Shown here piece by piece: positions 1 through 64,000 of a stretch of 64,000 bases of DNA. The position numbers and the translations under genes were made by a program. A model generated the notes under the pieces. That model had not been told where the DNA came from and made no database searches. It saw nothing but the letters and a program-made list of their open reading frames with translations. Within the stretch, counting starts at the first letter, position 1; the number at the start of each line of letters is the position of its first letter. The stretch is taken from assembly GCA_030603385.1 (NCBI GenBank), contig JAUVXW010000004.1:1-64000 (forward strand), written 5' to 3'. The stretch is from Promethearchaeota archaeon (GTDB lineage: Archaea; Asgardarchaeota; Lokiarchaeia; Sigyniarchaeales; SOKP01).

Positions 1-242
1 GTTAAAACAAACTGCTTAGGTGTTTTATATTTTTTTAAGTGTTGACATTTAGGACTTTTACACTGAAATGTATCGACTCTAGTATTTTTTCTTCCATGAG
101 TTCCGAATTCTCCAACTTTCGGGCTCCCGCAAACAGGACAACAGACTTGGAGTTTTCCCAACGAGAATCGCGTTCCATTCTCATTTTGAGCCTCGAGTGG
201 TCGCCAAAGTGGTCCATAAACCTTTTTTTTCCTTCCAACCAT
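1..242 (-). CDS. Zinc-ribbon protein, probable transposase N-terminus (runs off left edge)
   Basis: The reverse strand is open from ATG at 242 to the window edge, giving 80 residues with no stop. It holds a four-cysteine zinc ribbon: CCPVCG around residues 34-39 and CKSPKC around residues 61-66, with a basic stretch between and after. A ribbon of this layout near the N-terminus is typical of the InsA/IS1-like transposases, which use it to bind DNA, but other zinc-ribbon proteins share it. The segment is richer in G and C than the sequence beside it, which fits a mobile element. The catalytic part would lie outside the window, so the family cannot be fixed. Other frames over this stretch lack any recognisable motif. 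Confidence 0.55.
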   Translation of the reverse strand, partial: MVGRKKKVYGPLWRPLEAQNENGTRFSLGKLQVCCPVCGSPKVGEFGTHGRKNTRVDTFQCKSPKCQHLKKYKTPKQFVL

Positions 243-550
243 GTGATATTTTAATAATTCTTCGCTTAAATATGTTATTGGCAAAAATCATAACGAACAA
301 AATGAAATTATAGCAATAAGAAGTGATTTAGTTGAGTCCGATAAAAATATAAAATTAACAACACAACTCTCAATGTTAAAGAGGTGAAAGATAAAAAAAA
401 GCGGGTAGAAATATTTTATAAACGAAGAACGTTGAAAGAGTTTATAATTCTTCATTCATTTATAAAATTACCCTAAAATTCTAAATTCTCATTTTCTTTG
501 CTAATTCAAAATTTAAAAAAATTAGGAAACATTAAAATTAATACTCTACT
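243..550. other. Gene-free gap with a possible gene remnant
   Basis: No intact gene is visible. On the plus strand a frame is open from 247 to a TGA at 385-387 with no start codon. It contains a run reading KYVIGKNHNEQNEII, which looks protein-like and recalls the tail of archaeal tRNA-thiolation-type proteins, but the match is from memory and weak. It could be the end of a gene cut off by the element to its left. The rest (about 390-550) is AT-rich and holds the promoter region of the next gene. Confidence 0.25.
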
Positions 551-1297
551 ATGGTTAAAAAAAGAAAAAAACGTGTAAGACGTGGTCATCCAATAGCAAT
601 TCTTATTGGTCTGCATAATAGTGATGCTGTATTTTGGAGAATATTCAGTGGGACTATTAAGCTACACTTCAAAATAAATCGTGGAAGGAAGAGAAGAAAT
701 CAAAATAAAAAGCAATTATATCATTTTCATGAGGAAATCATTAACACATTAAGACCTATAATTAAAGAAGGTATCAGAAGTGTAATACTGCTTTCCCCCC
801 CGAAAGAAGAATATTCTGATGAGTTTCTTAATCACGTTAATAAACATCATTCATGGTTATTAAAAAAAGGGGGTCAGCAGGTTGTCTTTTCTAAGATCAT
901 AGGTAATCAAGCGAAGACTCAAAAGGATGTGTATTACCTAAAAACACAAGAATATTTTAAAGACATTGTTGATAATACTTCAAATCAAGAGGGGTTGTTA
1001 ATTTTGGAAGAATTGATGGAAGTAATTAACAAAAATGAAAAGTTCTCAAAAATTCTTTATACATGGAGAGAAATCGATCATGAACTAAGGCTCATTAAAA
1101 AAAATCCTAATTTACCTAGACCAAATTATATTATTCTAACTGAAGAATATCTAAAAAATCCAAAAAATAGAAATAAAACACATCGAATTTTACAAATTGC
1201 AAAAAATCTTGAGATTAAAACTAAAATCGTCAGTCAAGAATCCGAGGCGGGTACTATCGTAGACAAATTTGGGGGATTAGTATGTTATTTTAGATAA
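551..1297 (+). CDS. eRF1/Pelota/Vms1-like protein (release-factor fold)
   Basis: A basic protein of 248 residues. The order of segments follows eRF1 domain 2 followed by domain 3. An opening beta strand (residues about 13-35) is like the start of eRF1 domain 2. A basic loop with glutamines (around residues 44-54, RKRRNQNKKQ) lies where eRF1 carries GGQ, and a helix follows. The C-terminus ends in GGLVCYFR, matching the GGIxALLRY ending of eRF1/Pelota domain 3. The codon-recognition domain 1 of eRF1 is absent. This fits the Vms1/ANKZF1-like (VLRF1) group, which releases peptides from stalled large ribosomal subunits, although a strict GGQ is not seen. A second GGQ tripeptide near residue 107 lies in a different structural position and is probably coincidental. 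It stands alone between AT-rich gaps. The function is inferred from fold order only. Confidence 0.5.
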   Translation: MVKKRKKRVRRGHPIAILIGLHNSDAVFWRIFSGTIKLHFKINRGRKRRNQNKKQLYHFHEEIINTLRPIIKEGIRSVILLSPPKEEYSDEFLNHVNKHHSWLLKKGGQQVVFSKIIGNQAKTQKDVYYLKTQEYFKDIVDNTSNQEGLLILEELMEVINKNEKFSKILYTWREIDHELRLIKKNPNLPRPNYIILTEEYLKNPKNRNKTHRILQIAKNLEIKTKIVSQESEAGTIVDKFGGLVCYFR

Positions 1298-1400
1298 AAG
1301 TTAGGTAAATATTTAATTTTTTGTGAATTGAACCTTACTGTTACAAGATTTATAAGTATGAGAAGAAAATATTTATTATTCTCGTTTTATTTCTCAATAT

Positions 1401-2477
1401 ATGAATGCGAAGGAGAGATATCTAGCAGTTCTTGACGATAATAAACGGGAAGAGTTAGATCGCGTTCCTACGTTTGTCCAGTATATTCGTCCAGAGTTTG
1501 TTGAGGTGCATCAACAAAAATTTGTAAACATGAGGGTGCCTTTCAAGTCAGATATTTCCAGATTTAAGGACGCATATTTTATGGGATTTGAATCCGTTTT
1601 TGCGAATTTTCATCCTGGTTTAAGGGTAAGTCGAGTAGAGGTGGAAGACGAAAAAGGTGAGAAAGTATTAGTAGCTTGGAATGGTCAACCACCTATGAAA
1701 AGAATGGGATATTACAAGAGAGGATTGTTTTTTTCAATTGACAATTTAAACAAAGTAAGGGAGACAATGCGGAAGGTTGACGATTCTGCAGAAATTCAAA
1801 AGACAATGGACCATTACGAAAGGATTTCATCATATATATTTCCAGTTATTGAAATAGGAGGAATATTTGATACTTTGTGGCAATCTATGGGATTTAAAAA
1901 TTTTTCATATCATCATCGAAAAAATTCCAAGCTTTATCGAGAATTGGTTAAATATTTTGCGGAATTAACCCTCATTCGAGTTCAATCGATTATTGATGCT
2001 ACGGGGAGTCGTGCAGGGGTTTTAAATATCAATGATGATATCGCATTCAAGGGGCGCTCGATGATTTCTCCTGAAAGGTGGGAACAAGATATTGGGATAT
2101 ACTATAAAGAAATCTGTTCCATAATAAGCGATGCGGGAATGAAGACAACAATGCATACAGATGGAGATATAACTGATATGATTCCTGTTTTGAAGAGAAT
2201 CGGTTTTAAAGGGGTTCAAGGTTGGGAAGGAGGGGCGGATCCACTTATTGTGAATGAGAAATATCCTGATTTTGTGATTAATGGATTTGGTGATATATCC
2301 CAGATTATTCCGTTCGGTTCCAAGGAAGAGATTTTCAATCATGTGAAAGAGTTAATGGATGCTCTAAAGGAAAATCGTCATTTTATAATCGGACCGAGTA
2401 CAGTCATTTATGAAGGTATACCTTTCGAAAATGTGGAATATTTCATTGAAGCCTCTATGCGTTATGGCAAATATTAA
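1401..2477 (+). CDS. Uroporphyrinogen decarboxylase-family (UroD fold) protein, probably a corrinoid-type methyltransferase
   Basis: A protein of 358 residues with the UroD TIM-barrel pattern. It has an N-terminal MNAKERYLAVLDD helix and a central HTDGDITDMIP segment (His near residue 250) that matches the metal-binding HxDG/HxCG region of the UroD-like methyltransferases. It ends with the FIIGPSTVI...ENVEYFIEA segment. True HemE enzymes start with a conserved arginine-rich FRQAGR motif, which is missing here. Relatives of this type include MtaA/MtbA methylcobamide:CoM methyltransferases and many uncharacterised proteins. There is no corrinoid protein or activator gene beside it, so the substrate is unknown. 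It is transcribed alone; the next gene points the other way. Confidence 0.65.
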   Translation: MNAKERYLAVLDDNKREELDRVPTFVQYIRPEFVEVHQQKFVNMRVPFKSDISRFKDAYFMGFESVFANFHPGLRVSRVEVEDEKGEKVLVAWNGQPPMKRMGYYKRGLFFSIDNLNKVRETMRKVDDSAEIQKTMDHYERISSYIFPVIEIGGIFDTLWQSMGFKNFSYHHRKNSKLYRELVKYFAELTLIRVQSIIDATGSRAGVLNINDDIAFKGRSMISPERWEQDIGIYYKEICSIISDAGMKTTMHTDGDITDMIPVLKRIGFKGVQGWEGGADPLIVNEKYPDFVINGFGDISQIIPFGSKEEIFNHVKELMDALKENRHFIIGPSTVIYEGIPFENVEYFIEASMRYGKY

Positions 2478-2597
2478 GATATTACTAGGTTTTCGTTGCA
2501 TATATGAGAAATATTTTCATTTTGGCTTTAATCAGAAACATTCTAAAAAAGGAAGAAAAAGTCCGTAGTCGGCAAGAGAAAAATCCGTACTTATTTA

Positions 2598-3518
2598 TTA
2601 TGGAAGATTAAACAATTTTCTCGTTTTTTCAACTGTACCAGAATCAAATTTCTTAAATAAGGCATAAGCAGCAATCGGTACTATACAACCGCAATTGTCA
2701 CATAATAGTGGTGAATTTCCCATGACACAAAACTTTTGTTTTCCATTAGGATAGAAACTTTTTATTTGACCGGTTTTAAATATGCAATGTGGTACAAATT
2801 CTTTTGACAGGTATAATTCTAACATTTTTTTTGAATAACAAATAAAATTTCCATATTCATGCATTACTTTTAAAATGTCTTTAATTGTCTTTTTTAATAT
2901 ATTTCCTTTTAATAAAAGTGGGTCGTTAGGATAACCAGTGTACAATGAAAAAACAAATCCAGAAGCACCATTATCGTGAGCAATCTTAACAACAGCTTTA
3001 ATTTCCTTATGATTTAATGTCATAATGGTTGATATAACAACCGGATTGCTTTCCCGGATATTTTGAATGACTTTATTAAAAACCTTCGCACCTCTTATCT
3101 TATCATGAGTTTCCTTTGTACCATCAATACTCACCCAGTATCTTGGTTGTTTATATCCATTAAATCGAGGTAATTTTATAATTCCATTTGATACAACTTG
3201 AACTGAGGAGAAAATTTTAATCGCTTCTTTTATAACATCCATTCTTAAAGTAGGTTCTCCACCGGTTAAAACAGCTATTTTTGTTCCTAATTTTCTATGA
3301 TATTTAAAAACCTTAACCCAGTCTTCGTTGGATAATTCTGTTCTTTTACTTCTTAATTCCGATGTTGATGAAAAAAAATAACAATGCTTACATTTTAAAT
3401 TACATTGCCAAGTTAAATCATAATTCACATATAATGGAACATTTCTTACTATTGATCGTAAAAATGATGGTCCCATGGAAATAAAATTTACTATATTTCC
3501 CAAGCTAACTAATCCCAT
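2598..3518 (-). CDS. Radical SAM protein with SPASM-like C-terminus
   Basis: A protein of 306 residues. The radical SAM cluster motif CNLKCKHC (CxxxCxxC) lies at about residues 38-45. It is followed by GGEPTLR (residues about 80-86), which binds S-adenosylmethionine. The C-terminal region has further cysteines (PHCIFK, KFCVMG, LCDNCGC), as in SPASM domains, which hold extra iron-sulfur clusters. Proteins of this shape mature peptides, modify enzymes or act on heme and tungsten cofactors. No precursor peptide or partner gene is recognisable nearby, so the substrate cannot be told. The reading frame starts with ATG. Confidence 0.75.
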   Translation of the reverse strand: MGLVSLGNIVNFISMGPSFLRSIVRNVPLYVNYDLTWQCNLKCKHCYFFSSTSELRSKRTELSNEDWVKVFKYHRKLGTKIAVLTGGEPTLRMDVIKEAIKIFSSVQVVSNGIIKLPRFNGYKQPRYWVSIDGTKETHDKIRGAKVFNKVIQNIRESNPVVISTIMTLNHKEIKAVVKIAHDNGASGFVFSLYTGYPNDPLLLKGNILKKTIKDILKVMHEYGNFICYSKKMLELYLSKEFVPHCIFKTGQIKSFYPNGKQKFCVMGNSPLLCDNCGCIVPIAAYALFKKFDSGTVEKTRKLFNLP

Positions 3519-3822
3519 TATTGTAGATAGAAGATTCGGTGCTTTAAAAATTTTAAATTTTATAATACTATTTTAATTTACTTAATTTCAAAAAACTACT
3601 ATTTTATGGAATCTCTTTTAGCTTTTTACTAGGTTAAAAACCAAAATACATAAAAGGGATCCTAGAAACAAAATCCTTTAAGCAAAATGGATTGATATAC
3701 TTCTATATAACATAATGAGATATAAGAAAGTAAAAAAAAGAGAGAATGCAAAATTTTTAAATTTTCTTAAAATCAAAAATAAGAGTAAGAAATAAATATG
3801 TGATCCTCATATATCATCATAT
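3519..3822. other. Gene-free gap between radical SAM gene and toxin-antitoxin pair
   Basis: Very AT-rich and without a coding frame worth reporting. It contains one copy of a 34-bp direct repeat (3706-3739, listed separately) and presumably divergent promoters for the genes on either side. Confidence 0.6.
3706..3739 (+). repeat. 34-bp direct repeat, left copy
   Basis: This copy matches 4796-4829 at 32 of 34 positions (differences T/A at the 11th and 16th bases). It begins TATAACATAATGAGA and ends in an A tract. The two copies flank the toxin-antitoxin pair at 3823-4669 in the same orientation, about 1.09 kb apart. They could be recombination ends of a small cassette, or related promoter sequences. 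Confidence 0.7.
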
Positions 3823-4317
3823 ATGATCATATTAGATGCTTCTCCATTAATCCATCTTACTAAGATTGGTAAATTAGAATATATCATTGGTCTTTTTGAT
3901 TATATCATAATATCTAATGCCGTATATAAAGAAGTCATTGAGGAAGGGATAAAAGCGGGATATACTGATGCTACTCTTATATTAAATTATCTTAAAAATA
4001 ATAAAATCAAGAAAATTAAGATTGAAAATCCCGACCCATTATTAGAAGATTATCTACATCCTGGAGAATCAGAATCAATTCAATTAGCAAATCACTTAAA
4101 ATGTATTTTAGTTATGGATGAAAAAAAAGGGAGATTAATAGCAGAGCAGAAGGGGATTGAATTTTTAACCACAGCTGATGTGTTATTACTCTTATTGAAG
4201 GAAGGTTTAATAAATTTTGATTTTTTTAAAAAAAATCTCGCAAAATATTCTGCGGATGGATGGTTAGGAGCTGATTTATATCAAAAATATTTAGAAGAGG
4301 GAAAAAAATATGAGTGA
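3823..4317 (+). CDS. PIN-domain ribonuclease toxin (VapC-like, DUF3368 type)
   Basis: A protein of 164 residues with the PIN acid residues in place. Asp5 lies in ILDASPLIHL, a glutamate in YKEVIEEG (about residue 40), an aspartate in LVMDEKKGR (about residue 104), and another in FLTTADVL (about residue 123). PIN nucleases of this type cut RNA and act as toxins with a paired antitoxin. The gene overlaps the next one by 8 bases, so the two are translated together. The order is unusual: in most PIN modules the antitoxin comes first. The C-terminal WLGADLYQKYLEE helix is typical of DUF3368 relatives. The pair is bounded by a direct repeat. Confidence 0.8.
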   Translation: MIILDASPLIHLTKIGKLEYIIGLFDYIIISNAVYKEVIEEGIKAGYTDATLILNYLKNNKIKKIKIENPDPLLEDYLHPGESESIQLANHLKCILVMDEKKGRLIAEQKGIEFLTTADVLLLLLKEGLINFDFFKKNLAKYSADGWLGADLYQKYLEEGKKYE

Positions 4318-4669
4318 AAGGTTATCAATTGTTATTCCATCAGAAATGCATGATGATCTTGAAAAATTACAAAAAATATTAAAAATGGATAAAAGTACTG
4401 TAATTAGACACTTACTTTCTAAATCTATCCGAGAGGTAAAAATAGAAACAATGTTAGATGAATATAGAAAGGGAAAACTGTCTCTTGGGAAAGCTGCTGA
4501 ATTAGCGGGAGTTAATTTATGGGAATTCATTGAACATTGTAGGAGGAATCAAATTAAATTAGATTTAACTGAAGAGGAAGCGGAAATTGGAATAGGCAGA
4601 GTTGAGAAAATTGACGTTCAAAAATATAAAAAAACTATTAAGAACTCATTAGAATCACTTGAGAAATGA
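4310..4669 (+). CDS. Antitoxin: ribbon-helix-helix plus UPF0175-type helix-turn-helix
   Basis: A protein of 119 residues. Residues 1-45 form a ribbon-helix-helix DNA-binding unit (RLSIVIPSEMHDDLEKL, then a helix with STVIRHLL). Residues about 55-85 carry the UPF0175 segment (KLSLGKAAELAGVNLWEFIEHC), a short helix-turn-helix. It should bind and neutralise the PIN toxin and repress the shared promoter. The ATG at 4310 lies inside the end of the toxin gene. A GAGG at 4297-4300 is well placed as ribosome-binding site, supporting this start. Confidence 0.8.
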   Translation: MSERLSIVIPSEMHDDLEKLQKILKMDKSTVIRHLLSKSIREVKIETMLDEYRKGKLSLGKAAELAGVNLWEFIEHCRRNQIKLDLTEEEAEIGIGRVEKIDVQKYKKTIKNSLESLEK

Positions 4670-4795
4670 AAATTAATAAGATCTGGTAACTTAGTTCCGG
4701 ATGGTTTATAGAAATTGAATTTATAATTACTAATGAAATCCCTATCCATCCTTTATTGATTTTTTGTAGTCTGATTATCGCATATCTATTTCTTT

Positions 4796-4829
4796 TATAA
4801 CATAAAGAGAAATAAGAAAGTAAAAAAAA
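4796..4829 (+). repeat. 34-bp direct repeat, right copy
   Basis: The partner of 3706-3739 (32 of 34 identical). It lies downstream of the antitoxin gene and just before the 3' end of the convergent isocitrate dehydrogenase gene. Confidence 0.7.
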
Positions 4830-4865
4830 ATCTTTAAATCAAATAAGTTAACAAATCTCAATCTA

Positions 4866-6062
4866 TTATTTTTGATAGTTATTCCACTTTTCTTCAAGGT
4901 TTGGGTCTTGAAGGGTCTCCATTATGTATTTCGCATAATCTTCACCAGTGGCACCTGTATCTCTTCCTGTAAGGACTAGCTTCTTCTCATAGGTGGCACA
5001 AATATCAAGAGCCATTTCAAGTTTTTTCGCTTTATCTACAAATCCTATGTGGTTTAAAAGTAATGCGGCAGCTTTTATGATACTCGATGGGTCAGCATAT
5101 TTTGCTCGTCCTTCTTCAACCATTCTAGGAGCTGAACCATGAATTGCTTCAAACATCGAATACTCTTTACCTATATTCGCACTCCCAGCTGTTCCTACTC
5201 CGCCTTGAAGTTGAGCAGCTTCGTCGGTTATGATGTCTCCATAAAGGTTAGGTGCGACAAAAACTTTAAAATCACTTTGACGAGCTGGATCAATTAGCTT
5301 CGCAGTTGCAATATCTATGTACCAATCGTCCCATTTGACTTGTGGATATTCTTTTGAAATTTCTTCTGCCATGGCAAGAAATCTACCATCAGTAGCTTTT
5401 ACTACATTTGCCTTTGTTACAACCGAAACACGATTGATATTGTTTTTTGCTGCGTAGTCAAAAGCTAAACGTATGATTCTATCTGAACCTTGTTTTGTTA
5501 TCACTTTAAAATCGATTGATAAATCATCAGATATATTAATTCCTTTTGAGCCTAAAACATAAGCACCCTCTGTATTTTCCCTAAAAAACATCCAATCTAT
5601 TCCTAATTCTGGAACTTTCACTGGTCGAACATTTGCAAATAGGTCTAACTCACGTCTCATCGTTACATTAGCGCTTTCGATATTTGGCCACTTATCTCCT
5701 TTCCTCGGCGTGGTCGTGGGCCCCTTGAGGAGGACATGACATTTTTTAATCTCTACTAGAACGTCATCAGGAATAGCCTTCATTACTTTTGCTCTATTCT
5801 CTATTGTTAATCCCTCAATGACTCTAAATTCTACATCCCCCCTACTCGCTTCATCCTTTAGTAAAAATTCTAATATTGCTTGTGCGTGTTTCGTAATGAA
5901 TGGACCAATTCCATCACCTCCAACTAGACCAATAATAATCGGTTTCAACTTGGAATAGTCTGTCCAATCAGCAGCTTTTTTCATGCGTTCAACTCTTTCG
6001 AGTTGTTCTTTAACAATTGTTTCAAAGTGTTTTTTTGCATTCTCAACAATTTCATTCATCAT
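4866..6062 (-). CDS. icd: Isocitrate dehydrogenase
   Basis: A protein of 398 residues of the isocitrate/isopropylmalate dehydrogenase family, which oxidises isocitrate to 2-oxoglutarate. Residues about 46-53 give GGDGIGPF. SANVTMRRELDLFANVRP (about 128-145) carries the Ser-x-Asn-x-x-x-Arg pattern that distinguishes isocitrate from isopropylmalate enzymes. RENTEGAY (about 160-167) and NLYGDIITDEAA supply the metal-binding acids. The coenzyme loop reads HGSAPRMVEEGRAKYADPSS. I cannot decide NAD from NADP with confidence. The first residues form a helix not present in short archaeal forms. The gene is followed on the same strand by no other gene; upstream lie the permease and the ATP-citrate lyase genes in the same direction. 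It would link either direction of the citrate cycle. Confidence 0.88.
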   Translation of the reverse strand: MMNEIVENAKKHFETIVKEQLERVERMKKAADWTDYSKLKPIIIGLVGGDGIGPFITKHAQAILEFLLKDEASRGDVEFRVIEGLTIENRAKVMKAIPDDVLVEIKKCHVLLKGPTTTPRKGDKWPNIESANVTMRRELDLFANVRPVKVPELGIDWMFFRENTEGAYVLGSKGINISDDLSIDFKVITKQGSDRIIRLAFDYAAKNNINRVSVVTKANVVKATDGRFLAMAEEISKEYPQVKWDDWYIDIATAKLIDPARQSDFKVFVAPNLYGDIITDEAAQLQGGVGTAGSANIGKEYSMFEAIHGSAPRMVEEGRAKYADPSSIIKAAALLLNHIGFVDKAKKLEMALDICATYEKKLVLTGRDTGATGEDYAKYIMETLQDPNLEEKWNNYQK

Positions 6063-6230
6063 AAACTACCTCTAAATTTGTTTTGTTCCATAATTATTAA
6101 GATATTACAATATCTTGGTATTCTTAGCTTTCTTATTAAAATTATACTTTTTGAATATAGTTTTCAAAAATTTAAGAAGGTTGTTAATGACAGTTCTTTT
6201 CCCTAATTTTTCCCATAAATTGGTGGTAGT

Positions 6231-8171
6231 CTAAGAAGAAATTGGTGCGTTTAAAACATCACGTTGTGCTGTTGGTGCTTCTAAACCCTCATGAAGAAGA
6301 ATTAAACTTAACATTATTACAAAGATATATAATCCTGGCCAATAAATAGCTTCAAATGCAGACCAATGCCCCCTCCCATAACTGAAAGTTATTCCTAATT
6401 GAGCTGTAGTTTCATCCCCTACCCCTACATAACCAAGCATTTGATATAACATGATCCCAAAAGCCATTTCTAATGGAATATATTTAATTGCTACTTTAAT
6501 TACATTAATATAGCTAGATTCACGTCTTATAGCATTAGCTATGATTACAGTAAAATTTATAGTTAATAAAAGCCCAATAATCATTATAATTATAAATATG
6601 GGCCTTATTCCCCTAAAAAGAATACTCGATAAAATAAGAAGCAATAATCCCGGAATTACGAAAAACATTATCATTAAGCCAATAATACCGTTGTGCAAAT
6701 ATCGATGGAACCTACCTGCAAGAAAACCAAATGCAGAACCAAAAACTAATCCTATAAGGGTTACTATAATTCCAAAGACAAGAGCATCCCGAGTTCCATA
6801 GATTAATCGTGCAAGTATGTCATAACCGTATAATGTTGTACCTAAGGGATGATCAAGTGAAGGTAATTCGAAAGAAATACCACCCGGTGGAATGTATGGT
6901 GGAGTAACCTCGTGTAGACTATAAGGAGTAAATAATTGAGGGAATACAGATATAAAAACGAGGAATATCATTAATCCTAATCCAACTATTGTAAAAGGAT
7001 TCTTTAAGGTAGTTATTACATAATTTTTTAATTTAGTTATAGGTTTGGTCTTATGCTTTTTTTCTATTGCAATTTTCGGTTCAGATAATGGTGATGATAC
7101 TTCCTCCCTAAATTTAAAGGATTCGATTACGTTGTATATTTTTTCCCGATAGATTTCGATTTTGCTGCGTATATTTTTCCGAATTAATTTGATTTTTTTA
7201 GGGATTTTTTTCCGTAAGAATTTGTAGACAATGGGAATTATGTTAGAAAAAAACATAGTATAAGAAAATAATATAATTATCATAAAAATACACCCATTGA
7301 TAAGGAGAAAATCTCCCAGGTATATAGACATCAAAAAATAATAACCAAAACCCGTCCGATTAAACGTTATTTCTACTACAAGAACAAGAGCAAACAGAAT
7401 TCCAAATATCTTTCCAGCTGTAAAAGAATTTGAAACAAAAGAAGTGTCTTTTGAATTGCGTTCTATATTAGTTTGGGTTTGTTTAGTAATCAGAGCTGTT
7501 ATCACAAAACTTAATGAGATCACTGGTAAAATACCGTGTTCTATAATACTTCCTGCTAAGTCCCAATTTCCATCAACAATAGAATCAAATAATGGAAATC
7601 CAGTAATAAGTGGCGAAACGGGAATAGATGGATCAAAATAAAACAAAACAGGTAAAGTATCACTAAATTCAAGTTGCATTAATGTTGCCATGAAAAATAT
7701 TGGCATTGCAAGACCTATAATGGTAAATATCCGTATTATTAAACCTTGGATTTTATCTCTTTTCTTCACCCAAATTCTTCCAAGTTTAATTCCTATTAGC
7801 CCTATTATTATCGGTAGAAACATTGTTTCAATAGTTCCTGGGACCATATTTCTCATTAATTCAGTAACTGGTGTACCTTCAGCGATTATAAAGGATAAAC
7901 TCCAATCTCCCGTGAAGAACCTGCCAACGTATCTAGTAAATTGTATAAACCATGGATCAGAAACACCAAGTCTTATCAATTCTGCTTGATATCTAGCAAG
8001 ATCTATTACAAGAGGCGGTATCCCATTTAAATGAGGATTTCTCATTCCTAAATAATAGACAAAAAAGCTAAGTATTAGACCGATAAACAATACACATATT
8101 CCATAAGCAAAAGAAATTGATATAGTAATAACTATTTTCTTTTGAGATTCTCTCAATTTCTGCCCGTCCAT
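6231..8171 (-). CDS. Fused OppB-OppC-type ABC permease without EAA loops
   Basis: A membrane protein of 646 residues made of two permease halves in one chain. Residues 1-320 follow OppB/DppB: first helix, periplasmic domain with RYVGRFFTGDWSLSF, then four more helices. A charged linker (320-380) leads to residues 385-646, which follow OppC/DppC, including HPLGTTLYGYD at 441-451. In normal permeases each half has a cytoplasmic EAA loop that docks on the ATPase. Here about 19 residues are missing around residue 240, and about 22 around residue 555 (RRESSYI joins NVIKVAIK directly), exactly where the EAA loops belong. Residues on both sides still align without gaps. No ATPase or substrate-binding protein is encoded in the window. 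The protein may have lost ABC transport, or couple to something else. Sites were judged from memory of the family. Confidence 0.8.
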   Translation of the reverse strand: MDGQKLRESQKKIVITISISFAYGICVLFIGLILSFFVYYLGMRNPHLNGIPPLVIDLARYQAELIRLGVSDPWFIQFTRYVGRFFTGDWSLSFIIAEGTPVTELMRNMVPGTIETMFLPIIIGLIGIKLGRIWVKKRDKIQGLIIRIFTIIGLAMPIFFMATLMQLEFSDTLPVLFYFDPSIPVSPLITGFPLFDSIVDGNWDLAGSIIEHGILPVISLSFVITALITKQTQTNIERNSKDTSFVSNSFTAGKIFGILFALVLVVEITFNRTGFGYYFLMSIYLGDFLLINGCIFMIIILFSYTMFFSNIIPIVYKFLRKKIPKKIKLIRKNIRSKIEIYREKIYNVIESFKFREEVSSPLSEPKIAIEKKHKTKPITKLKNYVITTLKNPFTIVGLGLMIFLVFISVFPQLFTPYSLHEVTPPYIPPGGISFELPSLDHPLGTTLYGYDILARLIYGTRDALVFGIIVTLIGLVFGSAFGFLAGRFHRYLHNGIIGLMIMFFVIPGLLLLILSSILFRGIRPIFIIIMIIGLLLTINFTVIIANAIRRESSYINVIKVAIKYIPLEMAFGIMLYQMLGYVGVGDETTAQLGITFSYGRGHWSAFEAIYWPGLYIFVIMLSLILLHEGLEAPTAQRDVLNAPISS

Positions 8172-8246
8172 TTCACGTATATTAATTAAGAAAAATAATG
8201 AGAGAAGAATATAAAAATATTATTATTTGAACAGATTTACAAAATA

Positions 8247-10082
8247 TTATTCAGTAAATAATATTTCATCATAAGGTTGGCGAAATAATCCGGCTCGTTG
8301 GCGTTTTTGGTCAAAAATATGACCCATCATCCCGATAGACCTCCCCAAAACGAAAAGCCCGTTCAAAGCTTCACTATAAATTACATCTTCAACTTCTTCT
8401 TTTGTATAATCCAAATTTTCTAATAAATCTAAAAACGTAATACCAATACAACCATCAACATTTAGAATAAGGTTATTTCTTTTTGATGTAGTAACCTTTT
8501 CCACTTCTAAAGCGTAGTCTAAGTGAGGATGTTTTGGGAAATTTTTAAGTATAAATTCTTTCAACAAAACGACTCGCATATCAGGATTTTGAACAGATTT
8601 GATTCTATGACCAATTCCAGGAATATTGATTTTAACTACTTGTTTCATATAATTCATAAACTCTACTGGTTTCATTTCTTTCTCCATTGCCTCTCTGAAA
8701 TATTTGGCAGCATCAGATACAGCACCACCAAAGCGAGGCCCAATCGTAAGAATCCCACTTGCTAAAGCGGACATTAAATCTTTTCCTGCTCGAGCAGTAA
8801 TAATCGCATTATGCGCTCCTGAAACAGCAGGACCGTGATCAGCAGTTAATTTGATAACCATTTCAATATATTGCTGGGCAAAATCTGGTAACTCGCGTTT
8901 AAACCAGAGCAATCCAATTACGTAACCAATCGATTTATTCTCTCTTATAATCTTGTCCAATGGGACCTGATTAAATGTAACAATTTCACCTCGATCATCA
9001 CTTATTGATACAACAACATCAGCAGGACGTCTCACTACACCTAATCTTGTGGCATCATTAAAATCTAATGGTACCTTTGGCGGTTCAAAATCTTCGGCTG
9101 GCTTAATTTTCCCTTCTTTTACTAAATTTTCAAATGTTTGCCTAATCATTTTATCTAAATCTTCATAAGAATCGGGAACAATTGCTCCAGCTTCTCTAAG
9201 TGCTTTATTTTTTGCTTCTGCTGTTTCCATATCACTTCCAGCCATAGCTCCGGCGTGGCCAAATTGCAAACCTGCCGGGAGAATACGTGCTCCTGTTCCA
9301 GCAACCCAAATTACTAATGGTTTAGTAATCTTTCCCGCTTTTATAGCATCTATGATAGCATATTCATCCTTTCCGCCAATTTCTCCTAAAGTAACTAGCA
9401 TTTTAATTTTAGGATTAGCTTCATAACGTAATAGATGGTCAATTAATTGAGAACCAGGATATCTGTCTCCTCCAATTGCAATTCCTTCATGAATTCCATC
9501 GGTAGTTTGAGAGATCATGAAGTTCATTTCATTTGATAAACCACCAGATTTAGATACAAATCCTACCGATCCTGGCCTATAAAGTTTGGACAATTCTATA
9601 TTTTCAATAGTTCCAGCGGTATTTCCTATCTTAAAAGCACCAGCTTTAATTCCGCCTACAGTCGCAGGACCAATTATTACTTTATTTCTTTCATTAGCAA
9701 TTTTAATTAAATGCCTAGTTTGTCTTTCTGGCATACCTTCTGCAATAATTGCCACAGTTCGAATTGTCTCAGATTCAAGTGCTTCTTTACTTGTCGGATA
9801 TGAAGATCGAAATGAAGCAAAATTAACCATAACATCAGCCTTAGGATGGTTTTTAATAGCTAACTGCAATGTTTTATACACTGGTACAACAATCTCATTT
9901 GATCCCCAAAATACTTTATGATAGGCAACGGCAGCAGCTTGAGTTGGGCGTATTACTGCCGCAACTGAAGGTTTTTCTCTTTTACAGACAAAATCAAAAT
10001 CTAGCATTCTTTGTATGGCTCTTGCTTGAAAACCATAAATAATAGCCTGAGTGTTTTCATCAAACAAATCGTAATCTTCCAT
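8247..10082 (-). CDS. aclA: ATP-citrate lyase, large subunit (CoA-ligase and citryl-CoA lyase domains)
   Basis: A protein of 611 residues, the usual length for this subunit (AclA in Chlorobium naming, ACLB in plants). Residues about 1-330 form the succinyl-CoA-synthetase-alpha-like part, with the phosphorylated histidine in GLQFGHAGAMAG (about residues 273-284). Residues about 340-611 form the citrate-synthase-like part, including GIGHRIKSVQNPDMR, LDYALEVEKVTTSK and NGLFVLGRSIGMMGH. These segments resemble animal ATP-citrate lyase closely. With the small subunit it cleaves citrate with CoA and ATP into acetyl-CoA and oxaloacetate. The two genes are 18 bases apart on the same strand, so they form an operon. 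In this window the enzyme coexists with a citrate synthase. Confidence 0.93.
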   Translation of the reverse strand: MEDYDLFDENTQAIIYGFQARAIQRMLDFDFVCKREKPSVAAVIRPTQAAAVAYHKVFWGSNEIVVPVYKTLQLAIKNHPKADVMVNFASFRSSYPTSKEALESETIRTVAIIAEGMPERQTRHLIKIANERNKVIIGPATVGGIKAGAFKIGNTAGTIENIELSKLYRPGSVGFVSKSGGLSNEMNFMISQTTDGIHEGIAIGGDRYPGSQLIDHLLRYEANPKIKMLVTLGEIGGKDEYAIIDAIKAGKITKPLVIWVAGTGARILPAGLQFGHAGAMAGSDMETAEAKNKALREAGAIVPDSYEDLDKMIRQTFENLVKEGKIKPAEDFEPPKVPLDFNDATRLGVVRRPADVVVSISDDRGEIVTFNQVPLDKIIRENKSIGYVIGLLWFKRELPDFAQQYIEMVIKLTADHGPAVSGAHNAIITARAGKDLMSALASGILTIGPRFGGAVSDAAKYFREAMEKEMKPVEFMNYMKQVVKINIPGIGHRIKSVQNPDMRVVLLKEFILKNFPKHPHLDYALEVEKVTTSKRNNLILNVDGCIGITFLDLLENLDYTKEEVEDVIYSEALNGLFVLGRSIGMMGHIFDQKRQRAGLFRQPYDEILFTE

Positions 10083-10100
10083 TTTCTAATCTCCTCTTTT

Positions 10101-11393
10101 TTAGGTTTTACCCTCTTCCGCTTTTTTTATTAATTCAACAACTCTGGTCATATGGGTATATCTATCATATACTTCAAATGGAATTCCAGTTTCTTCGCCA
10201 ACCTGTTTCATAAGTTCTAAACCTTGCTTCTCATTAGGACCGCCTCTACGCACGAATATTTTTACATTAGCCTTCTTCAACTTATCAACAGATTTTTTAA
10301 TAGCGCTAACAATTCCCGTAAAAGTAGCCTTCACATCTGTAAAATTAGCAATTCCTCCTCCAATAATAAGATATTTTGGTTTTCCTTGAGGATCAGGTTT
10401 TTCTGTTATTATATCTATAATTGTTTGAGCATAGATTTCAGTATGTTCGCGTGAGGGATTACCACTATATTCGCCATAATTCCCCAATTCACTCCCAAAT
10501 CCAAGATCAACTACAGTATCCGTATAAATAACTGAAGCTCCACCTCCTGCAACCATAGTCCATACTCGTCCATCCCTATTTAAGATGGTAAATTTAAGAG
10601 AGGCACCAGTTTTTTCATCTAATTCATGAATCATTGCTTCTTCCTCTGACATTGTTTGACCAAACCCCGCTGGAAATTCTATAGGATTATCTGTGTTACC
10701 CCAAGTATCACCATGCAAAAAAATAGCAGTATCATCCAAACGAGCTTTTACATCTAAAGGAACAATTTCCTTATCTTCGGTAATAGCAAATGGATTAATT
10801 TCAAAGAAAGCAAAATCTTGATCAACGTAAACTTGAAAAAGACCTTTTATAAAAGGAATTAGAACATCTTTATATTCGCCTAAATCTGGCAATTTTCCTT
10901 CTAAGTCAAAAGTATTTATATCCGTTCCAAGGGGAACAGGTACATGAATCACCTTATCCCAATTTTCTTCGACAAAAATGCCACCTTCAAAACTAAAGTG
11001 GATAATATCATTTTCCCTATCAGAAGTAATAGAAACATAATATTCTTTTTCATGAGGGATGAAAGGTTCGATAAGCAGGCGTTTTAACGCACCTCTAATA
11101 TTCCCAATTTCGCACACTCTATCTAAATTATCAACACAAAATTGTTTCATTTCATCACAATTCGCATCAAGTAGAAGTAAATTTGCTTTTCCTCGTTTTC
11201 CAAATAATTGATCAGGTTTAACAACTACTTTTTCTGTTTCTATCCAGGGATTATCCTTAACTAATTGTTCTAAATCAGTATCACATTCAGCAATAGCTAA
11301 TTTATTATGATATTTAAATTCTGCATAGTATTTTGGCAATTCTTTTGCTAAAAGCATTTTAGCATCATATTCATAAATATTTTTTTGAGCCAA
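10101..11393 (-). CDS. aclB: ATP-citrate lyase, small subunit (ATP-grasp)
   Basis: A protein of 430 residues matching the N-terminal third of animal ATP-citrate lyase. VVVKPDQLFGKRGK (about residues 56-69) is the ATP-binding start, FAFFEINPFAIT the metal-binding region, and WTMVAGGGASVIYTDT and ELGNYGEYSGNPS are near-identical to the human enzyme from memory. YLIIGGGIANFTDV and VKIFVRRGGPN complete the citrate/CoA part. It provides the ATP-grasp site, working with the large subunit encoded just downstream. The start is TTG at 11391-11393; a stretch GAGTTAGAG lies before it. The start region lies inside one arm of an 18-bp inverted repeat. Chlorobium-style gene symbols are used; plants use the reverse naming. 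Confidence 0.93.
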   Translation of the reverse strand: MAQKNIYEYDAKMLLAKELPKYYAEFKYHNKLAIAECDTDLEQLVKDNPWIETEKVVVKPDQLFGKRGKANLLLLDANCDEMKQFCVDNLDRVCEIGNIRGALKRLLIEPFIPHEKEYYVSITSDRENDIIHFSFEGGIFVEENWDKVIHVPVPLGTDINTFDLEGKLPDLGEYKDVLIPFIKGLFQVYVDQDFAFFEINPFAITEDKEIVPLDVKARLDDTAIFLHGDTWGNTDNPIEFPAGFGQTMSEEEAMIHELDEKTGASLKFTILNRDGRVWTMVAGGGASVIYTDTVVDLGFGSELGNYGEYSGNPSREHTEIYAQTIIDIITEKPDPQGKPKYLIIGGGIANFTDVKATFTGIVSAIKKSVDKLKKANVKIFVRRGGPNEKQGLELMKQVGEETGIPFEVYDRYTHMTRVVELIKKAEEGKT

Positions 11394-11402
11394 ATTTCTC
11401 TA
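11385..11402 (-). repeat. 18-bp inverted repeat, arm 1 (aclB start)
   Basis: Read on the minus strand this is TAGAGAAATTTGGCTCAA. It spans the start codon of aclB. An identical copy lies on the plus strand at 11563-11580, 160 bases away, in the divergent region before the dihydrolipoyl dehydrogenase gene. Confidence 0.7.
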
Positions 11403-11562
11403 ACTCTTTCTGTGATTATTATAATTTGATTAAAATAATAATTTGTATAGAATCCTTTGTCATATAAATTTTACTTGAGTTATAAACATGGGTAAATTTT
11501 CCCTTAATCTACATATTCAATGTTTCCCTTTAAAAAAAAAGAATAGGAGAACCAGTTTTCAA

Positions 11563-11580
11563 TAGAGAAATTTGGCTCAA
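11563..11580 (+). repeat. 18-bp inverted repeat, arm 2
   Basis: An exact match in opposite orientation to 11385-11402. It lies about 90 bases before the start of the dihydrolipoyl dehydrogenase gene. It may be a shared regulator site for the divergent pair, or a copy of the aclB start made by a local rearrangement. The gap between the arms (11403-11562) has no gene. Confidence 0.65.
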
Positions 11581-11659
11581 TCCTTTTATAATACATAATC
11601 AATTAATTTAAAAGAACAAGATAACAATAATATCCTAATATTTATATTCTAAATAAATT

Positions 11660-11665
11660 GAGGGA
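11660..11665 (+). promoter_or_regulatory. Shine-Dalgarno site deciding an ATT start
   Basis: GAGGGA ends five bases before ATT at 11671. It overlaps an in-frame TGA at 11659-11661, so the reading frame cannot begin further upstream. This places initiation of the dihydrolipoyl dehydrogenase gene on ATT (or less likely ATA at 11668). Confidence 0.65.
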
Positions 11666-11670
11666 TTATA

Positions 11671-13029
11671 ATTCCTGATTATGATTTAATAATTATAGGA
11701 GCAGGTACTTCTGGCTTTCCTTCAGCTAAAATCGCTACAGGATATGGTAAGAAAGTTCTATTATTAGGAGAGGGCGCCTTAGGAGGTAAATGTATAGAAA
11801 ACGGATGTATTCCAGCTAAAGCGATGATTTATGCGGTAAAATTATATAAGCAAGCCATTAATGCAGAAAAATTTGGTGTTATTATAAAACGAGCGAGTTT
11901 AAATTTTAATAAAGTACTCGAATATACAGAAAAACTAGTTCATGATGCTATTCAAGGTAATGAACGTCAACTATCTCAGTTTGATAATATTGATTTAATC
12001 AGGAAGAAGGGTCATTGTGTAAGTGAATCCTCTGTTGAAGTAGGAAATGAAGTCTACACGGCACCAAATATTTTGGTATCTACTGGTACTAAACCTTGGA
12101 TCCCTCCTATTGAAGGAATTAATAACGTAGATTATTTAACACATGAAACAATATTCAATTTAAAGAAACTGCCAAAATCTATCGCTTTTGTTGGCGGAGG
12201 GTTTATCTCTTTAGAATTTGCGAATGTATTTAACATGTTTGGTAGTAAAGTATTTATCATTGATACAAATTCTCGTCCGATCTTCCAAGCAGATGAAACT
12301 ATATCAATCACAATAAAAAAGTATTATGAAGAAGATGGAATTACATTTATTTCTAATTCACGAACCTCAAAAGTTTCTAAATCGTCAGAAAGTATTTTCT
12401 TAGAAACTAATAAGGGGGAAACAATTGAGGTTCAAAAAATGATGTTATCAACTGGTTTTACTGCTAATACGGAAGGACTTAATTTAGAAGCTGCGGGTGT
12501 TGAGACTGATAAAAGGGGTAATATAATTGTGAACGATTATTTGCAGACCACTAAACCAAATATTTACGCTATAGGTGATATTTTAGGGAAAACTCAATTT
12601 ACTCACATGGCACTTCGAGAATCTAAAATAGTGATTCATAATATATTCGAAGAAAATAAGATCCCCGTTAGCTTTGAAAATATTCCTTATGCTGTTTTTA
12701 CAGATCCTCTAATTGGTTCAGTAGGGAAGACAGAACAAGAGTTAAAGGAAACAGGAGTAAACTATAAGGTTGTCCAAACAGAATTCCCTCGTTCTTCAAG
12801 GGGTAATTTAATGAAGCTTAAGCGTGGAATTGTAAAATTACTTTATAATGATAAAGAACAAATTTTAGGTTGTCATATAATTGGAGAACATTCCGATATC
12901 TTGATTCATGAGATAGTACCATTAATACACCTTCCAAATGGGTTGTCGATTTTCAGAAAATTAGTCCATGCTCATCCAACGTTACCAGAATTATTTCGAA
13001 ATCTACAAGAACAATTAGGCTTTTTTTAA
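11671..13029 (+). CDS. lpdA: Dihydrolipoyl dehydrogenase with a non-standard ATT start
   Basis: A flavoprotein of 452 residues if read from ATT at 11671. The first ATG in frame (11824) would cut off the FAD-binding region and the redox disulfide. From ATT the protein opens with PDYDLIIIGAGTSG (FAD GxGxxG) and GGKCIENGCIPAKAM, the CxxxxC active-site disulfide. The NAD-binding motif VGGGFISLEFA follows near residue 180. The C-terminal HAHPTLPE holds the catalytic His-Glu pair of dihydrolipoyl dehydrogenases. It reoxidises protein-bound lipoamide in 2-oxoacid dehydrogenase or glycine cleavage complexes. No E1, E2 or lipoyl protein is in the window. A stop at 11659-11661 and the ribosome-binding site before 11671 define the start. 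A sequencing error is the alternative. Confidence 0.85.
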   Translation: MPDYDLIIIGAGTSGFPSAKIATGYGKKVLLLGEGALGGKCIENGCIPAKAMIYAVKLYKQAINAEKFGVIIKRASLNFNKVLEYTEKLVHDAIQGNERQLSQFDNIDLIRKKGHCVSESSVEVGNEVYTAPNILVSTGTKPWIPPIEGINNVDYLTHETIFNLKKLPKSIAFVGGGFISLEFANVFNMFGSKVFIIDTNSRPIFQADETISITIKKYYEEDGITFISNSRTSKVSKSSESIFLETNKGETIEVQKMMLSTGFTANTEGLNLEAAGVETDKRGNIIVNDYLQTTKPNIYAIGDILGKTQFTHMALRESKIVIHNIFEENKIPVSFENIPYAVFTDPLIGSVGKTEQELKETGVNYKVVQTEFPRSSRGNLMKLKRGIVKLLYNDKEQILGCHIIGEHSDILIHEIVPLIHLPNGLSIFRKLVHAHPTLPELFRNLQEQLGFF

Positions 13030-13126
13030 ATAAATTAAAGTTGAATAAAGCTATTACTAAAATTGTTATTCTTAAATCTAATCTAATATTGTTTTGTTAA
13101 GCCCCTGAATTGGATTGATCGGTAAT

Positions 13127-14098
13127 TCAAACACGTTTTGTTTTATTTTCTTCTACCGGATGTTTTTCTCTATAAGGTTTTGTTGTTTCTCGATAATATG
13201 ATTCTCCATGATTATTTAACAGTTCCCATGCCTGATTTAATTCTGGTGGCATATCTGGTATCCAAAAGCGATCGGGGATTGCTTCCGACGGATTCCACTT
13301 CCTTTTAATTTCAATATCAGCAGTTATAAATCCTTCTCCATCTTCACGCTTCATACGAGCTAGGATTTTCCCGCTTCCATCAACTATTTGGGTCTCTCCT
13401 ACATAATAAGATTTATATTGGAAATCTGGCATAAGTGGCATTTCACCAATAAAATCTCCAGCGTGAGCAGCGTGTATTACATGAACACCTAACATTCGAG
13501 CAAACTTAGCTGGCGTTTCTATCATCATCTCTAAGGTTTTAACTCGAAGTTCGGATGGAGACCCTCCAAGTGGTTGTTCGGGTAATGACCACCAGCATGA
13601 GCCTCCTACTACGATATCTACACGACCCAACATGCGTAAAGCTGTTCGAGATCGTACAAATTCCCAACACAGCACAGCACCAATATTCCCAATCTTAGTT
13701 TCAAGTACACCCTCATCTGTTCCACCAATATAATAGCAATTTTCCCACATCGTCGGTTGATCTTTATCATGGAAATGTAAAGAGCCATCTGGAAAAGCTA
13801 ATACAAAAGTATTGTAACTTTCCTCACCTCTCAGAGCAATAAGCGATCCACCGATAATACCATTATTTTTTTTAGCAAGGATACTAAGTAGTTGAGTTGG
13901 TTCCCCGTTAATAGGTCTAACAACATCTAGCATTTTTGGATGAAAACATACAGCACTTGTAAAAAATTCAGGTAAAATTATCAGTTCAGCACCTTCTTTA
14001 AATGCACTGCTAGCTAACTGCTTTGCAGATTTTAGATTTGCTTTCACACTCCCTAATTCTGCTGTCATTTGGACTGCTGCAACTCTCACTTCTCTCAC
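13127..14098 (-). CDS. Carbon-nitrogen hydrolase (nitrilase/amidase family)
   Basis: A protein of 323 residues with the nitrilase-fold catalytic triad. The glutamate lies in IILPEFFTS (about residue 43), the lysine in the HFHDKDQPTMWEN segment (about residue 112), and the cysteine in GAVLCWEFVRSR (about residue 145). Members hydrolyse amides, nitriles or carbamoyl groups. The region after the cysteine (GGSCWWSLPEQPLGG) is unlike the common omega-amidase or NAD-synthetase forms, so the substrate is open. The start is GTG at 14096-14098, with a second in-frame GTG nine bases on. It is followed on the same strand by nothing close. The SDR gene 29 bases upstream runs the same way, so the two may form an operon. 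Confidence 0.8.
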   Translation of the reverse strand: MREVRVAAVQMTAELGSVKANLKSAKQLASSAFKEGAELIILPEFFTSAVCFHPKMLDVVRPINGEPTQLLSILAKKNNGIIGGSLIALRGEESYNTFVLAFPDGSLHFHDKDQPTMWENCYYIGGTDEGVLETKIGNIGAVLCWEFVRSRTALRMLGRVDIVVGGSCWWSLPEQPLGGSPSELRVKTLEMMIETPAKFARMLGVHVIHAAHAGDFIGEMPLMPDFQYKSYYVGETQIVDGSGKILARMKREDGEGFITADIEIKRKWNPSEAIPDRFWIPDMPPELNQAWELLNNHGESYYRETTKPYREKHPVEENKTKRV

Positions 14099-14127
14099 TT
14101 CGTTTTTAAAATATTATCAATTCTCTA

Positions 14128-14904
14128 TTAAATAGCTAAACCCCCTGTAACATTAAACTCCTGACCTGTAATATAATCAGAAGCGGGGGATGCTAAAAAC
14201 ATTAAAAGATTTGTCACATCTTCAACTGTCCCAATCCTACCCAATGGGATTCTTGTATTCCCTGCTTTCAACATAGTTCTTATAAGGTCTTCTGAATTTA
14301 GATATATGCCCGTAGTATGAATACCAGGTAATATAGTATTTACAGTAATTTTTGGTGCTAGAGCCTTTGCAAATAGTTTTGCCATTGCATTGACACCAAC
14401 TTTTGATATACAATATATTGGGAGTATAGGCGATAATTGTAAGGCGCCCATTGAAGATGTACATATTATTTTTCCCGCAAGAGGCTCAAACTGTTGTTTT
14501 CTCATTTTTTTTATTAAAGCATTCGCAACAAGCCATTGTCCCTTTAAATTTACGTCTAATATTCTATCCCAATCTACTTCCTTTACTCGTGTTATATCCC
14601 TGAGAGAATAATCTGCGATACCTGCATTATTAAATAATATAAAAACATTATCTAATTCTTCAAAGGTTTGTTTTGCCATTGCTTTTACTTGATCAGACTT
14701 TGAAACATCACATATAATGGGCACTACCTTACGACGTGATTTTTCTGCAACTTTTTTAGCAGTTTCTTCTAAAAGTTCTTCATTAATATCTAATAAAACG
14801 AGATCTGCTCCTTTTTCAGCAAGAGCATAGGCTGCACCTCGTCCAAAACCAGAAGCTCCACCAGTGATCAGAGCTCCTTTCCCTTCAAGAAATTTTTCCT
14901 TCAT
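14128..14904 (-). CDS. Short-chain dehydrogenase/reductase
   Basis: A protein of 258 residues with a Rossmann fold. The NAD(P)-binding motif ALITGGASGFGRG is at about residues 11-23. An aspartate ends the second strand (LVLLDINEE), suggesting NAD(H) preference. NNAG (about 93-96), the catalytic Ser in CTSSMGA, and YCISK (Tyr/Lys) follow, and a typical DYITGQEFNVTGG end closes the chain. The substrate is unknown; the neighbouring glycosidases make a sugar or sugar acid possible, while the nitrilase downstream suggests nothing specific. It is divergent from the GH51 gene, with a small palindrome in between. Confidence 0.85.
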   Translation of the reverse strand: MKEKFLEGKGALITGGASGFGRGAAYALAEKGADLVLLDINEELLEETAKKVAEKSRRKVVPIICDVSKSDQVKAMAKQTFEELDNVFILFNNAGIADYSLRDITRVKEVDWDRILDVNLKGQWLVANALIKKMRKQQFEPLAGKIICTSSMGALQLSPILPIYCISKVGVNAMAKLFAKALAPKITVNTILPGIHTTGIYLNSEDLIRTMLKAGNTRIPLGRIGTVEDVTNLLMFLASPASDYITGQEFNVTGGLAI

Positions 14905-14983
14905 TTAAAAACACCTTTTTTAGAATTACATTATTCATATTAGATTTTTTCTTCTAATAAAGGTTAATAATTTGAAGCTTGAT

Positions 14984-14997
14984 TTGGAATTTTCCAA
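14984..14997. promoter_or_regulatory. Palindrome in divergent promoter region (possible operator)
   Basis: TTGGAATTTTCCAA is symmetric except for its two central pairs. It lies between the divergent SDR and GH51 genes, about 80 bases from each start. Position and symmetry suit a regulator site, but no regulator is encoded beside it. Confidence 0.3.
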
Positions 14998-15068
14998 TTA
15001 TGATTTAATAAAAGATAATATTATTATATTATAATATTCAATTTCAGAAGTTTTAGTATTGAATTATT

Positions 15069-16586
15069 ATGGCAAAAATAATAATAGACACAAAAATTGA
15101 AGCATCAGAACAAAAAAAAATCAGCAAACACATTTACGATCATTTTGCTGAGCATTTAGGACGCTGTATTTATGATGGGATATGGGTTGGAGAAGATTCT
15201 TCAATACCTAATACAAATGGAATAAGAAATGATATCGTGCATGCACTGAAAAAAATTAGGATCCCAAATTTACGCTGGCCAGGGGGTTGCTTTGCTGATG
15301 AATATCACTGGAAAGATGGTGTTGGTTCTCGGGAAGATAGACCTAGACGAATAAATACTCACTGGGGTGGCGTTATCGAAAATAATCATTTTGGAACTCA
15401 TGAGTTTCTAGAATTGTGTGAACAACTTGATTGCGAACCTTATATTTGTGGAAACGTAGGCAGTGGAACTATTGAAGAAATGTCTCAATGGATTGAGTAT
15501 ATTACTTTTGAGGGGAATAGTACTATTACAGAACTACGAAAGAAAAACGGGAGAGAAAAACCATGGCGTATAAAATATTGGGGCGTAGGAAATGAGAATT
15601 GGGGCTGCGGGGGACATATGACAGCAGATTATTACTCCGATTTATTTCTACGTTATTCAACTAATTGTAAAAATCTTTCTGGGAGTAAGTTATATAAGGT
15701 AGCTTGTGGTCCTGTAGGAGAATTTCCACTAGACTGGGTACTACAATGGGTTGAGACAGTAATGAAAAAAACTTCAATTGCGACTCTTTTTTCTCCATTA
15801 ATTCATGGTTTATCATTACATTATTACACTCGAGTAGGGGCTCAACCAGCGACAGTAATGAATGAAAAAAGATGGACAGTTGCAATGGAAAGGGCTCTTT
15901 ACATGGATAAACTTCTCTCAGAAATTAATATTATAATGGATAAGTATGACAAATCTAAAAAGATAGAAATAATTGTTGATGAATGGGGTGCTTGGTGGGG
16001 AAATGAAAATAATACCAATCCATGGTTCTTTTATCAACAGAATACTATAGCTAGTGCTTTAATTGCATCCTTACACCTAGATATCTTTCATAAACATTGT
16101 GCACGTGTACACATGGCAAACCTCGCTCAAACTGTAAACGTTTTACAATCAATAGTTCTAACTAAAGAAGAAGAAATGCTTTTGACTCCGACATACCATG
16201 TTTTTGATATGTATAAAGTACATCAAGACAGTATGTTATTACCAATTAAAATTGAATCTGAGAATTACAAACATGGGAGAAGAACCATACCTGTCATTAA
16301 TGGTTCAGCTTCAGTTGATTCTGACAATCAAATGCATATATCATTGAGCAATATTAATCCCAGTCAAGACGTTGATACTGAAATTCAATTTAATGATTTT
16401 AATTTGGAAAATTGCGAATTAACAGCTAAGATCCTTCGAAGTGAGCAATTAAATGCACATAATACTTTTGAAGCACCTGAAACTGTTAAACCTGAAAAAT
16501 ATGTTAAAGAGAACTTTAACATAAGGGGGAGTAATATTTTCTTTAAAATGCCCTCAAAAGCAATTTTGGTCATTCAATTAAAATAA
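15069..16586 (+). CDS. Alpha-L-arabinofuranosidase, glycoside hydrolase family 51
   Basis: A protein of 505 residues, the normal GH51 length. NLRWPGGCFADEYHWKDGVG (about residues 69-88) is the family signature. The acid/base glutamate sits in YWGVGNENWGCGG (about residue 177), and the nucleophile glutamate in IIVDEWGAWW (about residue 304). It removes L-arabinofuranosyl side groups from arabinan, arabinoxylan or their oligosaccharides. There is no signal peptide, so it acts in the cytoplasm on imported fragments. The rhamnosidase gene follows after 40 bases on the same strand, making a two-gene unit. Confidence 0.92.
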   Translation: MAKIIIDTKIEASEQKKISKHIYDHFAEHLGRCIYDGIWVGEDSSIPNTNGIRNDIVHALKKIRIPNLRWPGGCFADEYHWKDGVGSREDRPRRINTHWGGVIENNHFGTHEFLELCEQLDCEPYICGNVGSGTIEEMSQWIEYITFEGNSTITELRKKNGREKPWRIKYWGVGNENWGCGGHMTADYYSDLFLRYSTNCKNLSGSKLYKVACGPVGEFPLDWVLQWVETVMKKTSIATLFSPLIHGLSLHYYTRVGAQPATVMNEKRWTVAMERALYMDKLLSEINIIMDKYDKSKKIEIIVDEWGAWWGNENNTNPWFFYQQNTIASALIASLHLDIFHKHCARVHMANLAQTVNVLQSIVLTKEEEMLLTPTYHVFDMYKVHQDSMLLPIKIESENYKHGRRTIPVINGSASVDSDNQMHISLSNINPSQDVDTEIQFNDFNLENCELTAKILRSEQLNAHNTFEAPETVKPEKYVKENFNIRGSNIFFKMPSKAILVIQLK

Positions 16587-16626
16587 AAATAATAATAAAT
16601 TTATTGATTTTATTTAGGTAATAGTT

Positions 16627-19317
16627 ATGATAAAGCCACCGTACAAATTAAGATGTGAATATGTTGAAAATCCAATTGAAATAGATACACCATTTCCACG
16701 GTTTTCATGGATTTTGGAGCATGAACAAAGAAATCAATCTCAATCAGCTTATCAAATCATTGTTTCTTCTGAAGAATCCCTCTTAAATTCAGAGAAAGGT
16801 GATCTGTGGGATACTGGAAAGATCATTTCAGAAAATAATATCAATATAGAATATAATGGTAAACCATTGAAAAGTAATGAAATGTATTTTTGGCATGTAA
16901 AATGGTGGGATAAAGATAATTCAGAAAGCAGCTTTAGTAGATTTTCATCTTTTGGGATGGCACTTTTAGAAAAATCTGATTGGAAATCAAAATGGATTAG
17001 CAAAAAAGATTTTGTTGATAAAAAGACAAGGATAAGTTTGCAGTACAAATCAGGAGGAGTAGGTCTTTTTGGCAGATTAAAAGAAGTCAATGCAATCTAT
17101 TTAAGAAAAGAATTTAATGTAGAAAAGCAAATTGAAGCAGCAAAACTCTATATAAGTGGCTTAGGATATTATGAATTGAGACTGAATGGGAAAAAGATAG
17201 GAGATCGAATTCTAGAGCCAGCACAGACGGATTACAACAAAATCGCCCTTTATTCCACATACGATATAATTGATCATCTACAAGAACGCAACGCCATTGG
17301 AGTGATATTAGGAAATGGGCGATGTGTTGAACTTTATGGGTACGATTTTCCTAAACTTATAGTTCAGATTCAAATTCAATATACCGACGGAACAAGCGAA
17401 ATTATATGCACTGATGAGAGTTGGAAGTTATCAACTGGACCAATTTTGGAAAATGGAATCTATTATGGCGAAAAATTTGATGCCCGTCTTGAAATGCCTG
17501 GTTGGGATAATCCAAATTTTGAGGATTCTGCTTGGGATAATGTATCTGTAGTTGAGGGTTATAATTTAGCTTCCCAGTTAATGCAGCCTATCCAAATAAC
17601 AAAAGTTATGACACCTCAAAAAGTGGAGAGTCCACAACCAGGAATGTATATATATGATTTTGGTCAAAATTTTACTGGATTTATTCGCTTAAAAGTTCAA
17701 GGTCCTAGAGGATGCCAGGTAAAAGTAAGATTTGCCGAATTGATAAAAGAAGACGGGACTTTAAATACTGCTACTAACAGAAGTGCTCCCGTAACCGATA
17801 TATATATTCTAAAAGGAGAAAGAGAAGAAATATATCAACCTCACTTCACTTACCATGGTTTCAGATATGTTGAGTTGACAGGATTTCCAGGTGTTCCATC
17901 AAAAGATTCTATTGAAGGATATTTTTTTCATAGTAATGTACCTAAGGTAGGTGAGTTCTTTTGTTCCAATGAATTAATCAATAAAATCCATACTAATATA
18001 ATTTGGGGTCAATTAAGTAATCTGATGAGCATTCCAACAGATTGTCCTCAGAGAGATGAGAGACATGGATGGATGGGAGATGCACAAATAGTATCTGAAG
18101 AAGCGATGTTAAATTTTGATATGGCCCTATTCTATACCAAATATTTACGAGATATACAATTATCTCAAAAGGAAGATGGTAGTATATCAGACGTTGTTCC
18201 ACCTCATTGGCCCATATATCCCGCGGATCCCGCATGGGGCTCTGCTTATATTACAATAGCATGGCATATATACTGGTATTATAGTGATATTCGAGTACTT
18301 AAAGAACATTATGAATCATTTAAGCTATACATTGAATTTCTTTCAAATACTTCCAAAGACAACATTCTTTCTATAGGCAAATATGGAGACTGGTGCCCTC
18401 CAATGTGTATTGTTTCAAAAAGAACACCAATAGATTTGGTTTCAACCTGGTATTATTATCATGATACTCTTATATTTTCAAAAATCGCAAAAATCTTAGG
18501 AAATGATAAGGATTGCACTTATTATTCTGAAAAAGCAAAGGAAATTAAGGATGCTTTTAATCGAGAATTTTTAATGCATACTTACAAATATATTAAAGTA
18601 TCCTTTACGGATAGAGCAATAAGTCAAACGTCAAATGTACTTCCACTATCTCTAAATATGGTTCCTGAAAATAGAGAAAAAGAGATATTGAATTCCCTCA
18701 TAGAAGCTATAAGGGGACATTATGATTATCACATGGATACTGGGTTGGTGGGAACGAGATATATTCTTGAAGTGTTGACTGAAAATGGATATCCAGAAAT
18801 CGCATATAAGATGATAACTCAGACTAGTTTTCCTAGTTTGGGTTATATGATAAAAGAGGGGGCAACAACCATATGGGAACGATGGGAAAAACTTGAAAGC
18901 TCAGGGATGAATTCACAAAATCACATTATGCTGGGATCTGTAGATACATGGTTCTATAAAACATTAGCTGGAATTAAATCTTTAACACCCGGATGGAAAA
19001 CTTTTAGAATAAAACCATTTATATCAGAAGATATGAATTATGCTCAAGCTAAACTAAATTCAATTAAAGGACTAATTTACAGTGCATGGGAGAAAAAAGA
19101 TTTAAACTTCAAACTTACTGTAATCATTCCTGTTGGGTGTGATGCTGAAGTATGGGTTCCAATTAAAGATGAAAACTCACCAATTAAAGAGGGTGATACT
19201 GTTATTTGGGATCGTGAGGAAAGAGGAACCGGTCATTTAGGTATAACCTTTAAGTCAAAAGAGGATAATTATGTGGTGTTTAATATTGGTTCAGGTTATT
19301 ATGAGTTTTCTAGCTAA
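16627..19317 (+). CDS. Alpha-L-rhamnosidase, glycoside hydrolase family 78
   Basis: A protein of 896 residues. The N-terminal beta domains include LRCEYVENPIEIDTPFPRFSW and a carbohydrate-binding-like segment (LYISGLGYYELRLNGKKIGD, about residues 172-191). The catalytic (alpha/alpha)6 barrel has DCPQRDERHGWMGDAQ (about 473-488), which holds the general acid glutamate, and TTIWERWE (about 755-762), which holds the base glutamate. The C-terminal domain is a beta sandwich. It releases terminal L-rhamnose from pectic or glycoside substrates. It lacks a signal peptide. Together with the GH51 and GH29 enzymes around it, it would strip side sugars from plant or algal oligosaccharides. Confidence 0.93.
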   Translation: MIKPPYKLRCEYVENPIEIDTPFPRFSWILEHEQRNQSQSAYQIIVSSEESLLNSEKGDLWDTGKIISENNINIEYNGKPLKSNEMYFWHVKWWDKDNSESSFSRFSSFGMALLEKSDWKSKWISKKDFVDKKTRISLQYKSGGVGLFGRLKEVNAIYLRKEFNVEKQIEAAKLYISGLGYYELRLNGKKIGDRILEPAQTDYNKIALYSTYDIIDHLQERNAIGVILGNGRCVELYGYDFPKLIVQIQIQYTDGTSEIICTDESWKLSTGPILENGIYYGEKFDARLEMPGWDNPNFEDSAWDNVSVVEGYNLASQLMQPIQITKVMTPQKVESPQPGMYIYDFGQNFTGFIRLKVQGPRGCQVKVRFAELIKEDGTLNTATNRSAPVTDIYILKGEREEIYQPHFTYHGFRYVELTGFPGVPSKDSIEGYFFHSNVPKVGEFFCSNELINKIHTNIIWGQLSNLMSIPTDCPQRDERHGWMGDAQIVSEEAMLNFDMALFYTKYLRDIQLSQKEDGSISDVVPPHWPIYPADPAWGSAYITIAWHIYWYYSDIRVLKEHYESFKLYIEFLSNTSKDNILSIGKYGDWCPPMCIVSKRTPIDLVSTWYYYHDTLIFSKIAKILGNDKDCTYYSEKAKEIKDAFNREFLMHTYKYIKVSFTDRAISQTSNVLPLSLNMVPENREKEILNSLIEAIRGHYDYHMDTGLVGTRYILEVLTENGYPEIAYKMITQTSFPSLGYMIKEGATTIWERWEKLESSGMNSQNHIMLGSVDTWFYKTLAGIKSLTPGWKTFRIKPFISEDMNYAQAKLNSIKGLIYSAWEKKDLNFKLTVIIPVGCDAEVWVPIKDENSPIKEGDTVIWDREERGTGHLGITFKSKEDNYVVFNIGSGYYEFSS

Positions 19318-19339
19318 CAGAAAATGAAAAGAAGTAGAT

Positions 19340-20701
19340 TTAAAATATTTTTAAAACGTATGCAGCAGACTCGAATAAATCTTCTGGTAAAGTAACATTG
19401 ATGTTTTCGTCATCTTGATTCCATGCCAGATTCCCTTCGTAACCAAGTAATTGTATTTTTTTAGATTCCTCTAATGATATCGATAAAATTGTTAGATTAT
19501 TCCTTCGTGGTTTATCTAATAAATGAATGTATAGGATATCACCTTTCTGCGTAAATCTAAGCTCAATATCATATAGTGTTTTTCCTTCAGCTCTTTTCCA
19601 AGGTCGAGTTCCATATATTGCCTCACCATTTATTTTGAGCCATTTTCCAAATCCTAATAATGCTTCTTTTTGAAGTTCTGGTACTGTACCGTCAGCCATA
19701 GGTCCAACATTAAGTAATAGATTTCCATTTTTACTCACAATGTCTATAAACATTCGTATTAACTCATCCGGTTTTAGGTAATCTTTTTCAGTTTCCATTT
19801 TATTATAACCAAACGAATAACCTATACCCCGAGTACTCTCCCATTTTAATTCGGTTATGTCAGGCATCATCCTATATTCTGGAGTCGCAAAATCTCTATG
19901 TCTAACTTTTGGATGCTTAAATTCTGATTTATGAAATTGAATCCATCTGTCATTAATAACACCATCAGGATGTTTATTATAAAAATACGCAAAAATTTCG
20001 TAAACATTTGTATTTGGGGGATATCCTATATCATTCCATAGAATTATAGGATCATACTTATCCATTAACTCATACCAATGGTGATTAGCATATTTTGTAT
20101 ATTCTATTTCACTTGGACCATTTATTCGCCAACTTTCATCATCCGTTATTGGATTTGGATTCCAAGACCAATCTAATGCTCCAGAGTAGTAAAGACCCAT
20201 CCTTAATCCCTTACTTTTAACAACTTTTGTAAGTTCTCCCACAATATCACGACTAGCATAATAATTTTCATTTTTGGGATTTGGGTACCTACTAGGCCAT
20301 AGGAGGAATCCGTCATGATGTTTTGTCACTAGCACAACATATTTTGCACCAGCTTTTTTGATTAGGTCAGTCATCTCTTCTGGATCCCATTTTTTTATCT
20401 CATCATTAAAAATCTCTGCAAATCTATCATAAGAAAAGTCATCACCATAATTTTCTTTATGATATTTTTGAGTGGGGCTTCCCTCAATCATTAATGAATT
20501 TAAGTACCATTCGGCATAAGGATTATTCTTCATATGGATATCTACTCCTCTTTTCTGGGATTCACCTAAAGTTAATTTTTCCGCAGCAAAAGCAGGAACA
20601 GAAAAAAGTCCCCAGTGTATAAAAATACCAAGTTTAGCGTCATGGAACCACTTAGGGACTTCATGTTGTTTTAATGATTCTTTTTCAGGAATATATTTCA
20701 T
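19340..20701 (-). CDS. Alpha-L-fucosidase, glycoside hydrolase family 29
   Basis: A protein of 453 residues. WFHDAKLGIFIHWGLFSVPAF (split here as WFHDAKLGIFIHWG and LFSVPAF) is the family opening, and KYVVLVTKHHDGFLLWPS follows. The nucleophile aspartate is in PIILWNDIGYP (about residue 224). NGNLLLNVGPMADGTVP marks the end of the catalytic barrel, and a small beta domain closes the chain. It removes L-fucose from glycans. No signal peptide is visible. It is convergent with the rhamnosidase gene (22 bases between the ends). A second, more distant GH29 gene lies at 36469-37935. Confidence 0.92.
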   Translation of the reverse strand: MKYIPEKESLKQHEVPKWFHDAKLGIFIHWGLFSVPAFAAEKLTLGESQKRGVDIHMKNNPYAEWYLNSLMIEGSPTQKYHKENYGDDFSYDRFAEIFNDEIKKWDPEEMTDLIKKAGAKYVVLVTKHHDGFLLWPSRYPNPKNENYYASRDIVGELTKVVKSKGLRMGLYYSGALDWSWNPNPITDDESWRINGPSEIEYTKYANHHWYELMDKYDPIILWNDIGYPPNTNVYEIFAYFYNKHPDGVINDRWIQFHKSEFKHPKVRHRDFATPEYRMMPDITELKWESTRGIGYSFGYNKMETEKDYLKPDELIRMFIDIVSKNGNLLLNVGPMADGTVPELQKEALLGFGKWLKINGEAIYGTRPWKRAEGKTLYDIELRFTQKGDILYIHLLDKPRRNNLTILSISLEESKKIQLLGYEGNLAWNQDDENINVTLPEDLFESAAYVLKIF

Positions 20702-20748
20702 TTTTTATTAACTCTTTTTTTTATATAATCATGAATTAATAGAATTTA

Positions 20749-20946
20749 TTATAGGTTGCCATATAGAGGTCCAAAATTGGCACATGCACGATAATCGGCA
20801 CTTTCTAAATCTTCTGTGCCAAAAGCATTCCATGCACTCGGCCTAAATATGTTAATATTTTGAATATTGTGCATACACACTGGAATTTTTAGCATGGAAG
20901 CGAGAGTGATTAAATCAGAACCAATGTCTTGATTATTATTTCCCAT
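20749..20946 (-). CDS. Small hypothetical ORF, possibly a gene remnant
   Basis: An open frame of 65 residues starting at ATG, with a purine-rich stretch (AGAAAGATAAAG) before it. I do not recognise it. Part of it ([15 protein letters not shown]) faintly recalls the C-terminal end of FGGY sugar kinases. A kinase-like start codon region lies 100 bases upstream on the same strand (21037-21072). It may be debris of one decayed gene rather than a functional small protein. Confidence 0.3.
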
Positions 20947-21036
20947 TCTTTATCTTTCTGTTGCCTTGATTTTTGTACTTCTAACGGGTTAGTGTCTTTT
21001 CCTTCTTTACAATATTTTTTTACCCATTTTATAGCA

Positions 21037-21072
21037 TTATGCTCCTATATCAAAAGCTATAAATTTTGACAT
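21037..21072 (-). pseudogene. Possible FGGY sugar-kinase N-terminal remnant
   Basis: Read from ATG at 21070-21072 the frame gives MSKFIAFDIGA and then a TAA stop. FxAFDIGAxSGR is the opening phosphate-binding motif of FGGY kinases such as rhamnulokinase. The remaining sequence to 20947 has stops in this frame. It sits next to rhamnosidase and fucosidase genes, where a sugar kinase would be expected. The match is only eleven residues, so it is tentative. The gap 20947-21314 holds nothing else that I can see. Confidence 0.35.
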
Positions 21073-21314
21073 TTTATTATGAAAGAAAATTATGAGTATA
21101 GGATTTAAAATTTATTAAAATTTTACTTAATCTATTAAAACATTTTAAAATGGAACTTAAAATGGATCTCATCAAATTCAGTGTAAAAGCGATTTTTTAA
21201 TAGAAGAGAAATAATAAAATCTAAGATTAGTCTAAGACTCCATTAAAAGTTTACAATATTAAACTATATATTAAACCTTGATAGTATTATAATTATAAAA
21301 AAAAAAAATAAAAA

Positions 21315-21536
21315 GTGAAAAAAAAAATGACCCAAGCTTATGAAAAAGTAATGGAAATGGAAAGTCCTAAAATTGAACAAGTTGAAACACCAATAGAAAG
21401 TGAAGTTGATGAATTACTTGGAGATTTGAATCCAAGATATTTTGAGGAAGGTATGACTCTTGAAAATGCACTAGAAAAGGTTTATTCATCAGATATTTAT
21501 TCTAGTAGCAGATATAATATGTTTAGGCCTTTTTAG
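21315..21536 (+). CDS. Small acidic protein of unknown function
   Basis: A frame of 73 residues starting at GTG 21315, or 69 from ATG at 21327. It is acidic in the middle (IESEVDELLGDLNPRYFEEG) and ends SSSRYNMFRPF. An A-rich stretch precedes it. I do not recognise it. The codon use and even residue mix look protein-like, and it has its own upstream AT-rich promoter region. It could be a true small protein, but it has no supporting neighbour. Confidence 0.4.
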   Translation: MKKKMTQAYEKVMEMESPKIEQVETPIESEVDELLGDLNPRYFEEGMTLENALEKVYSSDIYSSSRYNMFRPF

Positions 21537-21651
21537 AAGAATTAAATATTTTTTTATATATTATCTTATTCTTATTTTTAAACATTAAAAAATAAATTAT
21601 TGATCCCATTATAAAGGTTCATTAAGAGTTATCTATTACTACTCTTCTTAA

Positions 21652-21768
21652 AAACTAATGAGTGATTTACGGTGTATTTCTAGAACCTGGCAAGTTGGAG
21701 GAGGAACTTCACAAATTCAGAACCATATTATGAGCTCTGTCTTAAGACAACTGTTTAAACTCATTTAA
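21652..21768 (+). pseudogene. Acyl-CoA dehydrogenase C-terminal remnant
   Basis: A frame bounded by TAA at 21649-21651 and TAA at 21766-21768 encodes ISRTWQVGGGTSQIQNHIM followed by SSVLRQLFKLI. GGGTSQIQ..I....VL matches the conserved end of acyl-CoA dehydrogenases (GGTSEIQRNIIA), the loop that contacts FAD. The rest of the enzyme, normally about 380 residues, is absent. It sits beside the thiolase/DUF35/SCP2 genes, so a fatty-acid-type operon probably lost this member. The gap from 21537 to 21651 shows nothing. Confidence 0.6.
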
Positions 21769-21808
21769 AAATCACAAAGTCTAAATTAAAAAAATAAGAA
21801 GTTAATAG

Positions 21809-22180
21809 TTAATCTGTCTTCAAAACAATTGTTATTGCTCTTGTAAGTCTAATAACATCTATTACTTTACCAGTTTCTACTTTAATTTCTTCCCGACTAA
21901 TCGCATGTGTAAAATCTCCTTTCCCTTGACAAATTTTTGTAATAGAGTTGTTATCTCCAGACATAACTATTTCCGCATCCTGTGAAGTTCCAGAGTTGAT
22001 GACGATTTCTTGATCTTTAATTGCCAAATAAAATGGATCCTCTTCTTCCAAATTAAATTGAAATATCATATTCCAATTTACTGTTTTTCCCCCGACATCT
22101 GTTATAAATACTTGTAGAGCTTTAGGATTTTTGTTCATTCTTTTAATTATTTCCATTAAATTTTCTCTTGCGACTCCCAA
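21809..22180 (-). CDS. SCP2-type sterol/lipid-binding domain protein
   Basis: A protein of 123 residues made of one SCP2 domain. IFQFNLEEEDPFYLAIKDQEI and DAEIVMSGDNNSITKICQGKGD give the alternating strands and the small helix that close over a lipid-binding tunnel. These proteins bind fatty acyl-CoA or sterol-like lipids. The gene starts with TTG at 22178-22180. The GGAGGAGAC at the end of the preceding gene serves as its ribosome-binding site. It is the last gene of a three-gene operon with the DUF35 and thiolase-like genes. A second SCP2 protein is encoded beyond the insertion sequence at 25925. Confidence 0.8.
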   Translation of the reverse strand: MGVARENLMEIIKRMNKNPKALQVFITDVGGKTVNWNMIFQFNLEEEDPFYLAIKDQEIVINSGTSQDAEIVMSGDNNSITKICQGKGDFTHAISREEIKVETGKVIDVIRLTRAITIVLKTD

Positions 22181-22182
22181 TT

Positions 22183-22677
22183 TTAGTCTCCTCCTTCAAA
22201 TTCAGGTTTACTTATCCAATTTGAATATTCATCTTCAGGAACAAAGAAAAAATCCGTCATTTTACCCTCTCTTTCTTTTTGAAAAACAGCCCTCACTCTC
22301 TTTCCTTTTTTAATCTTAGAAGGTACCAAATTTTCTGAGAAAATTCCTTGTAATAATGCAGTGTCGGCTCCATCTAACTTAATATATCCTGTAGCATAAG
22401 GTATATTTTTAATGAATGCTGATGTCGTAAACCATACGATTGTGCTTACTTCTATGGTGCCAGTATGCTTTACTTCAACCCAATCAGCTGGTACGAAGCA
22501 ATCTGAGCAATTTATCCTAGGGGGCATCCAAATCTTCCCGCATTTTGTACATTTTGCTCCCAAAATCTTTTTATTCTTCATTAATTCTAAAAAAAACTTG
22601 GATTGCCCTCCCATCGAATATTTATAATTTATTTTTATTATGTCTCTTATTTCATGCGCTTGAAATTCATTACTCAT
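22183..22677 (-). CDS. DUF35 protein: zinc ribbon plus OB fold, acyl-CoA partner of thiolase-like enzymes
   Basis: A protein of 164 residues. After an N-terminal helix, residues about 37-55 hold the zinc ribbon CTKCGKIWMPPRINCSDC. The rest is an OB fold (VEVKHTGTIEVSTIVWF ... YATGYIKLDGADTALLQGIF). DUF35 proteins sit next to thiolases and hydroxymethylglutaryl-CoA synthases in archaea. They hold CoA or bridge subunits. In actinobacteria they pair with Ltp2-type aldolases. The start ATG overlaps the stop of the thiolase-like gene (TAATG), so the two are translationally coupled and their products probably form a complex. Confidence 0.85.
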   Translation of the reverse strand: MSNEFQAHEIRDIIKINYKYSMGGQSKFFLELMKNKKILGAKCTKCGKIWMPPRINCSDCFVPADWVEVKHTGTIEVSTIVWFTTSAFIKNIPYATGYIKLDGADTALLQGIFSENLVPSKIKKGKRVRAVFQKEREGKMTDFFFVPEDEYSNWISKPEFEGGD

Positions 22678-23915
22678 TATTTTTTCATCCCCTCCTCATT
22701 TTCCATTACAATTATAGCAGCGTATGCTGCCCCAGGACCTCCAATTGAATGTGAAATAGCCCTTCCATTTTCAATTGTTTTCACCTGATGTTTTCCCGCA
22801 TCTCCTCTTAATTGAAGTGCAGCTTCCCCAGTCGACATAATTCCTGTTGCCCCTACCGCATGACCACATCCAATAAGCCCTCCTGATGGGCAACATGGTA
22901 CTTCACCATCCATTAACGGCCCTCCTGATTCAATCCATTTACCACCTTCACCGAAAGGAACAAAACCTAACTCTTCGTAAGATATAACTTCTTGCCCAGA
23001 AAAGGCATCATGTAGTTCTGCTAAATCAATTTGACTTTTAATTTTATCGTACTCTAAACCTGCCATTTTGTATGCCGCTTTTGCCGCATAGATATTCGAA
23101 TATAATCTTCCCATATCTTCCCTATTCCCTATAAAACAATCTGTATTCGCAGCACCGACCCCTGTTATCCAAATAGGATTCTCAACTTTTAATTCTTTAA
23201 CTTTATCTTCACTTGCTAGAATCAATGCTGCTGAAGCTTCTGAATATAAACAACAATCTAATAGTTTAAACGGATAACATATAATTCTCGAATTCATAAC
23301 ATCTTCTACAGTTATTTTCATTGGTGACTGGGCTTTAGGATTATTCATCGCATTTCCATGATTTTTTACTGAAACCAACGCCATTTGTTCTTCTGTAGGA
23401 TTTCCGAATTCCTCAAAATGAGCATTAATCATACTCACATAAGAACTAGCTGCCATCATTCCCATAGGATACTCATAAGTCATATCTGCTGAATATGCTA
23501 TAGAGTTAAGTACTTCAGGTGTGGTAGTTCCAGTTTGCTCATCATAACAATCATTACACTTCTCTACCCCAAGACATAGATTCAAATCAGATAATCCTGA
23601 AGCGATTTCAGCATAAGCCATACGAACTGTATACCCTCCTGTTGCACCTCCTGTGGCTATTCTTGTTCCAGGTTTATTATTCATTCCAATATACGAATTG
23701 ATAAATATATCCGGCATAAATTGTCGCTCAAAAAGTTCGTTATAAATACCATAAACAGTTGATTGTAGATCCTCATGTGTGATCTCCGCCCCGTTTTTAT
23801 TTGAATCTTCCAGAGCCAATTTTGTAGCGTCATATGCAAGTTCAAAATAAGTTTTATCCAAATACCGGGTTTTGAAAGGTGTAGTACCAATACCTATTAT
23901 TGCTACTCTTTTCAA
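22677..23915 (-). CDS. Thiolase-fold protein lacking the nucleophilic cysteine (SCPx/Ltp type)
   Basis: A protein of 412 residues with a thiolase fold of the SCPx type. The site where thiolases have the acylated cysteine (ACASG) reads RIATGGATGGYTVRMAY at about residues 85-101, so the cysteine is replaced by glycine. LAELHDAFSGQE retains the active-site histidine, and GLIGCGHAVGATG retains the CGHxxGATG loop. The final loop AISHSIGGPGAAYAA has no cysteine. Ordinary thiolysis should not work. The same TGGATG pattern occurs in lipid-transfer proteins such as the Ltp2 retro-aldolases, which pair with DUF35 subunits. It is the first gene of the operon, with TTG start and GAGGAAA ribosome-binding site. 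Confidence 0.82.
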   Translation of the reverse strand: MKRVAIIGIGTTPFKTRYLDKTYFELAYDATKLALEDSNKNGAEITHEDLQSTVYGIYNELFERQFMPDIFINSYIGMNNKPGTRIATGGATGGYTVRMAYAEIASGLSDLNLCLGVEKCNDCYDEQTGTTTPEVLNSIAYSADMTYEYPMGMMAASSYVSMINAHFEEFGNPTEEQMALVSVKNHGNAMNNPKAQSPMKITVEDVMNSRIICYPFKLLDCCLYSEASAALILASEDKVKELKVENPIWITGVGAANTDCFIGNREDMGRLYSNIYAAKAAYKMAGLEYDKIKSQIDLAELHDAFSGQEVISYEELGFVPFGEGGKWIESGGPLMDGEVPCCPSGGLIGCGHAVGATGIMSTGEAALQLRGDAGKHQVKTIENGRAISHSIGGPGAAYAAIIVMENEEGMKK

Positions 23916-24046
23916 AATTTCCTCAACAATTTTTTTAATTTTAATTTAATTTAGATAGAGTCATTAATTAATGTTTCAAATTAAGAAAGGAAACTGAGAA
24001 TTATATTAAAGAAAAGATTTATTTAATTTTTCTTTTATATTGTTGT

Positions 24047-24112
24047 AGAGAATATTTTTAAATCTATAAATTACCCTCATTTTTAAAAATTTTAAATTTT
24101 ACTCCGACTAAA
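24047..24112 (+). repeat. Terminal inverted repeat, left
   Basis: It begins AGAGAATATTTTTAAATC and ends TCCGACTAAA. It matches the reverse complement of 25819-25884 except for a handful of positions. Confidence 0.85.
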
Positions 24113-24119
24113 ATCGTTA

Positions 24120-25631
24120 TTATCCCATTCTTAAAAATGTCGGATTTCGCGAATATTGTGGTAAAAGGATCTGAAACCCATCTTCTTTCGCAATTTCAGG
24201 AAATATTGAATAAAGGTCAACGCCCTTTGTCATTATAAAGGTGCGAGCTTTCCCAATCATGTCAGGTCTTCCAAGTTTGTAAGCAGTATTAATCTTGAGA
24301 AGATCTAATATCAAAATTAAATAACGATGCTTTGAAACCATTTCTAACCCACGCACGTTTGCTCGTCTAGCGTGATATACGACAATATTATGAGAAAATT
24401 GGCGCTCAATTTCAGATCTAATATTCATCATTAGGATTAAATCTTCCTTTGTCCAATCAAAAGGAATAAAATCCATATTAACGTAGAAATTATCATTGAG
24501 TTTCGTAATATTTTGATACTTTATGGACTTTTTTGAATTTATTAAAGGAATGATACCCATTTCAAAAATCCACTCTAAAATCTCGATGGAGTATGGACCA
24601 GCGTCAGCTAGGATTATCAAGGGGCTCTCGAAACCTAAAGTAAAAAAATGCTTAAATGTCTCTTTAAAAACAGTGTATTCGTCTGTATTACCCGGAAATA
24701 ACTCACAATAGATTGGAACGGAACGATTGCCGCAATAAGCGTAAATTGTTGACACTTTATATCCCACACCATAGATTTTTCCTTGATGTCTACAAAATCC
24801 CGCGTCAGGATCGTTATAAGAGCCTTTTTCTTTGTTGAAATGATCGCTACTATTAGAATGAACGAATTGTGCATCCCAAATCAATATCCTATTTATTACT
24901 ATCTTAAACTCGTATGTCTCTTCAAGCAATTCAAGAAAAAACTGCCTTAATGCTTCTAAGGGAATGGCTCTTAATGCATGGCTTACTATAGATACATCAG
25001 GAAAGTAGAACGGGTCGTGAAGCACGGTTTTAAGGTAATTAGCTTGAAAATATCTAATTGCATTCATGTAGGACGTGTAATTATCAATTCCTATGTGAAT
25101 ACGGGACAGTTCAATTATGATTATATCGTGTAAGAATCGATCTCTAAAAGAAATCCCTTTTGCTTCTAATTTTTCCTGTAAATTATCAAAATAAGAGAAG
25201 TTATTACAAGTTATAATGTGTTCAAAAAAGCCTGTAAAGCCAGAAAGTGCTTTCAGCATCAGTTTTTCAACCTGACTAATCCCTTTATAAGTTATTTCTG
25301 ACACTGGTACAACCGCTACATCTCGAAATCTCCTAAGATAGTATGGTTTAATCGCTGTTAAATCCCCCTTTTTAATAAAATGGTCGATCTTATAGAATAA
25401 TTTTGTTATATCTTTCTTTCGACCGCGCTTTTGCTTTGATTTTCGAGGGACGCTATTTATAAGTTTCATCGCTGTCCTGTAATCTTTCGGGATTCTCATC
25501 ACAAATATCTGTTTTTCTATCTTAAATATATAGTCTGTAATTTGCATTTGAGCAAACGAATCATTATTTTTATATTTTAAAACAATCAATTGTTTTCCTC
25601 GATGTTTTATGATTATTAATCTTAAAGTCAA
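24120..25631 (-). CDS. Transposase, DDE type (IS4-superfamily-like)
   Basis: A protein of 503 residues. The probable catalytic triad is Asp in ILIWDAQFVHS (about residue 262), Asp in IILADAGPYSIE (about residue 345), and Glu in NIRSEIERQFSH (about residue 410), the latter followed by the YHARRANVRGLEM segment found in IS4/IS5-like transposases. It cuts and joins the element ends. The frame opens at TTG 25629-25631 just after a stop; the true start may be an ATG further in. The gene fills nearly all of the element, and no frameshift is seen, so it may be active. Confidence 0.82.
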   Translation of the reverse strand: MTLRLIIIKHRGKQLIVLKYKNNDSFAQMQITDYIFKIEKQIFVMRIPKDYRTAMKLINSVPRKSKQKRGRKKDITKLFYKIDHFIKKGDLTAIKPYYLRRFRDVAVVPVSEITYKGISQVEKLMLKALSGFTGFFEHIITCNNFSYFDNLQEKLEAKGISFRDRFLHDIIIIELSRIHIGIDNYTSYMNAIRYFQANYLKTVLHDPFYFPDVSIVSHALRAIPLEALRQFFLELLEETYEFKIVINRILIWDAQFVHSNSSDHFNKEKGSYNDPDAGFCRHQGKIYGVGYKVSTIYAYCGNRSVPIYCELFPGNTDEYTVFKETFKHFFTLGFESPLIILADAGPYSIEILEWIFEMGIIPLINSKKSIKYQNITKLNDNFYVNMDFIPFDWTKEDLILMMNIRSEIERQFSHNIVVYHARRANVRGLEMVSKHRYLILILDLLKINTAYKLGRPDMIGKARTFIMTKGVDLYSIFPEIAKEDGFQILLPQYSRNPTFLRMG

Positions 25632-25818
25632 TATAAATGTTTTGGTTCATTTGATGCATTCTATCTATAACTTTCACTGATTTTAAACCCTAATTCATTC
25701 TGTGAAATCCAATTCTAAAAGAACTAACACGAAGCTATAAACATTTATTAGATTTCACATTAACTCGAAGCTTGTTTTTCCATTTACGCGACGAAATTTA
25801 AATAAGAATATTTAGAAA

Positions 25819-25884
25819 TTTAGTCGGAATAAGATTTAAAATTTTTAAAAATAAGATTAATTTATAGATTTAAAAATAATCTCT
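25819..25884 (-). repeat. Terminal inverted repeat, right
   Basis: It begins TTTAGTCGGAATAAG on the plus strand and ends AAAATAATCTCT. It is the partner of 24047-24112. Confidence 0.85.
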
Positions 25885-25924
25885 GTATAGTGTCAATTAA
25901 TTGATTAAAAGATTGATGATTTAA

Positions 25925-26359
25925 ATGGTAAATCAAGATTTGTTAAACAATGTTAAGTCCAAATTAAACGAAAGCGGAACCGTTACTGCTGATGATACAC
26001 TCCAGTTATTAGAAGTTTATAAACAAATATCTTTAGAAAAAAAGGAATTACAAGAGGAATTCGAAGATATGGCAATGTTAGACATGGAGTTTCTTGGTCA
26101 AATTATAATTTCTGATGAAAATAAGAAATTTTGGTTAAAATTCAAGGAAGGGAAAGTTGATTTTGGGGAAGGTGAAGTTGAAAGACCAACTCTAACCTTT
26201 ACCACTACCATGAACGTTTTTTCAGGGATATTATTTGGTCATATAGAAATTTCAAGTGCCCATAAGGCTGGAGATATTTCATTTGAAGGTAGAGGTGAAG
26301 AACTCATGGATTTTCAAGCAATAACTTCAGTTATAAATGATTTCTTACAAAATTTATAA
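25925..26359 (+). CDS. SCP2-type lipid-binding domain protein with N-terminal helix
   Basis: A protein of 144 residues. Residues 1-48 are helical. From about residue 50 an SCP2 domain follows (FLGQIIISDENKKFWLKF, PTLTFTTTMNVFSGILFG, AHKAGDISFEG). Such domains carry acyl-CoA or other lipids. It lies 40 bases beyond the right end of the insertion sequence and points away from the thiolase operon. It is related in fold to the SCP2 protein at 21809 but is not a close copy. Its promoter may lie partly within the insertion sequence end. Confidence 0.75.
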   Translation: MVNQDLLNNVKSKLNESGTVTADDTLQLLEVYKQISLEKKELQEEFEDMAMLDMEFLGQIIISDENKKFWLKFKEGKVDFGEGEVERPTLTFTTTMNVFSGILFGHIEISSAHKAGDISFEGRGEELMDFQAITSVINDFLQNL

Positions 26360-26421
26360 TTCCGTTTGAATAAACCAGAGAAAATTATATTAGGAGCTTG
26401 GATAAAACTTTCCATTCATCC

Positions 26422-27282
26422 TTATAAAATTTGTTTAATTAATCGGGGAATATCCCAAGGAGTATCAGCAATTAAAGCACCTGCTCCTGTAAGAGCTCTA
26501 ATTTTACCTTGTGCGGTGCCAAAATCACCTGAAATGATTGCACCCGCATGACCCATCCGTTTACCTTCTGGAGCGCTTCTTCCGGCTATATATGCCACGA
26601 CAGGTTTATCAGTATGATGTTTTATAAATTCAGCAGTTTTTTCTTCTTCATCGCTACCAATCTCTCCAATTAAAACAATAATCTTGCTGTTAGCTTCATT
26701 TGAATAATATTCAACAGCCTCTAACATTGTGGTACCACGAACTGGATCTCCTCCAATTCCGATGTAGGCTGAAACTCCGATTCCTGCTTTCCCTATCGCT
26801 TTGGTAATTTCATAGGACAAGGTACCGCTTTTTGAGATAACCGCAACATTTCCATAGTTGCACATATCACCCGGCATTATCCCCAATTTTATTTTATCTG
26901 GTATCATCATACCAGGGCAATTTGGTCCTAGTATATGTAGATTTCGTTCATGAGCCATCTCAATTAATCGAATCATATCAAAAACGGGAACATTTTCAGT
27001 TATAATACAGGTCATATTAATTCCAGCAAGTATGCTTTCCTTAACTGCATTAAAGGTAAATCGTGCAGGAACAAATATAATACTAGTATCACATCCTGTT
27101 TCTTCAGCTGCTTCTTCCACAGTATTAAACACGGGAATTTCATAAACAGTCTGACCGCCTTTCTTAGGGGTAACTCCTGCTACAATATTGCTTCCATAAT
27201 CTAACATTAAACGTGAATGGAACATGCCTTGATTTCCAGTAATACCTTGAACTACTACCTTGGATTTTTCACTGATGTACAT
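26422..27282 (-). CDS. sucD: Succinyl-CoA ligase, alpha subunit
   Basis: A protein of 286 residues, the usual length. GITGNQGMFHSRLMLDYG (about residues 14-31) binds CoA. The phosphorylated histidine is in GKRMGHAGAIISGDFG (about residue 245). With the beta subunit it converts succinyl-CoA, ADP and phosphate to succinate, CoA and ATP, or the reverse. It begins one base after the stop of sucC (TAAGATG), so the two are translated in tandem. It belongs to the citrate cycle group spread over this window. Confidence 0.94.
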   Translation of the reverse strand: MYISEKSKVVVQGITGNQGMFHSRLMLDYGSNIVAGVTPKKGGQTVYEIPVFNTVEEAAEETGCDTSIIFVPARFTFNAVKESILAGINMTCIITENVPVFDMIRLIEMAHERNLHILGPNCPGMMIPDKIKLGIMPGDMCNYGNVAVISKSGTLSYEITKAIGKAGIGVSAYIGIGGDPVRGTTMLEAVEYYSNEANSKIIVLIGEIGSDEEEKTAEFIKHHTDKPVVAYIAGRSAPEGKRMGHAGAIISGDFGTAQGKIRALTGAGALIADTPWDIPRLIKQIL

Positions 27283-27283
27283 C

Positions 27284-28408
27284 TTATCCCCCTACAACCT
27301 CCTTTATCTTTTGTACTGCATCCAATACATTTTGAAAAGCCGTAATTCCAGCATTATTAAGGAGGGAAATTCCTTCTTTATCGTTTGTGCCAGTTAATCT
27401 TATTACCATCGGTGGTGTATCTTTAAAATCTTCTAATGCTTGAATTATTGCTTCTGCAACTACATCACAACGAGTAATTCCACCATAAATATTTACTAAA
27501 ACAGCTTTTAGGTTCATTTTAAGTAGCAATTCTAATGCTTTATATACCCGTTCTTTACTTGCTCCACCACCAACATCTAAAAAATTTGCAGGTTTTAATT
27601 CTAATTCTGATAGAACATCCAATAATGCCATTGTCAATCCAGCTCCGTTTGCTAAAATACCGATTTCACCAGAGAGCTCTACAAATGAAAATCCAGCTTC
27701 TTTTGCTAATTTTTCTAGCTGTGAAAGTTTTTTGTTTTGTAACTCTTGAACGATTGGTTGTCGAAATGCTGTATCATCATCTAATATCATTTTACCATCA
27801 ACTGCTACTAATCCAGAAGGAGTAAGAACTAACGGATTTATCTCTACAAGCTGTGCTTCAATGCTTTTAGTAATTTCCCATAATTTTATAAATAAATTTA
27901 TTACCGAATCCAAGAGCTCTCCTTTAAATCCTAGCTGTTTTGAAACTTTACTAGCGAGATCTTCCGTTAGTCCTTCCTTCAATTTGAAGCTCTCTTTTAT
28001 TATTGCTTCAGGATTAGTTTTAGATACTTCTTCGATGTCAATTCCACCTTCTTTACTTGCAATAATGAAAAATTGTCGTCCTGATGCGTCCAAAACTATT
28101 GAGCAATAATATTCTTGGTCTATTTGAGCTAACTCTTCTATAAGAATAGCTTCTACTTGGAATCCCCCAACTTCTCTACTAAAAAATTCTTTACAAAGAG
28201 ATATTGCTTCCTCCTTAGATTTAGCTATTTTTATCAATCCTGCTTTTTTTCTGCTCCCAATTGCAATTTGAGATTTAATAATTGCAGGAAATGTGAATTG
28301 ATTTACTTTTTCTTCTACATCTTCCACTTTTTCAATAATAATATTGTCCGCTAATGGAATGTCAAATCTGCTGAAAATTTTTTTACTTTCATATTCAAGT
28401 AATCGAAT
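27284..28408 (-). CDS. sucC: Succinyl-CoA ligase, beta subunit, with a non-standard ATT start
   Basis: A protein of 374 residues if read from ATT at 28406-28408. The first GTG in frame (28325) would remove 27 residues that match the family start: RLLEYESKKIFSRFDIPLA, the xLLEYExKxxF...xIP opening of the ATP-grasp. An in-frame TAA at 28412-28414 excludes any start further upstream. GGAGGG at 28416-28421 is seven bases before ATT, ideal for initiation. Further on, VEINPLVLTPSG holds metal ligands, and FLDVGGGASKERV and VNIYGGITRCDVVAE hold the C-terminal CoA-ligase domain. Known beta subunits are about 380-390 residues, so the ATT start gives the right size. Confidence 0.9.
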   Translation of the reverse strand: MRLLEYESKKIFSRFDIPLADNIIIEKVEDVEEKVNQFTFPAIIKSQIAIGSRKKAGLIKIAKSKEEAISLCKEFFSREVGGFQVEAILIEELAQIDQEYYCSIVLDASGRQFFIIASKEGGIDIEEVSKTNPEAIIKESFKLKEGLTEDLASKVSKQLGFKGELLDSVINLFIKLWEITKSIEAQLVEINPLVLTPSGLVAVDGKMILDDDTAFRQPIVQELQNKKLSQLEKLAKEAGFSFVELSGEIGILANGAGLTMALLDVLSELELKPANFLDVGGGASKERVYKALELLLKMNLKAVLVNIYGGITRCDVVAEAIIQALEDFKDTPPMVIRLTGTNDKEGISLLNNAGITAFQNVLDAVQKIKEVVGG

Positions 28409-28415
28409 AAATTAT

Positions 28416-28421
28416 CCCTCC
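28416..28421 (-). promoter_or_regulatory. Shine-Dalgarno site deciding an ATT start of sucC
   Basis: GGAGGG on the minus strand is one of the best ribosome-binding sites in the window. It is placed seven bases before ATT 28408. No ATG, GTG or TTG lies within reach in the sucC frame. Confidence 0.75.
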
Positions 28422-28608
28422 TTTTTGTGTAGCTTACTAGCAGCAATCTAATCCCAAATTAATATGAAATTCATTCATTTATTAATAAAATTTTTTCTAA
28501 TAATCTATAAAACAAATATCGGAATTTAGGTAGTTTCTGCTTATTTCTTGTTGTTCTTTGGAATACTTTAATATATAATAAAGTGAAATAAATAATTACA
28601 AGTAAATT

Positions 28609-30033
28609 TTGTTGAATATTAAAATGAAAGCATCCAGTGAAACCCAAAAATCAGATAATTTAAAAGGTGCTTCTAACACGAAATTGTTTACATTTTCTAT
28701 GGGATATTTTCTTAATATTTTTGTTATGGTGGCTTTCAATTCTTATGTTTGGACATTTTACGAAGTAGAACTTGGCTTAATAGGTATCGTGTCGTTATGG
28801 CCAATGTATTTGGTAATCGCGAATGTGATATATATGATATGGAGTATGATAACTAATCCTCTTTTAGGATATTTTACAGATAAACCTCTTAGATGGACAA
28901 AGAAAAGGGGTTTTCACACCCCTTGGATCATCATTGGGGGAATTCCAACGATAATATTTTTTTTCCTGCTTTTCACACCACCAAAAGTAACAGGAGTGGG
29001 AAGTGTTATCCCAATTTTAGTTTATTATATATTGATAGTTTGTCTATTTGACACATTTTATTCACTTCTTCAAACACATTCTTTTGGGGCTTTTGCTGCG
29101 CACTTTAGAGGTGATAAGGAGCGTGTTAAAGCAGGATTTTCAACTCAAATCTTCACATTTATAGCAAATTTTGCAGCAATCGCAATCTGGTCTCAAATTA
29201 TTGACACTGAATCATTTACAATTGCGGCATTGGTAAGTGTAATACTTTTAGGTATTTCTTTAATTATTTTTATTCCAGGATCAAAGGAATCTGACGAAAT
29301 AAAAGAACGATTCATTGTAGGATATGAGAATGCAGAAAAAGTTTCCTTTTTCAAAACCATGAAAATTGCCATAAAACAAAAAAATTTCATGTTAATAGTG
29401 TTTACATACATTTTATTTATGATAGCAATGGGATTAGTAAGTATGAATTCATTTAATTTCGTTGGTGATGTTTTACAGGCAAAACAGAAGATTAGAACCG
29501 TAGAATCACTCTTGATGCTCATTTCCTCTTTAATAACAATGCCAATATGGTTTTATGTGACAAAAAAAATTGAAAATTCAACCATGTATTCACTTGGATT
29601 AATCATTTTTGGATTTGTTGTATTATTTAACTTGTTTATTGTAAATGTATTCCAATTCTTTCTAACCGCAATTTTTAGAGGTGCTGCGATTGCAATGTTT
29701 TTGATTATGTTATCACCCTTATTTGCTGATTGTTATGATGAAATTGCAGTAAAAACTCAAAAACATCAACAGGCTACATTATTAGGAATTCGCAATTTTT
29801 TTCTTAAAATTTCTATAACAATTCAAAGCTTAATTATAGCATTTATACATATTATCACTGCGTATGAACCAATTAACCCAAGTGGGGAGGCATTATTTGG
29901 TCTTCGCTTAATCCAAGGACTATTCCCATTTCTATTTTGTATAATTGGTGCCATAATTTTTTATAAGTGGTATGACTTGAAAGGAAATAAAAAACAAGAA
30001 ATTATGCAGAAATTGCAGGAAATGGGATTATAA
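28609..30033 (+). CDS. Sugar:cation symporter of the GPH (MelB-like) family
   Basis: A membrane protein of up to 474 residues with about twelve hydrophobic segments. The segment MWSMITNPLLGYFTD (about residues 76-90), followed by RGFHTPWIIIGG, matches the GPH family, in which this aspartate region binds the coupling cation. GPH carriers import glycosides, pentosides or hexuronides with Na+ or H+. The likely start is ATG at 28624; an upstream TTG is also possible. It is the only sugar transporter in the window and could feed the signal-peptide-less glycosidases at 15-20 kb and 36-40 kb. Confidence 0.8.
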   Translation: MLNIKMKASSETQKSDNLKGASNTKLFTFSMGYFLNIFVMVAFNSYVWTFYEVELGLIGIVSLWPMYLVIANVIYMIWSMITNPLLGYFTDKPLRWTKKRGFHTPWIIIGGIPTIIFFFLLFTPPKVTGVGSVIPILVYYILIVCLFDTFYSLLQTHSFGAFAAHFRGDKERVKAGFSTQIFTFIANFAAIAIWSQIIDTESFTIAALVSVILLGISLIIFIPGSKESDEIKERFIVGYENAEKVSFFKTMKIAIKQKNFMLIVFTYILFMIAMGLVSMNSFNFVGDVLQAKQKIRTVESLLMLISSLITMPIWFYVTKKIENSTMYSLGLIIFGFVVLFNLFIVNVFQFFLTAIFRGAAIAMFLIMLSPLFADCYDEIAVKTQKHQQATLLGIRNFFLKISITIQSLIIAFIHIITAYEPINPSGEALFGLRLIQGLFPFLFCIIGAIIFYKWYDLKGNKKQEIMQKLQEMGL

Positions 30034-30135
30034 AATTTTCTTACTATCTTCCTTTCTATTCAAGTAACTGAGGAATCCAAGCTGAATTTCCTTTTGTTAT
30101 TTTATATTTCTTTAAAACTTCTTTATGAATCTTTT

Positions 30136-30468
30136 TTAGAAACGAGAAATATTCATTACCATATATAGCTTTTCCCCTTCCATGGCAAATAAACTTGTAC
30201 AATGTCTTTTCTTTATCATACTAACAAATTCATTAGGAGTATATCCTAAAGGTTCAATTGGATCCAGTGTCTCAACCATGCTGAAAAGCATTTCTGCTCT
30301 TTCAAAATATGATTCAGGCAATTTTGAGGATATTACTACTAGATCAACATCACTTCGTTCATTAAAATCTCCTCTTGAGAAAGATCCATACAATATGATG
30401 CATTCTGGGTGTAATTCTCTAACAACTTTTTTACAAAACTTTTTAATCCCATTATTGATCTTTCTCAT
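30136..30468 (-). CDS. MNT-type minimal nucleotidyltransferase (MNT/HEPN antitoxin-like)
   Basis: A protein of 110 residues. ILYGSFSRGDFNERSDVDLVV (about residues 25-45, written here in two parts as ILYGSFSRGD and FNERSDVDLVV) is the GSxxRG...DxD nucleotidyltransferase motif. Minimal nucleotidyltransferases of this size usually pair with a HEPN RNase and inactivate it by adding nucleotides. Here the partner gene upstream is only a 36-residue remnant whose stop overlaps this start (ATGA). The protein may have lost its partner. Confidence 0.85.
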   Translation of the reverse strand: MRKINNGIKKFCKKVVRELHPECIILYGSFSRGDFNERSDVDLVVISSKLPESYFERAEMLFSMVETLDPIEPLGYTPNEFVSMIKKRHCTSLFAMEGEKLYMVMNISRF

Positions 30469-30575
30469 TTAATATAACACCAGTTATAAAATCCATTTTC
30501 CTTATCTACAACTGCTGATTTAAACGTATTGTTCGCCTCATTCATCCACCTATTATATTCTTCAGTGTCAAACAT
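30465..30575 (-). pseudogene. HEPN toxin remnant (N-terminal 36 residues)
   Basis: From ATG at 30573-30575 the frame reads MFDTEEYNRWMNEANNTF and then KSAVVDKENGFYNWCYIK before TGA. This matches the first helices of HEPN proteins (RWLxxAxxxLxxAxxLxxxGxYxxAxF). The catalytic RxxxxH and the rest of the roughly 120-residue fold are gone. The stop overlaps the start of the MNT gene, the usual arrangement of an intact HEPN/MNT pair, so an internal deletion appears to have fused the ends. It could still be translated as a short peptide. Confidence 0.55.
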
Positions 30576-30700
30576 AATATTTTTACCTTATATAAAACTA
30601 ACTCTAATGAAATTAAGGAACAGAACAAATAAATTTTTATGGCACTGTTAAACAAATTTTATTTTATAAATTAATTTTTAGGGAAATAGAAGAGTTAATT

Positions 30701-31519
30701 TTAATCTAAACCCTTTATTTTAAGTGGCGGTCGCGGAGCTGTCCTACGGTATTTAACTGCAGGATAACCTAATGTGAAAGCCCCGAGCACCATTCCCTTT
30801 ATTCCTAAAATCTTTAAAATCTCCTTATTCATAGGAACAGCTCCTTGAATCATTCCAATCCAACAAGTTCCAAGACCAAGACTTTCAGCTGCTAGCATAC
30901 CATAAGTTAAAGCAATTCCAGCATCATTTGCCCGTAATCCAATCATTACTGTGTTTTTTTCAACAACCCTATAATATAGTACAATTACATGAGGTGCATT
31001 GTAAAAAATACTCCGACCTATAGATTTGAAGTATTTGAGTGCTTGTTCACTTGATTGAAATCCCATATATTGGTATTGAGTTTTCACTATTTCATCGCTC
31101 AATGCTTCGATTTTTTCAGGATCAGATAAAATTACGTATCGCCACATTCGGGCATTAGAAGCGCTTGGAGCATATCTCATTGCATCAAAAATTTTTTCGA
31201 TTAATTCCTTAGGAACTTTTTTATTTTTATAAAGTCTTATTGATCGTTTTGCGCGTATGAGTTTATAAATCTTGTCGAAATCTACAATACTTTCTGGAGA
31301 ATCTATTCCTGGAAAAGTCTCAACATCATCTAGATCCTTTGTAATAATCGCATCTTCAGGACAAATTGCTATGCAATGTCCACAGATATTACATGTATTT
31401 AGACTTTCATTGAAAACTACTTCTTTATCTTTATTAACAGAAAAATAAGCACGACCACACTCTTGGATACAGAGCTTACAATTTGTACATTTTTCTTTAT
31501 CAATACCGATTACTGACAT
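30701..31519 (-). CDS. Nitroreductase with N-terminal ferredoxin domain
   Basis: A protein of 272 residues. Residues 1-60 carry two [4Fe-4S] motifs, CTNCKLCIQEC and CNICGHCIAICP. Residues about 85-272 form an FMN-binding nitroreductase domain (RAKRSIRLYKNKKVPKE, APSASNARMWRYVIL, LGLGTCWIGM). Such fusions pass electrons from the iron-sulfur clusters to FMN for reduction of an unknown acceptor. The gene stands alone. No sign of damage. Confidence 0.88.
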   Translation of the reverse strand: MSVIGIDKEKCTNCKLCIQECGRAYFSVNKDKEVVFNESLNTCNICGHCIAICPEDAIITKDLDDVETFPGIDSPESIVDFDKIYKLIRAKRSIRLYKNKKVPKELIEKIFDAMRYAPSASNARMWRYVILSDPEKIEALSDEIVKTQYQYMGFQSSEQALKYFKSIGRSIFYNAPHVIVLYYRVVEKNTVMIGLRANDAGIALTYGMLAAESLGLGTCWIGMIQGAVPMNKEILKILGIKGMVLGAFTLGYPAVKYRRTAPRPPLKIKGLD

Positions 31520-31638
31520 GTTAGTTAACCTTAATGTGAATAATTTATTCTTTTTTTAAGAAAATTAAGGGTAATTTATAAAAAATTGGCTAATTATTAG
31601 CAAATTTAATTATTAACCGGATAAATACATTCCAGTAG

Positions 31639-31869
31639 TATAAAGCAAATAGCTACTACGAGGATAATTCGCACAATCCTTATGATCATGAAGCTGCAAT
31701 GAAACTAGCTTTAGATACAAATAAATTTGCTTTAGGCCTACTTTATCTAAATCTTAACAGGAAAACTTACGGAGAAAATGTCCGTATTTACGATAGTGAT
31801 AAGAGACCTTTATATCAAAGGGAATTAAACAGAAAAAAGTATGAATATTTGTTAGAGACATTCCGATAA
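31639..31869 (+). pseudogene. 2-oxoacid:ferredoxin oxidoreductase beta-subunit remnant
   Basis: An open stretch after TAG 31636-31638 and ending at TAA 31867-31869 has no start codon at its head. It encodes YYEDNSHNPYDHEAAMKLAL, then DTNKFALGLLYLNLNRKTYGE. This matches the tail of 2-oxoacid:ferredoxin oxidoreductase beta subunits, where HDxxDxxAAxxLA is followed by xGVFYxxxRPTYxE. The ThDP-binding part is absent. Whether it was specific for pyruvate or 2-oxoglutarate cannot be told. In a window full of citrate-cycle genes, a lost 2-oxoglutarate enzyme is an attractive reading but unproven. Confidence 0.6.
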
Positions 31870-31903
31870 TTTGCTTAAAACTAAGACATTTTTTTTCAAA
31901 GAA

Positions 31904-32497
31904 TTATTTTAATTTATCTAATATATCCCTTGAGATATTTCTAATATTGTTATTGAAATCTAATTCAAAAGCTTTAACAATTTCTTTAAAATCATTTTCT
32001 AAATCCGCCCATTTTATTCGAAAATGAAAATAATCCCAGTCTAAAGAATCTTTATTTGCAATTATAATTTTCAATACATCATCATTATCGATTGAGCTAC
32101 GATCACTTCTTGCCAATTTCGTTAATATATAATCTTCAACAGCAAGAACATAAACATCCCCAAAAAACAACTGTATTTTATCAACCATTTGATCATCCCA
32201 TTGAAAAGCATCGCAGGGTTTTAGCCATATTTCTGCCTCACTATTCTTCCCAAATACTGTGAATAAATCATGATCTATTTTTGGTTGTTGCTTTGTATTA
32301 ATCTCTTTTTCTTTTAAGGCTTCAATATAAGTATTTAGCTTCTTCTGAGATTTGATTTTAATACAAACATCAATATCTAGAGTTGTTCTTGCAACATTAT
32401 AAGCAGGAAGAGCTAACCCTCCGATTATAACAGTCGTAATCTTATAGTGAGATGCAACATCTAAGATAATTTGGAGTATATTACTTATCAACTTCAA
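31904..32497 (-). CDS. Nucleotidyltransferase-fold protein (AbiEii/DUF6036-like), pair 1
   Basis: A protein of 197 residues. VIIGGLALPAY (about residues 24-34) and RTTLDIDVCIKI (about 37-48) form the GG...DxD nucleotidyltransferase core. KLARSDRSSIDNDDV is the helix typical of the AbiEii-like group. The start is TTG at 32495-32497, lying within the last 17 bases of a small upstream ORF. The pairing of a short helical protein with this enzyme suggests a toxin-antitoxin module. A similarly built pair lies at 35452-36318, on the other side of sdhAB. Confidence 0.7.
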   Translation of the reverse strand: MKLISNILQIILDVASHYKITTVIIGGLALPAYNVARTTLDIDVCIKIKSQKKLNTYIEALKEKEINTKQQPKIDHDLFTVFGKNSEAEIWLKPCDAFQWDDQMVDKIQLFFGDVYVLAVEDYILTKLARSDRSSIDNDDVLKIIIANKDSLDWDYFHFRIKWADLENDFKEIVKAFELDFNNNIRNISRDILDKLK

Positions 32498-32642
32498 TCA
32501 ACCTAAGCATATCCTTGAAAATTTGTTCTGGAGTTTTGCCCCTTTCAATTAGACGTTGAAACTCATCTACTTTTTTATATGCTCGTTCTATATCTGCAAG
32601 AGTAATATGAATAGGGGCTCTTTTTTCTTTTTCCGGTCTCAT
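32481..32642 (-). CDS. Small protein upstream of the nucleotidyltransferase, possible antitoxin
   Basis: A frame of 53 residues from ATG 32640-32642. It is predicted to be helical and charged, with RAPIHITLADIERAYKKVDE then FQRLIERGKTPEQIFKDML. It overlaps the TTG start of the nucleotidyltransferase by 17 bases in another frame, a sign of translational coupling. I do not recognise a family. Its layout with the downstream gene matches the 78-residue protein at 35452. Confidence 0.55.
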   Translation of the reverse strand: MRPEKEKRAPIHITLADIERAYKKVDEFQRLIERGKTPEQIFKDMLRLIEVDK

Positions 32643-32788
32643 TTTTTTCTAAGAAACAAATGTTTTTAGTTTCATTTATAATTTTATGTTGTTTAAACCT
32701 ATAAATTTATTTTTTCTATTTCTTCTACACTTATTTTATATCTTATTAGTAAAATGTTTTTATTCAATACAATAAAGTATGATATTTA

Positions 32789-34501
32789 ATGAGAATCGAA
32801 GAATTTGATGTATTAGTTGTCGGGGCAGGTCTTAGTGGTTTAAGGGCAGGTTTAGAATTATCGACTAAATGGAATACAGCAGTTATTAGTAAAGTTTTTC
32901 CTGTTCGGAGCCACTCTGGAGCTGCTCAAGGAGGGATCAATGCTACCCTAGGTAATTTAGAAGAAGGAAAAGGCGACACTCCCAAAGGACATGCATTTGA
33001 TACCGTAAAAGGTTCTGATTATCTCGCAGATCAAGATATCGTAATGTTTATGTGTGAAGAAGCCCCAAAGATTGTTGTTGAGTTTGAAAGTATGGGTGCT
33101 CCTTTTTCCCGATTGGATTCAGGTTTAATTGCACAGCGACCCTTTGGAGGAGCAGGTTTTCCACGTACATGTTATGCGGGTGATAGAACAGGTCATGCTT
33201 TACTTCACACACTCAATGAACAATCTATTCATAATGGGTTGAATTTTTTTGATGAATACTTTTTAGTAGATCTTTTCAAAGCTGGGGGGAGAATCGCAGG
33301 ATTAATTGCCCTTGATATTGCTAAGGGTGAATTAGTGTCATTTCGAGCACCATATGTTATATTAGCAACTGGAGGGTTCGGACGTATTTTTAAATTCTCT
33401 ACTAATGCTGTTATCAATACAGGTGATGGAGTTGGAGCGGCATTTCGAGCCGGGATCCCAATGCAAGATGTTGAATTTGTTCAATTTCATCCAACAACTT
33501 TATTTGGGACAAATATATTAATAACCGAGGGCGCTCGGGGTGAAGGTGGATATTTATTTAATAACAAAAATCATCGTTTTATGGAAAAGACCGCACCAAA
33601 AGCCATGGAACTCGCCCCACGTGATATTGTAGCACGTTCAATTGAAACAGAAATTATTGAGGAAAGAGGATTTGAAAATTCATATGTTCATTTAGATCTT
33701 ACTCATTTAGGTGCTGAGAGAATTAAGGAGAGACTTCCTGGTATTAGAGAGATTAGTATTTCTTTTGCAGGAATTGACCCAATTGATGAACCAATCCCTG
33801 TACAACCTGGTCAGCATTATTCAATGGGTGGAATTGGAACTAAATTCGATGGAATATATGGGGAAACAGATCTACCAGGACTTTATACTATTGGTGAATG
33901 TTCTTGTTTATCTGTTCATGGTGCTAATCGATTAGGTGGTAACTCGTTATTAGAAACTGCAGTATTTGGGAGATATATAGGAAGAAAATTACTTAAAAAA
34001 GGATTACCTAATAAACCATCATTAAGCGAAATTCAGATTGCTGAAGAAAAGGCAATCAATAATATCGAAAGATTATTTAAGAGCTGGAGTGAAAATACTG
34101 GTAAAAAACCCGTAGAGATTAGAAATGAAATGGGAGAGACTCTGAATAGGAATGTAGGCGTCTATAGAACTGATAAGGATCTTAAGAAAGCGACCACAAC
34201 CCTTCCAAGATTACAAAAAGAATTCTTAAACACACAAGTTTCAACTGAAGATAGAAGATTTAATTACGGACTAATCCGAACTTTAGAACTTAGAAGTATG
34301 TTAGATATTGCAGAAGCAACTTCTTATGCCTCATTATGGAGGAAAGAGAGTAGAGGCGCTCACTTCCGTATTGATTACCCTACGAGAAATGATGATAAAT
34401 ATCTCGTGCATACAATGATTTATAGAGTAAAAGATGGGTTGGAGATAAAGACAAAACCAGTTAAATTAGGAATATTTGAGATCAAGGAGAGGAAATACTA
34501 A
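32789..34501 (+). CDS. sdhA: Succinate dehydrogenase/fumarate reductase flavoprotein subunit
   Basis: A protein of 570 residues. VLVVGAGLSGLRAG (about residues 9-22) binds FAD. The histidine in PVRSHSGAAQGGINA (about residue 42) is where FAD is covalently attached. Substrate-binding and proton-transfer residues lie in QFHPTTLFG, TEGARGEGG and AHRG-like PRDIVARSIE. The C-terminal GAHFRIDYP is also typical. It interconverts succinate and fumarate with SdhB. Stop and next start overlap (TAATG). There is no membrane-anchor gene nearby. Confidence 0.95.
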   Translation: MRIEEFDVLVVGAGLSGLRAGLELSTKWNTAVISKVFPVRSHSGAAQGGINATLGNLEEGKGDTPKGHAFDTVKGSDYLADQDIVMFMCEEAPKIVVEFESMGAPFSRLDSGLIAQRPFGGAGFPRTCYAGDRTGHALLHTLNEQSIHNGLNFFDEYFLVDLFKAGGRIAGLIALDIAKGELVSFRAPYVILATGGFGRIFKFSTNAVINTGDGVGAAFRAGIPMQDVEFVQFHPTTLFGTNILITEGARGEGGYLFNNKNHRFMEKTAPKAMELAPRDIVARSIETEIIEERGFENSYVHLDLTHLGAERIKERLPGIREISISFAGIDPIDEPIPVQPGQHYSMGGIGTKFDGIYGETDLPGLYTIGECSCLSVHGANRLGGNSLLETAVFGRYIGRKLLKKGLPNKPSLSEIQIAEEKAINNIERLFKSWSENTGKKPVEIRNEMGETLNRNVGVYRTDKDLKKATTTLPRLQKEFLNTQVSTEDRRFNYGLIRTLELRSMLDIAEATSYASLWRKESRGAHFRIDYPTRNDDKYLVHTMIYRVKDGLEIKTKPVKLGIFEIKERKY

Positions 34502-35265
34502 TGGTAGAAAAACATAAATTTTTAGTTTATAGAAATTCTGGTAATGGAAAAAGTCATTATGACAAATTCGAATTTCCAGTTTCAAAGGGTATGAGTATTT
34601 TAGATGCTCTTTTTTATATACAGGATTATTTTGATTCAACACTAGCTTTTCGTTATGCGTGTAGGGGAGCAATTTGTGGATCATGTGGAATGACTATAGA
34701 TAAAGTACCCTTGCTCGCGTGTAGAACTCAAGTATCTACCGTTAAAATTGCTAAGAAACCCATTAATTTGCCTGAGTTTAAATTTGGTGATCATCCAGAT
34801 TGGGATCCTGATACTGAAATTTTGGTTGAGCCATTACCGAATATGACAGTTTTAAAAGATTTGGTTGTAGATATGAAACCTTTCTGGAAATTTTATAGAG
34901 AGATTGAACCGTTTTTTGAAAGAGAGTTGAATGATATTGCTCCAGAATCAACACAATCACCATCTCAAATGAAAAAAATTGAACGTCTAGTCTATTGTAT
35001 ATTGTGTGGATTATGCTGGGCTTGCCCTGTTAGCAACAAAAATCCAAAATATTTAGGACCAGCACAATTAGCAAAAGCAGAGAGATTTATAAGTGATTCA
35101 AGAATATCAAATGAGAAACAGAGATCAATTCTTTCACGTGTTTTAAAGGATGATGCAGTTCCTGCATGTGAGAAATTTTTCGTCTGCAATCGGATCTGTC
35201 CTAAGGGAGTTATGCCAGGGACAGCAATTAAGGATATAAGAGATAAAAATATCAGTGAGAGATAA
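34501..35265 (+). CDS. sdhB: Succinate dehydrogenase/fumarate reductase iron-sulfur subunit
   Basis: A protein of 254 residues. The [2Fe-2S] site is CRGAICGSCG with a later CRTQV (about residues 59-81). The [4Fe-4S] and [3Fe-4S] sites come from CILCGLCWACP (about 165-175), AC.KFFVCNRICPKG and the cysteines between. It carries electrons from SdhA towards a quinone or another acceptor. The gene overlaps sdhA. No sdhC, sdhD or CCG-domain anchor follows; the next genes are a small protein and a nucleotidyltransferase. The HdrD-like protein at 62515 is far away and only a speculative partner. Confidence 0.95.
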   Translation: MVEKHKFLVYRNSGNGKSHYDKFEFPVSKGMSILDALFYIQDYFDSTLAFRYACRGAICGSCGMTIDKVPLLACRTQVSTVKIAKKPINLPEFKFGDHPDWDPDTEILVEPLPNMTVLKDLVVDMKPFWKFYREIEPFFERELNDIAPESTQSPSQMKKIERLVYCILCGLCWACPVSNKNPKYLGPAQLAKAERFISDSRISNEKQRSILSRVLKDDAVPACEKFFVCNRICPKGVMPGTAIKDIRDKNISER

Positions 35266-35451
35266 GAGTTAAAGATTTTGTTTTTCTTTTTATAGAATTT
35301 TTTATTTCTTTTTTCTATTGTAAATATACAGTAAGATTCATTCAATTATTTTGAAAATCTAAGGGATTCTATAATATTAATAAACCGTTTTTCTATTATT
35401 ATATTTAAAGGAGTTAACAATATAAAGTTAAAATATGGTATGAAAGAATAA

Positions 35452-35688
35452 ATGACATCTGAATCAAATAATAATTTTAGAAAAATTACTAGAGATTTTA
35501 AAGGAAGAATAGAGTTAATGAAAAAAACGGAGTTAAAAAAAATTGAGTCAATTTTCTTAGAAATCTATGAATTAGGATTACAAGATTACATTCAAAAGGA
35601 AAAAGAGAGATATCCTGATAAAACTCATAAAGAAATTATTATAAATATGTATCAGTTCCATGATAAATTACGAGGGAGAAAAAAGTAA
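35452..35688 (+). CDS. Small helical protein upstream of a nucleotidyltransferase, possible antitoxin
   Basis: A protein of 78 residues, strongly charged and probably helical (ITRDFKGRIELMKKTELKK, YIQKEKERYPDKTHKEIIIN). It ends directly before the ATG of the nucleotidyltransferase gene (no gap). I do not recognise the family. Layout and size fit the antitoxin or accessory half of a two-gene module. Confidence 0.55.
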   Translation: MTSESNNNFRKITRDFKGRIELMKKTELKKIESIFLEIYELGLQDYIQKEKERYPDKTHKEIIINMYQFHDKLRGRKK

Positions 35689-36318
35689 ATGGAAAACACT
35701 TATAAACAAGCATTTTTACAAATAATTGATTTTTTAGAAGGCTTGGAAGAAAACAAGGGTGTTAAATATTATTTAGTAGGAGGTATTTTAGTAAATTTAT
35801 ACTCAGACTTTAGGATTACTCGTGATATTGATATTGTAATAGATTTGCAATCATCTAATATTACTCTTGCCGATTATATTTCACTATTGGAAAAAAATAA
35901 TTTTCATCCATTACAAGATTGGAAAACAACTTTATTTCTGGCTAGAGAAATCAATATTATTCAATTTTTAGACAAAAGCGATACGGTAAGATATGATAAT
36001 CACATAGTAGTAAAAATCAGTAGCAATAAATATAAAAAAATGGGTCCCATTGGATTAAAAAAGAGAGTTCGAGAGAGGGTCTTTGGCATTGAATGCTGGG
36101 TTACTTCAAAAGAAGATTTTATCTTAAGTAAATTAGTATATGGAGGTTGGCAAGATTATACTGATGCTTTGGGGTGTTGGTTACGTTTTCAGAATGAATT
36201 AGATAAGGATTATTTAGAATTTGTTAGCAGTCAATTAGATATAGAACAAGAATATTTATTATTAAAATCTGGAATAGATGATCCAGATGACTTTTTCAAA
36301 AGATTAAAAGGAAAATAA
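35689..36318 (+). CDS. Nucleotidyltransferase-fold protein (AbiEii/DUF6036-like), pair 2
   Basis: A protein of 209 residues. KYYLVGGILVNLYSDFRITR (about residues 25-44) followed by DIDIVID is the GG...TRDIDxxxD nucleotidyltransferase core. SKEDFILSKLVYGG matches the later helix of AbiEii-like proteins. It starts immediately after the stop of a 78-residue protein gene. Related in fold, but not close in sequence, to the protein at 31904. Possible role: toxin that modifies RNA, or an antitoxin enzyme; the sequence does not decide. Confidence 0.7.
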   Translation: MENTYKQAFLQIIDFLEGLEENKGVKYYLVGGILVNLYSDFRITRDIDIVIDLQSSNITLADYISLLEKNNFHPLQDWKTTLFLAREINIIQFLDKSDTVRYDNHIVVKISSNKYKKMGPIGLKKRVRERVFGIECWVTSKEDFILSKLVYGGWQDYTDALGCWLRFQNELDKDYLEFVSSQLDIEQEYLLLKSGIDDPDDFFKRLKGK

Positions 36319-36468
36319 TTATTTCATGGATATTTTTAAGCTTTTAATCCTCGATTTTTTTTCTTGTTTTCAATAATTTAGATATCTTCTTTTTCAAATG
36401 AAGCTTTATTTAATTCTAAATAGTATTAAAAAACAAAAAAAAAATAAATAGCACAAAGTGAGAATTGA

Positions 36469-37935
36469 GTGTCGAAAGAAGAATATTATAAACCTACTTG
36501 GAATTCTTTAAAGAAGCATAGAACTCCGGAGTGGTTAGACGACGCAAAATTTGGGATTTACTACCATTGGGGTGTTTATTCAGTTCCTGCATGTGGCCCT
36601 AACGTCAGTTGGTATCCGCTCTGGATGTATAGAAAAGGTTCTCGACAATATGAATACCATGTTAAACATTATGGAGATCCATCTGAATTTGGTTATAAAG
36701 ATCTAATACCCCTGTTTAAAGCAGAAAAATTCAATCCCGATGAGTGGGCAAAATTATTTAAAGATGCGGGAGCTAAATTCGCCGGTCCTGTTGCGATTCA
36801 TCATGATTCCTTTGCCATGTGGGATAGTAAGGTAACTAAATGGAATGCTACCAATATGGGTCCAAAGAGGGATACTGTCGGTGAAATGGAAAAAGCGATA
36901 AGAAAGCAAGGTATGAAGTTTATGGTTGCATTCCATCATGCTGCAAATTGGTTCTTCTTTCCACATTCTATTCCTGAATATGATACTTCAAATCCAGAAT
37001 TCGCAGGGTTATATGGTGTGAGATACAATGGGAAATATAAACGATATCAGGTATGGCCAAATAAAGAATTTCTTGATTGGTGGAAAGCTATTGTTATTGA
37101 AGTAATTGATAAATATAAACCTGATCTTATATGGTGGGATTTTGGATTGGGAAGGATTAATGAAAAATATAAAAAAGAAGTTTTGGCACATTATTTTAAC
37201 AGCGCTGATGAATGGGGAAAAGAAGTTGAAATACTTTATAAAATGAACAATATTCCCCCCGGAGTGGGGGTAGTTGATTACGAAGTGGGGCGGGCAAATA
37301 AATTAACATATTATAAATGGATAACAGATACTTCTGTAGATATTAATGCTCAAAGTACAGCCTGGGGTTATGCTCGAGAAGCGGGTGTAAAGTCATCTAG
37401 AATACTCGTTCATAATTTCATTGATCGAGTGGCAAAACATGGTTATTTAGTTATTAATGTGGGTCCAAAGGCTGATGGCACTATACCAGAGCTCCATCAA
37501 GAAGCATTACTGGATATGGGAAAGTGGTTGGAACTTAACGGGGAGGCTATTTATGGAAGTACCCCCTGGTCAATTGCTGAAGAAGGACCTACAAAATTGG
37601 ACGAGGGTGGTATGTTTTCTGAAAGAAGTGATCGACCGTACACTCCAGAAGATATCCGGTTCACAGTGAAGGATAATGCACTTTATGCAATTGTATTAGG
37701 ATGGCCTTATAGACCAAAATGGACAATTTCAACCCTTAGAAAATCTTTAATAAATGTAGATCAAAATGAAAATAATTCAATCCATCTTATCACAGAGGAA
37801 GAAATCAAATCTATTAAAATGTTGGGAGTTAATCAAGATCTTAGATGGACATTAGACGATGATGGCTTACATATAGAAGTTCCAGATAAAAAGCCATGCG
37901 ATCACGCAGTAACTTTCAAAATTAGTTGGAATTAG
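36469..37935 (+). CDS. Alpha-L-fucosidase-like glycosidase, family 29
   Basis: A protein of 488 residues, starting with GTG. WLDDAKFGIYYHWGVYSVPAC (read as WLDDAKFGIYYHWG and VYSVPAC) and GPVAIHHDSFAMWDS are the GH29 landmarks. The nucleophile aspartate is in DLIWWDFGLGR (about residue 224), and VAKHGYLVINVGPKADGTIPE closes the barrel. It is a second GH29 type, distinct from the one at 19340, and may prefer a different linkage or a related sugar. No signal peptide. It lies 60 bases before the GH31 alpha-xylosidase gene on the same strand, and both probably act on fucosylated xyloglucan-type oligosaccharides. Confidence 0.88.
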   Translation: MSKEEYYKPTWNSLKKHRTPEWLDDAKFGIYYHWGVYSVPACGPNVSWYPLWMYRKGSRQYEYHVKHYGDPSEFGYKDLIPLFKAEKFNPDEWAKLFKDAGAKFAGPVAIHHDSFAMWDSKVTKWNATNMGPKRDTVGEMEKAIRKQGMKFMVAFHHAANWFFFPHSIPEYDTSNPEFAGLYGVRYNGKYKRYQVWPNKEFLDWWKAIVIEVIDKYKPDLIWWDFGLGRINEKYKKEVLAHYFNSADEWGKEVEILYKMNNIPPGVGVVDYEVGRANKLTYYKWITDTSVDINAQSTAWGYAREAGVKSSRILVHNFIDRVAKHGYLVINVGPKADGTIPELHQEALLDMGKWLELNGEAIYGSTPWSIAEEGPTKLDEGGMFSERSDRPYTPEDIRFTVKDNALYAIVLGWPYRPKWTISTLRKSLINVDQNENNSIHLITEEEIKSIKMLGVNQDLRWTLDDDGLHIEVPDKKPCDHAVTFKISWN

Positions 37936-37995
37936 TCTGGTTTTTAAAAATTTTTTTTACTAAATTTTTTTAAGAATATTAGATAACAGATATCT

Positions 37996-40290
37996 ATGAA
38001 TACCAGATTATTAGAATCTAAAAAGATTATTAGAAATACTGTTAATCGAGTTCAATACCTAAAACAAGAAGGAAATTCTTTTATTTTCAAAACCGAGGGG
38101 CGATCTTATCCTAAAAAAATTCAAGAACTTCTTCCTAGGAACAAAGTACAAGAAGTTGATAAATTTAATGGTTTCTTACAAATAGAAAATCTTTCAGATA
38201 CAATTTTTAGAATTCGTTATAAAGAAGCTGATACCATTGAAGAAAATGAAACCCCTATGGTTATTGGCACATTCGAAGGCCCTCAAAATATAGATATTTC
38301 GATATTGAAAGACAAGATTGAAATAAAAACTAATAAGATAAATATAAATATAATTCTATATCCTTTTAGAGTTCAAGTAAACAATTTTACTGAAAAAAAA
38401 TTATGTGGAATTGGGGGTTTTGAAAAACATGATTTCAGGCAATGGGATTCATTTAATGCGGGAATTTGCTATTCACAAAGTGATAAATCTCCAATTGCTG
38501 TTGAATTGTTTGATCTCGATCCTCATGAAGCGATTTATGGATTTGGGGAAAAATTTACGCGATTAAATAAGGTTGGGCAAACTATTGATATATTAACAGA
38601 AGAAGCTAGTAGCACAATATCTCCACGGACTTATAAACCTATACCGTTTTTTGTAAGCACTAAAGGATATGGGGTATTTTTTAACCATTCAAGTCTGATG
38701 ACATGTTGGGTTGGCAGTTTAAGCTCTGGAGATATTCAGATTGCAATCGAAGATAATTTTCTAGATTATTTTGTCATTTTAGGGGATATTAAGGAGATTC
38801 TTTCTCAATATACAGATATTACTGGTAAGGGAGTAGTACCTCCAAAATGGAGCTTTGGCTATTGGCAATCTAAAATCTCGTATAAAAGTGCAGGTGAGAC
38901 TCTGAAAATAGCCCGAAAACTTAGAGAAAATAAAATACCTTGTGATATAATTCATTTAGACACCTATTGGTTTAAAGAAGATTGGTACTGCGATCTTGAA
39001 ATGGATAAAGAGAGGTTCCCAGATCCTGAAGCATATTTTAACGAAATGGCTAAAATGGGTTTTAAAATTTCTTTATGGCAATTACCTTATATTCCTGAAG
39101 GTTCTCAATATTTCGAGGAACTAAAAGCGGTTGATGGTTTTGTAAAAACTAGAGATGGTGAAATATATGATACTGGCATAATTTTTAGCAGAGAAAAAAG
39201 AATCGCGGCATGTATTGATTTTACTAACCCCAAAGCGGTTGAGGTTTATCAAAAATGGATTGGCAGACTCCTTAAATTAGGGGCTAAAGTAATTAAAGTT
39301 GACTTTGGGGAACAAGCACCTATCGATGGTATTTATCATAATGGCAAAACAGGTCGTCGAATGCATAATTTATATCCTCTTCTTTATAACCAAGCAGCAG
39401 CTAAAATAACAAAAGAAATACATGGGATAGGATTTATTTGGGCAAGATCGGCATGGGCAGGTTCACAACGTTATCCTGTTCATTGGGGGGGTGACAGCTC
39501 AGCTAACTGGTTTAATATTATACCAACCCTAGAGGCGGGACTTTCATTTGGACTTTCTGGATTCCAATTTTGGAGTGAAGATATTGGCGGCTTCACAGGC
39601 AATACTGGCGGAGATCTATTAATTCGTTGGATGCAAATGGGATTATTTCATTCTCATAGTAGGATTCATGGGACTTTTAAAAGGGAATTATATAGATTTA
39701 ATAAAAATGTTATAAAGATTTGTCGTGATTACATTAACTTACGATATCGTTTAATCCCATACATTTACGGTTCTGCAATAAAATGTGTTGAAACTTCTTT
39801 ACCGATGACTAGAGCGCTAGTAATTGAATTTCAAGACGATCCAACTGTATGGAATATTGGTGATCAATTTTTATTTGGAGATTTCTTTTTAATAGCACCA
39901 ATTTATAGAGCTGATAATAATAGAGCTATTTATTTTCCTGAAGGGACATGGGTTGATTGGTGGACTAAAGATAAAATTAAAGGAAAGCAATGGATTAACA
40001 TTGATTCAGATATTGACAAACTGCCTCTTTATGTAAGGGAAGGAGCGATAATTCCAATGGGTCCTATCATGCAATACATTGATGAATTTGAAATTAGTGA
40101 AATTGAATTATATATTGCACCCTTTCAAAAAGATGGAACAACTGAATTCACTATACCAGTAAATAATGAAATGATCAAAGTTGAGTATACAGCTTTAAAA
40201 GGAGAGCATAATCTTAAGATCGAAAAGAGTAAAGTTAAATTCAAGATTGTAGTAATGGGGAATGAGGAGTTAAAAATTAATAAGGAATAA
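37996..40290 (+). CDS. Alpha-xylosidase-like glycosidase, family 31
   Basis: A protein of 764 residues of the YicI type. GFGEKFTRLNKVGQ lies in the N-terminal beta domain (about residues 180-193). The nucleophile aspartate is in IKVDFGEQAP (about residue 434), and the acid/base aspartate in VHWGGDSSANW (about residue 501). KVDFGE rather than the WNDMNE of alpha-glucosidases points to alpha-xylosidase. It would remove xylose from the non-reducing end of xyloglucan fragments. No signal peptide. It follows the GH29 gene. Confidence 0.9.
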   Translation: MNTRLLESKKIIRNTVNRVQYLKQEGNSFIFKTEGRSYPKKIQELLPRNKVQEVDKFNGFLQIENLSDTIFRIRYKEADTIEENETPMVIGTFEGPQNIDISILKDKIEIKTNKININIILYPFRVQVNNFTEKKLCGIGGFEKHDFRQWDSFNAGICYSQSDKSPIAVELFDLDPHEAIYGFGEKFTRLNKVGQTIDILTEEASSTISPRTYKPIPFFVSTKGYGVFFNHSSLMTCWVGSLSSGDIQIAIEDNFLDYFVILGDIKEILSQYTDITGKGVVPPKWSFGYWQSKISYKSAGETLKIARKLRENKIPCDIIHLDTYWFKEDWYCDLEMDKERFPDPEAYFNEMAKMGFKISLWQLPYIPEGSQYFEELKAVDGFVKTRDGEIYDTGIIFSREKRIAACIDFTNPKAVEVYQKWIGRLLKLGAKVIKVDFGEQAPIDGIYHNGKTGRRMHNLYPLLYNQAAAKITKEIHGIGFIWARSAWAGSQRYPVHWGGDSSANWFNIIPTLEAGLSFGLSGFQFWSEDIGGFTGNTGGDLLIRWMQMGLFHSHSRIHGTFKRELYRFNKNVIKICRDYINLRYRLIPYIYGSAIKCVETSLPMTRALVIEFQDDPTVWNIGDQFLFGDFFLIAPIYRADNNRAIYFPEGTWVDWWTKDKIKGKQWINIDSDIDKLPLYVREGAIIPMGPIMQYIDEFEISEIELYIAPFQKDGTTEFTIPVNNEMIKVEYTALKGEHNLKIEKSKVKFKIVVMGNEELKINKE

Positions 40291-40384
40291 CTTTATTAAA
40301 TTTAAGAAATCTCTCGAATCAAATTAATAACAGTAAAGATTTTTTCCTTCAATTCGGAAGTTTGATAAGGATTTATTAATTCAT

Positions 40385-41233
40385 CTATTTCCATCTATCG
40401 AGAGTAGGATTCCACATTCCTATATATAATTTTTCATCAAAACTATTAAGAAGAGACATATCTTCTTCAGATAGGGTAAAATCGAAGATTTGAGAATTTT
40501 CTATTATATGTTCTTCTTTTGATGATTTAGGGATTACAATGATATTATGTTGTAAATCCCATCGGATTAATATTTGAGCAGTAGTTTTATTATATTTTTG
40601 AGCTACTTCCATGAGCTTTTTGTCGTCTAATTTTCTTCCTTTAGTTAAAGGGCTATAAGCTTCAAGTCTGATGTCATGGTTCTCACAAAAATCCTTTAAA
40701 TCTTTTAAATATAGATAAGGGGTAAGTTCAACTTGATTAACTGTTGGTATAACATCTGCTTCGTTTAGTAATTCTTCAAGATGATGTTGATAGTAGTTAC
40801 TTACGCCTATAGAACGAGCTTTTCCATCTTTATAAATTTTCTCTAGAGCTTTCCACGCATCTTGTCGATGGGTTGGTTCTGGCCAATGTAATAAATAAAG
40901 ATCGACGTAGTCTAAATTTAAACTTTTTAGGCTTCTCTCAAATGCTTTCAGTGCTTTATCATATTGAAATGATGATATCCAAAGCTTAGTTGTAACAAAA
41001 ATTTCCTCTCGTTTTAAATCGCATTCCTGCATTGCATTCTTTATACCTTGACCAACGCCCTTTTCATTACCATATATCGTTGCGGTATCGAAATGCCGAT
41101 ACCCCGCACTAATAGCCCAACGAATGGCATTTACTACGGTATTTCCATCCGAAATTTCCCATGTGCCTAGCCCTAAAAGTGGTATTTCAACACCATTATT
41201 TAATTTAATTTTGGAGTTTATGTTTAAATCCAT
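40385..41233 (-). CDS. Aldo/keto reductase
   Basis: A protein of 282 residues, a TIM barrel of the AKR family. The tetrad is visible: Asp and Tyr in FDTATIYGNE (about residues 48-57), Lys in FVTTKLWIS (about residue 80), and His in LYLLHWPEP (about residue 113). IVIPKSSKEEHI (about 237-248) binds the NADPH phosphate. It reduces an aldehyde or ketone. The gene follows the rubredoxin-PoxB fusion on the same strand after about 40 bases, and could handle acetaldehyde-like or sugar-derived carbonyls. Confidence 0.9.
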   Translation of the reverse strand: MDLNINSKIKLNNGVEIPLLGLGTWEISDGNTVVNAIRWAISAGYRHFDTATIYGNEKGVGQGIKNAMQECDLKREEIFVTTKLWISSFQYDKALKAFERSLKSLNLDYVDLYLLHWPEPTHRQDAWKALEKIYKDGKARSIGVSNYYQHHLEELLNEADVIPTVNQVELTPYLYLKDLKDFCENHDIRLEAYSPLTKGRKLDDKKLMEVAQKYNKTTAQILIRWDLQHNIIVIPKSSKEEHIIENSQIFDFTLSEEDMSLLNSFDEKLYIGMWNPTLDRWK

Positions 41234-41275
41234 AATTTCTCACCTCACTGTTTTTTCAACCAATTTTTCATGTCT

Positions 41276-43066
41276 TTAATCAACTCTTTTTGTTGAAGCT
41301 GCCATTTTATTAGGATCTGACATCACTTCAACAATCGAGGGCTTTCCAGAACTTAAAGCTTGTTCTAAAGCATCATCCATTTTGTCTGGTGTTTCAACTC
41401 TAATTCCAAAGCCTCCACAAGATCGAGCAAACTCAGCAAAATTAGGATTAGGAAACTCGACTCCATAGATTGGATAACCATCACGTATTAATTCTTTTTT
41501 AATATTTTTTAAAACACAGTCATGGAATAAAACAACTACAATGTTCAAATTTTCTCGCACTACTGTTGTAAAATCAGCCATTAGCATAGCGAATCCTCCA
41601 TCGCTCGCAAGGCAAATAACTTGTCTTTCGGGATAATTTATTTTCGCTGCAATTGATGCAGGCAAAGCAAAACCCATACTTGCCATATTTGCATTTAGAT
41701 AAGTTCTATGTCCTTCGCAAATGAATTTCTTATAGAAATGATATGTATGATCACCCACATCCACACAGATTATGGCATCGTTTTCTAAAATTCTCCTCAT
41801 AGATTGAATAACATACCCTGGATTTATTGGAACCGATAAATCTTTTGCTTCTAATTCAAGTTCAGCCATATGTTTTTGTTTCATTTTAAAAACGTGTGAT
41901 AAAAAATTATTGTTTTCCTGTTTTACTTCTACTAAAGGTATTAATTTCTTAAGAGTGAGTTTACCATCACCTATTAATCCAACATCAACATCAAAGGTTT
42001 TACCTATTCGAGTTGGGTCATGATCTATTTGTAATATTTTTACGTTTGAAGGCACGAGATTTGCTTGTCTAAAGCCTGAGCCAATAATAATTATTAAATC
42101 ACATTCTCGAATAGCCATAGCTGAATATTTTGTCCCTATTGAGCCTAATACGCCCACAGCATATCTATGTGTTTCATGAACAACACCTTTAACTCGTGAG
42201 GTAGTGGCAATTGGGGCTTTCAATTTCTCTGAGAGTTCAATAAGTAGTTCTCCAGCATATCTCGATCCCCATCCCCCGAATAATACTGGTCTGGTGCATT
42301 TATTGATTAGATCTGCCGCTTTTTGTATTTCCTCATCAGTTGATATAACATTACTTTTAAACAATCGTTTTTCTGGTTGGATTATTTTATCATCTAATTT
42401 ATCAACAAGAACATCTGTCGGGCAACTTAAAACAGCTACTCCTGGTTTCTTGAGTGCATATTTTGCTGCCATCATTGTAAGCTTAATTGCCTGATTCGAT
42501 CTTGCAATAGTTTCAGCGTATTCTGCAAAGGGTCGAAATAATGTAATTTGGTCTATCTCTTGAAAAGCTTCACTACCTAAGTAAACTTCAGCAATTTGAC
42601 CTACAAGTGCTAAAACGGGGCTTCTATCAGTTGCAGAGTCCATTAATCCAGTAATTAAATTAGTGGCTCCAGGTCCAGCAATAGACATACAAACACCCAA
42701 CTTACCGGTAATCTTCCCGTGAGCAGAAGCAATGAAAGCAGCTGTTTCTTCATGTCTAGTTAAAATAAAATCAATTTTTTCGTTTTCACGAATTGCATTA
42801 ACTAAAGGAAGATTAGAATCTCCAGGAATTCCAAAAACATGCGTAACTCCAAAAGCAACTAATTGTTCAATAATTTTTTCTGCTACATTTGTAGTTATAT
42901 TTTCATCCCCTTTACTCACCCCCTCTGGAACAAAAGCACTTTTAGGTGCACCGCAAACAGGACATGTCCAAGAGTCAGATAAAACGGCAAATTTTTTACC
43001 CTCGTTTTTCTCATCATAAATAAAATTACAGACAGAACATCTAAATCTAGCCAAAATTTTCACCAA
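41276..43066 (-). CDS. Rubredoxin-pyruvate oxidase (PoxB-like ThDP enzyme) fusion
   Basis: A protein of 596 residues. Residues 1-48 are a rubredoxin (CSVCNFIYDE and CPVCGAP). From about residue 60 a ThDP enzyme follows. VFGIPGDSNLPLV and RHEETAAFIASAHGKITG hold the activating glutamate. The middle domain (RPVLFGGWGSRYAG, YAVGVLGSIG, DLIIIIGSGF) is like the FAD domain of PoxB. The ThDP/Mg site ICLASDGGFAMLMADF carries SDG in place of the usual GDG. The PoxB C-terminal membrane-binding tail is lacking. It probably decarboxylates pyruvate and passes electrons through FAD to the attached rubredoxin. TTG or the next GTG is the start. Confidence 0.82.
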   Translation of the reverse strand: MVKILARFRCSVCNFIYDEKNEGKKFAVLSDSWTCPVCGAPKSAFVPEGVSKGDENITTNVAEKIIEQLVAFGVTHVFGIPGDSNLPLVNAIRENEKIDFILTRHEETAAFIASAHGKITGKLGVCMSIAGPGATNLITGLMDSATDRSPVLALVGQIAEVYLGSEAFQEIDQITLFRPFAEYAETIARSNQAIKLTMMAAKYALKKPGVAVLSCPTDVLVDKLDDKIIQPEKRLFKSNVISTDEEIQKAADLINKCTRPVLFGGWGSRYAGELLIELSEKLKAPIATTSRVKGVVHETHRYAVGVLGSIGTKYSAMAIRECDLIIIIGSGFRQANLVPSNVKILQIDHDPTRIGKTFDVDVGLIGDGKLTLKKLIPLVEVKQENNNFLSHVFKMKQKHMAELELEAKDLSVPINPGYVIQSMRRILENDAIICVDVGDHTYHFYKKFICEGHRTYLNANMASMGFALPASIAAKINYPERQVICLASDGGFAMLMADFTTVVRENLNIVVVLFHDCVLKNIKKELIRDGYPIYGVEFPNPNFAEFARSCGGFGIRVETPDKMDDALEQALSSGKPSIVEVMSDPNKMAASTKRVD

Positions 43067-43200
43067 CTTATAAAGAATACAATATTGATTTAAAGTTATT
43101 TACGGAAATAATGAGAAATAAACTTTAGGCATATAAACTATAAGTTTTTATTAACACCAAAACTAATTCTTTTTAATTCTAATATTAAAATTGATACAAA

Positions 43201-44112
43201 ATGTCTGAAGAAATTATTAGGAAAAAATTTCCTCAATTTAAGAGCGAATTTGCTGAAGTTAACAACATTAAACTTCACTATGTTAAAGCAGGTCCGGAGG
43301 AAGGAAAACTAATTGTTTTTTTGCATGGATTTCCCCAGTTTTGGTATATGTGGAGAGATCAGCTTTTAGATTTTTCAAAAGATTACTTAGCAGTTGCTCC
43401 TGACATGAGGGGATATAATCTCTCATCTAAACCCGAGGAAATTGAACAATATCAACCTCAACATATGGTAGAAGATCTCAGGGCATTAGTCGAGGACCAT
43501 TTTAATCGTAAAGAATTTATATTAGTTGGACATGATTGGGGTGGTGTTGTTGCTTATCCATTTGCGAGTGCGTATCCAAATTTGGTTGAAAAACTAATTA
43601 TTATCAATGCTCCTCATCCAAATGTATTTGCGAAATTATTAGCAAAAAATAAATCTCAACAATCTTCAAGTTCATATGTATTATTTTTTAGATCACAAAA
43701 GGCTGAGGAAGTATTGTCTGCAAATAATTATGCTGCTTTGTTGGGCGTAATTGCTACTCCTGAAATGGAGTTTAGTGATGATGATCGCCAAATGTATATA
43801 GAAGCATGGTCTCAACAAGGTGCTTTAACTGGAGGACTGAATTATTATCGAGCTGGTGGATTACGTCCTCCATCACAAGGAGAAAAAATCTCAGAAGTAG
43901 CGGGTGAGCAGATGGAGATAAATCAAATAATGATAAATGTTCCGACATTAGTAATTTGGGCAGAGAAAGACACCGCTCTAACAGTTCATAATCTTGAAGG
44001 TTTGGATGAATTTGTACCTGAATTAGCTATTAATCGCATTCCAGAAGGATCTCATTGGGTTATTAATGAACAGCCTGAGAGGATAAATAAATTAATTAGG
44101 GATTTTATATAG
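43201..44112 (+). CDS. Alpha/beta hydrolase, epoxide-hydrolase-like
   Basis: A protein of 303 residues. The oxyanion motif HGFPQFWYMW is at about residues 43-52. The nucleophile aspartate is in LVGHDWGGVVAY (about residue 111), the charge-relay aspartate in WAEKDTAL, and the histidine in GSHWVINEQP near the end. An Asp nucleophile in GHDWGG is characteristic of soluble epoxide hydrolases and haloalkane dehalogenases; HGFP favours the former. The substrate is unknown. It stands alone before a gelsolin-like gene. Confidence 0.82.
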   Translation: MSEEIIRKKFPQFKSEFAEVNNIKLHYVKAGPEEGKLIVFLHGFPQFWYMWRDQLLDFSKDYLAVAPDMRGYNLSSKPEEIEQYQPQHMVEDLRALVEDHFNRKEFILVGHDWGGVVAYPFASAYPNLVEKLIIINAPHPNVFAKLLAKNKSQQSSSSYVLFFRSQKAEEVLSANNYAALLGVIATPEMEFSDDDRQMYIEAWSQQGALTGGLNYYRAGGLRPPSQGEKISEVAGEQMEINQIMINVPTLVIWAEKDTALTVHNLEGLDEFVPELAINRIPEGSHWVINEQPERINKLIRDFI

Positions 44113-44182
44113 AAATGTTGTAAGCCTAGACAAATAAGTCAAACTTATATATTTTTTTAACATATTTAATCTTTAGATAAAA

Positions 44183-44731
44183 ATGTCAATTCAAGAACTA
44201 GATGATTTTATAGTTTATGAATTAGAAGATACTGGAATGAGAAAACTGGTAGAGAATATTACCCCTCAGAGTTTACAATCCATTTTACATGCAAAACAAG
44301 TTCTTATTATCGTTAGAAGAGATTTAAAAAAGATTTTTATTTGGAAAGGCTCAGCATCTCCAGTAAAGAAAAGATTCATAAGCTCACGAGTAGCTACTGC
44401 CCTTCGGGATGAATTAGAAGAGAATTGCAGAATTATTTCTGTAGATCAAGGCGATGAAGCTCAAGAATTCCTAAATGCATTTGGATTGGAATCAATGCCA
44501 GCAACTGAAGTTTTAGAAGATATGCGTTATGAAAGAAATATTGAAGAAAAGGGGAATCAATTTCAAGAATCTAAAGTTTTAATGCCAACGATGAAGTCTA
44601 AACCTAAAATTAAATTAAAAGAAAGTCCTAAATTAGATCTTACTAAAGTGGATAGAAAGAAGATTATTCAATTATTGATAAACATAAATCAAGATGTAAG
44701 TAGAATAATTGACATTTTAAAAAATTCTTAA
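44183..44731 (+). CDS. Single-domain gelsolin-like protein
   Basis: A protein of 182 residues. Residues about 8-112 fit one gelsolin/villin domain. QVLIIVRRDLKKIFIWKGSA (about 38-57), RVATALRDELEENCRIISVD and GDEAQEFLNAFG are the strand-helix-strand elements; IFIWKGSxA corresponds to the VYIWVGKxAN of gelsolins. Residues 113-182 are a charged linker and a C-terminal helix. Gelsolin domains in Asgard archaea bind actin-like proteins and regulate filaments. Here the domain stands singly with an unknown tail. It may not bind calcium. Confidence 0.75.
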   Translation: MSIQELDDFIVYELEDTGMRKLVENITPQSLQSILHAKQVLIIVRRDLKKIFIWKGSASPVKKRFISSRVATALRDELEENCRIISVDQGDEAQEFLNAFGLESMPATEVLEDMRYERNIEEKGNQFQESKVLMPTMKSKPKIKLKESPKLDLTKVDRKKIIQLLININQDVSRIIDILKNS

Positions 44732-44862
44732 ATGATTTCTTCTAAATTCTAAAGCTTAGTTATTGGATTTTAATCACAATTTATTAGATATTAATATAAA
44801 CTTTTTTTATAATTGCTATTCTAATAACCTTATAAGAATTCAATTGAAAGATGAAATGAATT

Positions 44863-46242
44863 TTGAATTATCGTATTGAAAAAGATGTTTTAGGGGAATT
44901 AGAAGTTCCTACTGATGCTTATTGGGGTATAAACACTCAAAGAGCGATTAAAAACTTTCAAATAAGTGGCAAAAAATTTCCTGAGATTTTTATTAGATCT
45001 TTAGCTCAATTGAAGAAAGCTTGCTTATTGGCAAATATGGAATTAGGTTTGATTGACAAAAACAATGGTAATGCAATTGATGATGCTTTAAATGAAGTTT
45101 TGGAAGAAAATAAGCATATAGACCAATTTCCTATTGATATATTTCAAACGGGGTCTGGAACTCAAACTAATATGAATATGAATGAAGTTCTGGCCAATAG
45201 AGCTAATCAGATTCTTGGATTTCCCATGGGAAATAAACAGCCAGTACACCCAAATGATCATGTGAATAAAAGCCAATCATCTAATGATGTAATACCAAGT
45301 ACTATGCATATTTCCACTTTACATATGATTCAAAAACTCCTCCCAACGCTAGAAAGACTTAAAGAATCCTTGGAAACTAAAATTAAAGAGTTTAAGGATA
45401 TTGTAAAAGTAGGGAGGACACATCTACAAGATGCCGTTCCTATACCGTTATCTTTAGAATTCGAAGTGTATAAAAAACAAATCGGGACTAACATAGAAAG
45501 ATTACGAAGCGCTTGTAATGAATTATATTATATTCCAATTGGAGGAACAGCATTAGGAACAGGATTAAATGCCCACGAAGATTTTGCGAAACTTACCATA
45601 GCTCACCTTTCTAAAATTACTAATTTACCTTTTAAGAGTAATCCTGTAAAAGCAGAAGGAATTGCTTCACATAATACTATTGTTAAAGTTAGTGGTGATT
45701 TACGATTATTGTCTTTATCTCTTTTAAAAATGGCAAACGATATTCGTTGGATGGGTAGTGGACCTCGAGCTGGACTATCAGAATTAGAATTACCAAAAAA
45801 TGAGCCAGGATCTTCTATTATGCCCGGAAAAGTAAACCCGACTCAATCTGAGGCTTTAATCCAAGTTTGTCTTCAAGTTTTAGGGAATGATTCTGTAATC
45901 TCTTTTGGGGAAGCATATGGTAGCATTTTAGATTTAAATGTATGTAAGCCTGTTATGATTATAAATTTACTTGAATCCATTGATATCCTTATTGGAGGAA
46001 TCAATTCGTTTAGTGATCATTGTTTAATAAATTTGGAAGCAAATGAAGAACAAATAAATAATCAACTAGATGACATGCTCATGATTGTTACAAATCTATC
46101 ACCTATAATTGGGTATGATAAATGTTCAGAGATCGCGCAGAGGGCATATAAAGAAGGAAAAACGTGTAAAAAAGTAATTAAAGAGATGGGTCTAAAAATA
46201 GATAATTTAGATGAATTACTAGATCCTAAAAAAATGGTATAA
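44863..46242 (+). CDS. fumC: Fumarate hydratase, class II
   Basis: A protein of 459 residues, starting with TTG at 44863. TGSGTQTNMNMNEVLANRA (about residues 95-113), HPNDHVNKSQSSNDV (about 128-142), GRTHLQDAVPIPL and the signature GSSIMPGKVNPTQSE (about 316-330) are all present. It interconverts fumarate and malate. The FMN-dependent dehydrogenase gene starts 12 bases after it on the same strand, so they form an operon. Confidence 0.95.
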   Translation: MNYRIEKDVLGELEVPTDAYWGINTQRAIKNFQISGKKFPEIFIRSLAQLKKACLLANMELGLIDKNNGNAIDDALNEVLEENKHIDQFPIDIFQTGSGTQTNMNMNEVLANRANQILGFPMGNKQPVHPNDHVNKSQSSNDVIPSTMHISTLHMIQKLLPTLERLKESLETKIKEFKDIVKVGRTHLQDAVPIPLSLEFEVYKKQIGTNIERLRSACNELYYIPIGGTALGTGLNAHEDFAKLTIAHLSKITNLPFKSNPVKAEGIASHNTIVKVSGDLRLLSLSLLKMANDIRWMGSGPRAGLSELELPKNEPGSSIMPGKVNPTQSEALIQVCLQVLGNDSVISFGEAYGSILDLNVCKPVMIINLLESIDILIGGINSFSDHCLINLEANEEQINNQLDDMLMIVTNLSPIIGYDKCSEIAQRAYKEGKTCKKVIKEMGLKIDNLDELLDPKKMV

Positions 46243-46254
46243 TTTTTGAGGTGA

Positions 46255-47316
46255 ATGTATACGACTGAAATTAAAACAGTAGAAGATGTTCGCAATATTG
46301 CTAGAGAGAAGTTAAAAGGTATATGTGGTGTCTATAAAGATTGTGATGGTGATACACGTAGACTTTGTCAAGGGCAAAGTTATGGAAGAGCTCTAGGGAT
46401 TGGGGGTATTGGGAGTGGTGCTAGTTTTAATAATAACTTCTTAGCACTCAGAAAATACAACTTAAAAATGAAATTAGTGGAAGAAGATTTTACTCCCGAT
46501 ACTTCATACAATTTTTTCGGTAAAGATCTCTCTATGCCTGTCATGGCTGCAAGTGTTGCGGGTGTTAACAGTTTTGGGGGTGATTCGGTGATCACTGAAC
46601 AAGAGTTTTGCCGTTCTGTGGTTCTAGGCTGTAAGGCAGCAGGATCTCTGGGTTGGAGGGGAGATACATATACTTATTCTCTTGAAAAATCCTATGGCAT
46701 TAATGCAATCGCGGAAGCTAACGGATTTGGCGTTAAAATTGTAAAACCACGAGAACAGGAAACAATAATCAAATTTTTTAAAAAAGCTGAAGATATTAGA
46801 TGTATTGCTGTAGGTATTGATACAGATGGTTGCGGTTCATATGCGATGAATACCCATAACAAACCAGTCTTTAAAAAATCAGTTGAAGACATTAAGGAAT
46901 TAGTTTCTGCTACAAACTTACCAGTCATTATTAAAGGTGTAATGTGTGTTGAAGATGCATTAAAGGCAAAAGAATCTGGAGCAGCAGCTATAGTAGTATC
47001 CAATCACGGGGGAAGAGTGTTAGATCATACTTCCGGAACAGCAGATGTTTTACAACCTATAGTTAAAGAACTGAAGGGTAAAATAAAGATTTTAGTTGAT
47101 GGTGGTATTCGTAATGGTTATGATGTACTAAAGATGCTCGCACTTGGAGCTGAATCTGTTCTAATTGGACGTGATATTATTCGAGCTTCTGTTGGAGCAG
47201 GTATTAAAGGAGTACAGATTCATATGGAATACATGCAAAAGACCATTCAGAAAGCAATGAAGATGACGAATTGTAAGACATTGAGAGATGTCTCTTCAGG
47301 CATTTTAAATTATTAA
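46255..47316 (+). CDS. FMN-dependent alpha-hydroxy-acid dehydrogenase family protein
   Basis: A protein of 353 residues, TIM-barrel with FMN. MPVMAASVAGVNSFGG replaces the usual PIGIAPTA-like opening. VIIKGVMCVEDALKA and VVSNHGGRVLDHTSG (about residues 250-264) hold the active-site histidine and arginine. ILVDGGIRNGYDVLKMLALGA and VLIGRD bind the FMN phosphate. Relatives oxidise lactate, glycolate or similar acids. Divergence at the N-terminus (a cysteine-rich CGVYKDCDGDTRRLC) is unusual. The operon with fumarase makes a hydroxy acid close to malate possible as substrate, but this is only inference. Confidence 0.8.
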   Translation: MYTTEIKTVEDVRNIAREKLKGICGVYKDCDGDTRRLCQGQSYGRALGIGGIGSGASFNNNFLALRKYNLKMKLVEEDFTPDTSYNFFGKDLSMPVMAASVAGVNSFGGDSVITEQEFCRSVVLGCKAAGSLGWRGDTYTYSLEKSYGINAIAEANGFGVKIVKPREQETIIKFFKKAEDIRCIAVGIDTDGCGSYAMNTHNKPVFKKSVEDIKELVSATNLPVIIKGVMCVEDALKAKESGAAAIVVSNHGGRVLDHTSGTADVLQPIVKELKGKIKILVDGGIRNGYDVLKMLALGAESVLIGRDIIRASVGAGIKGVQIHMEYMQKTIQKAMKMTNCKTLRDVSSGILNY

Positions 47317-47372
47317 AATATGCTTAATTATATCCATTTGATAGTGGTTTCACTAATTAAAACTTTAATAGA

Positions 47373-48032
47373 GTGAAAATGGAAAAAGGAGAAGTTATAG
47401 GGAAAGGAAGGACAGCAGAAGTAATATATTGGGGTAATAACAGAGTTTTAAAACTATTCTACAAAGATTTTCCAAGTAGTATAATAGATTATCAATATAA
47501 AGTAGATACCTTGATTGGGAAAATTTTTCCAAATTGTCCTAAAGCTTTAGAGAAAATTGAAGAAAACGGTAGAATTGGTATCCTTTACGAATATATCGAA
47601 GGAATAGTCTTAAGGGAATTCATGGGGAAAAAAATCAAAAGTGTAGGTAAAGCTCTTAGAATGTTAGCAGAAATCCACGTTGAGATGCATAAGTACGAAA
47701 TAAAGGATATCAACTCTCAAAAAAATTCTTTTAAACTATCAATTCAACAGACGGATGTTGCCAGAACTTTTTATGTATTAAAATACGGTTTGGCACCTTC
47801 TGATGAATATACTCTTAAGAAAAGTTTTTTACATAGATTTTTTTTCAAAGCAATTAAATCTCTTGTGGCAAAAACATATATCAAGCATTATCTAAAACTA
47901 ACTGGTAAATCCATGGAAGAGATTAAGAAATGGAATCTTGCTATATTTGCCACGCGCCTTCGTGATCCAGTGCCTTTAGAATATGATAATTTATTGAAAA
48001 TGATCAATAATTCACTTAAACATTATAAATAA
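47373..48032 (+). CDS. APH-type kinase-fold protein missing its catalytic segment
   Basis: A protein of 219 residues. The start KGEVIGKGRTAEVIYWG and RVLKLFYKDFP match the N-lobe of a phosphotransferase family (aminoglycoside-phosphotransferase fold) with the nucleotide lysine. ILYEYIEGIVLREF is the hinge. Then MHKYEIKDINSQKNSF is joined to SIQQTDVARTFYVLKYG. In intact relatives about 60 residues lie between these, carrying HGDFHPxN and the metal-binding DW motif. The tail (YIKHYLKLTGKSMEEIKKW) is also normal. So the catalytic loop is cleanly absent in frame. It is either an inactive kinase retained for another role or an early-stage pseudogene. GTG at 47373 or ATG at 47379 is the start. Confidence 0.7.
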   Translation: MKMEKGEVIGKGRTAEVIYWGNNRVLKLFYKDFPSSIIDYQYKVDTLIGKIFPNCPKALEKIEENGRIGILYEYIEGIVLREFMGKKIKSVGKALRMLAEIHVEMHKYEIKDINSQKNSFKLSIQQTDVARTFYVLKYGLAPSDEYTLKKSFLHRFFFKAIKSLVAKTYIKHYLKLTGKSMEEIKKWNLAIFATRLRDPVPLEYDNLLKMINNSLKHYK

Positions 48033-48046
48033 ATTTTTAAAATTGT

Positions 48047-48055
48047 AAAAAAAAA
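48047..48055 (-). terminator. T-tract terminator after the SECIS element
   Basis: Nine T residues in a row on the minus strand, about ten bases after the SECIS-like stem. T-rich tracts end archaeal transcripts. The position suggests that the selenoprotein message carries the whole element in its 3' part. Confidence 0.5.
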
Positions 48056-48065
48056 GACGAGTAAT

Positions 48066-48136
48066 TTCCCAGAACCCTTGCAAGGTTGTCATCATGTGCC
48101 AATCATTTATGCACATAAATCATTCTTATCTGGGAT
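48066..48136 (-). promoter_or_regulatory. SECIS-like RNA element (selenocysteine insertion)
   Basis: It starts a few bases after the stop of the peroxiredoxin-like gene, in its 3' untranslated part. An outer stem is CCCAGA (48134-48129) with TCTGGG (48073-48068). Within it, on the RNA, AUGA (48123-48120) faces UGA (48091-48089), giving tandem G.A and A.G pairs. Above these, UUAUGUGC (48118-48111) pairs with GCACAUGA (48099-48092) over eight pairs (one U.G). The apical loop AUAAAUGAUUG contains an unpaired A run. AUGA/GA core plus apical A residues is the eukaryote-type SECIS design, reported also for Lokiarchaeota. A small hairpin (ACCUUGCAAGGGU) lies within the 3' side of the outer stem. Hand-folded only. 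Confidence 0.7.
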
Positions 48137-48141
48137 ATTGA

Positions 48142-48657
48142 TTATAAATGTTTTTCGATTGCTTCAACAATTAATTCTATTGATGGTCTATCTGTTTTTG
48201 CCCCAATATATTGCCACACTATGTTTCCTTCTTTATTAATAAGAAATTTTGATGGTATAGCATGACTTATTTGTAATCCATCGTGTACCGCAGACTTTCT
48301 ATCTAAGAAAACATTATAGGCCTTACTAATTCTACCAGCTCGATCAGTAATAAACTGTATTTTATAGTTATTTTTGTACTTCATTTTTATTAGTTTATCA
48401 GGAAGATCTATTGCGATAGATATTAGTTTGACATTATTTTTTTTTAATATTGACAAGTTTTCATTTAGGTAATTGAGATGTTTTTTACAATGAATTCACC
48501 AACTTCCACGAAATAAATCAAGTAAAATACCTTTATACTTTTTTAGCAATTCAGTTAAATTTATGGTATCACCATCTATATCTTCTGTGTCAATCATAGG
48601 TGCTTTAGTTCCTAATGGTAAACCTTTATTTGGTGTTGAAATATGCAATTCTGTCAT
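48142..48657 (-). CDS. Peroxiredoxin/thioredoxin-like selenoprotein (TGA at 48496-48498 read as selenocysteine)
   Basis: Read through one in-frame TGA, the gene encodes 171 residues from ATG 48655-48657. The segment is LLDLFRGSW-U-IHCKKHLNYL, where family members have FFRGSWCPxCxxHL. The TGA thus sits exactly on the first cysteine of the CxxC redox site, making UxxC. Upstream are GLPLGTKAPMIDTEDIDG and downstream KLISIAIDLPDKL, FLDRKSAVHDGLQ and IPSKFLINKEGNIVWQYIG, all typical of AhpC/TSA-type proteins. The frame is otherwise intact on both sides. A SECIS-like element follows at 48066-48136. It probably reduces peroxides or disulfides. A nonsense mutation is the alternative. Confidence 0.85.
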
Positions 48658-48789
48658 AATTGAAATAATTATTTTTTCAATACTTAAAGGGTTTTTCAAT
48701 AAATTATAAACGTTTGAGATTAATGTTTTAAAAGCCTAATAATTAAATACCTACTTAATTTACTTAAAGGTAAATTTAAGATTTCAAAA

Positions 48790-50067
48790 ATGAGGGAATA
48801 TTATATGAATCGCGAATTAAAAAGTTGTGAGACAACAGATTCATTTGCGTGTGAAGATTACAAAGAAAAAGAACCTAAGATGTGTGAACTTGACCAATCT
48901 AAGACTTATAAAGGATTAGTTGGAATTTATGTAGATGAAAGTACTATAACCTATATTGATGGACTTAAAGGAGAATTATACTATCGAGGTTATCCTTTAC
49001 ATGATTTAGTTGATAATTCTTCATTTGAAGAAGTTGCATATCTGTTAATATATGGAAAGTTACCTTCGAAATCAGAATTTGAAGCTTTTAATGATGAATT
49101 AATTAAGGAACGAAATATACATGATAATATTTTAACAATTTTAAAAAGCTATCCAAGAAATACTACTAGAATAGAGTTATTAAGAACTTCAGTTTCCGCA
49201 TTATCTCTTTATGACCCAGATGATTATGACTTTTCAGAAGAAGCAAATATTAGGAAAGGTATAAGAATAATCGCGAAAATTCCAACAGTTTTAGCTTTTT
49301 CTCACAGAATTCAGAGTAATCTGCCTTTAATAGAACCTTCAGAAGACCTCTCTCATGCATGTAATTATTATTATATGATGACAGGAGAGGTTCCCAATAA
49401 TGAATTTACTCGTTATTTTGATAAAATATTAATTTGTCACATGGATCACTCGATCAACAGTAGCACTTTCTCCTGTAGGGTTACTGTCTCAACTTTGTCA
49501 GATATGTATAGCGGTATAACAAGTGCCATTGGAACACTTCGAGGGCCTCTTCATGGGGGTGCCAACGAAAGAGTAATAAACTCAATGTTGGGAGAAGTAA
49601 AGAAAATAGAAAATGTTACCCCTTGGGCAAAATCTAAGTTGGAAAACAAAGAAAAGATAATGGGTTTTGGGCACCGAGTTTATAAGACATGGGATCCCCG
49701 AGCTAAAATCTTGCGTGATATAGCTAGGGAATTATGGAATAATCCTGAAATCGTGGAGAAGATTCCAGATTTACAACATGAAGAACATAAAGGTGATATA
49801 GATAATATTTTTGAAATGACAGAAATACTTACAGATTTTATGATCAAAACCAAAAATATTTATCCAAACGTCGATCTATATTCTGCTGGTGCCTTACATG
49901 CATTAGGAATACCTACAGCATTATTTACACCTTTGTTCGCTGCTTCTAGAAGTGCTGGGTGGGTAGCTCATGCCATAGAGCAACTTTCCGACAATAAACT
50001 GATCAGACCACGACTTCGATATGTGGGCGACCTAGATAAGAATTATATTGGTATTGAGAAGAGATAA
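48790..50067 (+). CDS. gltA: Citrate synthase
   Basis: A protein of 425 residues. GLKGELYYRGYPLHDL (about residues 58-73) is the start of the core. The active-site histidines are in LHGGANERVI (about residue 256) and GFGHRVYKTWDPRA (about residue 295), and the aspartate in NVDLYSAGAL (about residue 361). It condenses acetyl-CoA and oxaloacetate. The first ~35 residues form an extension rich in Cys and Glu, and a second ATG 18 bases later could be the start. The aconitase gene follows 15 bases after the stop on the same strand, giving a citrate-forming operon opposite in direction to ATP-citrate lyase. Confidence 0.94.
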   Translation: MREYYMNRELKSCETTDSFACEDYKEKEPKMCELDQSKTYKGLVGIYVDESTITYIDGLKGELYYRGYPLHDLVDNSSFEEVAYLLIYGKLPSKSEFEAFNDELIKERNIHDNILTILKSYPRNTTRIELLRTSVSALSLYDPDDYDFSEEANIRKGIRIIAKIPTVLAFSHRIQSNLPLIEPSEDLSHACNYYYMMTGEVPNNEFTRYFDKILICHMDHSINSSTFSCRVTVSTLSDMYSGITSAIGTLRGPLHGGANERVINSMLGEVKKIENVTPWAKSKLENKEKIMGFGHRVYKTWDPRAKILRDIARELWNNPEIVEKIPDLQHEEHKGDIDNIFEMTEILTDFMIKTKNIYPNVDLYSAGALHALGIPTALFTPLFAASRSAGWVAHAIEQLSDNKLIRPRLRYVGDLDKNYIGIEKR

Positions 50068-50082
50068 TGCATAACTGATAAA

Positions 50083-52761
50083 GTGGAAAGAATGGATGAA
50101 GCAGAAATTAAATTAAAAGTCAAAGAAATAATCAAATCAAAATTAGGAAATATTTCAATTTTTAATATTCAAAGACTAAAAGATTTAGATTTAGGAGATC
50201 CAAACAAATTACCCTATTCTCATAAGATTTTACTTGAAAATTTTTTAAGAAATTTAGACGGTAAGCGGGTTAAAACAGATCACTTGCTTTCACTTTGCCA
50301 ATGGGATTGTAAAAGCAAAATCATGAGTGAGGTTCCCTTTATTCCATCGAGAGTTCTCCTTCAAGATTTTACCGGAGTTCCCTCCGTAGTAGATTTAGCA
50401 GCTTTAAGATCAGCCATAAAAAGAGCAGACGGAGACCCATCTAAAATTAACCCATTAATTCCCGTAGATTTAGTTATTGATCACTCTATACAAGTTGATT
50501 ATTATGGGACTAAGGACGCTATAAAATTAAATGAAAAAAAAGAGATGGAGCGCAATCGTGAACGATATACACTACTAAAATGGGCGCAAGAAGTATTCCA
50601 TAACTTTAGAGTAGTACCTATGAGCCGAGGGATTTGTCATCAAGTTAATTTAGAATATTTGGCTTCAGTGATTCACGTTAGAGAAGAAAATGGCGAATTA
50701 ATAGGATTTCCTGACACTTTGGTTGGAACTGATTCTCATACTACAATGATAAATGGTTTATCCGTCCTAGGATGGGGTGTAGGGGGTATAGAAGCCGAAG
50801 CCGTAATTTTAGGTCAACCTTATTATATGAATATACCAAAAGTTGTGGGAGCAAAACTAATAGGGGAAATTAAAGAAGGAATAACTGCAACTGATATTGT
50901 TTTAAATATCACTCAAATTCTTAGAAATCATGGTGTTGTAGGAAAATTCGTAGAATTTTATGGTCCTAGCTTAAAAAAACTTTGTCTTGCTGATCGAGCA
51001 ACTATAGCAAATATGTCTCCAGAATATGGGGCAACAATGGGATTTTTCCCTATTACTGAGGAAACACTGAAATATTTGATAGATAGTGGAAGAAAAAAAG
51101 AACATGTAGATTTTGTAGAACAATACGCAAAAAAAGTAGGACTTTTCTATACAGAAAATGCCCCTATACCAGATTATAGTGAAAATTTGGAAATAAATTT
51201 AAGTGATATTAATCCAAGTCTAGCGGGTCCAAAACGACCTCAAGATCGAATTCCCTTAAAGGAGATGAAACGTGCTTTTATTAATGATATGAAAAAAGTA
51301 TTTGATAAAAAAGAAGATCTTGAGAATATTTCTAATGGAAAGGATTTAAATCATGGTTCCGTTGTTATAGCTGCAATTACTTCTTGTACTAATACATCGA
51401 ATCCATCTGTCATGATTGGGGCTGGACTTTTAGCAAGAAATGCTCTTGAAAAAGGCTTAAAAGTCAAAAGTTTTGTAAAAACAAGTTTTGCCCCTGGATC
51501 TCGAGTGGTTATTGATTACTTAAATGATGCAGGATTAATGCCATATTTAGAAGAATTGGGCTTTAATCTGGTAGGTTATGGTTGTACTACTTGTATTGGA
51601 AATAGTGGTCCTTTGAAAGATGAATTTGTAAAGGATATTAAAAATAATGATTTGGTTGCAACATCAGTTCTTAGTGGAAATAGAAATTTTGAGGGGCGTA
51701 TCAGTCCTCATGTTAAGGCAAACTATCTCGCGTCTCCACCTTTAGTTGTGGCTTTTGCTTTAGCAGGTACTGTAGCAATAAACATGGAAGAAGATCCATT
51801 AGGTTTCGATCCAGAGGGAAATCCTGTTTATTTAAGAGATATATGGCCAAATTCAGAAGAGATTTCCGAGTTAAGTGATAAATTTGTTACCTCAAAGTTA
51901 TTTAATAAAGAATATGAAGAAATCTTCAAAGGATGGGGGTTGTGGAATGAACTCAAACCACCAAAAGAAGAAATTTATCATTGGGATGAAGACTCATCTT
52001 ACATACGAGAACCTCCCTTCTTTATAAATTTTCCATTAGTAGAGCCCCCTTTGAATGATATAAAAGATTCAAGAGTCTTAGCATTGTTAGGTGTTTCGGT
52101 TACAACTGATCACATATCTCCTGCAGGGGCAATCCCTAAAGATATGCCTGCTGGAAATTATCTTATTTCAAGGGGAATAAATGTGAAAGATTTTAACTCA
52201 TTTGGGTCTAGACGAGGAAACCACGAGGTTATGATGCGGGGCACATTTGGAAACATTAGAATAAAAAATAAGTTAGTTGAGAAAGAAGGGGGATGGACAA
52301 AGGATTTTCTTTCTGATGAGATTGTTCCACTATATAATGCTGCAATGGATTATATTTCAAAAGATATTCCATTAATAGTTCTGGCTGGGAAAGATTACGG
52401 TATGGGAAGTTCTCGGGATTGGGCGGCGAAAGGTACACAACTTTTAGGTGTTAAAGCTGTTATTGCAGAATCATTTGAAAGGATTCATAGAAGTAATCTT
52501 GTAGGGATGGGTGTTTTACCGTTACAATTCATAGGAAGTGAGAATACTGAATCTTTGGGCATAGATGGAACTGAAGTGTTTGATATTGTTGGAATTAAAG
52601 ATATTAAACCCTTCTCTGAAGTGGAAGTTACAGCTAGGAAAAGTAATGGTGAAGAAACAAAATTTAAAGCATTAGTACGCCTTGATAGTGCGGTTGATAT
52701 TGAGTATTATCAAAATGGTGGAATATTACATACTGTCTTAAGAAAGATGTTAAAGAATTAA
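50083..52761 (+). CDS. acnA: Aconitate hydratase, AcnA/IRP1 type
   Basis: A protein of 892 residues, the full AcnA length. RVLLQDFTGVPSVVDLAA (about residues 87-104) is the AcnA signature. Cluster cysteines are in ITSCTNTSNPSVM (about residue 436) and GYGCTTCIGNSGP (about 502-505). Catalytic-site GSRRGNHEVMMRGTFGN and GMGSSRDWAAKG lie in the C-terminal domain. It interconverts citrate and isocitrate. It starts with GTG at 50083 or ATG at 50092. It is cotranscribed with citrate synthase. A second aconitase of a different type lies at 56195. Confidence 0.94.
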   Translation: MERMDEAEIKLKVKEIIKSKLGNISIFNIQRLKDLDLGDPNKLPYSHKILLENFLRNLDGKRVKTDHLLSLCQWDCKSKIMSEVPFIPSRVLLQDFTGVPSVVDLAALRSAIKRADGDPSKINPLIPVDLVIDHSIQVDYYGTKDAIKLNEKKEMERNRERYTLLKWAQEVFHNFRVVPMSRGICHQVNLEYLASVIHVREENGELIGFPDTLVGTDSHTTMINGLSVLGWGVGGIEAEAVILGQPYYMNIPKVVGAKLIGEIKEGITATDIVLNITQILRNHGVVGKFVEFYGPSLKKLCLADRATIANMSPEYGATMGFFPITEETLKYLIDSGRKKEHVDFVEQYAKKVGLFYTENAPIPDYSENLEINLSDINPSLAGPKRPQDRIPLKEMKRAFINDMKKVFDKKEDLENISNGKDLNHGSVVIAAITSCTNTSNPSVMIGAGLLARNALEKGLKVKSFVKTSFAPGSRVVIDYLNDAGLMPYLEELGFNLVGYGCTTCIGNSGPLKDEFVKDIKNNDLVATSVLSGNRNFEGRISPHVKANYLASPPLVVAFALAGTVAINMEEDPLGFDPEGNPVYLRDIWPNSEEISELSDKFVTSKLFNKEYEEIFKGWGLWNELKPPKEEIYHWDEDSSYIREPPFFINFPLVEPPLNDIKDSRVLALLGVSVTTDHISPAGAIPKDMPAGNYLISRGINVKDFNSFGSRRGNHEVMMRGTFGNIRIKNKLVEKEGGWTKDFLSDEIVPLYNAAMDYISKDIPLIVLAGKDYGMGSSRDWAAKGTQLLGVKAVIAESFERIHRSNLVGMGVLPLQFIGSENTESLGIDGTEVFDIVGIKDIKPFSEVEVTARKSNGEETKFKALVRLDSAVDIEYYQNGGILHTVLRKMLKN

Positions 52762-52863
52762 CATTTTTCTTTTACCTTGTTATATAAAAAAAGTTTAATT
52801 TTTACTATATTAATTATCTAAATATAATTCTATAATTAGGGCAAATAAAAAAGAGAAAAAATG

Positions 52864-53385
52864 TTAAGGATTTTGTTTTTGATTTTTCATAGCAAGCCCC
52901 ATCTTGCGCCAAGATTGCCTTCCGAGCTCCCACATTTTTCCCTGAGTATTTTCCCCTTTTAGTTCGCGCCCAATCCACTTTTGTCCGGCTGGAACATTTT
53001 TTCCCATGCCAACAAAAGAGGTGGCTCCAACCATGGCATCATCTTCAACGGTCACTGTTATCATCAATACTGATTGTATACCTACAACAGTATTATTTTT
53101 AACTGTTGCGCCGTGAACAATAGCACCAAAACCTATTAAATTATTATCTCCAATGGTAGTTTTAAATCCTTCAGCAGTATTTATAATACAAGCATCTTGA
53201 AACACATTTTTAGCCCCGATCTCAACCTTCGCAAAATCCCCACGCATTATTACTCCCTGGTAAACAACATTATCTGGACCCAATGTAACATCACCAACAA
53301 TCCACGCAGATTCAGAAATCCAACACGAGGGATCGATGGTTGGAGTTTTAGCCTTCCCATCAATTTCAATTGAAATAATTGGCAT
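52864..53385 (-). CDS. Gamma-carbonic-anhydrase-like hexapeptide protein missing two zinc ligands
   Basis: A protein of 173 residues with a left-handed beta helix (VGDVTLGPDNVVYQGVIMRGD, split as VGDVTLGPDN and VVYQGVIMRGD). In active gamma-class enzymes three histidines bind metal: IHT, GHGA and LHG. Here these read IINTAEG (Asn), IGFGAIVHGATV (Phe at the second, His kept at the third). With two of three ligands lost, zinc binding and carbonic anhydrase activity are unlikely. It could be a structural or acyl-CoA-binding relative, such as the CaiE/PaaY-like branch. The gene stands alone between convergent and divergent neighbours. Confidence 0.8.
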   Translation of the reverse strand: MPIISIEIDGKAKTPTIDPSCWISESAWIVGDVTLGPDNVVYQGVIMRGDFAKVEIGAKNVFQDACIINTAEGFKTTIGDNNLIGFGAIVHGATVKNNTVVGIQSVLMITVTVEDDAMVGATSFVGMGKNVPAGQKWIGRELKGENTQGKMWELGRQSWRKMGLAMKNQKQNP

Positions 53386-53518
53386 AATATCTTTAAAATT
53401 CTATTTTATAAAAAGTTAAAGTTAGTTCTATGTGTTATTAGTTTAGCCTTTCTATTTGTAAATGTTTAAATGTATATTTTTAAACTATTTTATTACAAAG
53501 TACTTTGTTGAGTTATCT

Positions 53519-55162
53519 ATGTCTGAAACAGGGTTAAAAATATTTAAACTCAATTTTGATGGGTCTTTCAATGAGATTTCTTATGAAAATATAAAAGATG
53601 TTTTTACAATTGTAAACATCTTAGCTATTTATGTGTCCCAAAAGAAAACAATGTATATCTGGATAGGACGCAATGCAACTCAAGCTTTAAAAAATCATAT
53701 TTCAAATATCCGAGTGTTAGTGAAAGAAGAATTTCCTGACTTTCGTATTATTCGTAATTTTACATTTGAAATGAGGGATGAGCCATTTGAATTTTTCCAG
53801 AATTTAAATATATCTAAAGAAGAACTGTATAAAATCATTGATTATCAAGAAAAGGTGATGTTGCCTACCTTAAAGAAAATAGATACATTAAAAACTAAAT
53901 TGGAAAGTCTTATTGATACAGAAGACTATGCCAATGCTATTAAAATATCAGAAGAGATCATTGTGTTAGCAAATCAAATCGATGATAATGCAGTTTTAAC
54001 AGAGCAAAAAAGATTAATAACTGAAATTAAGTTAAAAAATGAAGATAAGCAAATTATCGATGAAATTTCAGAAAAAACATCCACCGTTGATAAAGAATTT
54101 TCTAAATTAATTAAAGCAAAAGAGTTTTTAAAAGCACATCAGTTGGTAGAAGAATTTGAAAAGAGCTTCAGTACTACATATGATTTATCGGCAATACCTA
54201 TAGCTAAGGATTTATTATCAAGAGAAAAGAAAATATGGAAAAAAGAACAAGACCGATTAATAAAATCACTAAATAAGTTAGAGAACGACCTTTTTCTGGC
54301 ACTGAGGAATCTCGAAATCGAAACAGCACTCAACTTATTGGAAAGAGGGAAAGCATTTTTCTTGAATCTTATTAATGAAGAAGTTAAATTGAAATGGAAG
54401 AGATTTGAAACCGATATTCAGATTGCGAAGCAGAAGGTTGAGCTCATCAAAGTCTGCGATAATTTCATTATTGAGTATGTTAAATTAAAAGATAAATTTC
54501 AATTTAACACAATAACTACAAAATTAGGTAGTTTACTCACAAAGGTTCAAAAATTAAAAATTACTGATTATAAGAAGAAATTAGAAGATATTAATAAAGA
54601 AATCAATTCCGCTGAAGACTCTTATAATAAAAAATTAGCAGAAATTGCTGAATTAGAGAAAAAAATAAAATCCAACCAAAAGAACAATCTTTTAGATGAT
54701 ACCTTAAAAAATTGTCAAAGTATTATTAAGCTTGTTAAGTCCATAAATAAGTTAGATTTAGAAGAAAAATACTCTGCAATTTTAATTCAAACCGAGGAAG
54801 CAATTGAAAATAAAAGAATCTTTGAGGAAAAACAAGAAAACTTAAAAGAAGAGCTCACTCAATTAGAAAAAGTGTTTGGTTCTTCACTAAAACGTATGGA
54901 TATAGCCAAAACAGGAGAAATAATTGAGAAATCAAAAATTTTTCTTGTTGAACTTGTTGATGATAAAACAAAAGAGAAGTGGAATGCGTTAGAAAAAAAA
55001 TTTAAGTTAACTAAAAATCTCATTCAAAATGTTGAAAATTTAAGTAGAAACGGGATCACGGCTTTAGAATCGAAATCATATAAAGATTCCCTTAATAATT
55101 ATGAACAGATTATAAATCTAATTCAAGGATACACCAAACAAATACAAGGAAAGGTGGGATAA
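53519..55162 (+). CDS. Gelsolin-like domain plus long coiled-coil protein
   Basis: A protein of 547 residues from ATG at 53519 (an upstream ATG at 53462 would add a non-conserved hydrophobic leader). Residues about 1-105 form a gelsolin-like domain: KTMYIWIGRNATQALKNHI, VKEEFPDFRIIRNFTFEMRD and EPFEFFQNL. Residues about 115-547 are charged helices built from related units (KLENDLFLALRNLEIETALN, KLKWKRFETDIQIAK, AEDSYNKKLAEIAELEKK, NCQSIIKLVKSINKLD). The next gene has the same units without the gelsolin part. A cytoskeletal or membrane-scaffold role is inferred from the domain, known in Asgard archaea to bind actin. Confidence 0.75.
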   Translation: MSETGLKIFKLNFDGSFNEISYENIKDVFTIVNILAIYVSQKKTMYIWIGRNATQALKNHISNIRVLVKEEFPDFRIIRNFTFEMRDEPFEFFQNLNISKEELYKIIDYQEKVMLPTLKKIDTLKTKLESLIDTEDYANAIKISEEIIVLANQIDDNAVLTEQKRLITEIKLKNEDKQIIDEISEKTSTVDKEFSKLIKAKEFLKAHQLVEEFEKSFSTTYDLSAIPIAKDLLSREKKIWKKEQDRLIKSLNKLENDLFLALRNLEIETALNLLERGKAFFLNLINEEVKLKWKRFETDIQIAKQKVELIKVCDNFIIEYVKLKDKFQFNTITTKLGSLLTKVQKLKITDYKKKLEDINKEINSAEDSYNKKLAEIAELEKKIKSNQKNNLLDDTLKNCQSIIKLVKSINKLDLEEKYSAILIQTEEAIENKRIFEEKQENLKEELTQLEKVFGSSLKRMDIAKTGEIIEKSKIFLVELVDDKTKEKWNALEKKFKLTKNLIQNVENLSRNGITALESKSYKDSLNNYEQIINLIQGYTKQIQGKVG

Positions 55163-55163
55163 G

Positions 55164-56117
55164 TTGACTGAAGGAGAAGTAAAACCAATAAAGGAAAAAG
55201 AAGAAAAACGAAAAATAAAACTCATTTCGCAAATTGATGACTTACTTGCGATTCAAGGTCAATGCTATATGAAAGGGCAGTTAAAGGAGGCATTAGATCT
55301 AGCAGATAATATAATAGAGTTAGCAGAAACAGAAAACTTAGAATCATTCATAAGGGAACAAGAAGATTTAAAAGCAAGAATAAAGGGGATATTAAAAAAG
55401 AGAGAAGAAGAGAAACGAGGACAATTAATTGGGCAAATAAAATCTGAATTAGCAAAATTAGAAGTTGATTTTAATAAAGCCTTTAAAGTAGAGGATTTCT
55501 CGAGAGTAGAGTTAATTTTAAATAATGCTAAAAAACCCCTTTTTGAACTTAGTGATGAGAAGGCTAGCTTGAAATGGAGAAAGTTTGAGAATGAATATAT
55601 AGATACCAAGGCAAGAAAAGGAATAATTAAGCAAGTATTGAAATTAATTAAAGAAAGTTCAGAATTAAAATCGAATTTTCAATTTGAAGACTTAAAACTG
55701 AGGTTAACTTATTTAATAGAACAGGTTCAAGATAAAGACATCAAGGATTATTTAGAGAAATTAAGAGAGATCGAAAAAGAAACTATTGCAGCAGAAGATT
55801 CCTACAAAAATACTCAAAACAAAATAAAACAAATTTCAGAAAAAATTACTGTTGAGAGAGAAAGAAAAGAATTTCAATCAGCGATAAAAAACTGTGAAGA
55901 GCTTATTAAACTTGCCAAATCAATTAATAAGAAAGATAAAGTAGAAAAATATTCAGCTATTATAACAGAACTTAAAACTGACCTTGAATTTGAAGAATTA
56001 AAAGAATCTATCAGAAAGCTAAATGATCATGGATTAGGCTCTCTAAAAAATGGTAAAATTCAAACTTCAATTGAAAAATTCAAACAAATTAAGGACGCCT
56101 TAAACAAATACGTATAA
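55164..56117 (+). CDS. Coiled-coil protein, paralogue of the tail of its upstream neighbour
   Basis: A protein of 317 residues, starting with TTG one base after the stop of the gelsolin/coiled-coil gene. It is rich in Glu and Lys and almost wholly helical. KLEVDFNKAFKVEDFSRVEL, LKWRKFENEYIDTKARK, AEDSYKNTQNKIKQISEK and NCEELIKLAKSINKKDKVEKYSA align in order with units in the neighbour. The pair thus arose by duplication, and the proteins probably assemble with each other through coiled coils. No known enzyme domain is present. Confidence 0.7.
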   Translation: MTEGEVKPIKEKEEKRKIKLISQIDDLLAIQGQCYMKGQLKEALDLADNIIELAETENLESFIREQEDLKARIKGILKKREEEKRGQLIGQIKSELAKLEVDFNKAFKVEDFSRVELILNNAKKPLFELSDEKASLKWRKFENEYIDTKARKGIIKQVLKLIKESSELKSNFQFEDLKLRLTYLIEQVQDKDIKDYLEKLREIEKETIAAEDSYKNTQNKIKQISEKITVERERKEFQSAIKNCEELIKLAKSINKKDKVEKYSAIITELKTDLEFEELKESIRKLNDHGLGSLKNGKIQTSIEKFKQIKDALNKYV

Positions 56118-56194
56118 GTAAGTATTAAATATCCATCATTTGCCATATAACTCAATTAAATAAAAAAAAAGAATTAAAAAATTTTATTGGTTTA

Positions 56195-58129
56195 TTAAGC
56201 ATGTTTTTGCTTAATATGAGGTAATTTACCACCAGCTTTTAAAACTTCAATTTCAGTTTCGCTCAAAGAATGCGTCAATGGAATGTCAATATTTTTACTT
56301 AGATTTTTCAGTATTACCTTTCCAGTTTGTAATGTTGTTAAGTCAATTTCGAAATTATCTCCTTGTTCAATTCTATTATAATCATCCTTATTTGCGAACG
56401 TTAAAGGTACAATTCCAAAATTCACGAGATTAGCTAAATGAATACGAGCAAAAGATTTAACGATTACTGCTTTAAGACCTAAATATTTTGGAGCAATTGC
56501 GGCATGTTCTCGACTTGAGCCCTGACCATAGTTTTCCCCTCCTACTATAAAACCCCCATTTCTTTCTAATGATCTATCATGAAAGGATTCATCTACATCA
56601 ATGAAAACAAACTTACTTATTTCTGGAATATTGCTCCTTAAAGGAAGTATCTTAGCTCCTGCCGGCATTATATGGTCTGTGGTAATATCATCCTCAACTT
56701 TTAGCAGAACTTCTCCTTCTAACTTTTCTGGTAAAGGATTAAGTTCAGGTAATGGTTTAATATTAGGCCCCCTTACGATTATAACATCTTTAGCCCTTTC
56801 AGGAGGTAAAGGTGGAATTATCATATTATCGTTTACTATAAACTTCTTTGGCATGTCGATTTTAGGAGGTTTTCCGATTGATCTTGGATCTGTTAATTTT
56901 CCAGCAAGAACAGAGGCGGCAGCAGTTTCAGGACTTACTAGATATGCTTGAGCACTTCTCGTTCCTGATCTACCTAGAAAATTCCGATTAAATGTTCTTA
57001 ATGTAACAGCATCAGTTTTAGGTGCAAGTCCCATACCAATACAAGGACCACATGCATTTTCTAATATTCTTGCACCTGATTCAACTAAATAAGCCATCTC
57101 ACCTGATTTTATCATATGATCTACTACTTGCCGAGATCCTGGAGAAACTGTAAGAACTGTGTTTTCACTAATAGTTTTTCCTTTCATAATATTAGCGACT
57201 ACTTTTAAATCTCTTAACGAGGAGTTAGTACAGGATCCAATGCACACTTGATCAACAACTAATCCCTCAATTTCTTTCACAGATTTTACATTACCAGGAC
57301 TATGAGGTTCAGCAATAAGAGGTTCAAGATCATCTAAATTTATCTCTATTCTTTCATCATATTCAGCATCGTTATCAGGTACTAAAGACACCCATTGATC
57401 TCCTCTTTCTTGAGCTTCTAAAAATTCTTTAGTAATATCGTCAGAAGGAAAAATCGAAGTAGTTGCGCCAGTTTCTGTTCCCATATTCGTAATTGTCCCT
57501 CGTTCTGGAACAGTCAAAGTTTTTATTCCTGGTCCAGTATACTCTAAAACTTTATTAACTGCCCCTTTAACACCTATCCTTCTTAATACTTCTAGAATAA
57601 TATCTTTAGCTGAAACGTAATCAGGCAATTTGCCTGTAAGATACACATTAACAACCTTTGGCATTTTTAGTCGGAAAGCTTCACCTGCCATAGCGGCAGC
57701 TACATCAAGACCTCCTGCTCCAATTGCAATTGATCCTACTCCACCTCCTGTTGGAGTATGACTATCGCTCCCTAGTAGTGCCTTTCCAGGTCTTGCGAAT
57801 CTTTCTAAATGAACTTGATGACATATTCCATTTCCTGGGCGTGAAAAATAAAGTCCATATTTAGCAGCAATGCTTTGGAGGTATCTATGATCATCTGGAT
57901 TCTTAAAATCTGTTTGTAAAGTATTATGGTCAACATAGCTTACAGATAATTCTGTTCGTACACGATCAATACCAATAGCTTCAAATTGTAAGTAAGCCAT
58001 AGTGCCTGTTGCATCTTGAGTCAACGTTTGATCGATCTTTATTGCGATATCAGTGCCTTTTTCGAGTTTACCTTCAATTAAATGTTGTTCTATTATTTTT
58101 TCAGTTAGAGTTTTTCCCATTTTAATCAA
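56195..58129 (-). CDS. Aconitate hydratase, second type (short, Aquifex/mitochondrial-like)
   Basis: A protein of 644 residues. IKIDQTLTQDATGTMAYLQF (about residues 30-49) and GICHQVHLERFARPGKALLG lie in the N-terminal domains. GSDSHTPTGGGVGSIAIGAGG follows. The cluster cysteines are in VCIGSCTNSSLRD (about residue 302) and ACGPCIGMGLAP (about 363-366). GGENYGQGSSREHAAIAPKYLG and FARIHLANLVNFGI belong to the C-terminal swivel domain. It interconverts citrate and isocitrate. Start is probably ATG 58118-58120. It points opposite to the AcnA-type gene; two types in one segment suggest use with different cycle directions, but this is inference. Confidence 0.9.
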   Translation of the reverse strand: MIKMGKTLTEKIIEQHLIEGKLEKGTDIAIKIDQTLTQDATGTMAYLQFEAIGIDRVRTELSVSYVDHNTLQTDFKNPDDHRYLQSIAAKYGLYFSRPGNGICHQVHLERFARPGKALLGSDSHTPTGGGVGSIAIGAGGLDVAAAMAGEAFRLKMPKVVNVYLTGKLPDYVSAKDIILEVLRRIGVKGAVNKVLEYTGPGIKTLTVPERGTITNMGTETGATTSIFPSDDITKEFLEAQERGDQWVSLVPDNDAEYDERIEINLDDLEPLIAEPHSPGNVKSVKEIEGLVVDQVCIGSCTNSSLRDLKVVANIMKGKTISENTVLTVSPGSRQVVDHMIKSGEMAYLVESGARILENACGPCIGMGLAPKTDAVTLRTFNRNFLGRSGTRSAQAYLVSPETAAASVLAGKLTDPRSIGKPPKIDMPKKFIVNDNMIIPPLPPERAKDVIIVRGPNIKPLPELNPLPEKLEGEVLLKVEDDITTDHIMPAGAKILPLRSNIPEISKFVFIDVDESFHDRSLERNGGFIVGGENYGQGSSREHAAIAPKYLGLKAVIVKSFARIHLANLVNFGIVPLTFANKDDYNRIEQGDNFEIDLTTLQTGKVILKNLSKNIDIPLTHSLSETEIEVLKAGGKLPHIKQKHA

Positions 58130-58322
58130 ATTCGAGTAAGTTATTGAATATAAGTAGATACAAAAAGTAATGAAAATAAATTTTACTTTAATTTTTAAAA
58201 AAAGAAGAAATTTAATTAAAAAAAATGTTGGAATTTATAGTGCTGTAGGGGTTATAGAAAAAGATATAATCTACAACAAATTTAAATAATTATAATCAAG
58301 TTAAACTATAAGAGTTGAAACC

Positions 58323-58859
58323 ATGAGAGAAGATTTAGAACCACTTACTAAAGGGGAATTATTAGATTACATCGAAGACATCTCCAAAAACTGGCTTGCA
58401 ATCGATGGTACTTGGTTTCAAGCAGTTGAAAAAGAATTTGGCCTTGACAAGGCTATTGAGCTTGATATAGAACAATGGAAAAGATTTACTATAATTGAAG
58501 CGAAAAGAATTAAGAATCGATTCAAAATTCCCGAAAATGGGGGAATTCCCGCTTTAATCCAGGCATTAAAATATAGAGTATATGCAAATATTAACATACA
58601 AGAATTTGTTGAGGTATCTGAAATCCGGTGCGTGTTTAGGATGAAGAATTGTCGTGTACAGTATGCTAGGAAAAGTAGAGGGCTTCCAGACTTCCCATGT
58701 AAATTACTTGGTATACAAGAATATTCACTTTTTGCACAAACAATAGATCCTAGAATTAAAACAAATTGTATAACATGTCCACCAGACCCTCATCCTGAAA
58801 ATTATTGGTGTGCGTGGGAGTTCATACTAGTAGAAGACAACGATTCACAAAAATATTAA
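58323..58859 (+). CDS. DUF6125-like cytosolic protein
   Basis: A protein of 178 residues. The pattern is: helix with NWLAIDGTWFQAVEKEFG (about residues 24-41), WKRFTIIEAKRIKNRF, then a cysteine-bearing C-terminal half with CRVQYARKSRGLPDFPCKLLG and FAQTIDPRIKTNCITCPPDPH. This matches a family of archaeal and anaerobic bacterial proteins that I recall as DUF6125. Several conserved cysteines suggest a metal or iron-sulfur site. The function is unknown. It stands alone. Confidence 0.6.
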   Translation: MREDLEPLTKGELLDYIEDISKNWLAIDGTWFQAVEKEFGLDKAIELDIEQWKRFTIIEAKRIKNRFKIPENGGIPALIQALKYRVYANINIQEFVEVSEIRCVFRMKNCRVQYARKSRGLPDFPCKLLGIQEYSLFAQTIDPRIKTNCITCPPDPHPENYWCAWEFILVEDNDSQKY

Positions 58860-58989
58860 GTTATATTAGATTTAAAAAGCGAATTATCTTATTCCTATAA
58901 TAACAAGCCAATAATTTATTAGAATTGGATTACTAACAAAATTATCAATAAATATTATAATTCAATTAATCATAATAAAATGAAATAAA

Positions 58990-59424
58990 ATGTCAGAAGA
59001 GTATATAAGAGGCCAAATAAGCGCCAAGGAAGATGAAATTACGCGAATTGAAGAAGATGCTTCAAAAAAAGACGCTTCAGCAGAAGCAGAAATTGAAGAA
59101 GAATTTGATCCAAAAATAGAAGAAGCGAAAGCAAAAGTAGAGGAAGAAGAAGGTTTGCGAGATGAAGCTATTGAAAAAGCAGCAGAATGGACTGCTAAAA
59201 AGAAAGAAAAAATCGCTGCTGCAAAAGATGCAAATAAAAAGCTTAATACTTTAAAAAGTGATAAAGAAAAATCCCTTAATGTGAAATTAAAAGAAATAGA
59301 AACTGAGAAAAAGTCCCAAATTAAAGAAATTCACGGAGAAATTAAAGCTCTACAAAAACAATTACTCGCTTTAGAAAAAGAAAAAGCTAAACAAGCTAAA
59401 CAAGCTGAACAGGCTGAAGATTAA
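58990..59424 (+). CDS. Charged coiled-coil protein of unknown function
   Basis: A protein of 144 residues, nearly all Ala, Glu, Lys, Ile and Asp, with heptad-like spacing throughout. The C-terminus holds a near-repeat (KAKQAKQAEQAED). It resembles stalk or tether proteins, but composition alone drives such resemblance. ATG start and low-complexity composition differ from neighbours. A second small coiled-coil protein is encoded at 60394 on the other strand. Confidence 0.6.
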   Translation: MSEEYIRGQISAKEDEITRIEEDASKKDASAEAEIEEEFDPKIEEAKAKVEEEEGLRDEAIEKAAEWTAKKKEKIAAAKDANKKLNTLKSDKEKSLNVKLKEIETEKKSQIKEIHGEIKALQKQLLALEKEKAKQAKQAEQAED

Positions 59425-59532
59425 ATCAATAGGATCTTTCTTGTTATTTTTTTTATTTAATTTTTTTTAATATTTTTTTTATTTTTCTGGAAATCACTTC
59501 TTTATAAATAATCGAAAACCAAGGTTTATTGG

Positions 59533-60084
59533 TTGATATTATTAACGGGTTTTGGTCCATACGATAATTATAAAAGAAATATTAGTAGCGAGATTGTTAA
59601 AAATCTTGAGATTGCAGACTTGGATATAAATATTAGAAAAGAAATATTACCAGTTAGTTGGAAATTTAGCATTAGATCATATCAAGACATATTAAATAAA
59701 TTATCGAGAAAACCAAAAATTGTAATCCTATTAGGAATACATTCAAATAGACATTATCATTTAGAAAACCTTGGTTGGAATTTTGCGTTTGGACAAGATA
59801 TCGATAACTACATTAAAATCGGAATTATTAGATATAATTTACACTTATGGCTGCGAACTATATTAAATGTAAGAAAACTATATTCATTACTAAAGGAGAG
59901 AATTGATATTAAGTTATCAAACTTTGCAGGAACGTATTTATGTAATTATCTCTATTATTGGGCTCTTTCTCTCTCAGATAAAAAATATCCTGTTTTATTT
60001 ATTCATCTTCCCAATAATGAGAAATTAAATAGAGGTGTAGAAATCATTAGTACGATCATTAGAACTATAAATACTATTCTCTAA
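59533..60084 (+). CDS. Divergent pyroglutamyl-peptidase-like protein (peptidase C15 fold)
   Basis: A protein of 183 residues, TTG start. The opening LLTGFGPYDNYKRNISSEIV matches the LVTGFEPFxGxxxNPS start of peptidase C15. A glutamate in RHYHLENLGWN aligns with the ERVAIN glutamate. The catalytic cysteine is in AGTYLCNYLYYW (about residue 137), and the histidine in PVLFIHLP (about residue 160). The triad is thus present although much of the rest is divergent, including the substrate loop. It would remove N-terminal pyroglutamate or a related group. It is about 30 residues shorter than typical forms. Confidence 0.7.
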   Translation: MILLTGFGPYDNYKRNISSEIVKNLEIADLDINIRKEILPVSWKFSIRSYQDILNKLSRKPKIVILLGIHSNRHYHLENLGWNFAFGQDIDNYIKIGIIRYNLHLWLRTILNVRKLYSLLKERIDIKLSNFAGTYLCNYLYYWALSLSDKKYPVLFIHLPNNEKLNRGVEIISTIIRTINTIL

Positions 60085-60104
60085 TCAAATAGCTATAATT
60101 AAAT

Positions 60105-60272
60105 TTAAAGATTAATGGGTAACTTTTGACCTTTTTCATTGATTTTATCTTTTAAAATATCGGGATGAAGTCTTAATTCATCATAAAGCCAAGACATGAG
60201 CCTTAATTTTGAGTTGTAAATCTCAACTTCTTCTTCAAAAAGTTCCATTCTATGGTTACCTTCTATATTCAT
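60105..60272 (-). CDS. Small hypothetical ORF in the 60.1-60.4 kb gap
   Basis: A frame of 55 residues from ATG 60270-60272: it includes HRMELFEEEVEIYNSKLRLM and SWLYDELRLHPDILKDKINE. The frame stays open upstream for about 19 more residues (YYTDKYVSWISWN) with no ATG, GTG or TTG obvious. Composition looks protein-like. I do not recognise it. The remaining gap on either side, 60273-60393, is AT-rich and empty. Confidence 0.4.
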   Translation of the reverse strand: MNIEGNHRMELFEEEVEIYNSKLRLMSWLYDELRLHPDILKDKINEKGQKLPINL

Positions 60273-60393
60273 TATATTCCATGAGATCCAAGAAACATAT
60301 TTATCTGTGTAATATCCGGATATTATCTAATTTGTTTTAAATGGAAAATTTTGAAATTTGAAGAGTTTTTTCAAAATAAAACAACTGGAAAAT

Positions 60394-60807
60394 TTAACTT
60401 TTTAAGTATTTCTTTTTAATATCATCAAGAATATATATTATATCTTCGATTGGATTGCCATCAATTACTTTATCCAATTTTTCAATTAATTCTTTAGGAA
60501 AGATCTCAAATTTTGCAATGTTCTCTCTATATTCTTTTAATTGATCAGAGACTGAATATAATGAATTACTTCTTTTTATTTCTAATTCCCTAGAAACGAC
60601 ATTCCCAAAAGATTCTATCAATTCATTATAAATACTGTTTTCGAATTGTTGTACTTCATAATTCACTTCGAAAATCATGTGATCATATTTTTTATTAACA
60701 TCTTGGATTTCTTTTTCCCTTTCCATATTAATTTCATCGATTTTTGGCTTCAAAGATTTCTTTCTTAAATCTAGCTCTTCAAGTTTGGAATCTAAATGGT
60801 TGGTCAT
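60394..60807 (-). CDS. Small coiled-coil protein of unknown function
   Basis: A protein of 137 residues, mostly helical and charged (DLRKKSLKPKIDEINMEREK, QFENSIYNELIESFG, RELEIKRSNSLYSVSDQLKE). The C-terminal part (ELIEKLDKVIDGNPIEDIIY) is less repetitive. No known motif is seen. Its ATG start and isolated position suggest an independent gene. Confidence 0.55.
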   Translation of the reverse strand: MTNHLDSKLEELDLRKKSLKPKIDEINMEREKEIQDVNKKYDHMIFEVNYEVQQFENSIYNELIESFGNVVSRELEIKRSNSLYSVSDQLKEYRENIAKFEIFPKELIEKLDKVIDGNPIEDIIYILDDIKKKYLKS

Positions 60808-60972
60808 ATTACTTTTTAATAAAGGATTTTATTTAAAGAATTAGCTAAAGCCATTTATGAATAGAAATTTACTTTAAAAATCTATGTTAATACTATAACT
60901 TCTAAAAATAAAAATTATATCTTTAGCATTATTTCAAATAATCAAACCATTTGAAAAACCATTGAGATTTAT

Positions 60973-61881
60973 ATGCCAAAAAAGGTTTTAATCCCAGAAC
61001 CAGAAGACAACTTAAAATATATTGATGTTCATTGCCATATGCCATTTCCACGTCCTAGAAACGACCAGTTGCCAACTGATCAAGAGCAAATTTTAAATTA
61101 TTTTAAATTGGGAGGGCAATATTTGATTACAAGTACAATAGATATGCATACACTTAATCTAACATTAGCATTTATGAAAGAAGGTTACAAGAATTTTGGT
61201 TTTACTTGTGGTTGGGCACCCCAGACTGTAACTTATTCTCCTAAGGTTAAATATGAAACTGAATGGAGAAAGTGGGTAGAATTTATTCAAAATAATCAAG
61301 AAAAATTTTTAGCGATTGGAGAAATAGGATTAGATTTTCATCACGCAAAAACTCTAGAAAAAAGAAATAAGCAAATATATGTTTTCAAACAAATAATAGA
61401 ATTAACTAAGGATTATGATAAACCATATGTTTTACATGTTAGAAATGCAGCTGAACATGAATTCGATAGGAACAATCCTAAACATAGGTTTAATAAAAGA
61501 GATGGTGTCAATAAAGAAGTCCTTAATATTTTAAAAGAATTTAATATTTCACCGAAGAAAGTTTTGTGGCATTGTTTTTCGGGGCCAGAGGATTATGGGA
61601 GAACTCTACCTAATCAGGGTTTTATCATTTCTGTTCCAAGTTCCGCTTATGGTTTTAATAGATGGCGTAGAGTTTCTAAAAACTCTCCTTTAGAATCAAT
61701 AGTAACAGAAACAGATTCTTATTATCAACACCCTTATAAAAGAGGACCTATAAACGTACCTTCAAATGTGAGATATTGTATTGCTGCTATAGCATATTCT
61801 CATAATGTACCTCAAAAATTAGTAAGTGAAAGAACAGTAGAGAATGCAAAAAGGTTTTTCAAATTAGAATTTGAAATTTAG
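60973..61881 (+). CDS. TatD-family metal-dependent hydrolase
   Basis: A protein of 302 residues. The metal site is complete: HxH in YIDVHCHMPFP (about residues 20-22), Glu in AIGEIGLDFHHA (about residue 115), His in PYVLHVRNA (about residue 155), His in VLWHCFSGPED (about residue 198), and Asp in IVTETDSYY (about residue 250). TatD proteins are DNases or related phosphodiesterases; the substrate here is unknown. The insert between 165 and 190 (HRFNKRDGVNKEV) differs from bacterial forms. Confidence 0.85.
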   Translation: MPKKVLIPEPEDNLKYIDVHCHMPFPRPRNDQLPTDQEQILNYFKLGGQYLITSTIDMHTLNLTLAFMKEGYKNFGFTCGWAPQTVTYSPKVKYETEWRKWVEFIQNNQEKFLAIGEIGLDFHHAKTLEKRNKQIYVFKQIIELTKDYDKPYVLHVRNAAEHEFDRNNPKHRFNKRDGVNKEVLNILKEFNISPKKVLWHCFSGPEDYGRTLPNQGFIISVPSSAYGFNRWRRVSKNSPLESIVTETDSYYQHPYKRGPINVPSNVRYCIAAIAYSHNVPQKLVSERTVENAKRFFKLEFEI

Positions 61882-61939
61882 AAATGTTAAAAAATTAGAT
61901 ACTCATTACTCTAAATACTAATATTAATTTTAATTAGAA

Positions 61940-62464
61940 TTGGTGAATTTATTGAAAATTTTAGTAACCTATTTTTCACAAACTGGAAATACAGAAAAAG
62001 TTGCGAGAAGTATTTATGAAGGATGTCAAGGTGAGGATGTAGATTTAAAACCTATTAAAGAAGTAGATCCTTCAGATTTGAAAAACTTTGATTTAGTCTT
62101 TTTAGGATCTGGTATTTATGCAAGCAGAGTAAATAAAGCACTCTCAGATTTAGTAGCTGCAGCTCAAGAATTACCTCTAAAATTCATATTTTTCTCTACC
62201 CACGCAAGTAAAGAGGCTTATCAAGATGGCTTTAAAGTAGTGAAAAAAAAAATTGCGGAATCATCACAAATAATAGATGAGTTTGATTGCTGTGGTGATA
62301 ATATTGGTGTACCTGAGGCAATGCGTAAAGCTATGTTAGAAAGATTGCCGGAAGATAAACGAAAAGAAGCTGAAGAACATCAACAATGGCTGAAAGGAAG
62401 ACCAAATGAAGAAGATCTACAGAATGCTAAAAATTTTGCTCAATCGGTAATAAAAAAGCTATAA
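61940..62464 (+). CDS. Flavodoxin-like protein
   Basis: A protein of 174 residues. The FMN phosphate loop is YFSQTGNTEKVAR (about residues 11-23). LVFLGSGIYASRVNKAL and FFSTHASKEAYQDGF are the other FMN-contact segments. The C-terminal part is helical (RLPEDKRKEAEEHQQWLKG), as in the flavodoxin/MIOX-like EPRs of anaerobes. It transfers electrons between redox partners. GTG at 61940 is the start, with TTG just after. It is convergent with the HdrD-like gene. Confidence 0.85.
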   Translation: MVNLLKILVTYFSQTGNTEKVARSIYEGCQGEDVDLKPIKEVDPSDLKNFDLVFLGSGIYASRVNKALSDLVAAAQELPLKFIFFSTHASKEAYQDGFKVVKKKIAESSQIIDEFDCCGDNIGVPEAMRKAMLERLPEDKRKEAEEHQQWLKGRPNEEDLQNAKNFAQSVIKKL

Positions 62465-62514
62465 ATCTAATAATTACTGATTTTTTATTTCTTTTCCTTT
62501 TTAATGAATACTCC

Positions 62515-63885
62515 CTATCTTGTTTTTAATATCGTCATTTGTAATAGAAACAATTTTCTAAAAATCTTTCTTATAATCTCGCTCCTAAATAATGTTCTGA
62601 TCAGTTTCAATAATAAATGATGTTTTGGTTTGAATGTACTCTTGTTTTTATCATAACTAATCCGTTTAATGAAAAAATTGTTTTGTAGTATTGAAATAAT
62701 TAATTGATAGGTTATAATCGCAATTATATCCCAAGCTCGTTTTATATGCTGTTCTGGATATTGTAATTGTTCTCCCATTGCCATCCTTACAATTTCAATA
62801 ATATGATATAAATCAATCTTACTCCCTATAAGTTCACGTGTTGCCCATAATAAATATAAACAGCCACTGCAATAAGAGACTAACGCTTTTGCTCCTGTCT
62901 CTTCTGCTTCTTTGAATTTTTTACATCCTTCTGAAATAAGATCAAATGGAATTGAACTATTTCTTACCCAAGAAGCTCCTGCTCCAAAACCACAGCAGAG
63001 AGAATCTTTTTTAATATGTTTCATTTCCTTAATTTCACAACCGCACATTTCCAAGATTTTTCTTGGTGGGTCCCAATATTTTCCACTTAAAGCTTTTGAA
63101 TAACAGTTGTCGTGAATAGTTACACTAAAGTTTAATTTATTTGTAATCGGTAGTTCTCCAGATTTTAGACTATTTAACATCCAATCATTAAAATTAATAA
63201 AATCTCGATTATGGTTAACTCCCATTTCCTTACGATGTACTTCTGAAAAGATGTATTGAACTGCGTCTACTGTATGAGCAATGTTTTTGACATCCCATTT
63301 ATCAAAATCAGTTTTGCATTTTTCAGCAATTTTCTGAACAACATCTAGATATCCCCCTTGGTATAAATACGCACCGCCTTCCCATTGATCAATTAGATCA
63401 ATCGGTTTAAAAAAGTCTAATAATTTACTACCACCTAGTATAAATGGAAATAGATGTGTGTAATTTCCAATTATCAAGATTGTATCTTCTGGATTAGGTG
63501 TATAACTCATCCAATCAAAAATCCACTTCCGTTCTTGATTAGATAAGAATATATTAAGCAACTGCCAAATATTCGGTACTTCTGTTGGGCAAACAAATTT
63601 ATATAATGGAGGAGCACCCCGTTTCTTATATTTATCATTCCACCTCTCAAGAATTAATTGATAAGGATTAGCATTTTGAGGGCAGTATAAATTACATGAA
63701 AAGCACGTATTGCATTTAGAAAGTACATACTTAGATTCTTTTCTTTTAATTAATCTTTCAATTTCCTTTTTTGATTCTTCTAAGGGTAATTGTAGAACAG
63801 GGCATAGATGAAAGCATTGTCCACATAGATCACACAACTCTTCATTAAAAGCAGAGATTCTTTTACCCGTAGTCATCTTTACCAT
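62515..63885 (-). CDS. HdrD/GlpC-like iron-sulfur oxidoreductase
   Basis: A protein of 456 residues. Two [4Fe-4S] motifs lie at the start: CDLCGQCFHLCP (about residues 18-29) and CNTCFSCNLYCP (about 58-69). One CCG domain follows: CYSKALSGKYWDPPRKILEMCG (read as CYSKALSGKY and ILEMCGC), SLCCGFGAG and SYCSGC. The first CCG repeat found in HdrD or GlpC is not recognisable (IGNYTHLFPF in its place). A C-terminal tail of about 100 residues has a hydrophobic helix (IIAIITYQLIISIL), so it may touch the membrane. It starts within the stop of the upstream gene (ATGGTAA), indicating an operon. It could deliver electrons between disulfides, quinones or flavoproteins. Confidence 0.8.
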   Translation of the reverse strand: MVKMTTGKRISAFNEELCDLCGQCFHLCPVLQLPLEESKKEIERLIKRKESKYVLSKCNTCFSCNLYCPQNANPYQLILERWNDKYKKRGAPPLYKFVCPTEVPNIWQLLNIFLSNQERKWIFDWMSYTPNPEDTILIIGNYTHLFPFILGGSKLLDFFKPIDLIDQWEGGAYLYQGGYLDVVQKIAEKCKTDFDKWDVKNIAHTVDAVQYIFSEVHRKEMGVNHNRDFINFNDWMLNSLKSGELPITNKLNFSVTIHDNCYSKALSGKYWDPPRKILEMCGCEIKEMKHIKKDSLCCGFGAGASWVRNSSIPFDLISEGCKKFKEAEETGAKALVSYCSGCLYLLWATRELIGSKIDLYHIIEIVRMAMGEQLQYPEQHIKRAWDIIAIITYQLIISILQNNFFIKRISYDKNKSTFKPKHHLLLKLIRTLFRSEIIRKIFRKLFLLQMTILKTR

Positions 63886-64000
63886 GCCTCTCCGTACATT
63901 GGTGGGTCTTCAGGGATTTCAGCTAATTTAAAAGTCTTTTTAGAAAATATTTTTGGTACTTGCTTCCTAATAGTGCCCCAGAAAAAGTGTTTCGCACGTT
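63879..64000 (-). CDS. C-terminal end of an unidentified gene (cut by right window edge)
   Basis: The minus-strand frame is open from the window edge to TAA at 63879-63881. The last forty residues include RAKHFFWGTIRKQVPKIFS and end in EDPPMYGEAW. The stop overlaps the ATG of the HdrD-like gene by seven bases, so the product probably works with it. Too short to identify. Confidence 0.5.
   Translation of the reverse strand, partial: RAKHFFWGTIRKQVPKIFSKKTFKLAEIPEDPPMYGEAW

Follow-up and report, generated by a model that had tools for sequence, protein, structure and literature searches.

The locus at positions 48142–48657 (minus strand) of the window, the 64 000-nt stretch of lokiarchaeial DNA analysed here, is best explained as a gene for a selenocysteine (Sec)-containing UxxC enzyme of thioredoxin fold, in which UGA codon 54 would be decoded through a SECIS element that forms a three-way junction of the helices P1, P2 and P3; we place the probability of this joint explanation at roughly 0.92. 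The support for the selenoprotein reading is computational throughout. The earlier note on this DNA had proposed a true selenoprotein, and all of the computational tests are in its favour: the in-frame TGA is conserved among the homologues, the SECIS covaries and the genome encodes Sec machinery.

The reading frame and its homologues

The frame extends on the minus strand from an ATG at 48657 to a TAA at 48144–48142, specifying 171 residues, and its single interruption is the TGA at 48498–48496, which as Sec54 lies within the sequence FRGSW-U-IHC. The earlier observation of one TGA in an otherwise intact frame is confirmed, and the expectation that annotation would split the gene in two was borne out: ordinary ORF calling yields pieces of 67 and 104 aa. 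A lone in-frame stop on a MAG contig, with the frame split by ORF callers, could be the mark of a nonsense-mutated pseudogene or of an assembly error, but this is a very improbable account of the locus. A protein search (E ≤ 1e-20) found homologues in 40/83 genomes of the class, and 59/59 of them carry the in-frame TGA; moreover, the orthologues within the genus are 94–81% identical across the whole frame, and the structured 3′ element is kept. According to the earlier note, Cys-free relatives with scattered stops and no 3′ hairpin would have spoken against a selenoprotein; what we find instead is a TGA in every homologue and a conserved SECIS.

Several of the homologues encode UxxU, and some genomes contain tandem pairs: in relatives of the window genome (L046, L028/L056 and L030/L050), a UxxC gene is followed by a UxxU gene, and each of the two has a separate SECIS. 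The SECIS elements of four UxxU genes (L047, L053, L055 and L057) are without most of P1, although P2 and P3 are kept. The window genome itself has a second Sec-containing paralogue, 50% identical, at C4:199780. A search of viral contigs found no relative of the peroxiredoxin (Prx)-like gene.

Protein fold and redox site

When the UGA is read through, the 171-aa product matches the Pfam family AhpC-TSA (PF00578) at 1e-19, and also Redoxin, whereas its NCBIfam match, to the ResA-type oxidoreductases, is under the cut-off. The best match among solved structures is likewise ResA, with residue 54 aligned on the first Cys of the WCxxC motif; this bears out the proposal that the TGA stands at the first Cys of a redox site, giving UxxC. 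Across 26 homologues, the U/C54 and C57 columns are invariant. An AlphaFold2 model, calculated from an input alignment of 26 sequences (the window protein and homologues from the class), has a pLDDT of 92 and adopts the thioredoxin fold, with Sec54 at the N-terminus of helix 55–66; the top Foldseek matches of this model are the Bcp4/AhpE peroxiredoxins. The fold is, thus, held in common with both ResA/TlpA and PrxQ/Bcp, but the window protein has Sec in place of Cys.

Two more specific assignments were considered and rejected. The protein is not a typical peroxiredoxin, as the PxxxTxxC peroxidatic site is absent and the site reads FRGSWUIHC; nor is it a member of the SelL-related family NF040769, for which it scores 38 bits against a cut-off of 120. 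The UxxC/UxxU Prx-like motif is, nevertheless, common to the SelL-related redox proteins (NF040769) and the window family. Going by the ResA alignment, the protein would work like a CxxC thiol oxidoreductase: the enzyme would form a selenenylsulfide, with Sec54 as the attacking residue and the redox chemistry proceeding through U54 and C57.

The SECIS element and its third arm

The element (48061–48137, minus strand, as are all of its parts) starts 4 nt past the stop codon. Its lower stem, P1, opens with the 5′ strand UAUCCCAG (48130–48137), followed by the AUGA of a kink-turn-like core (48120–48123) and the 5′ strand of the upper stem P2, UUAUGUGC (48111–48118). The apical loop, AUAAAUGAUUG (48100–48110), presents a conserved AAA at 11 nt from the AUGA, and is closed by the 3′ strand of P2, GCACAUGA (48092–48099). 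Next comes the core GA (48089–48090), opposite the AUGA, with which it would form tandem G.A pairs, and then the accessory hairpin P3 (48073–48087; AACC-UUGCAAG-GGUU), the loop of which contains GCAA, a GNRA sequence. The 3′ strand of P1, CUGGGAAA (48065–48072), completes the junction, with CUGGGA being paired. Past the element, there is a T9 tract (48047–48055), which is a probable transcription terminator. All of the parts of the hairpin that the earlier note had drawn by hand are, therefore, present (the outer stem, the AUGA/GA core, the eight-pair helix, the A-containing loop and the T tract), the G.A pairs among them being predicted.

In an unconstrained calculation, the minimum free energy (MFE) fold of −20.6 kcal/mol contains CCCAG/CUGGG, the 8-bp upper stem and the P3 hairpin; it also has a possible 3-bp ministem, which is absent from the centroid. 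As evidence, this single-sequence fold is modest (z −1.43; 19/200 shuffles are equally stable) and would be weak alone; it is the covariation of the homologous elements that makes the hairpin decisive.

To describe this covariation, a covariance model, R1, was built from 46 aligned elements of Prx genes, and 58 elements were then realigned with it, which corrected the placement of P1, wrong for one clade in the MAFFT alignment. Protein search had located the Prx genes, whereas the 46 training elements came from a pattern demanding the CC/GG of P3, with four added by hand. The window element is a full-length match to R1 at 83.9 bits, and is itself one of the 46 training sequences. Conversely, neither the window nor the element matched the Rfam SECIS families at the gathering score or at E ≤ 10, such that the covariance search advocated in the earlier note succeeded with our own model and returned nothing with the Rfam SECIS families. 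The AAA of the apical loop is invariant in the 46 elements, as are G13, A15, G17 and A18 of the alignment row, and the core GA is present in 57/58 Prx elements.

The pattern of pairing indicates that the window SECIS is a three-way junction, in which P1 and the P2 kink-turn arm are joined by P3 directly 3′ of the G.A core. P3 is part of the model with which every set used to assess it was collected or fitted, and the figures are to be read accordingly. In the 58 Prx elements, 95% of the cells of P2 are paired and double changes are seen in 8/8 pairs, the corresponding values for P3 being 87.5% and 2/4; double-change cells number 204 against 78.6 in shuffles, and slid-partner controls for the whole structure leave 30–51% of cells paired. 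In 84 non-Prx elements, which were selected by the P3-containing model, P3 is 89% paired, with double changes in 3/4 pairs. A further set, A7, comprises 19 more distant elements, some drawn from further families within the class and the rest from two families elsewhere in the phylum; it lies outside the training set, but was found and aligned with the P3-containing model, and here P3 is 88.9% paired with 4/4 pairs double-changed (AU to CG or GC, and CG to UA). Indeed, all 20 pairs of the structure show double changes in A7, for which the slid-partner control gives 36–42% paired. The stem of P3 is 4–5 bp long and its spacing from the core is nearly constant. Additionally, the 18 nt past the core are 14.0 sd (Prx) and 15.8 sd (non-Prx) more stable than shuffles, and the P3 loops carry GNRA in 33/56 Prx and 56/83 non-Prx elements (89/139 together).

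A simpler description, in which the element is a plain eukaryote-like type I SECIS (P1 and P2) as published and the internal loop happens to fold into an additional hairpin of no relevance, has some points in its favour: the published Asgard model is without a third helix (PMC11227280), a single apical loop is given for the Lokiarchaeal element in the review PMC9499178, and the inner P3 pairs (CC/GG) are without double changes in the Prx elements alone. We consider it improbable, however, as P3 is 88–89% paired in three sets, against 28–51% for the slid whole-structure controls; the double changes extend to three of its four pairs in the non-Prx elements and to all four in the more distant ones; and the steady spacing, the stability of 14–16 sd and the recurrence of GNRA loops would not be expected of an incidental fold. 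A still smaller chance attaches to P3 standing outside the SECIS as an element in its own right, for instance a terminator hairpin. At the window locus, P1 and then the T9 tract do come after P3, but P3 is enclosed by P1 and lies directly past the G.A core across several gene families, it persists in four Prx elements that are without most of P1, and a stem of 4–5 bp is short for a terminator. The three-way junction is, thus, the preferred description, and the characterization of the SECIS as eukaryote-like in the earlier note stands in part: the AUGA/GA core and the A-rich loop agree with the eukaryotic form, whereas the third covarying arm, which had been overlooked, is unlike it.

Selenocysteine machinery and a proposed mechanism

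Contig C41 of the same genome carries a tRNA-Sec (63 bits, UCA anticodon), with SepSecS (486 bits) ∼70 nt downstream of it and EFSec ∼5 kb from this pair. The EFSec profile PF21131 had no match in any genome searched and is hence uninformative; EFSec was, therefore, identified through TIGR00475 and by comparison with the PDB, where archaeal SelB (4ac9; 1.3e-74) ranks above human eEFSec (2e-50) and EF-Tu (2e-30). There is also a candidate PSTK, for which the best family is TIGR03574 (148 bits, under the cut-off of 290.5). Hence, at least three components of the Sec machinery are present in the window genome, and the search for them that the earlier note had called for was answered by tRNA-Sec, SepSecS, EFSec and the candidate PSTK, where an absence of machinery would have counted against a selenoprotein. 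The search for SelD in this assembly, which is 94% complete, yielded five weak AIR-synthase-like matches and no SelD. The best of these scores 87 bits with TIGR00476 and 89.7 with HypE, and it was not accepted as SelD because the HypE score is slightly higher; the true SelD of a relative scores 197. The missing SelD may reflect either a gap in the assembly or loss of the gene. A Sec-containing SelD is present in relatives (L120).

The machinery also bears on whether UGA has been reassigned generally (for instance, to Trp or Cys), or is read through without Sec. UGA stops are scarce in the window (2/45 long open frames), as such a reassignment would predict; yet some long frames do still end at UGA, the genome has a dedicated tRNA-Sec, SepSecS and EFSec, and a covarying SECIS accompanies the UGA-containing genes found here. 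We, therefore, give reassignment hardly any weight, and return to Sec insertion at codon 54.

In the mechanism that we envisage, EFSec would deliver Sec-tRNA-Sec to UGA codon 54, which would thus be decoded as Sec, under the direction of the SECIS in the 3′ UTR. The kink-turn of eukaryotic SECIS elements is bound by SBP2, and, by the same token, P2 may be bound by a putative kink-turn protein of the L7Ae/L30 type. P3 could stabilize or orient the junction, or it might offer EFSec or the ribosome a further point of contact. No SBP2 is reported for Asgard archaea (PMC11227280).

Comparison with known SECIS systems

In work by Mariotti from 2016, Asgard Prx-like selenoproteins were reportedly described with eukaryote-like SECIS elements. 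Such selenoproteins and elements have been published for Lokiarchaeia (Huang 2024, PMC11227280), so that the window gene adds a member to a known family, with which it shares the clade, an AhpC/TSA-like protein, Sec in a redox motif and a type I SECIS in the 3′ UTR. The published Asgard model consists of a core, an upper stem, an apical loop, an internal loop and a lower stem; in type I, the quartet is 5′-GA_[G/A]A-3′ (usually AUGA_GA), the upper stem has 7–15 bp with at most two mismatches, and the apical loop has 8–20 nt and no ministem (PMC11227280). The window quartet (AUGA, 48123–48120; GA, 48090–48089) fits this type, and the upper stem of 8 bp and apical loop of 11 nt are inside its limits. 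The difference resides in the internal loop, which is plain in the published type I; in the window element, its 3′ side is instead the covarying hairpin P3. This hairpin is undescribed in both the PMC11227280 model and the review PMC9499178, although the 2016 study may hold an earlier description.

Eukaryotic SECIS elements have in common with the window element the AUGA/GA quartet, unpaired A's 11 nt above it, two stems and a location in the 3′ UTR; they are without a third arm as described in PMC11227280, whereas the window element has P3 and no Rfam match. The euryarchaeal SECIS also lies in the 3′ UTR, but is characterized by a bulge of GAA opposite A (PMC9622424, PMC11881835), and inspection of 48137–48061 reveals no such bulge. 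Its hairpin, which is short, clamped by GC pairs and capped by a small loop, does, however, resemble P3 in size, and by this analogy P3 may be a remnant or counterpart of the euryarchaeal hairpin, with the Asgard element joining both ancestral halves.

The Asgard SECIS provides the main evidence on how eukaryotic Sec insertion arose from archaea. If the element is three-armed, comparisons with the eukaryotic SECIS have relied on an incomplete structure, and constructs based on the two-stem model may be without a functional part. A lokiarchaeal SECIS proved non-functional in M. maripaludis (PMC11881835); that a two-stem design explains this failure is speculation on our part.

Distribution of the element and two candidate selenoprotein families

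R1 has matches in 77/83 genomes of the class (E ≤ 0.5) and in 79/228 genomes of the phylum (E ≤ 0.001), including those of two families outside the class (f26 and f28), and some of these matches lie 3′ of the known Sec genes VhuD, HdrA and SelD. The window genome has seven R1 elements below an E of 1e-6, belonging to the gene described here, the second Prx gene, two VhuD genes, HdrA and a gene of family A (see below), with one unexplained. This seventh element (L129, G000:C53:12134-12217; 38.6 bits) follows a protein of unknown family that ends ...AEDCE-TGA.

It seems likely that the lokiarchaeial SECIS constitutes a distinct, three-armed class of RNA, and that its model exposes selenoproteins missed by homology surveys, here a zinc-ribbon protein and membrane proteins with a U-x-C motif. 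R1 would, thereby, allow Asgard selenoproteins to be discovered without known homologues: these two families are off the current lists, and one of them is a 37-residue protein with a terminal Sec. PMC11227280 lists seven Asgard families and PMC13188914 discusses archaeal ones; neither of the two is among them, and both are apparently undescribed so far.

The 37-aa zinc ribbon (family B) has the form MIFCLNC...EGYYYCxxC...FTLRFKU, with Sec as the last residue; a TAA or TAG codon (TAR) stands immediately after the TGA, and a three-armed SECIS lies 20–30 nt downstream. A search of 84 980 genomes with a protein pattern, and without reference to the SECIS, gave 18 loci, all in Lokiarchaeota. Seventeen are true members, and 17/17 have both TGA+TAR and an R1 match, the frequency of TAR in the flank being 6.4%; the eighteenth is weakly similar and has neither. 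The pooled pN/pS over the members is 0.33, and the named records with relatives of the zinc ribbon are all Candidatus Lokiarchaeota/Lokiarchaeia MAGs. The family is represented by loci L201–L217, and also by L105–L107, L110, L113, L119, L141, L143, L145, L149, L152–L155, L172, L179 and L182. In L107 and L113, the zinc-ribbon gene adjoins a divergent gene of 347 aa (leucine-rich-repeat-like in L113); in L113, this is followed by a gene for a MinD/CooC-like ATPase, and the gene order in L107 is similar.

Family A comprises small proteins that cross the membrane once and have a Gly-rich stretch, followed by a SECIS (L118, L121, L125 (C20:5915 in the window genome), L142, L144, L156, L159, L163, L164, L166, L167, L170, L174, L183, L186, L191, L194, L195 and L199). 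Comparison with Pfam gave nothing, and comparison with NCBIfam gave matches at chance level only. The family is supported by its SECIS and by a conserved U-x-C or U-xxx-C motif, present on inspection in 19/22 members. It is less certain than family B, because the test for purifying selection on the sequence past the UGA does not reach significance (Fisher p 0.13). The topology may be reminiscent of the eukaryotic SELENOK and SELENOS.

Lastly, three loci of a single family of the same order (f3; L219, L221 and L225) encode a protein of ∼97 aa with a UCG motif and a SECIS. This protein weakly matches NF041239 (CC/Se motif (seleno)protein, Moor_selen_rel); the published list for Asgard archaea does not include it.
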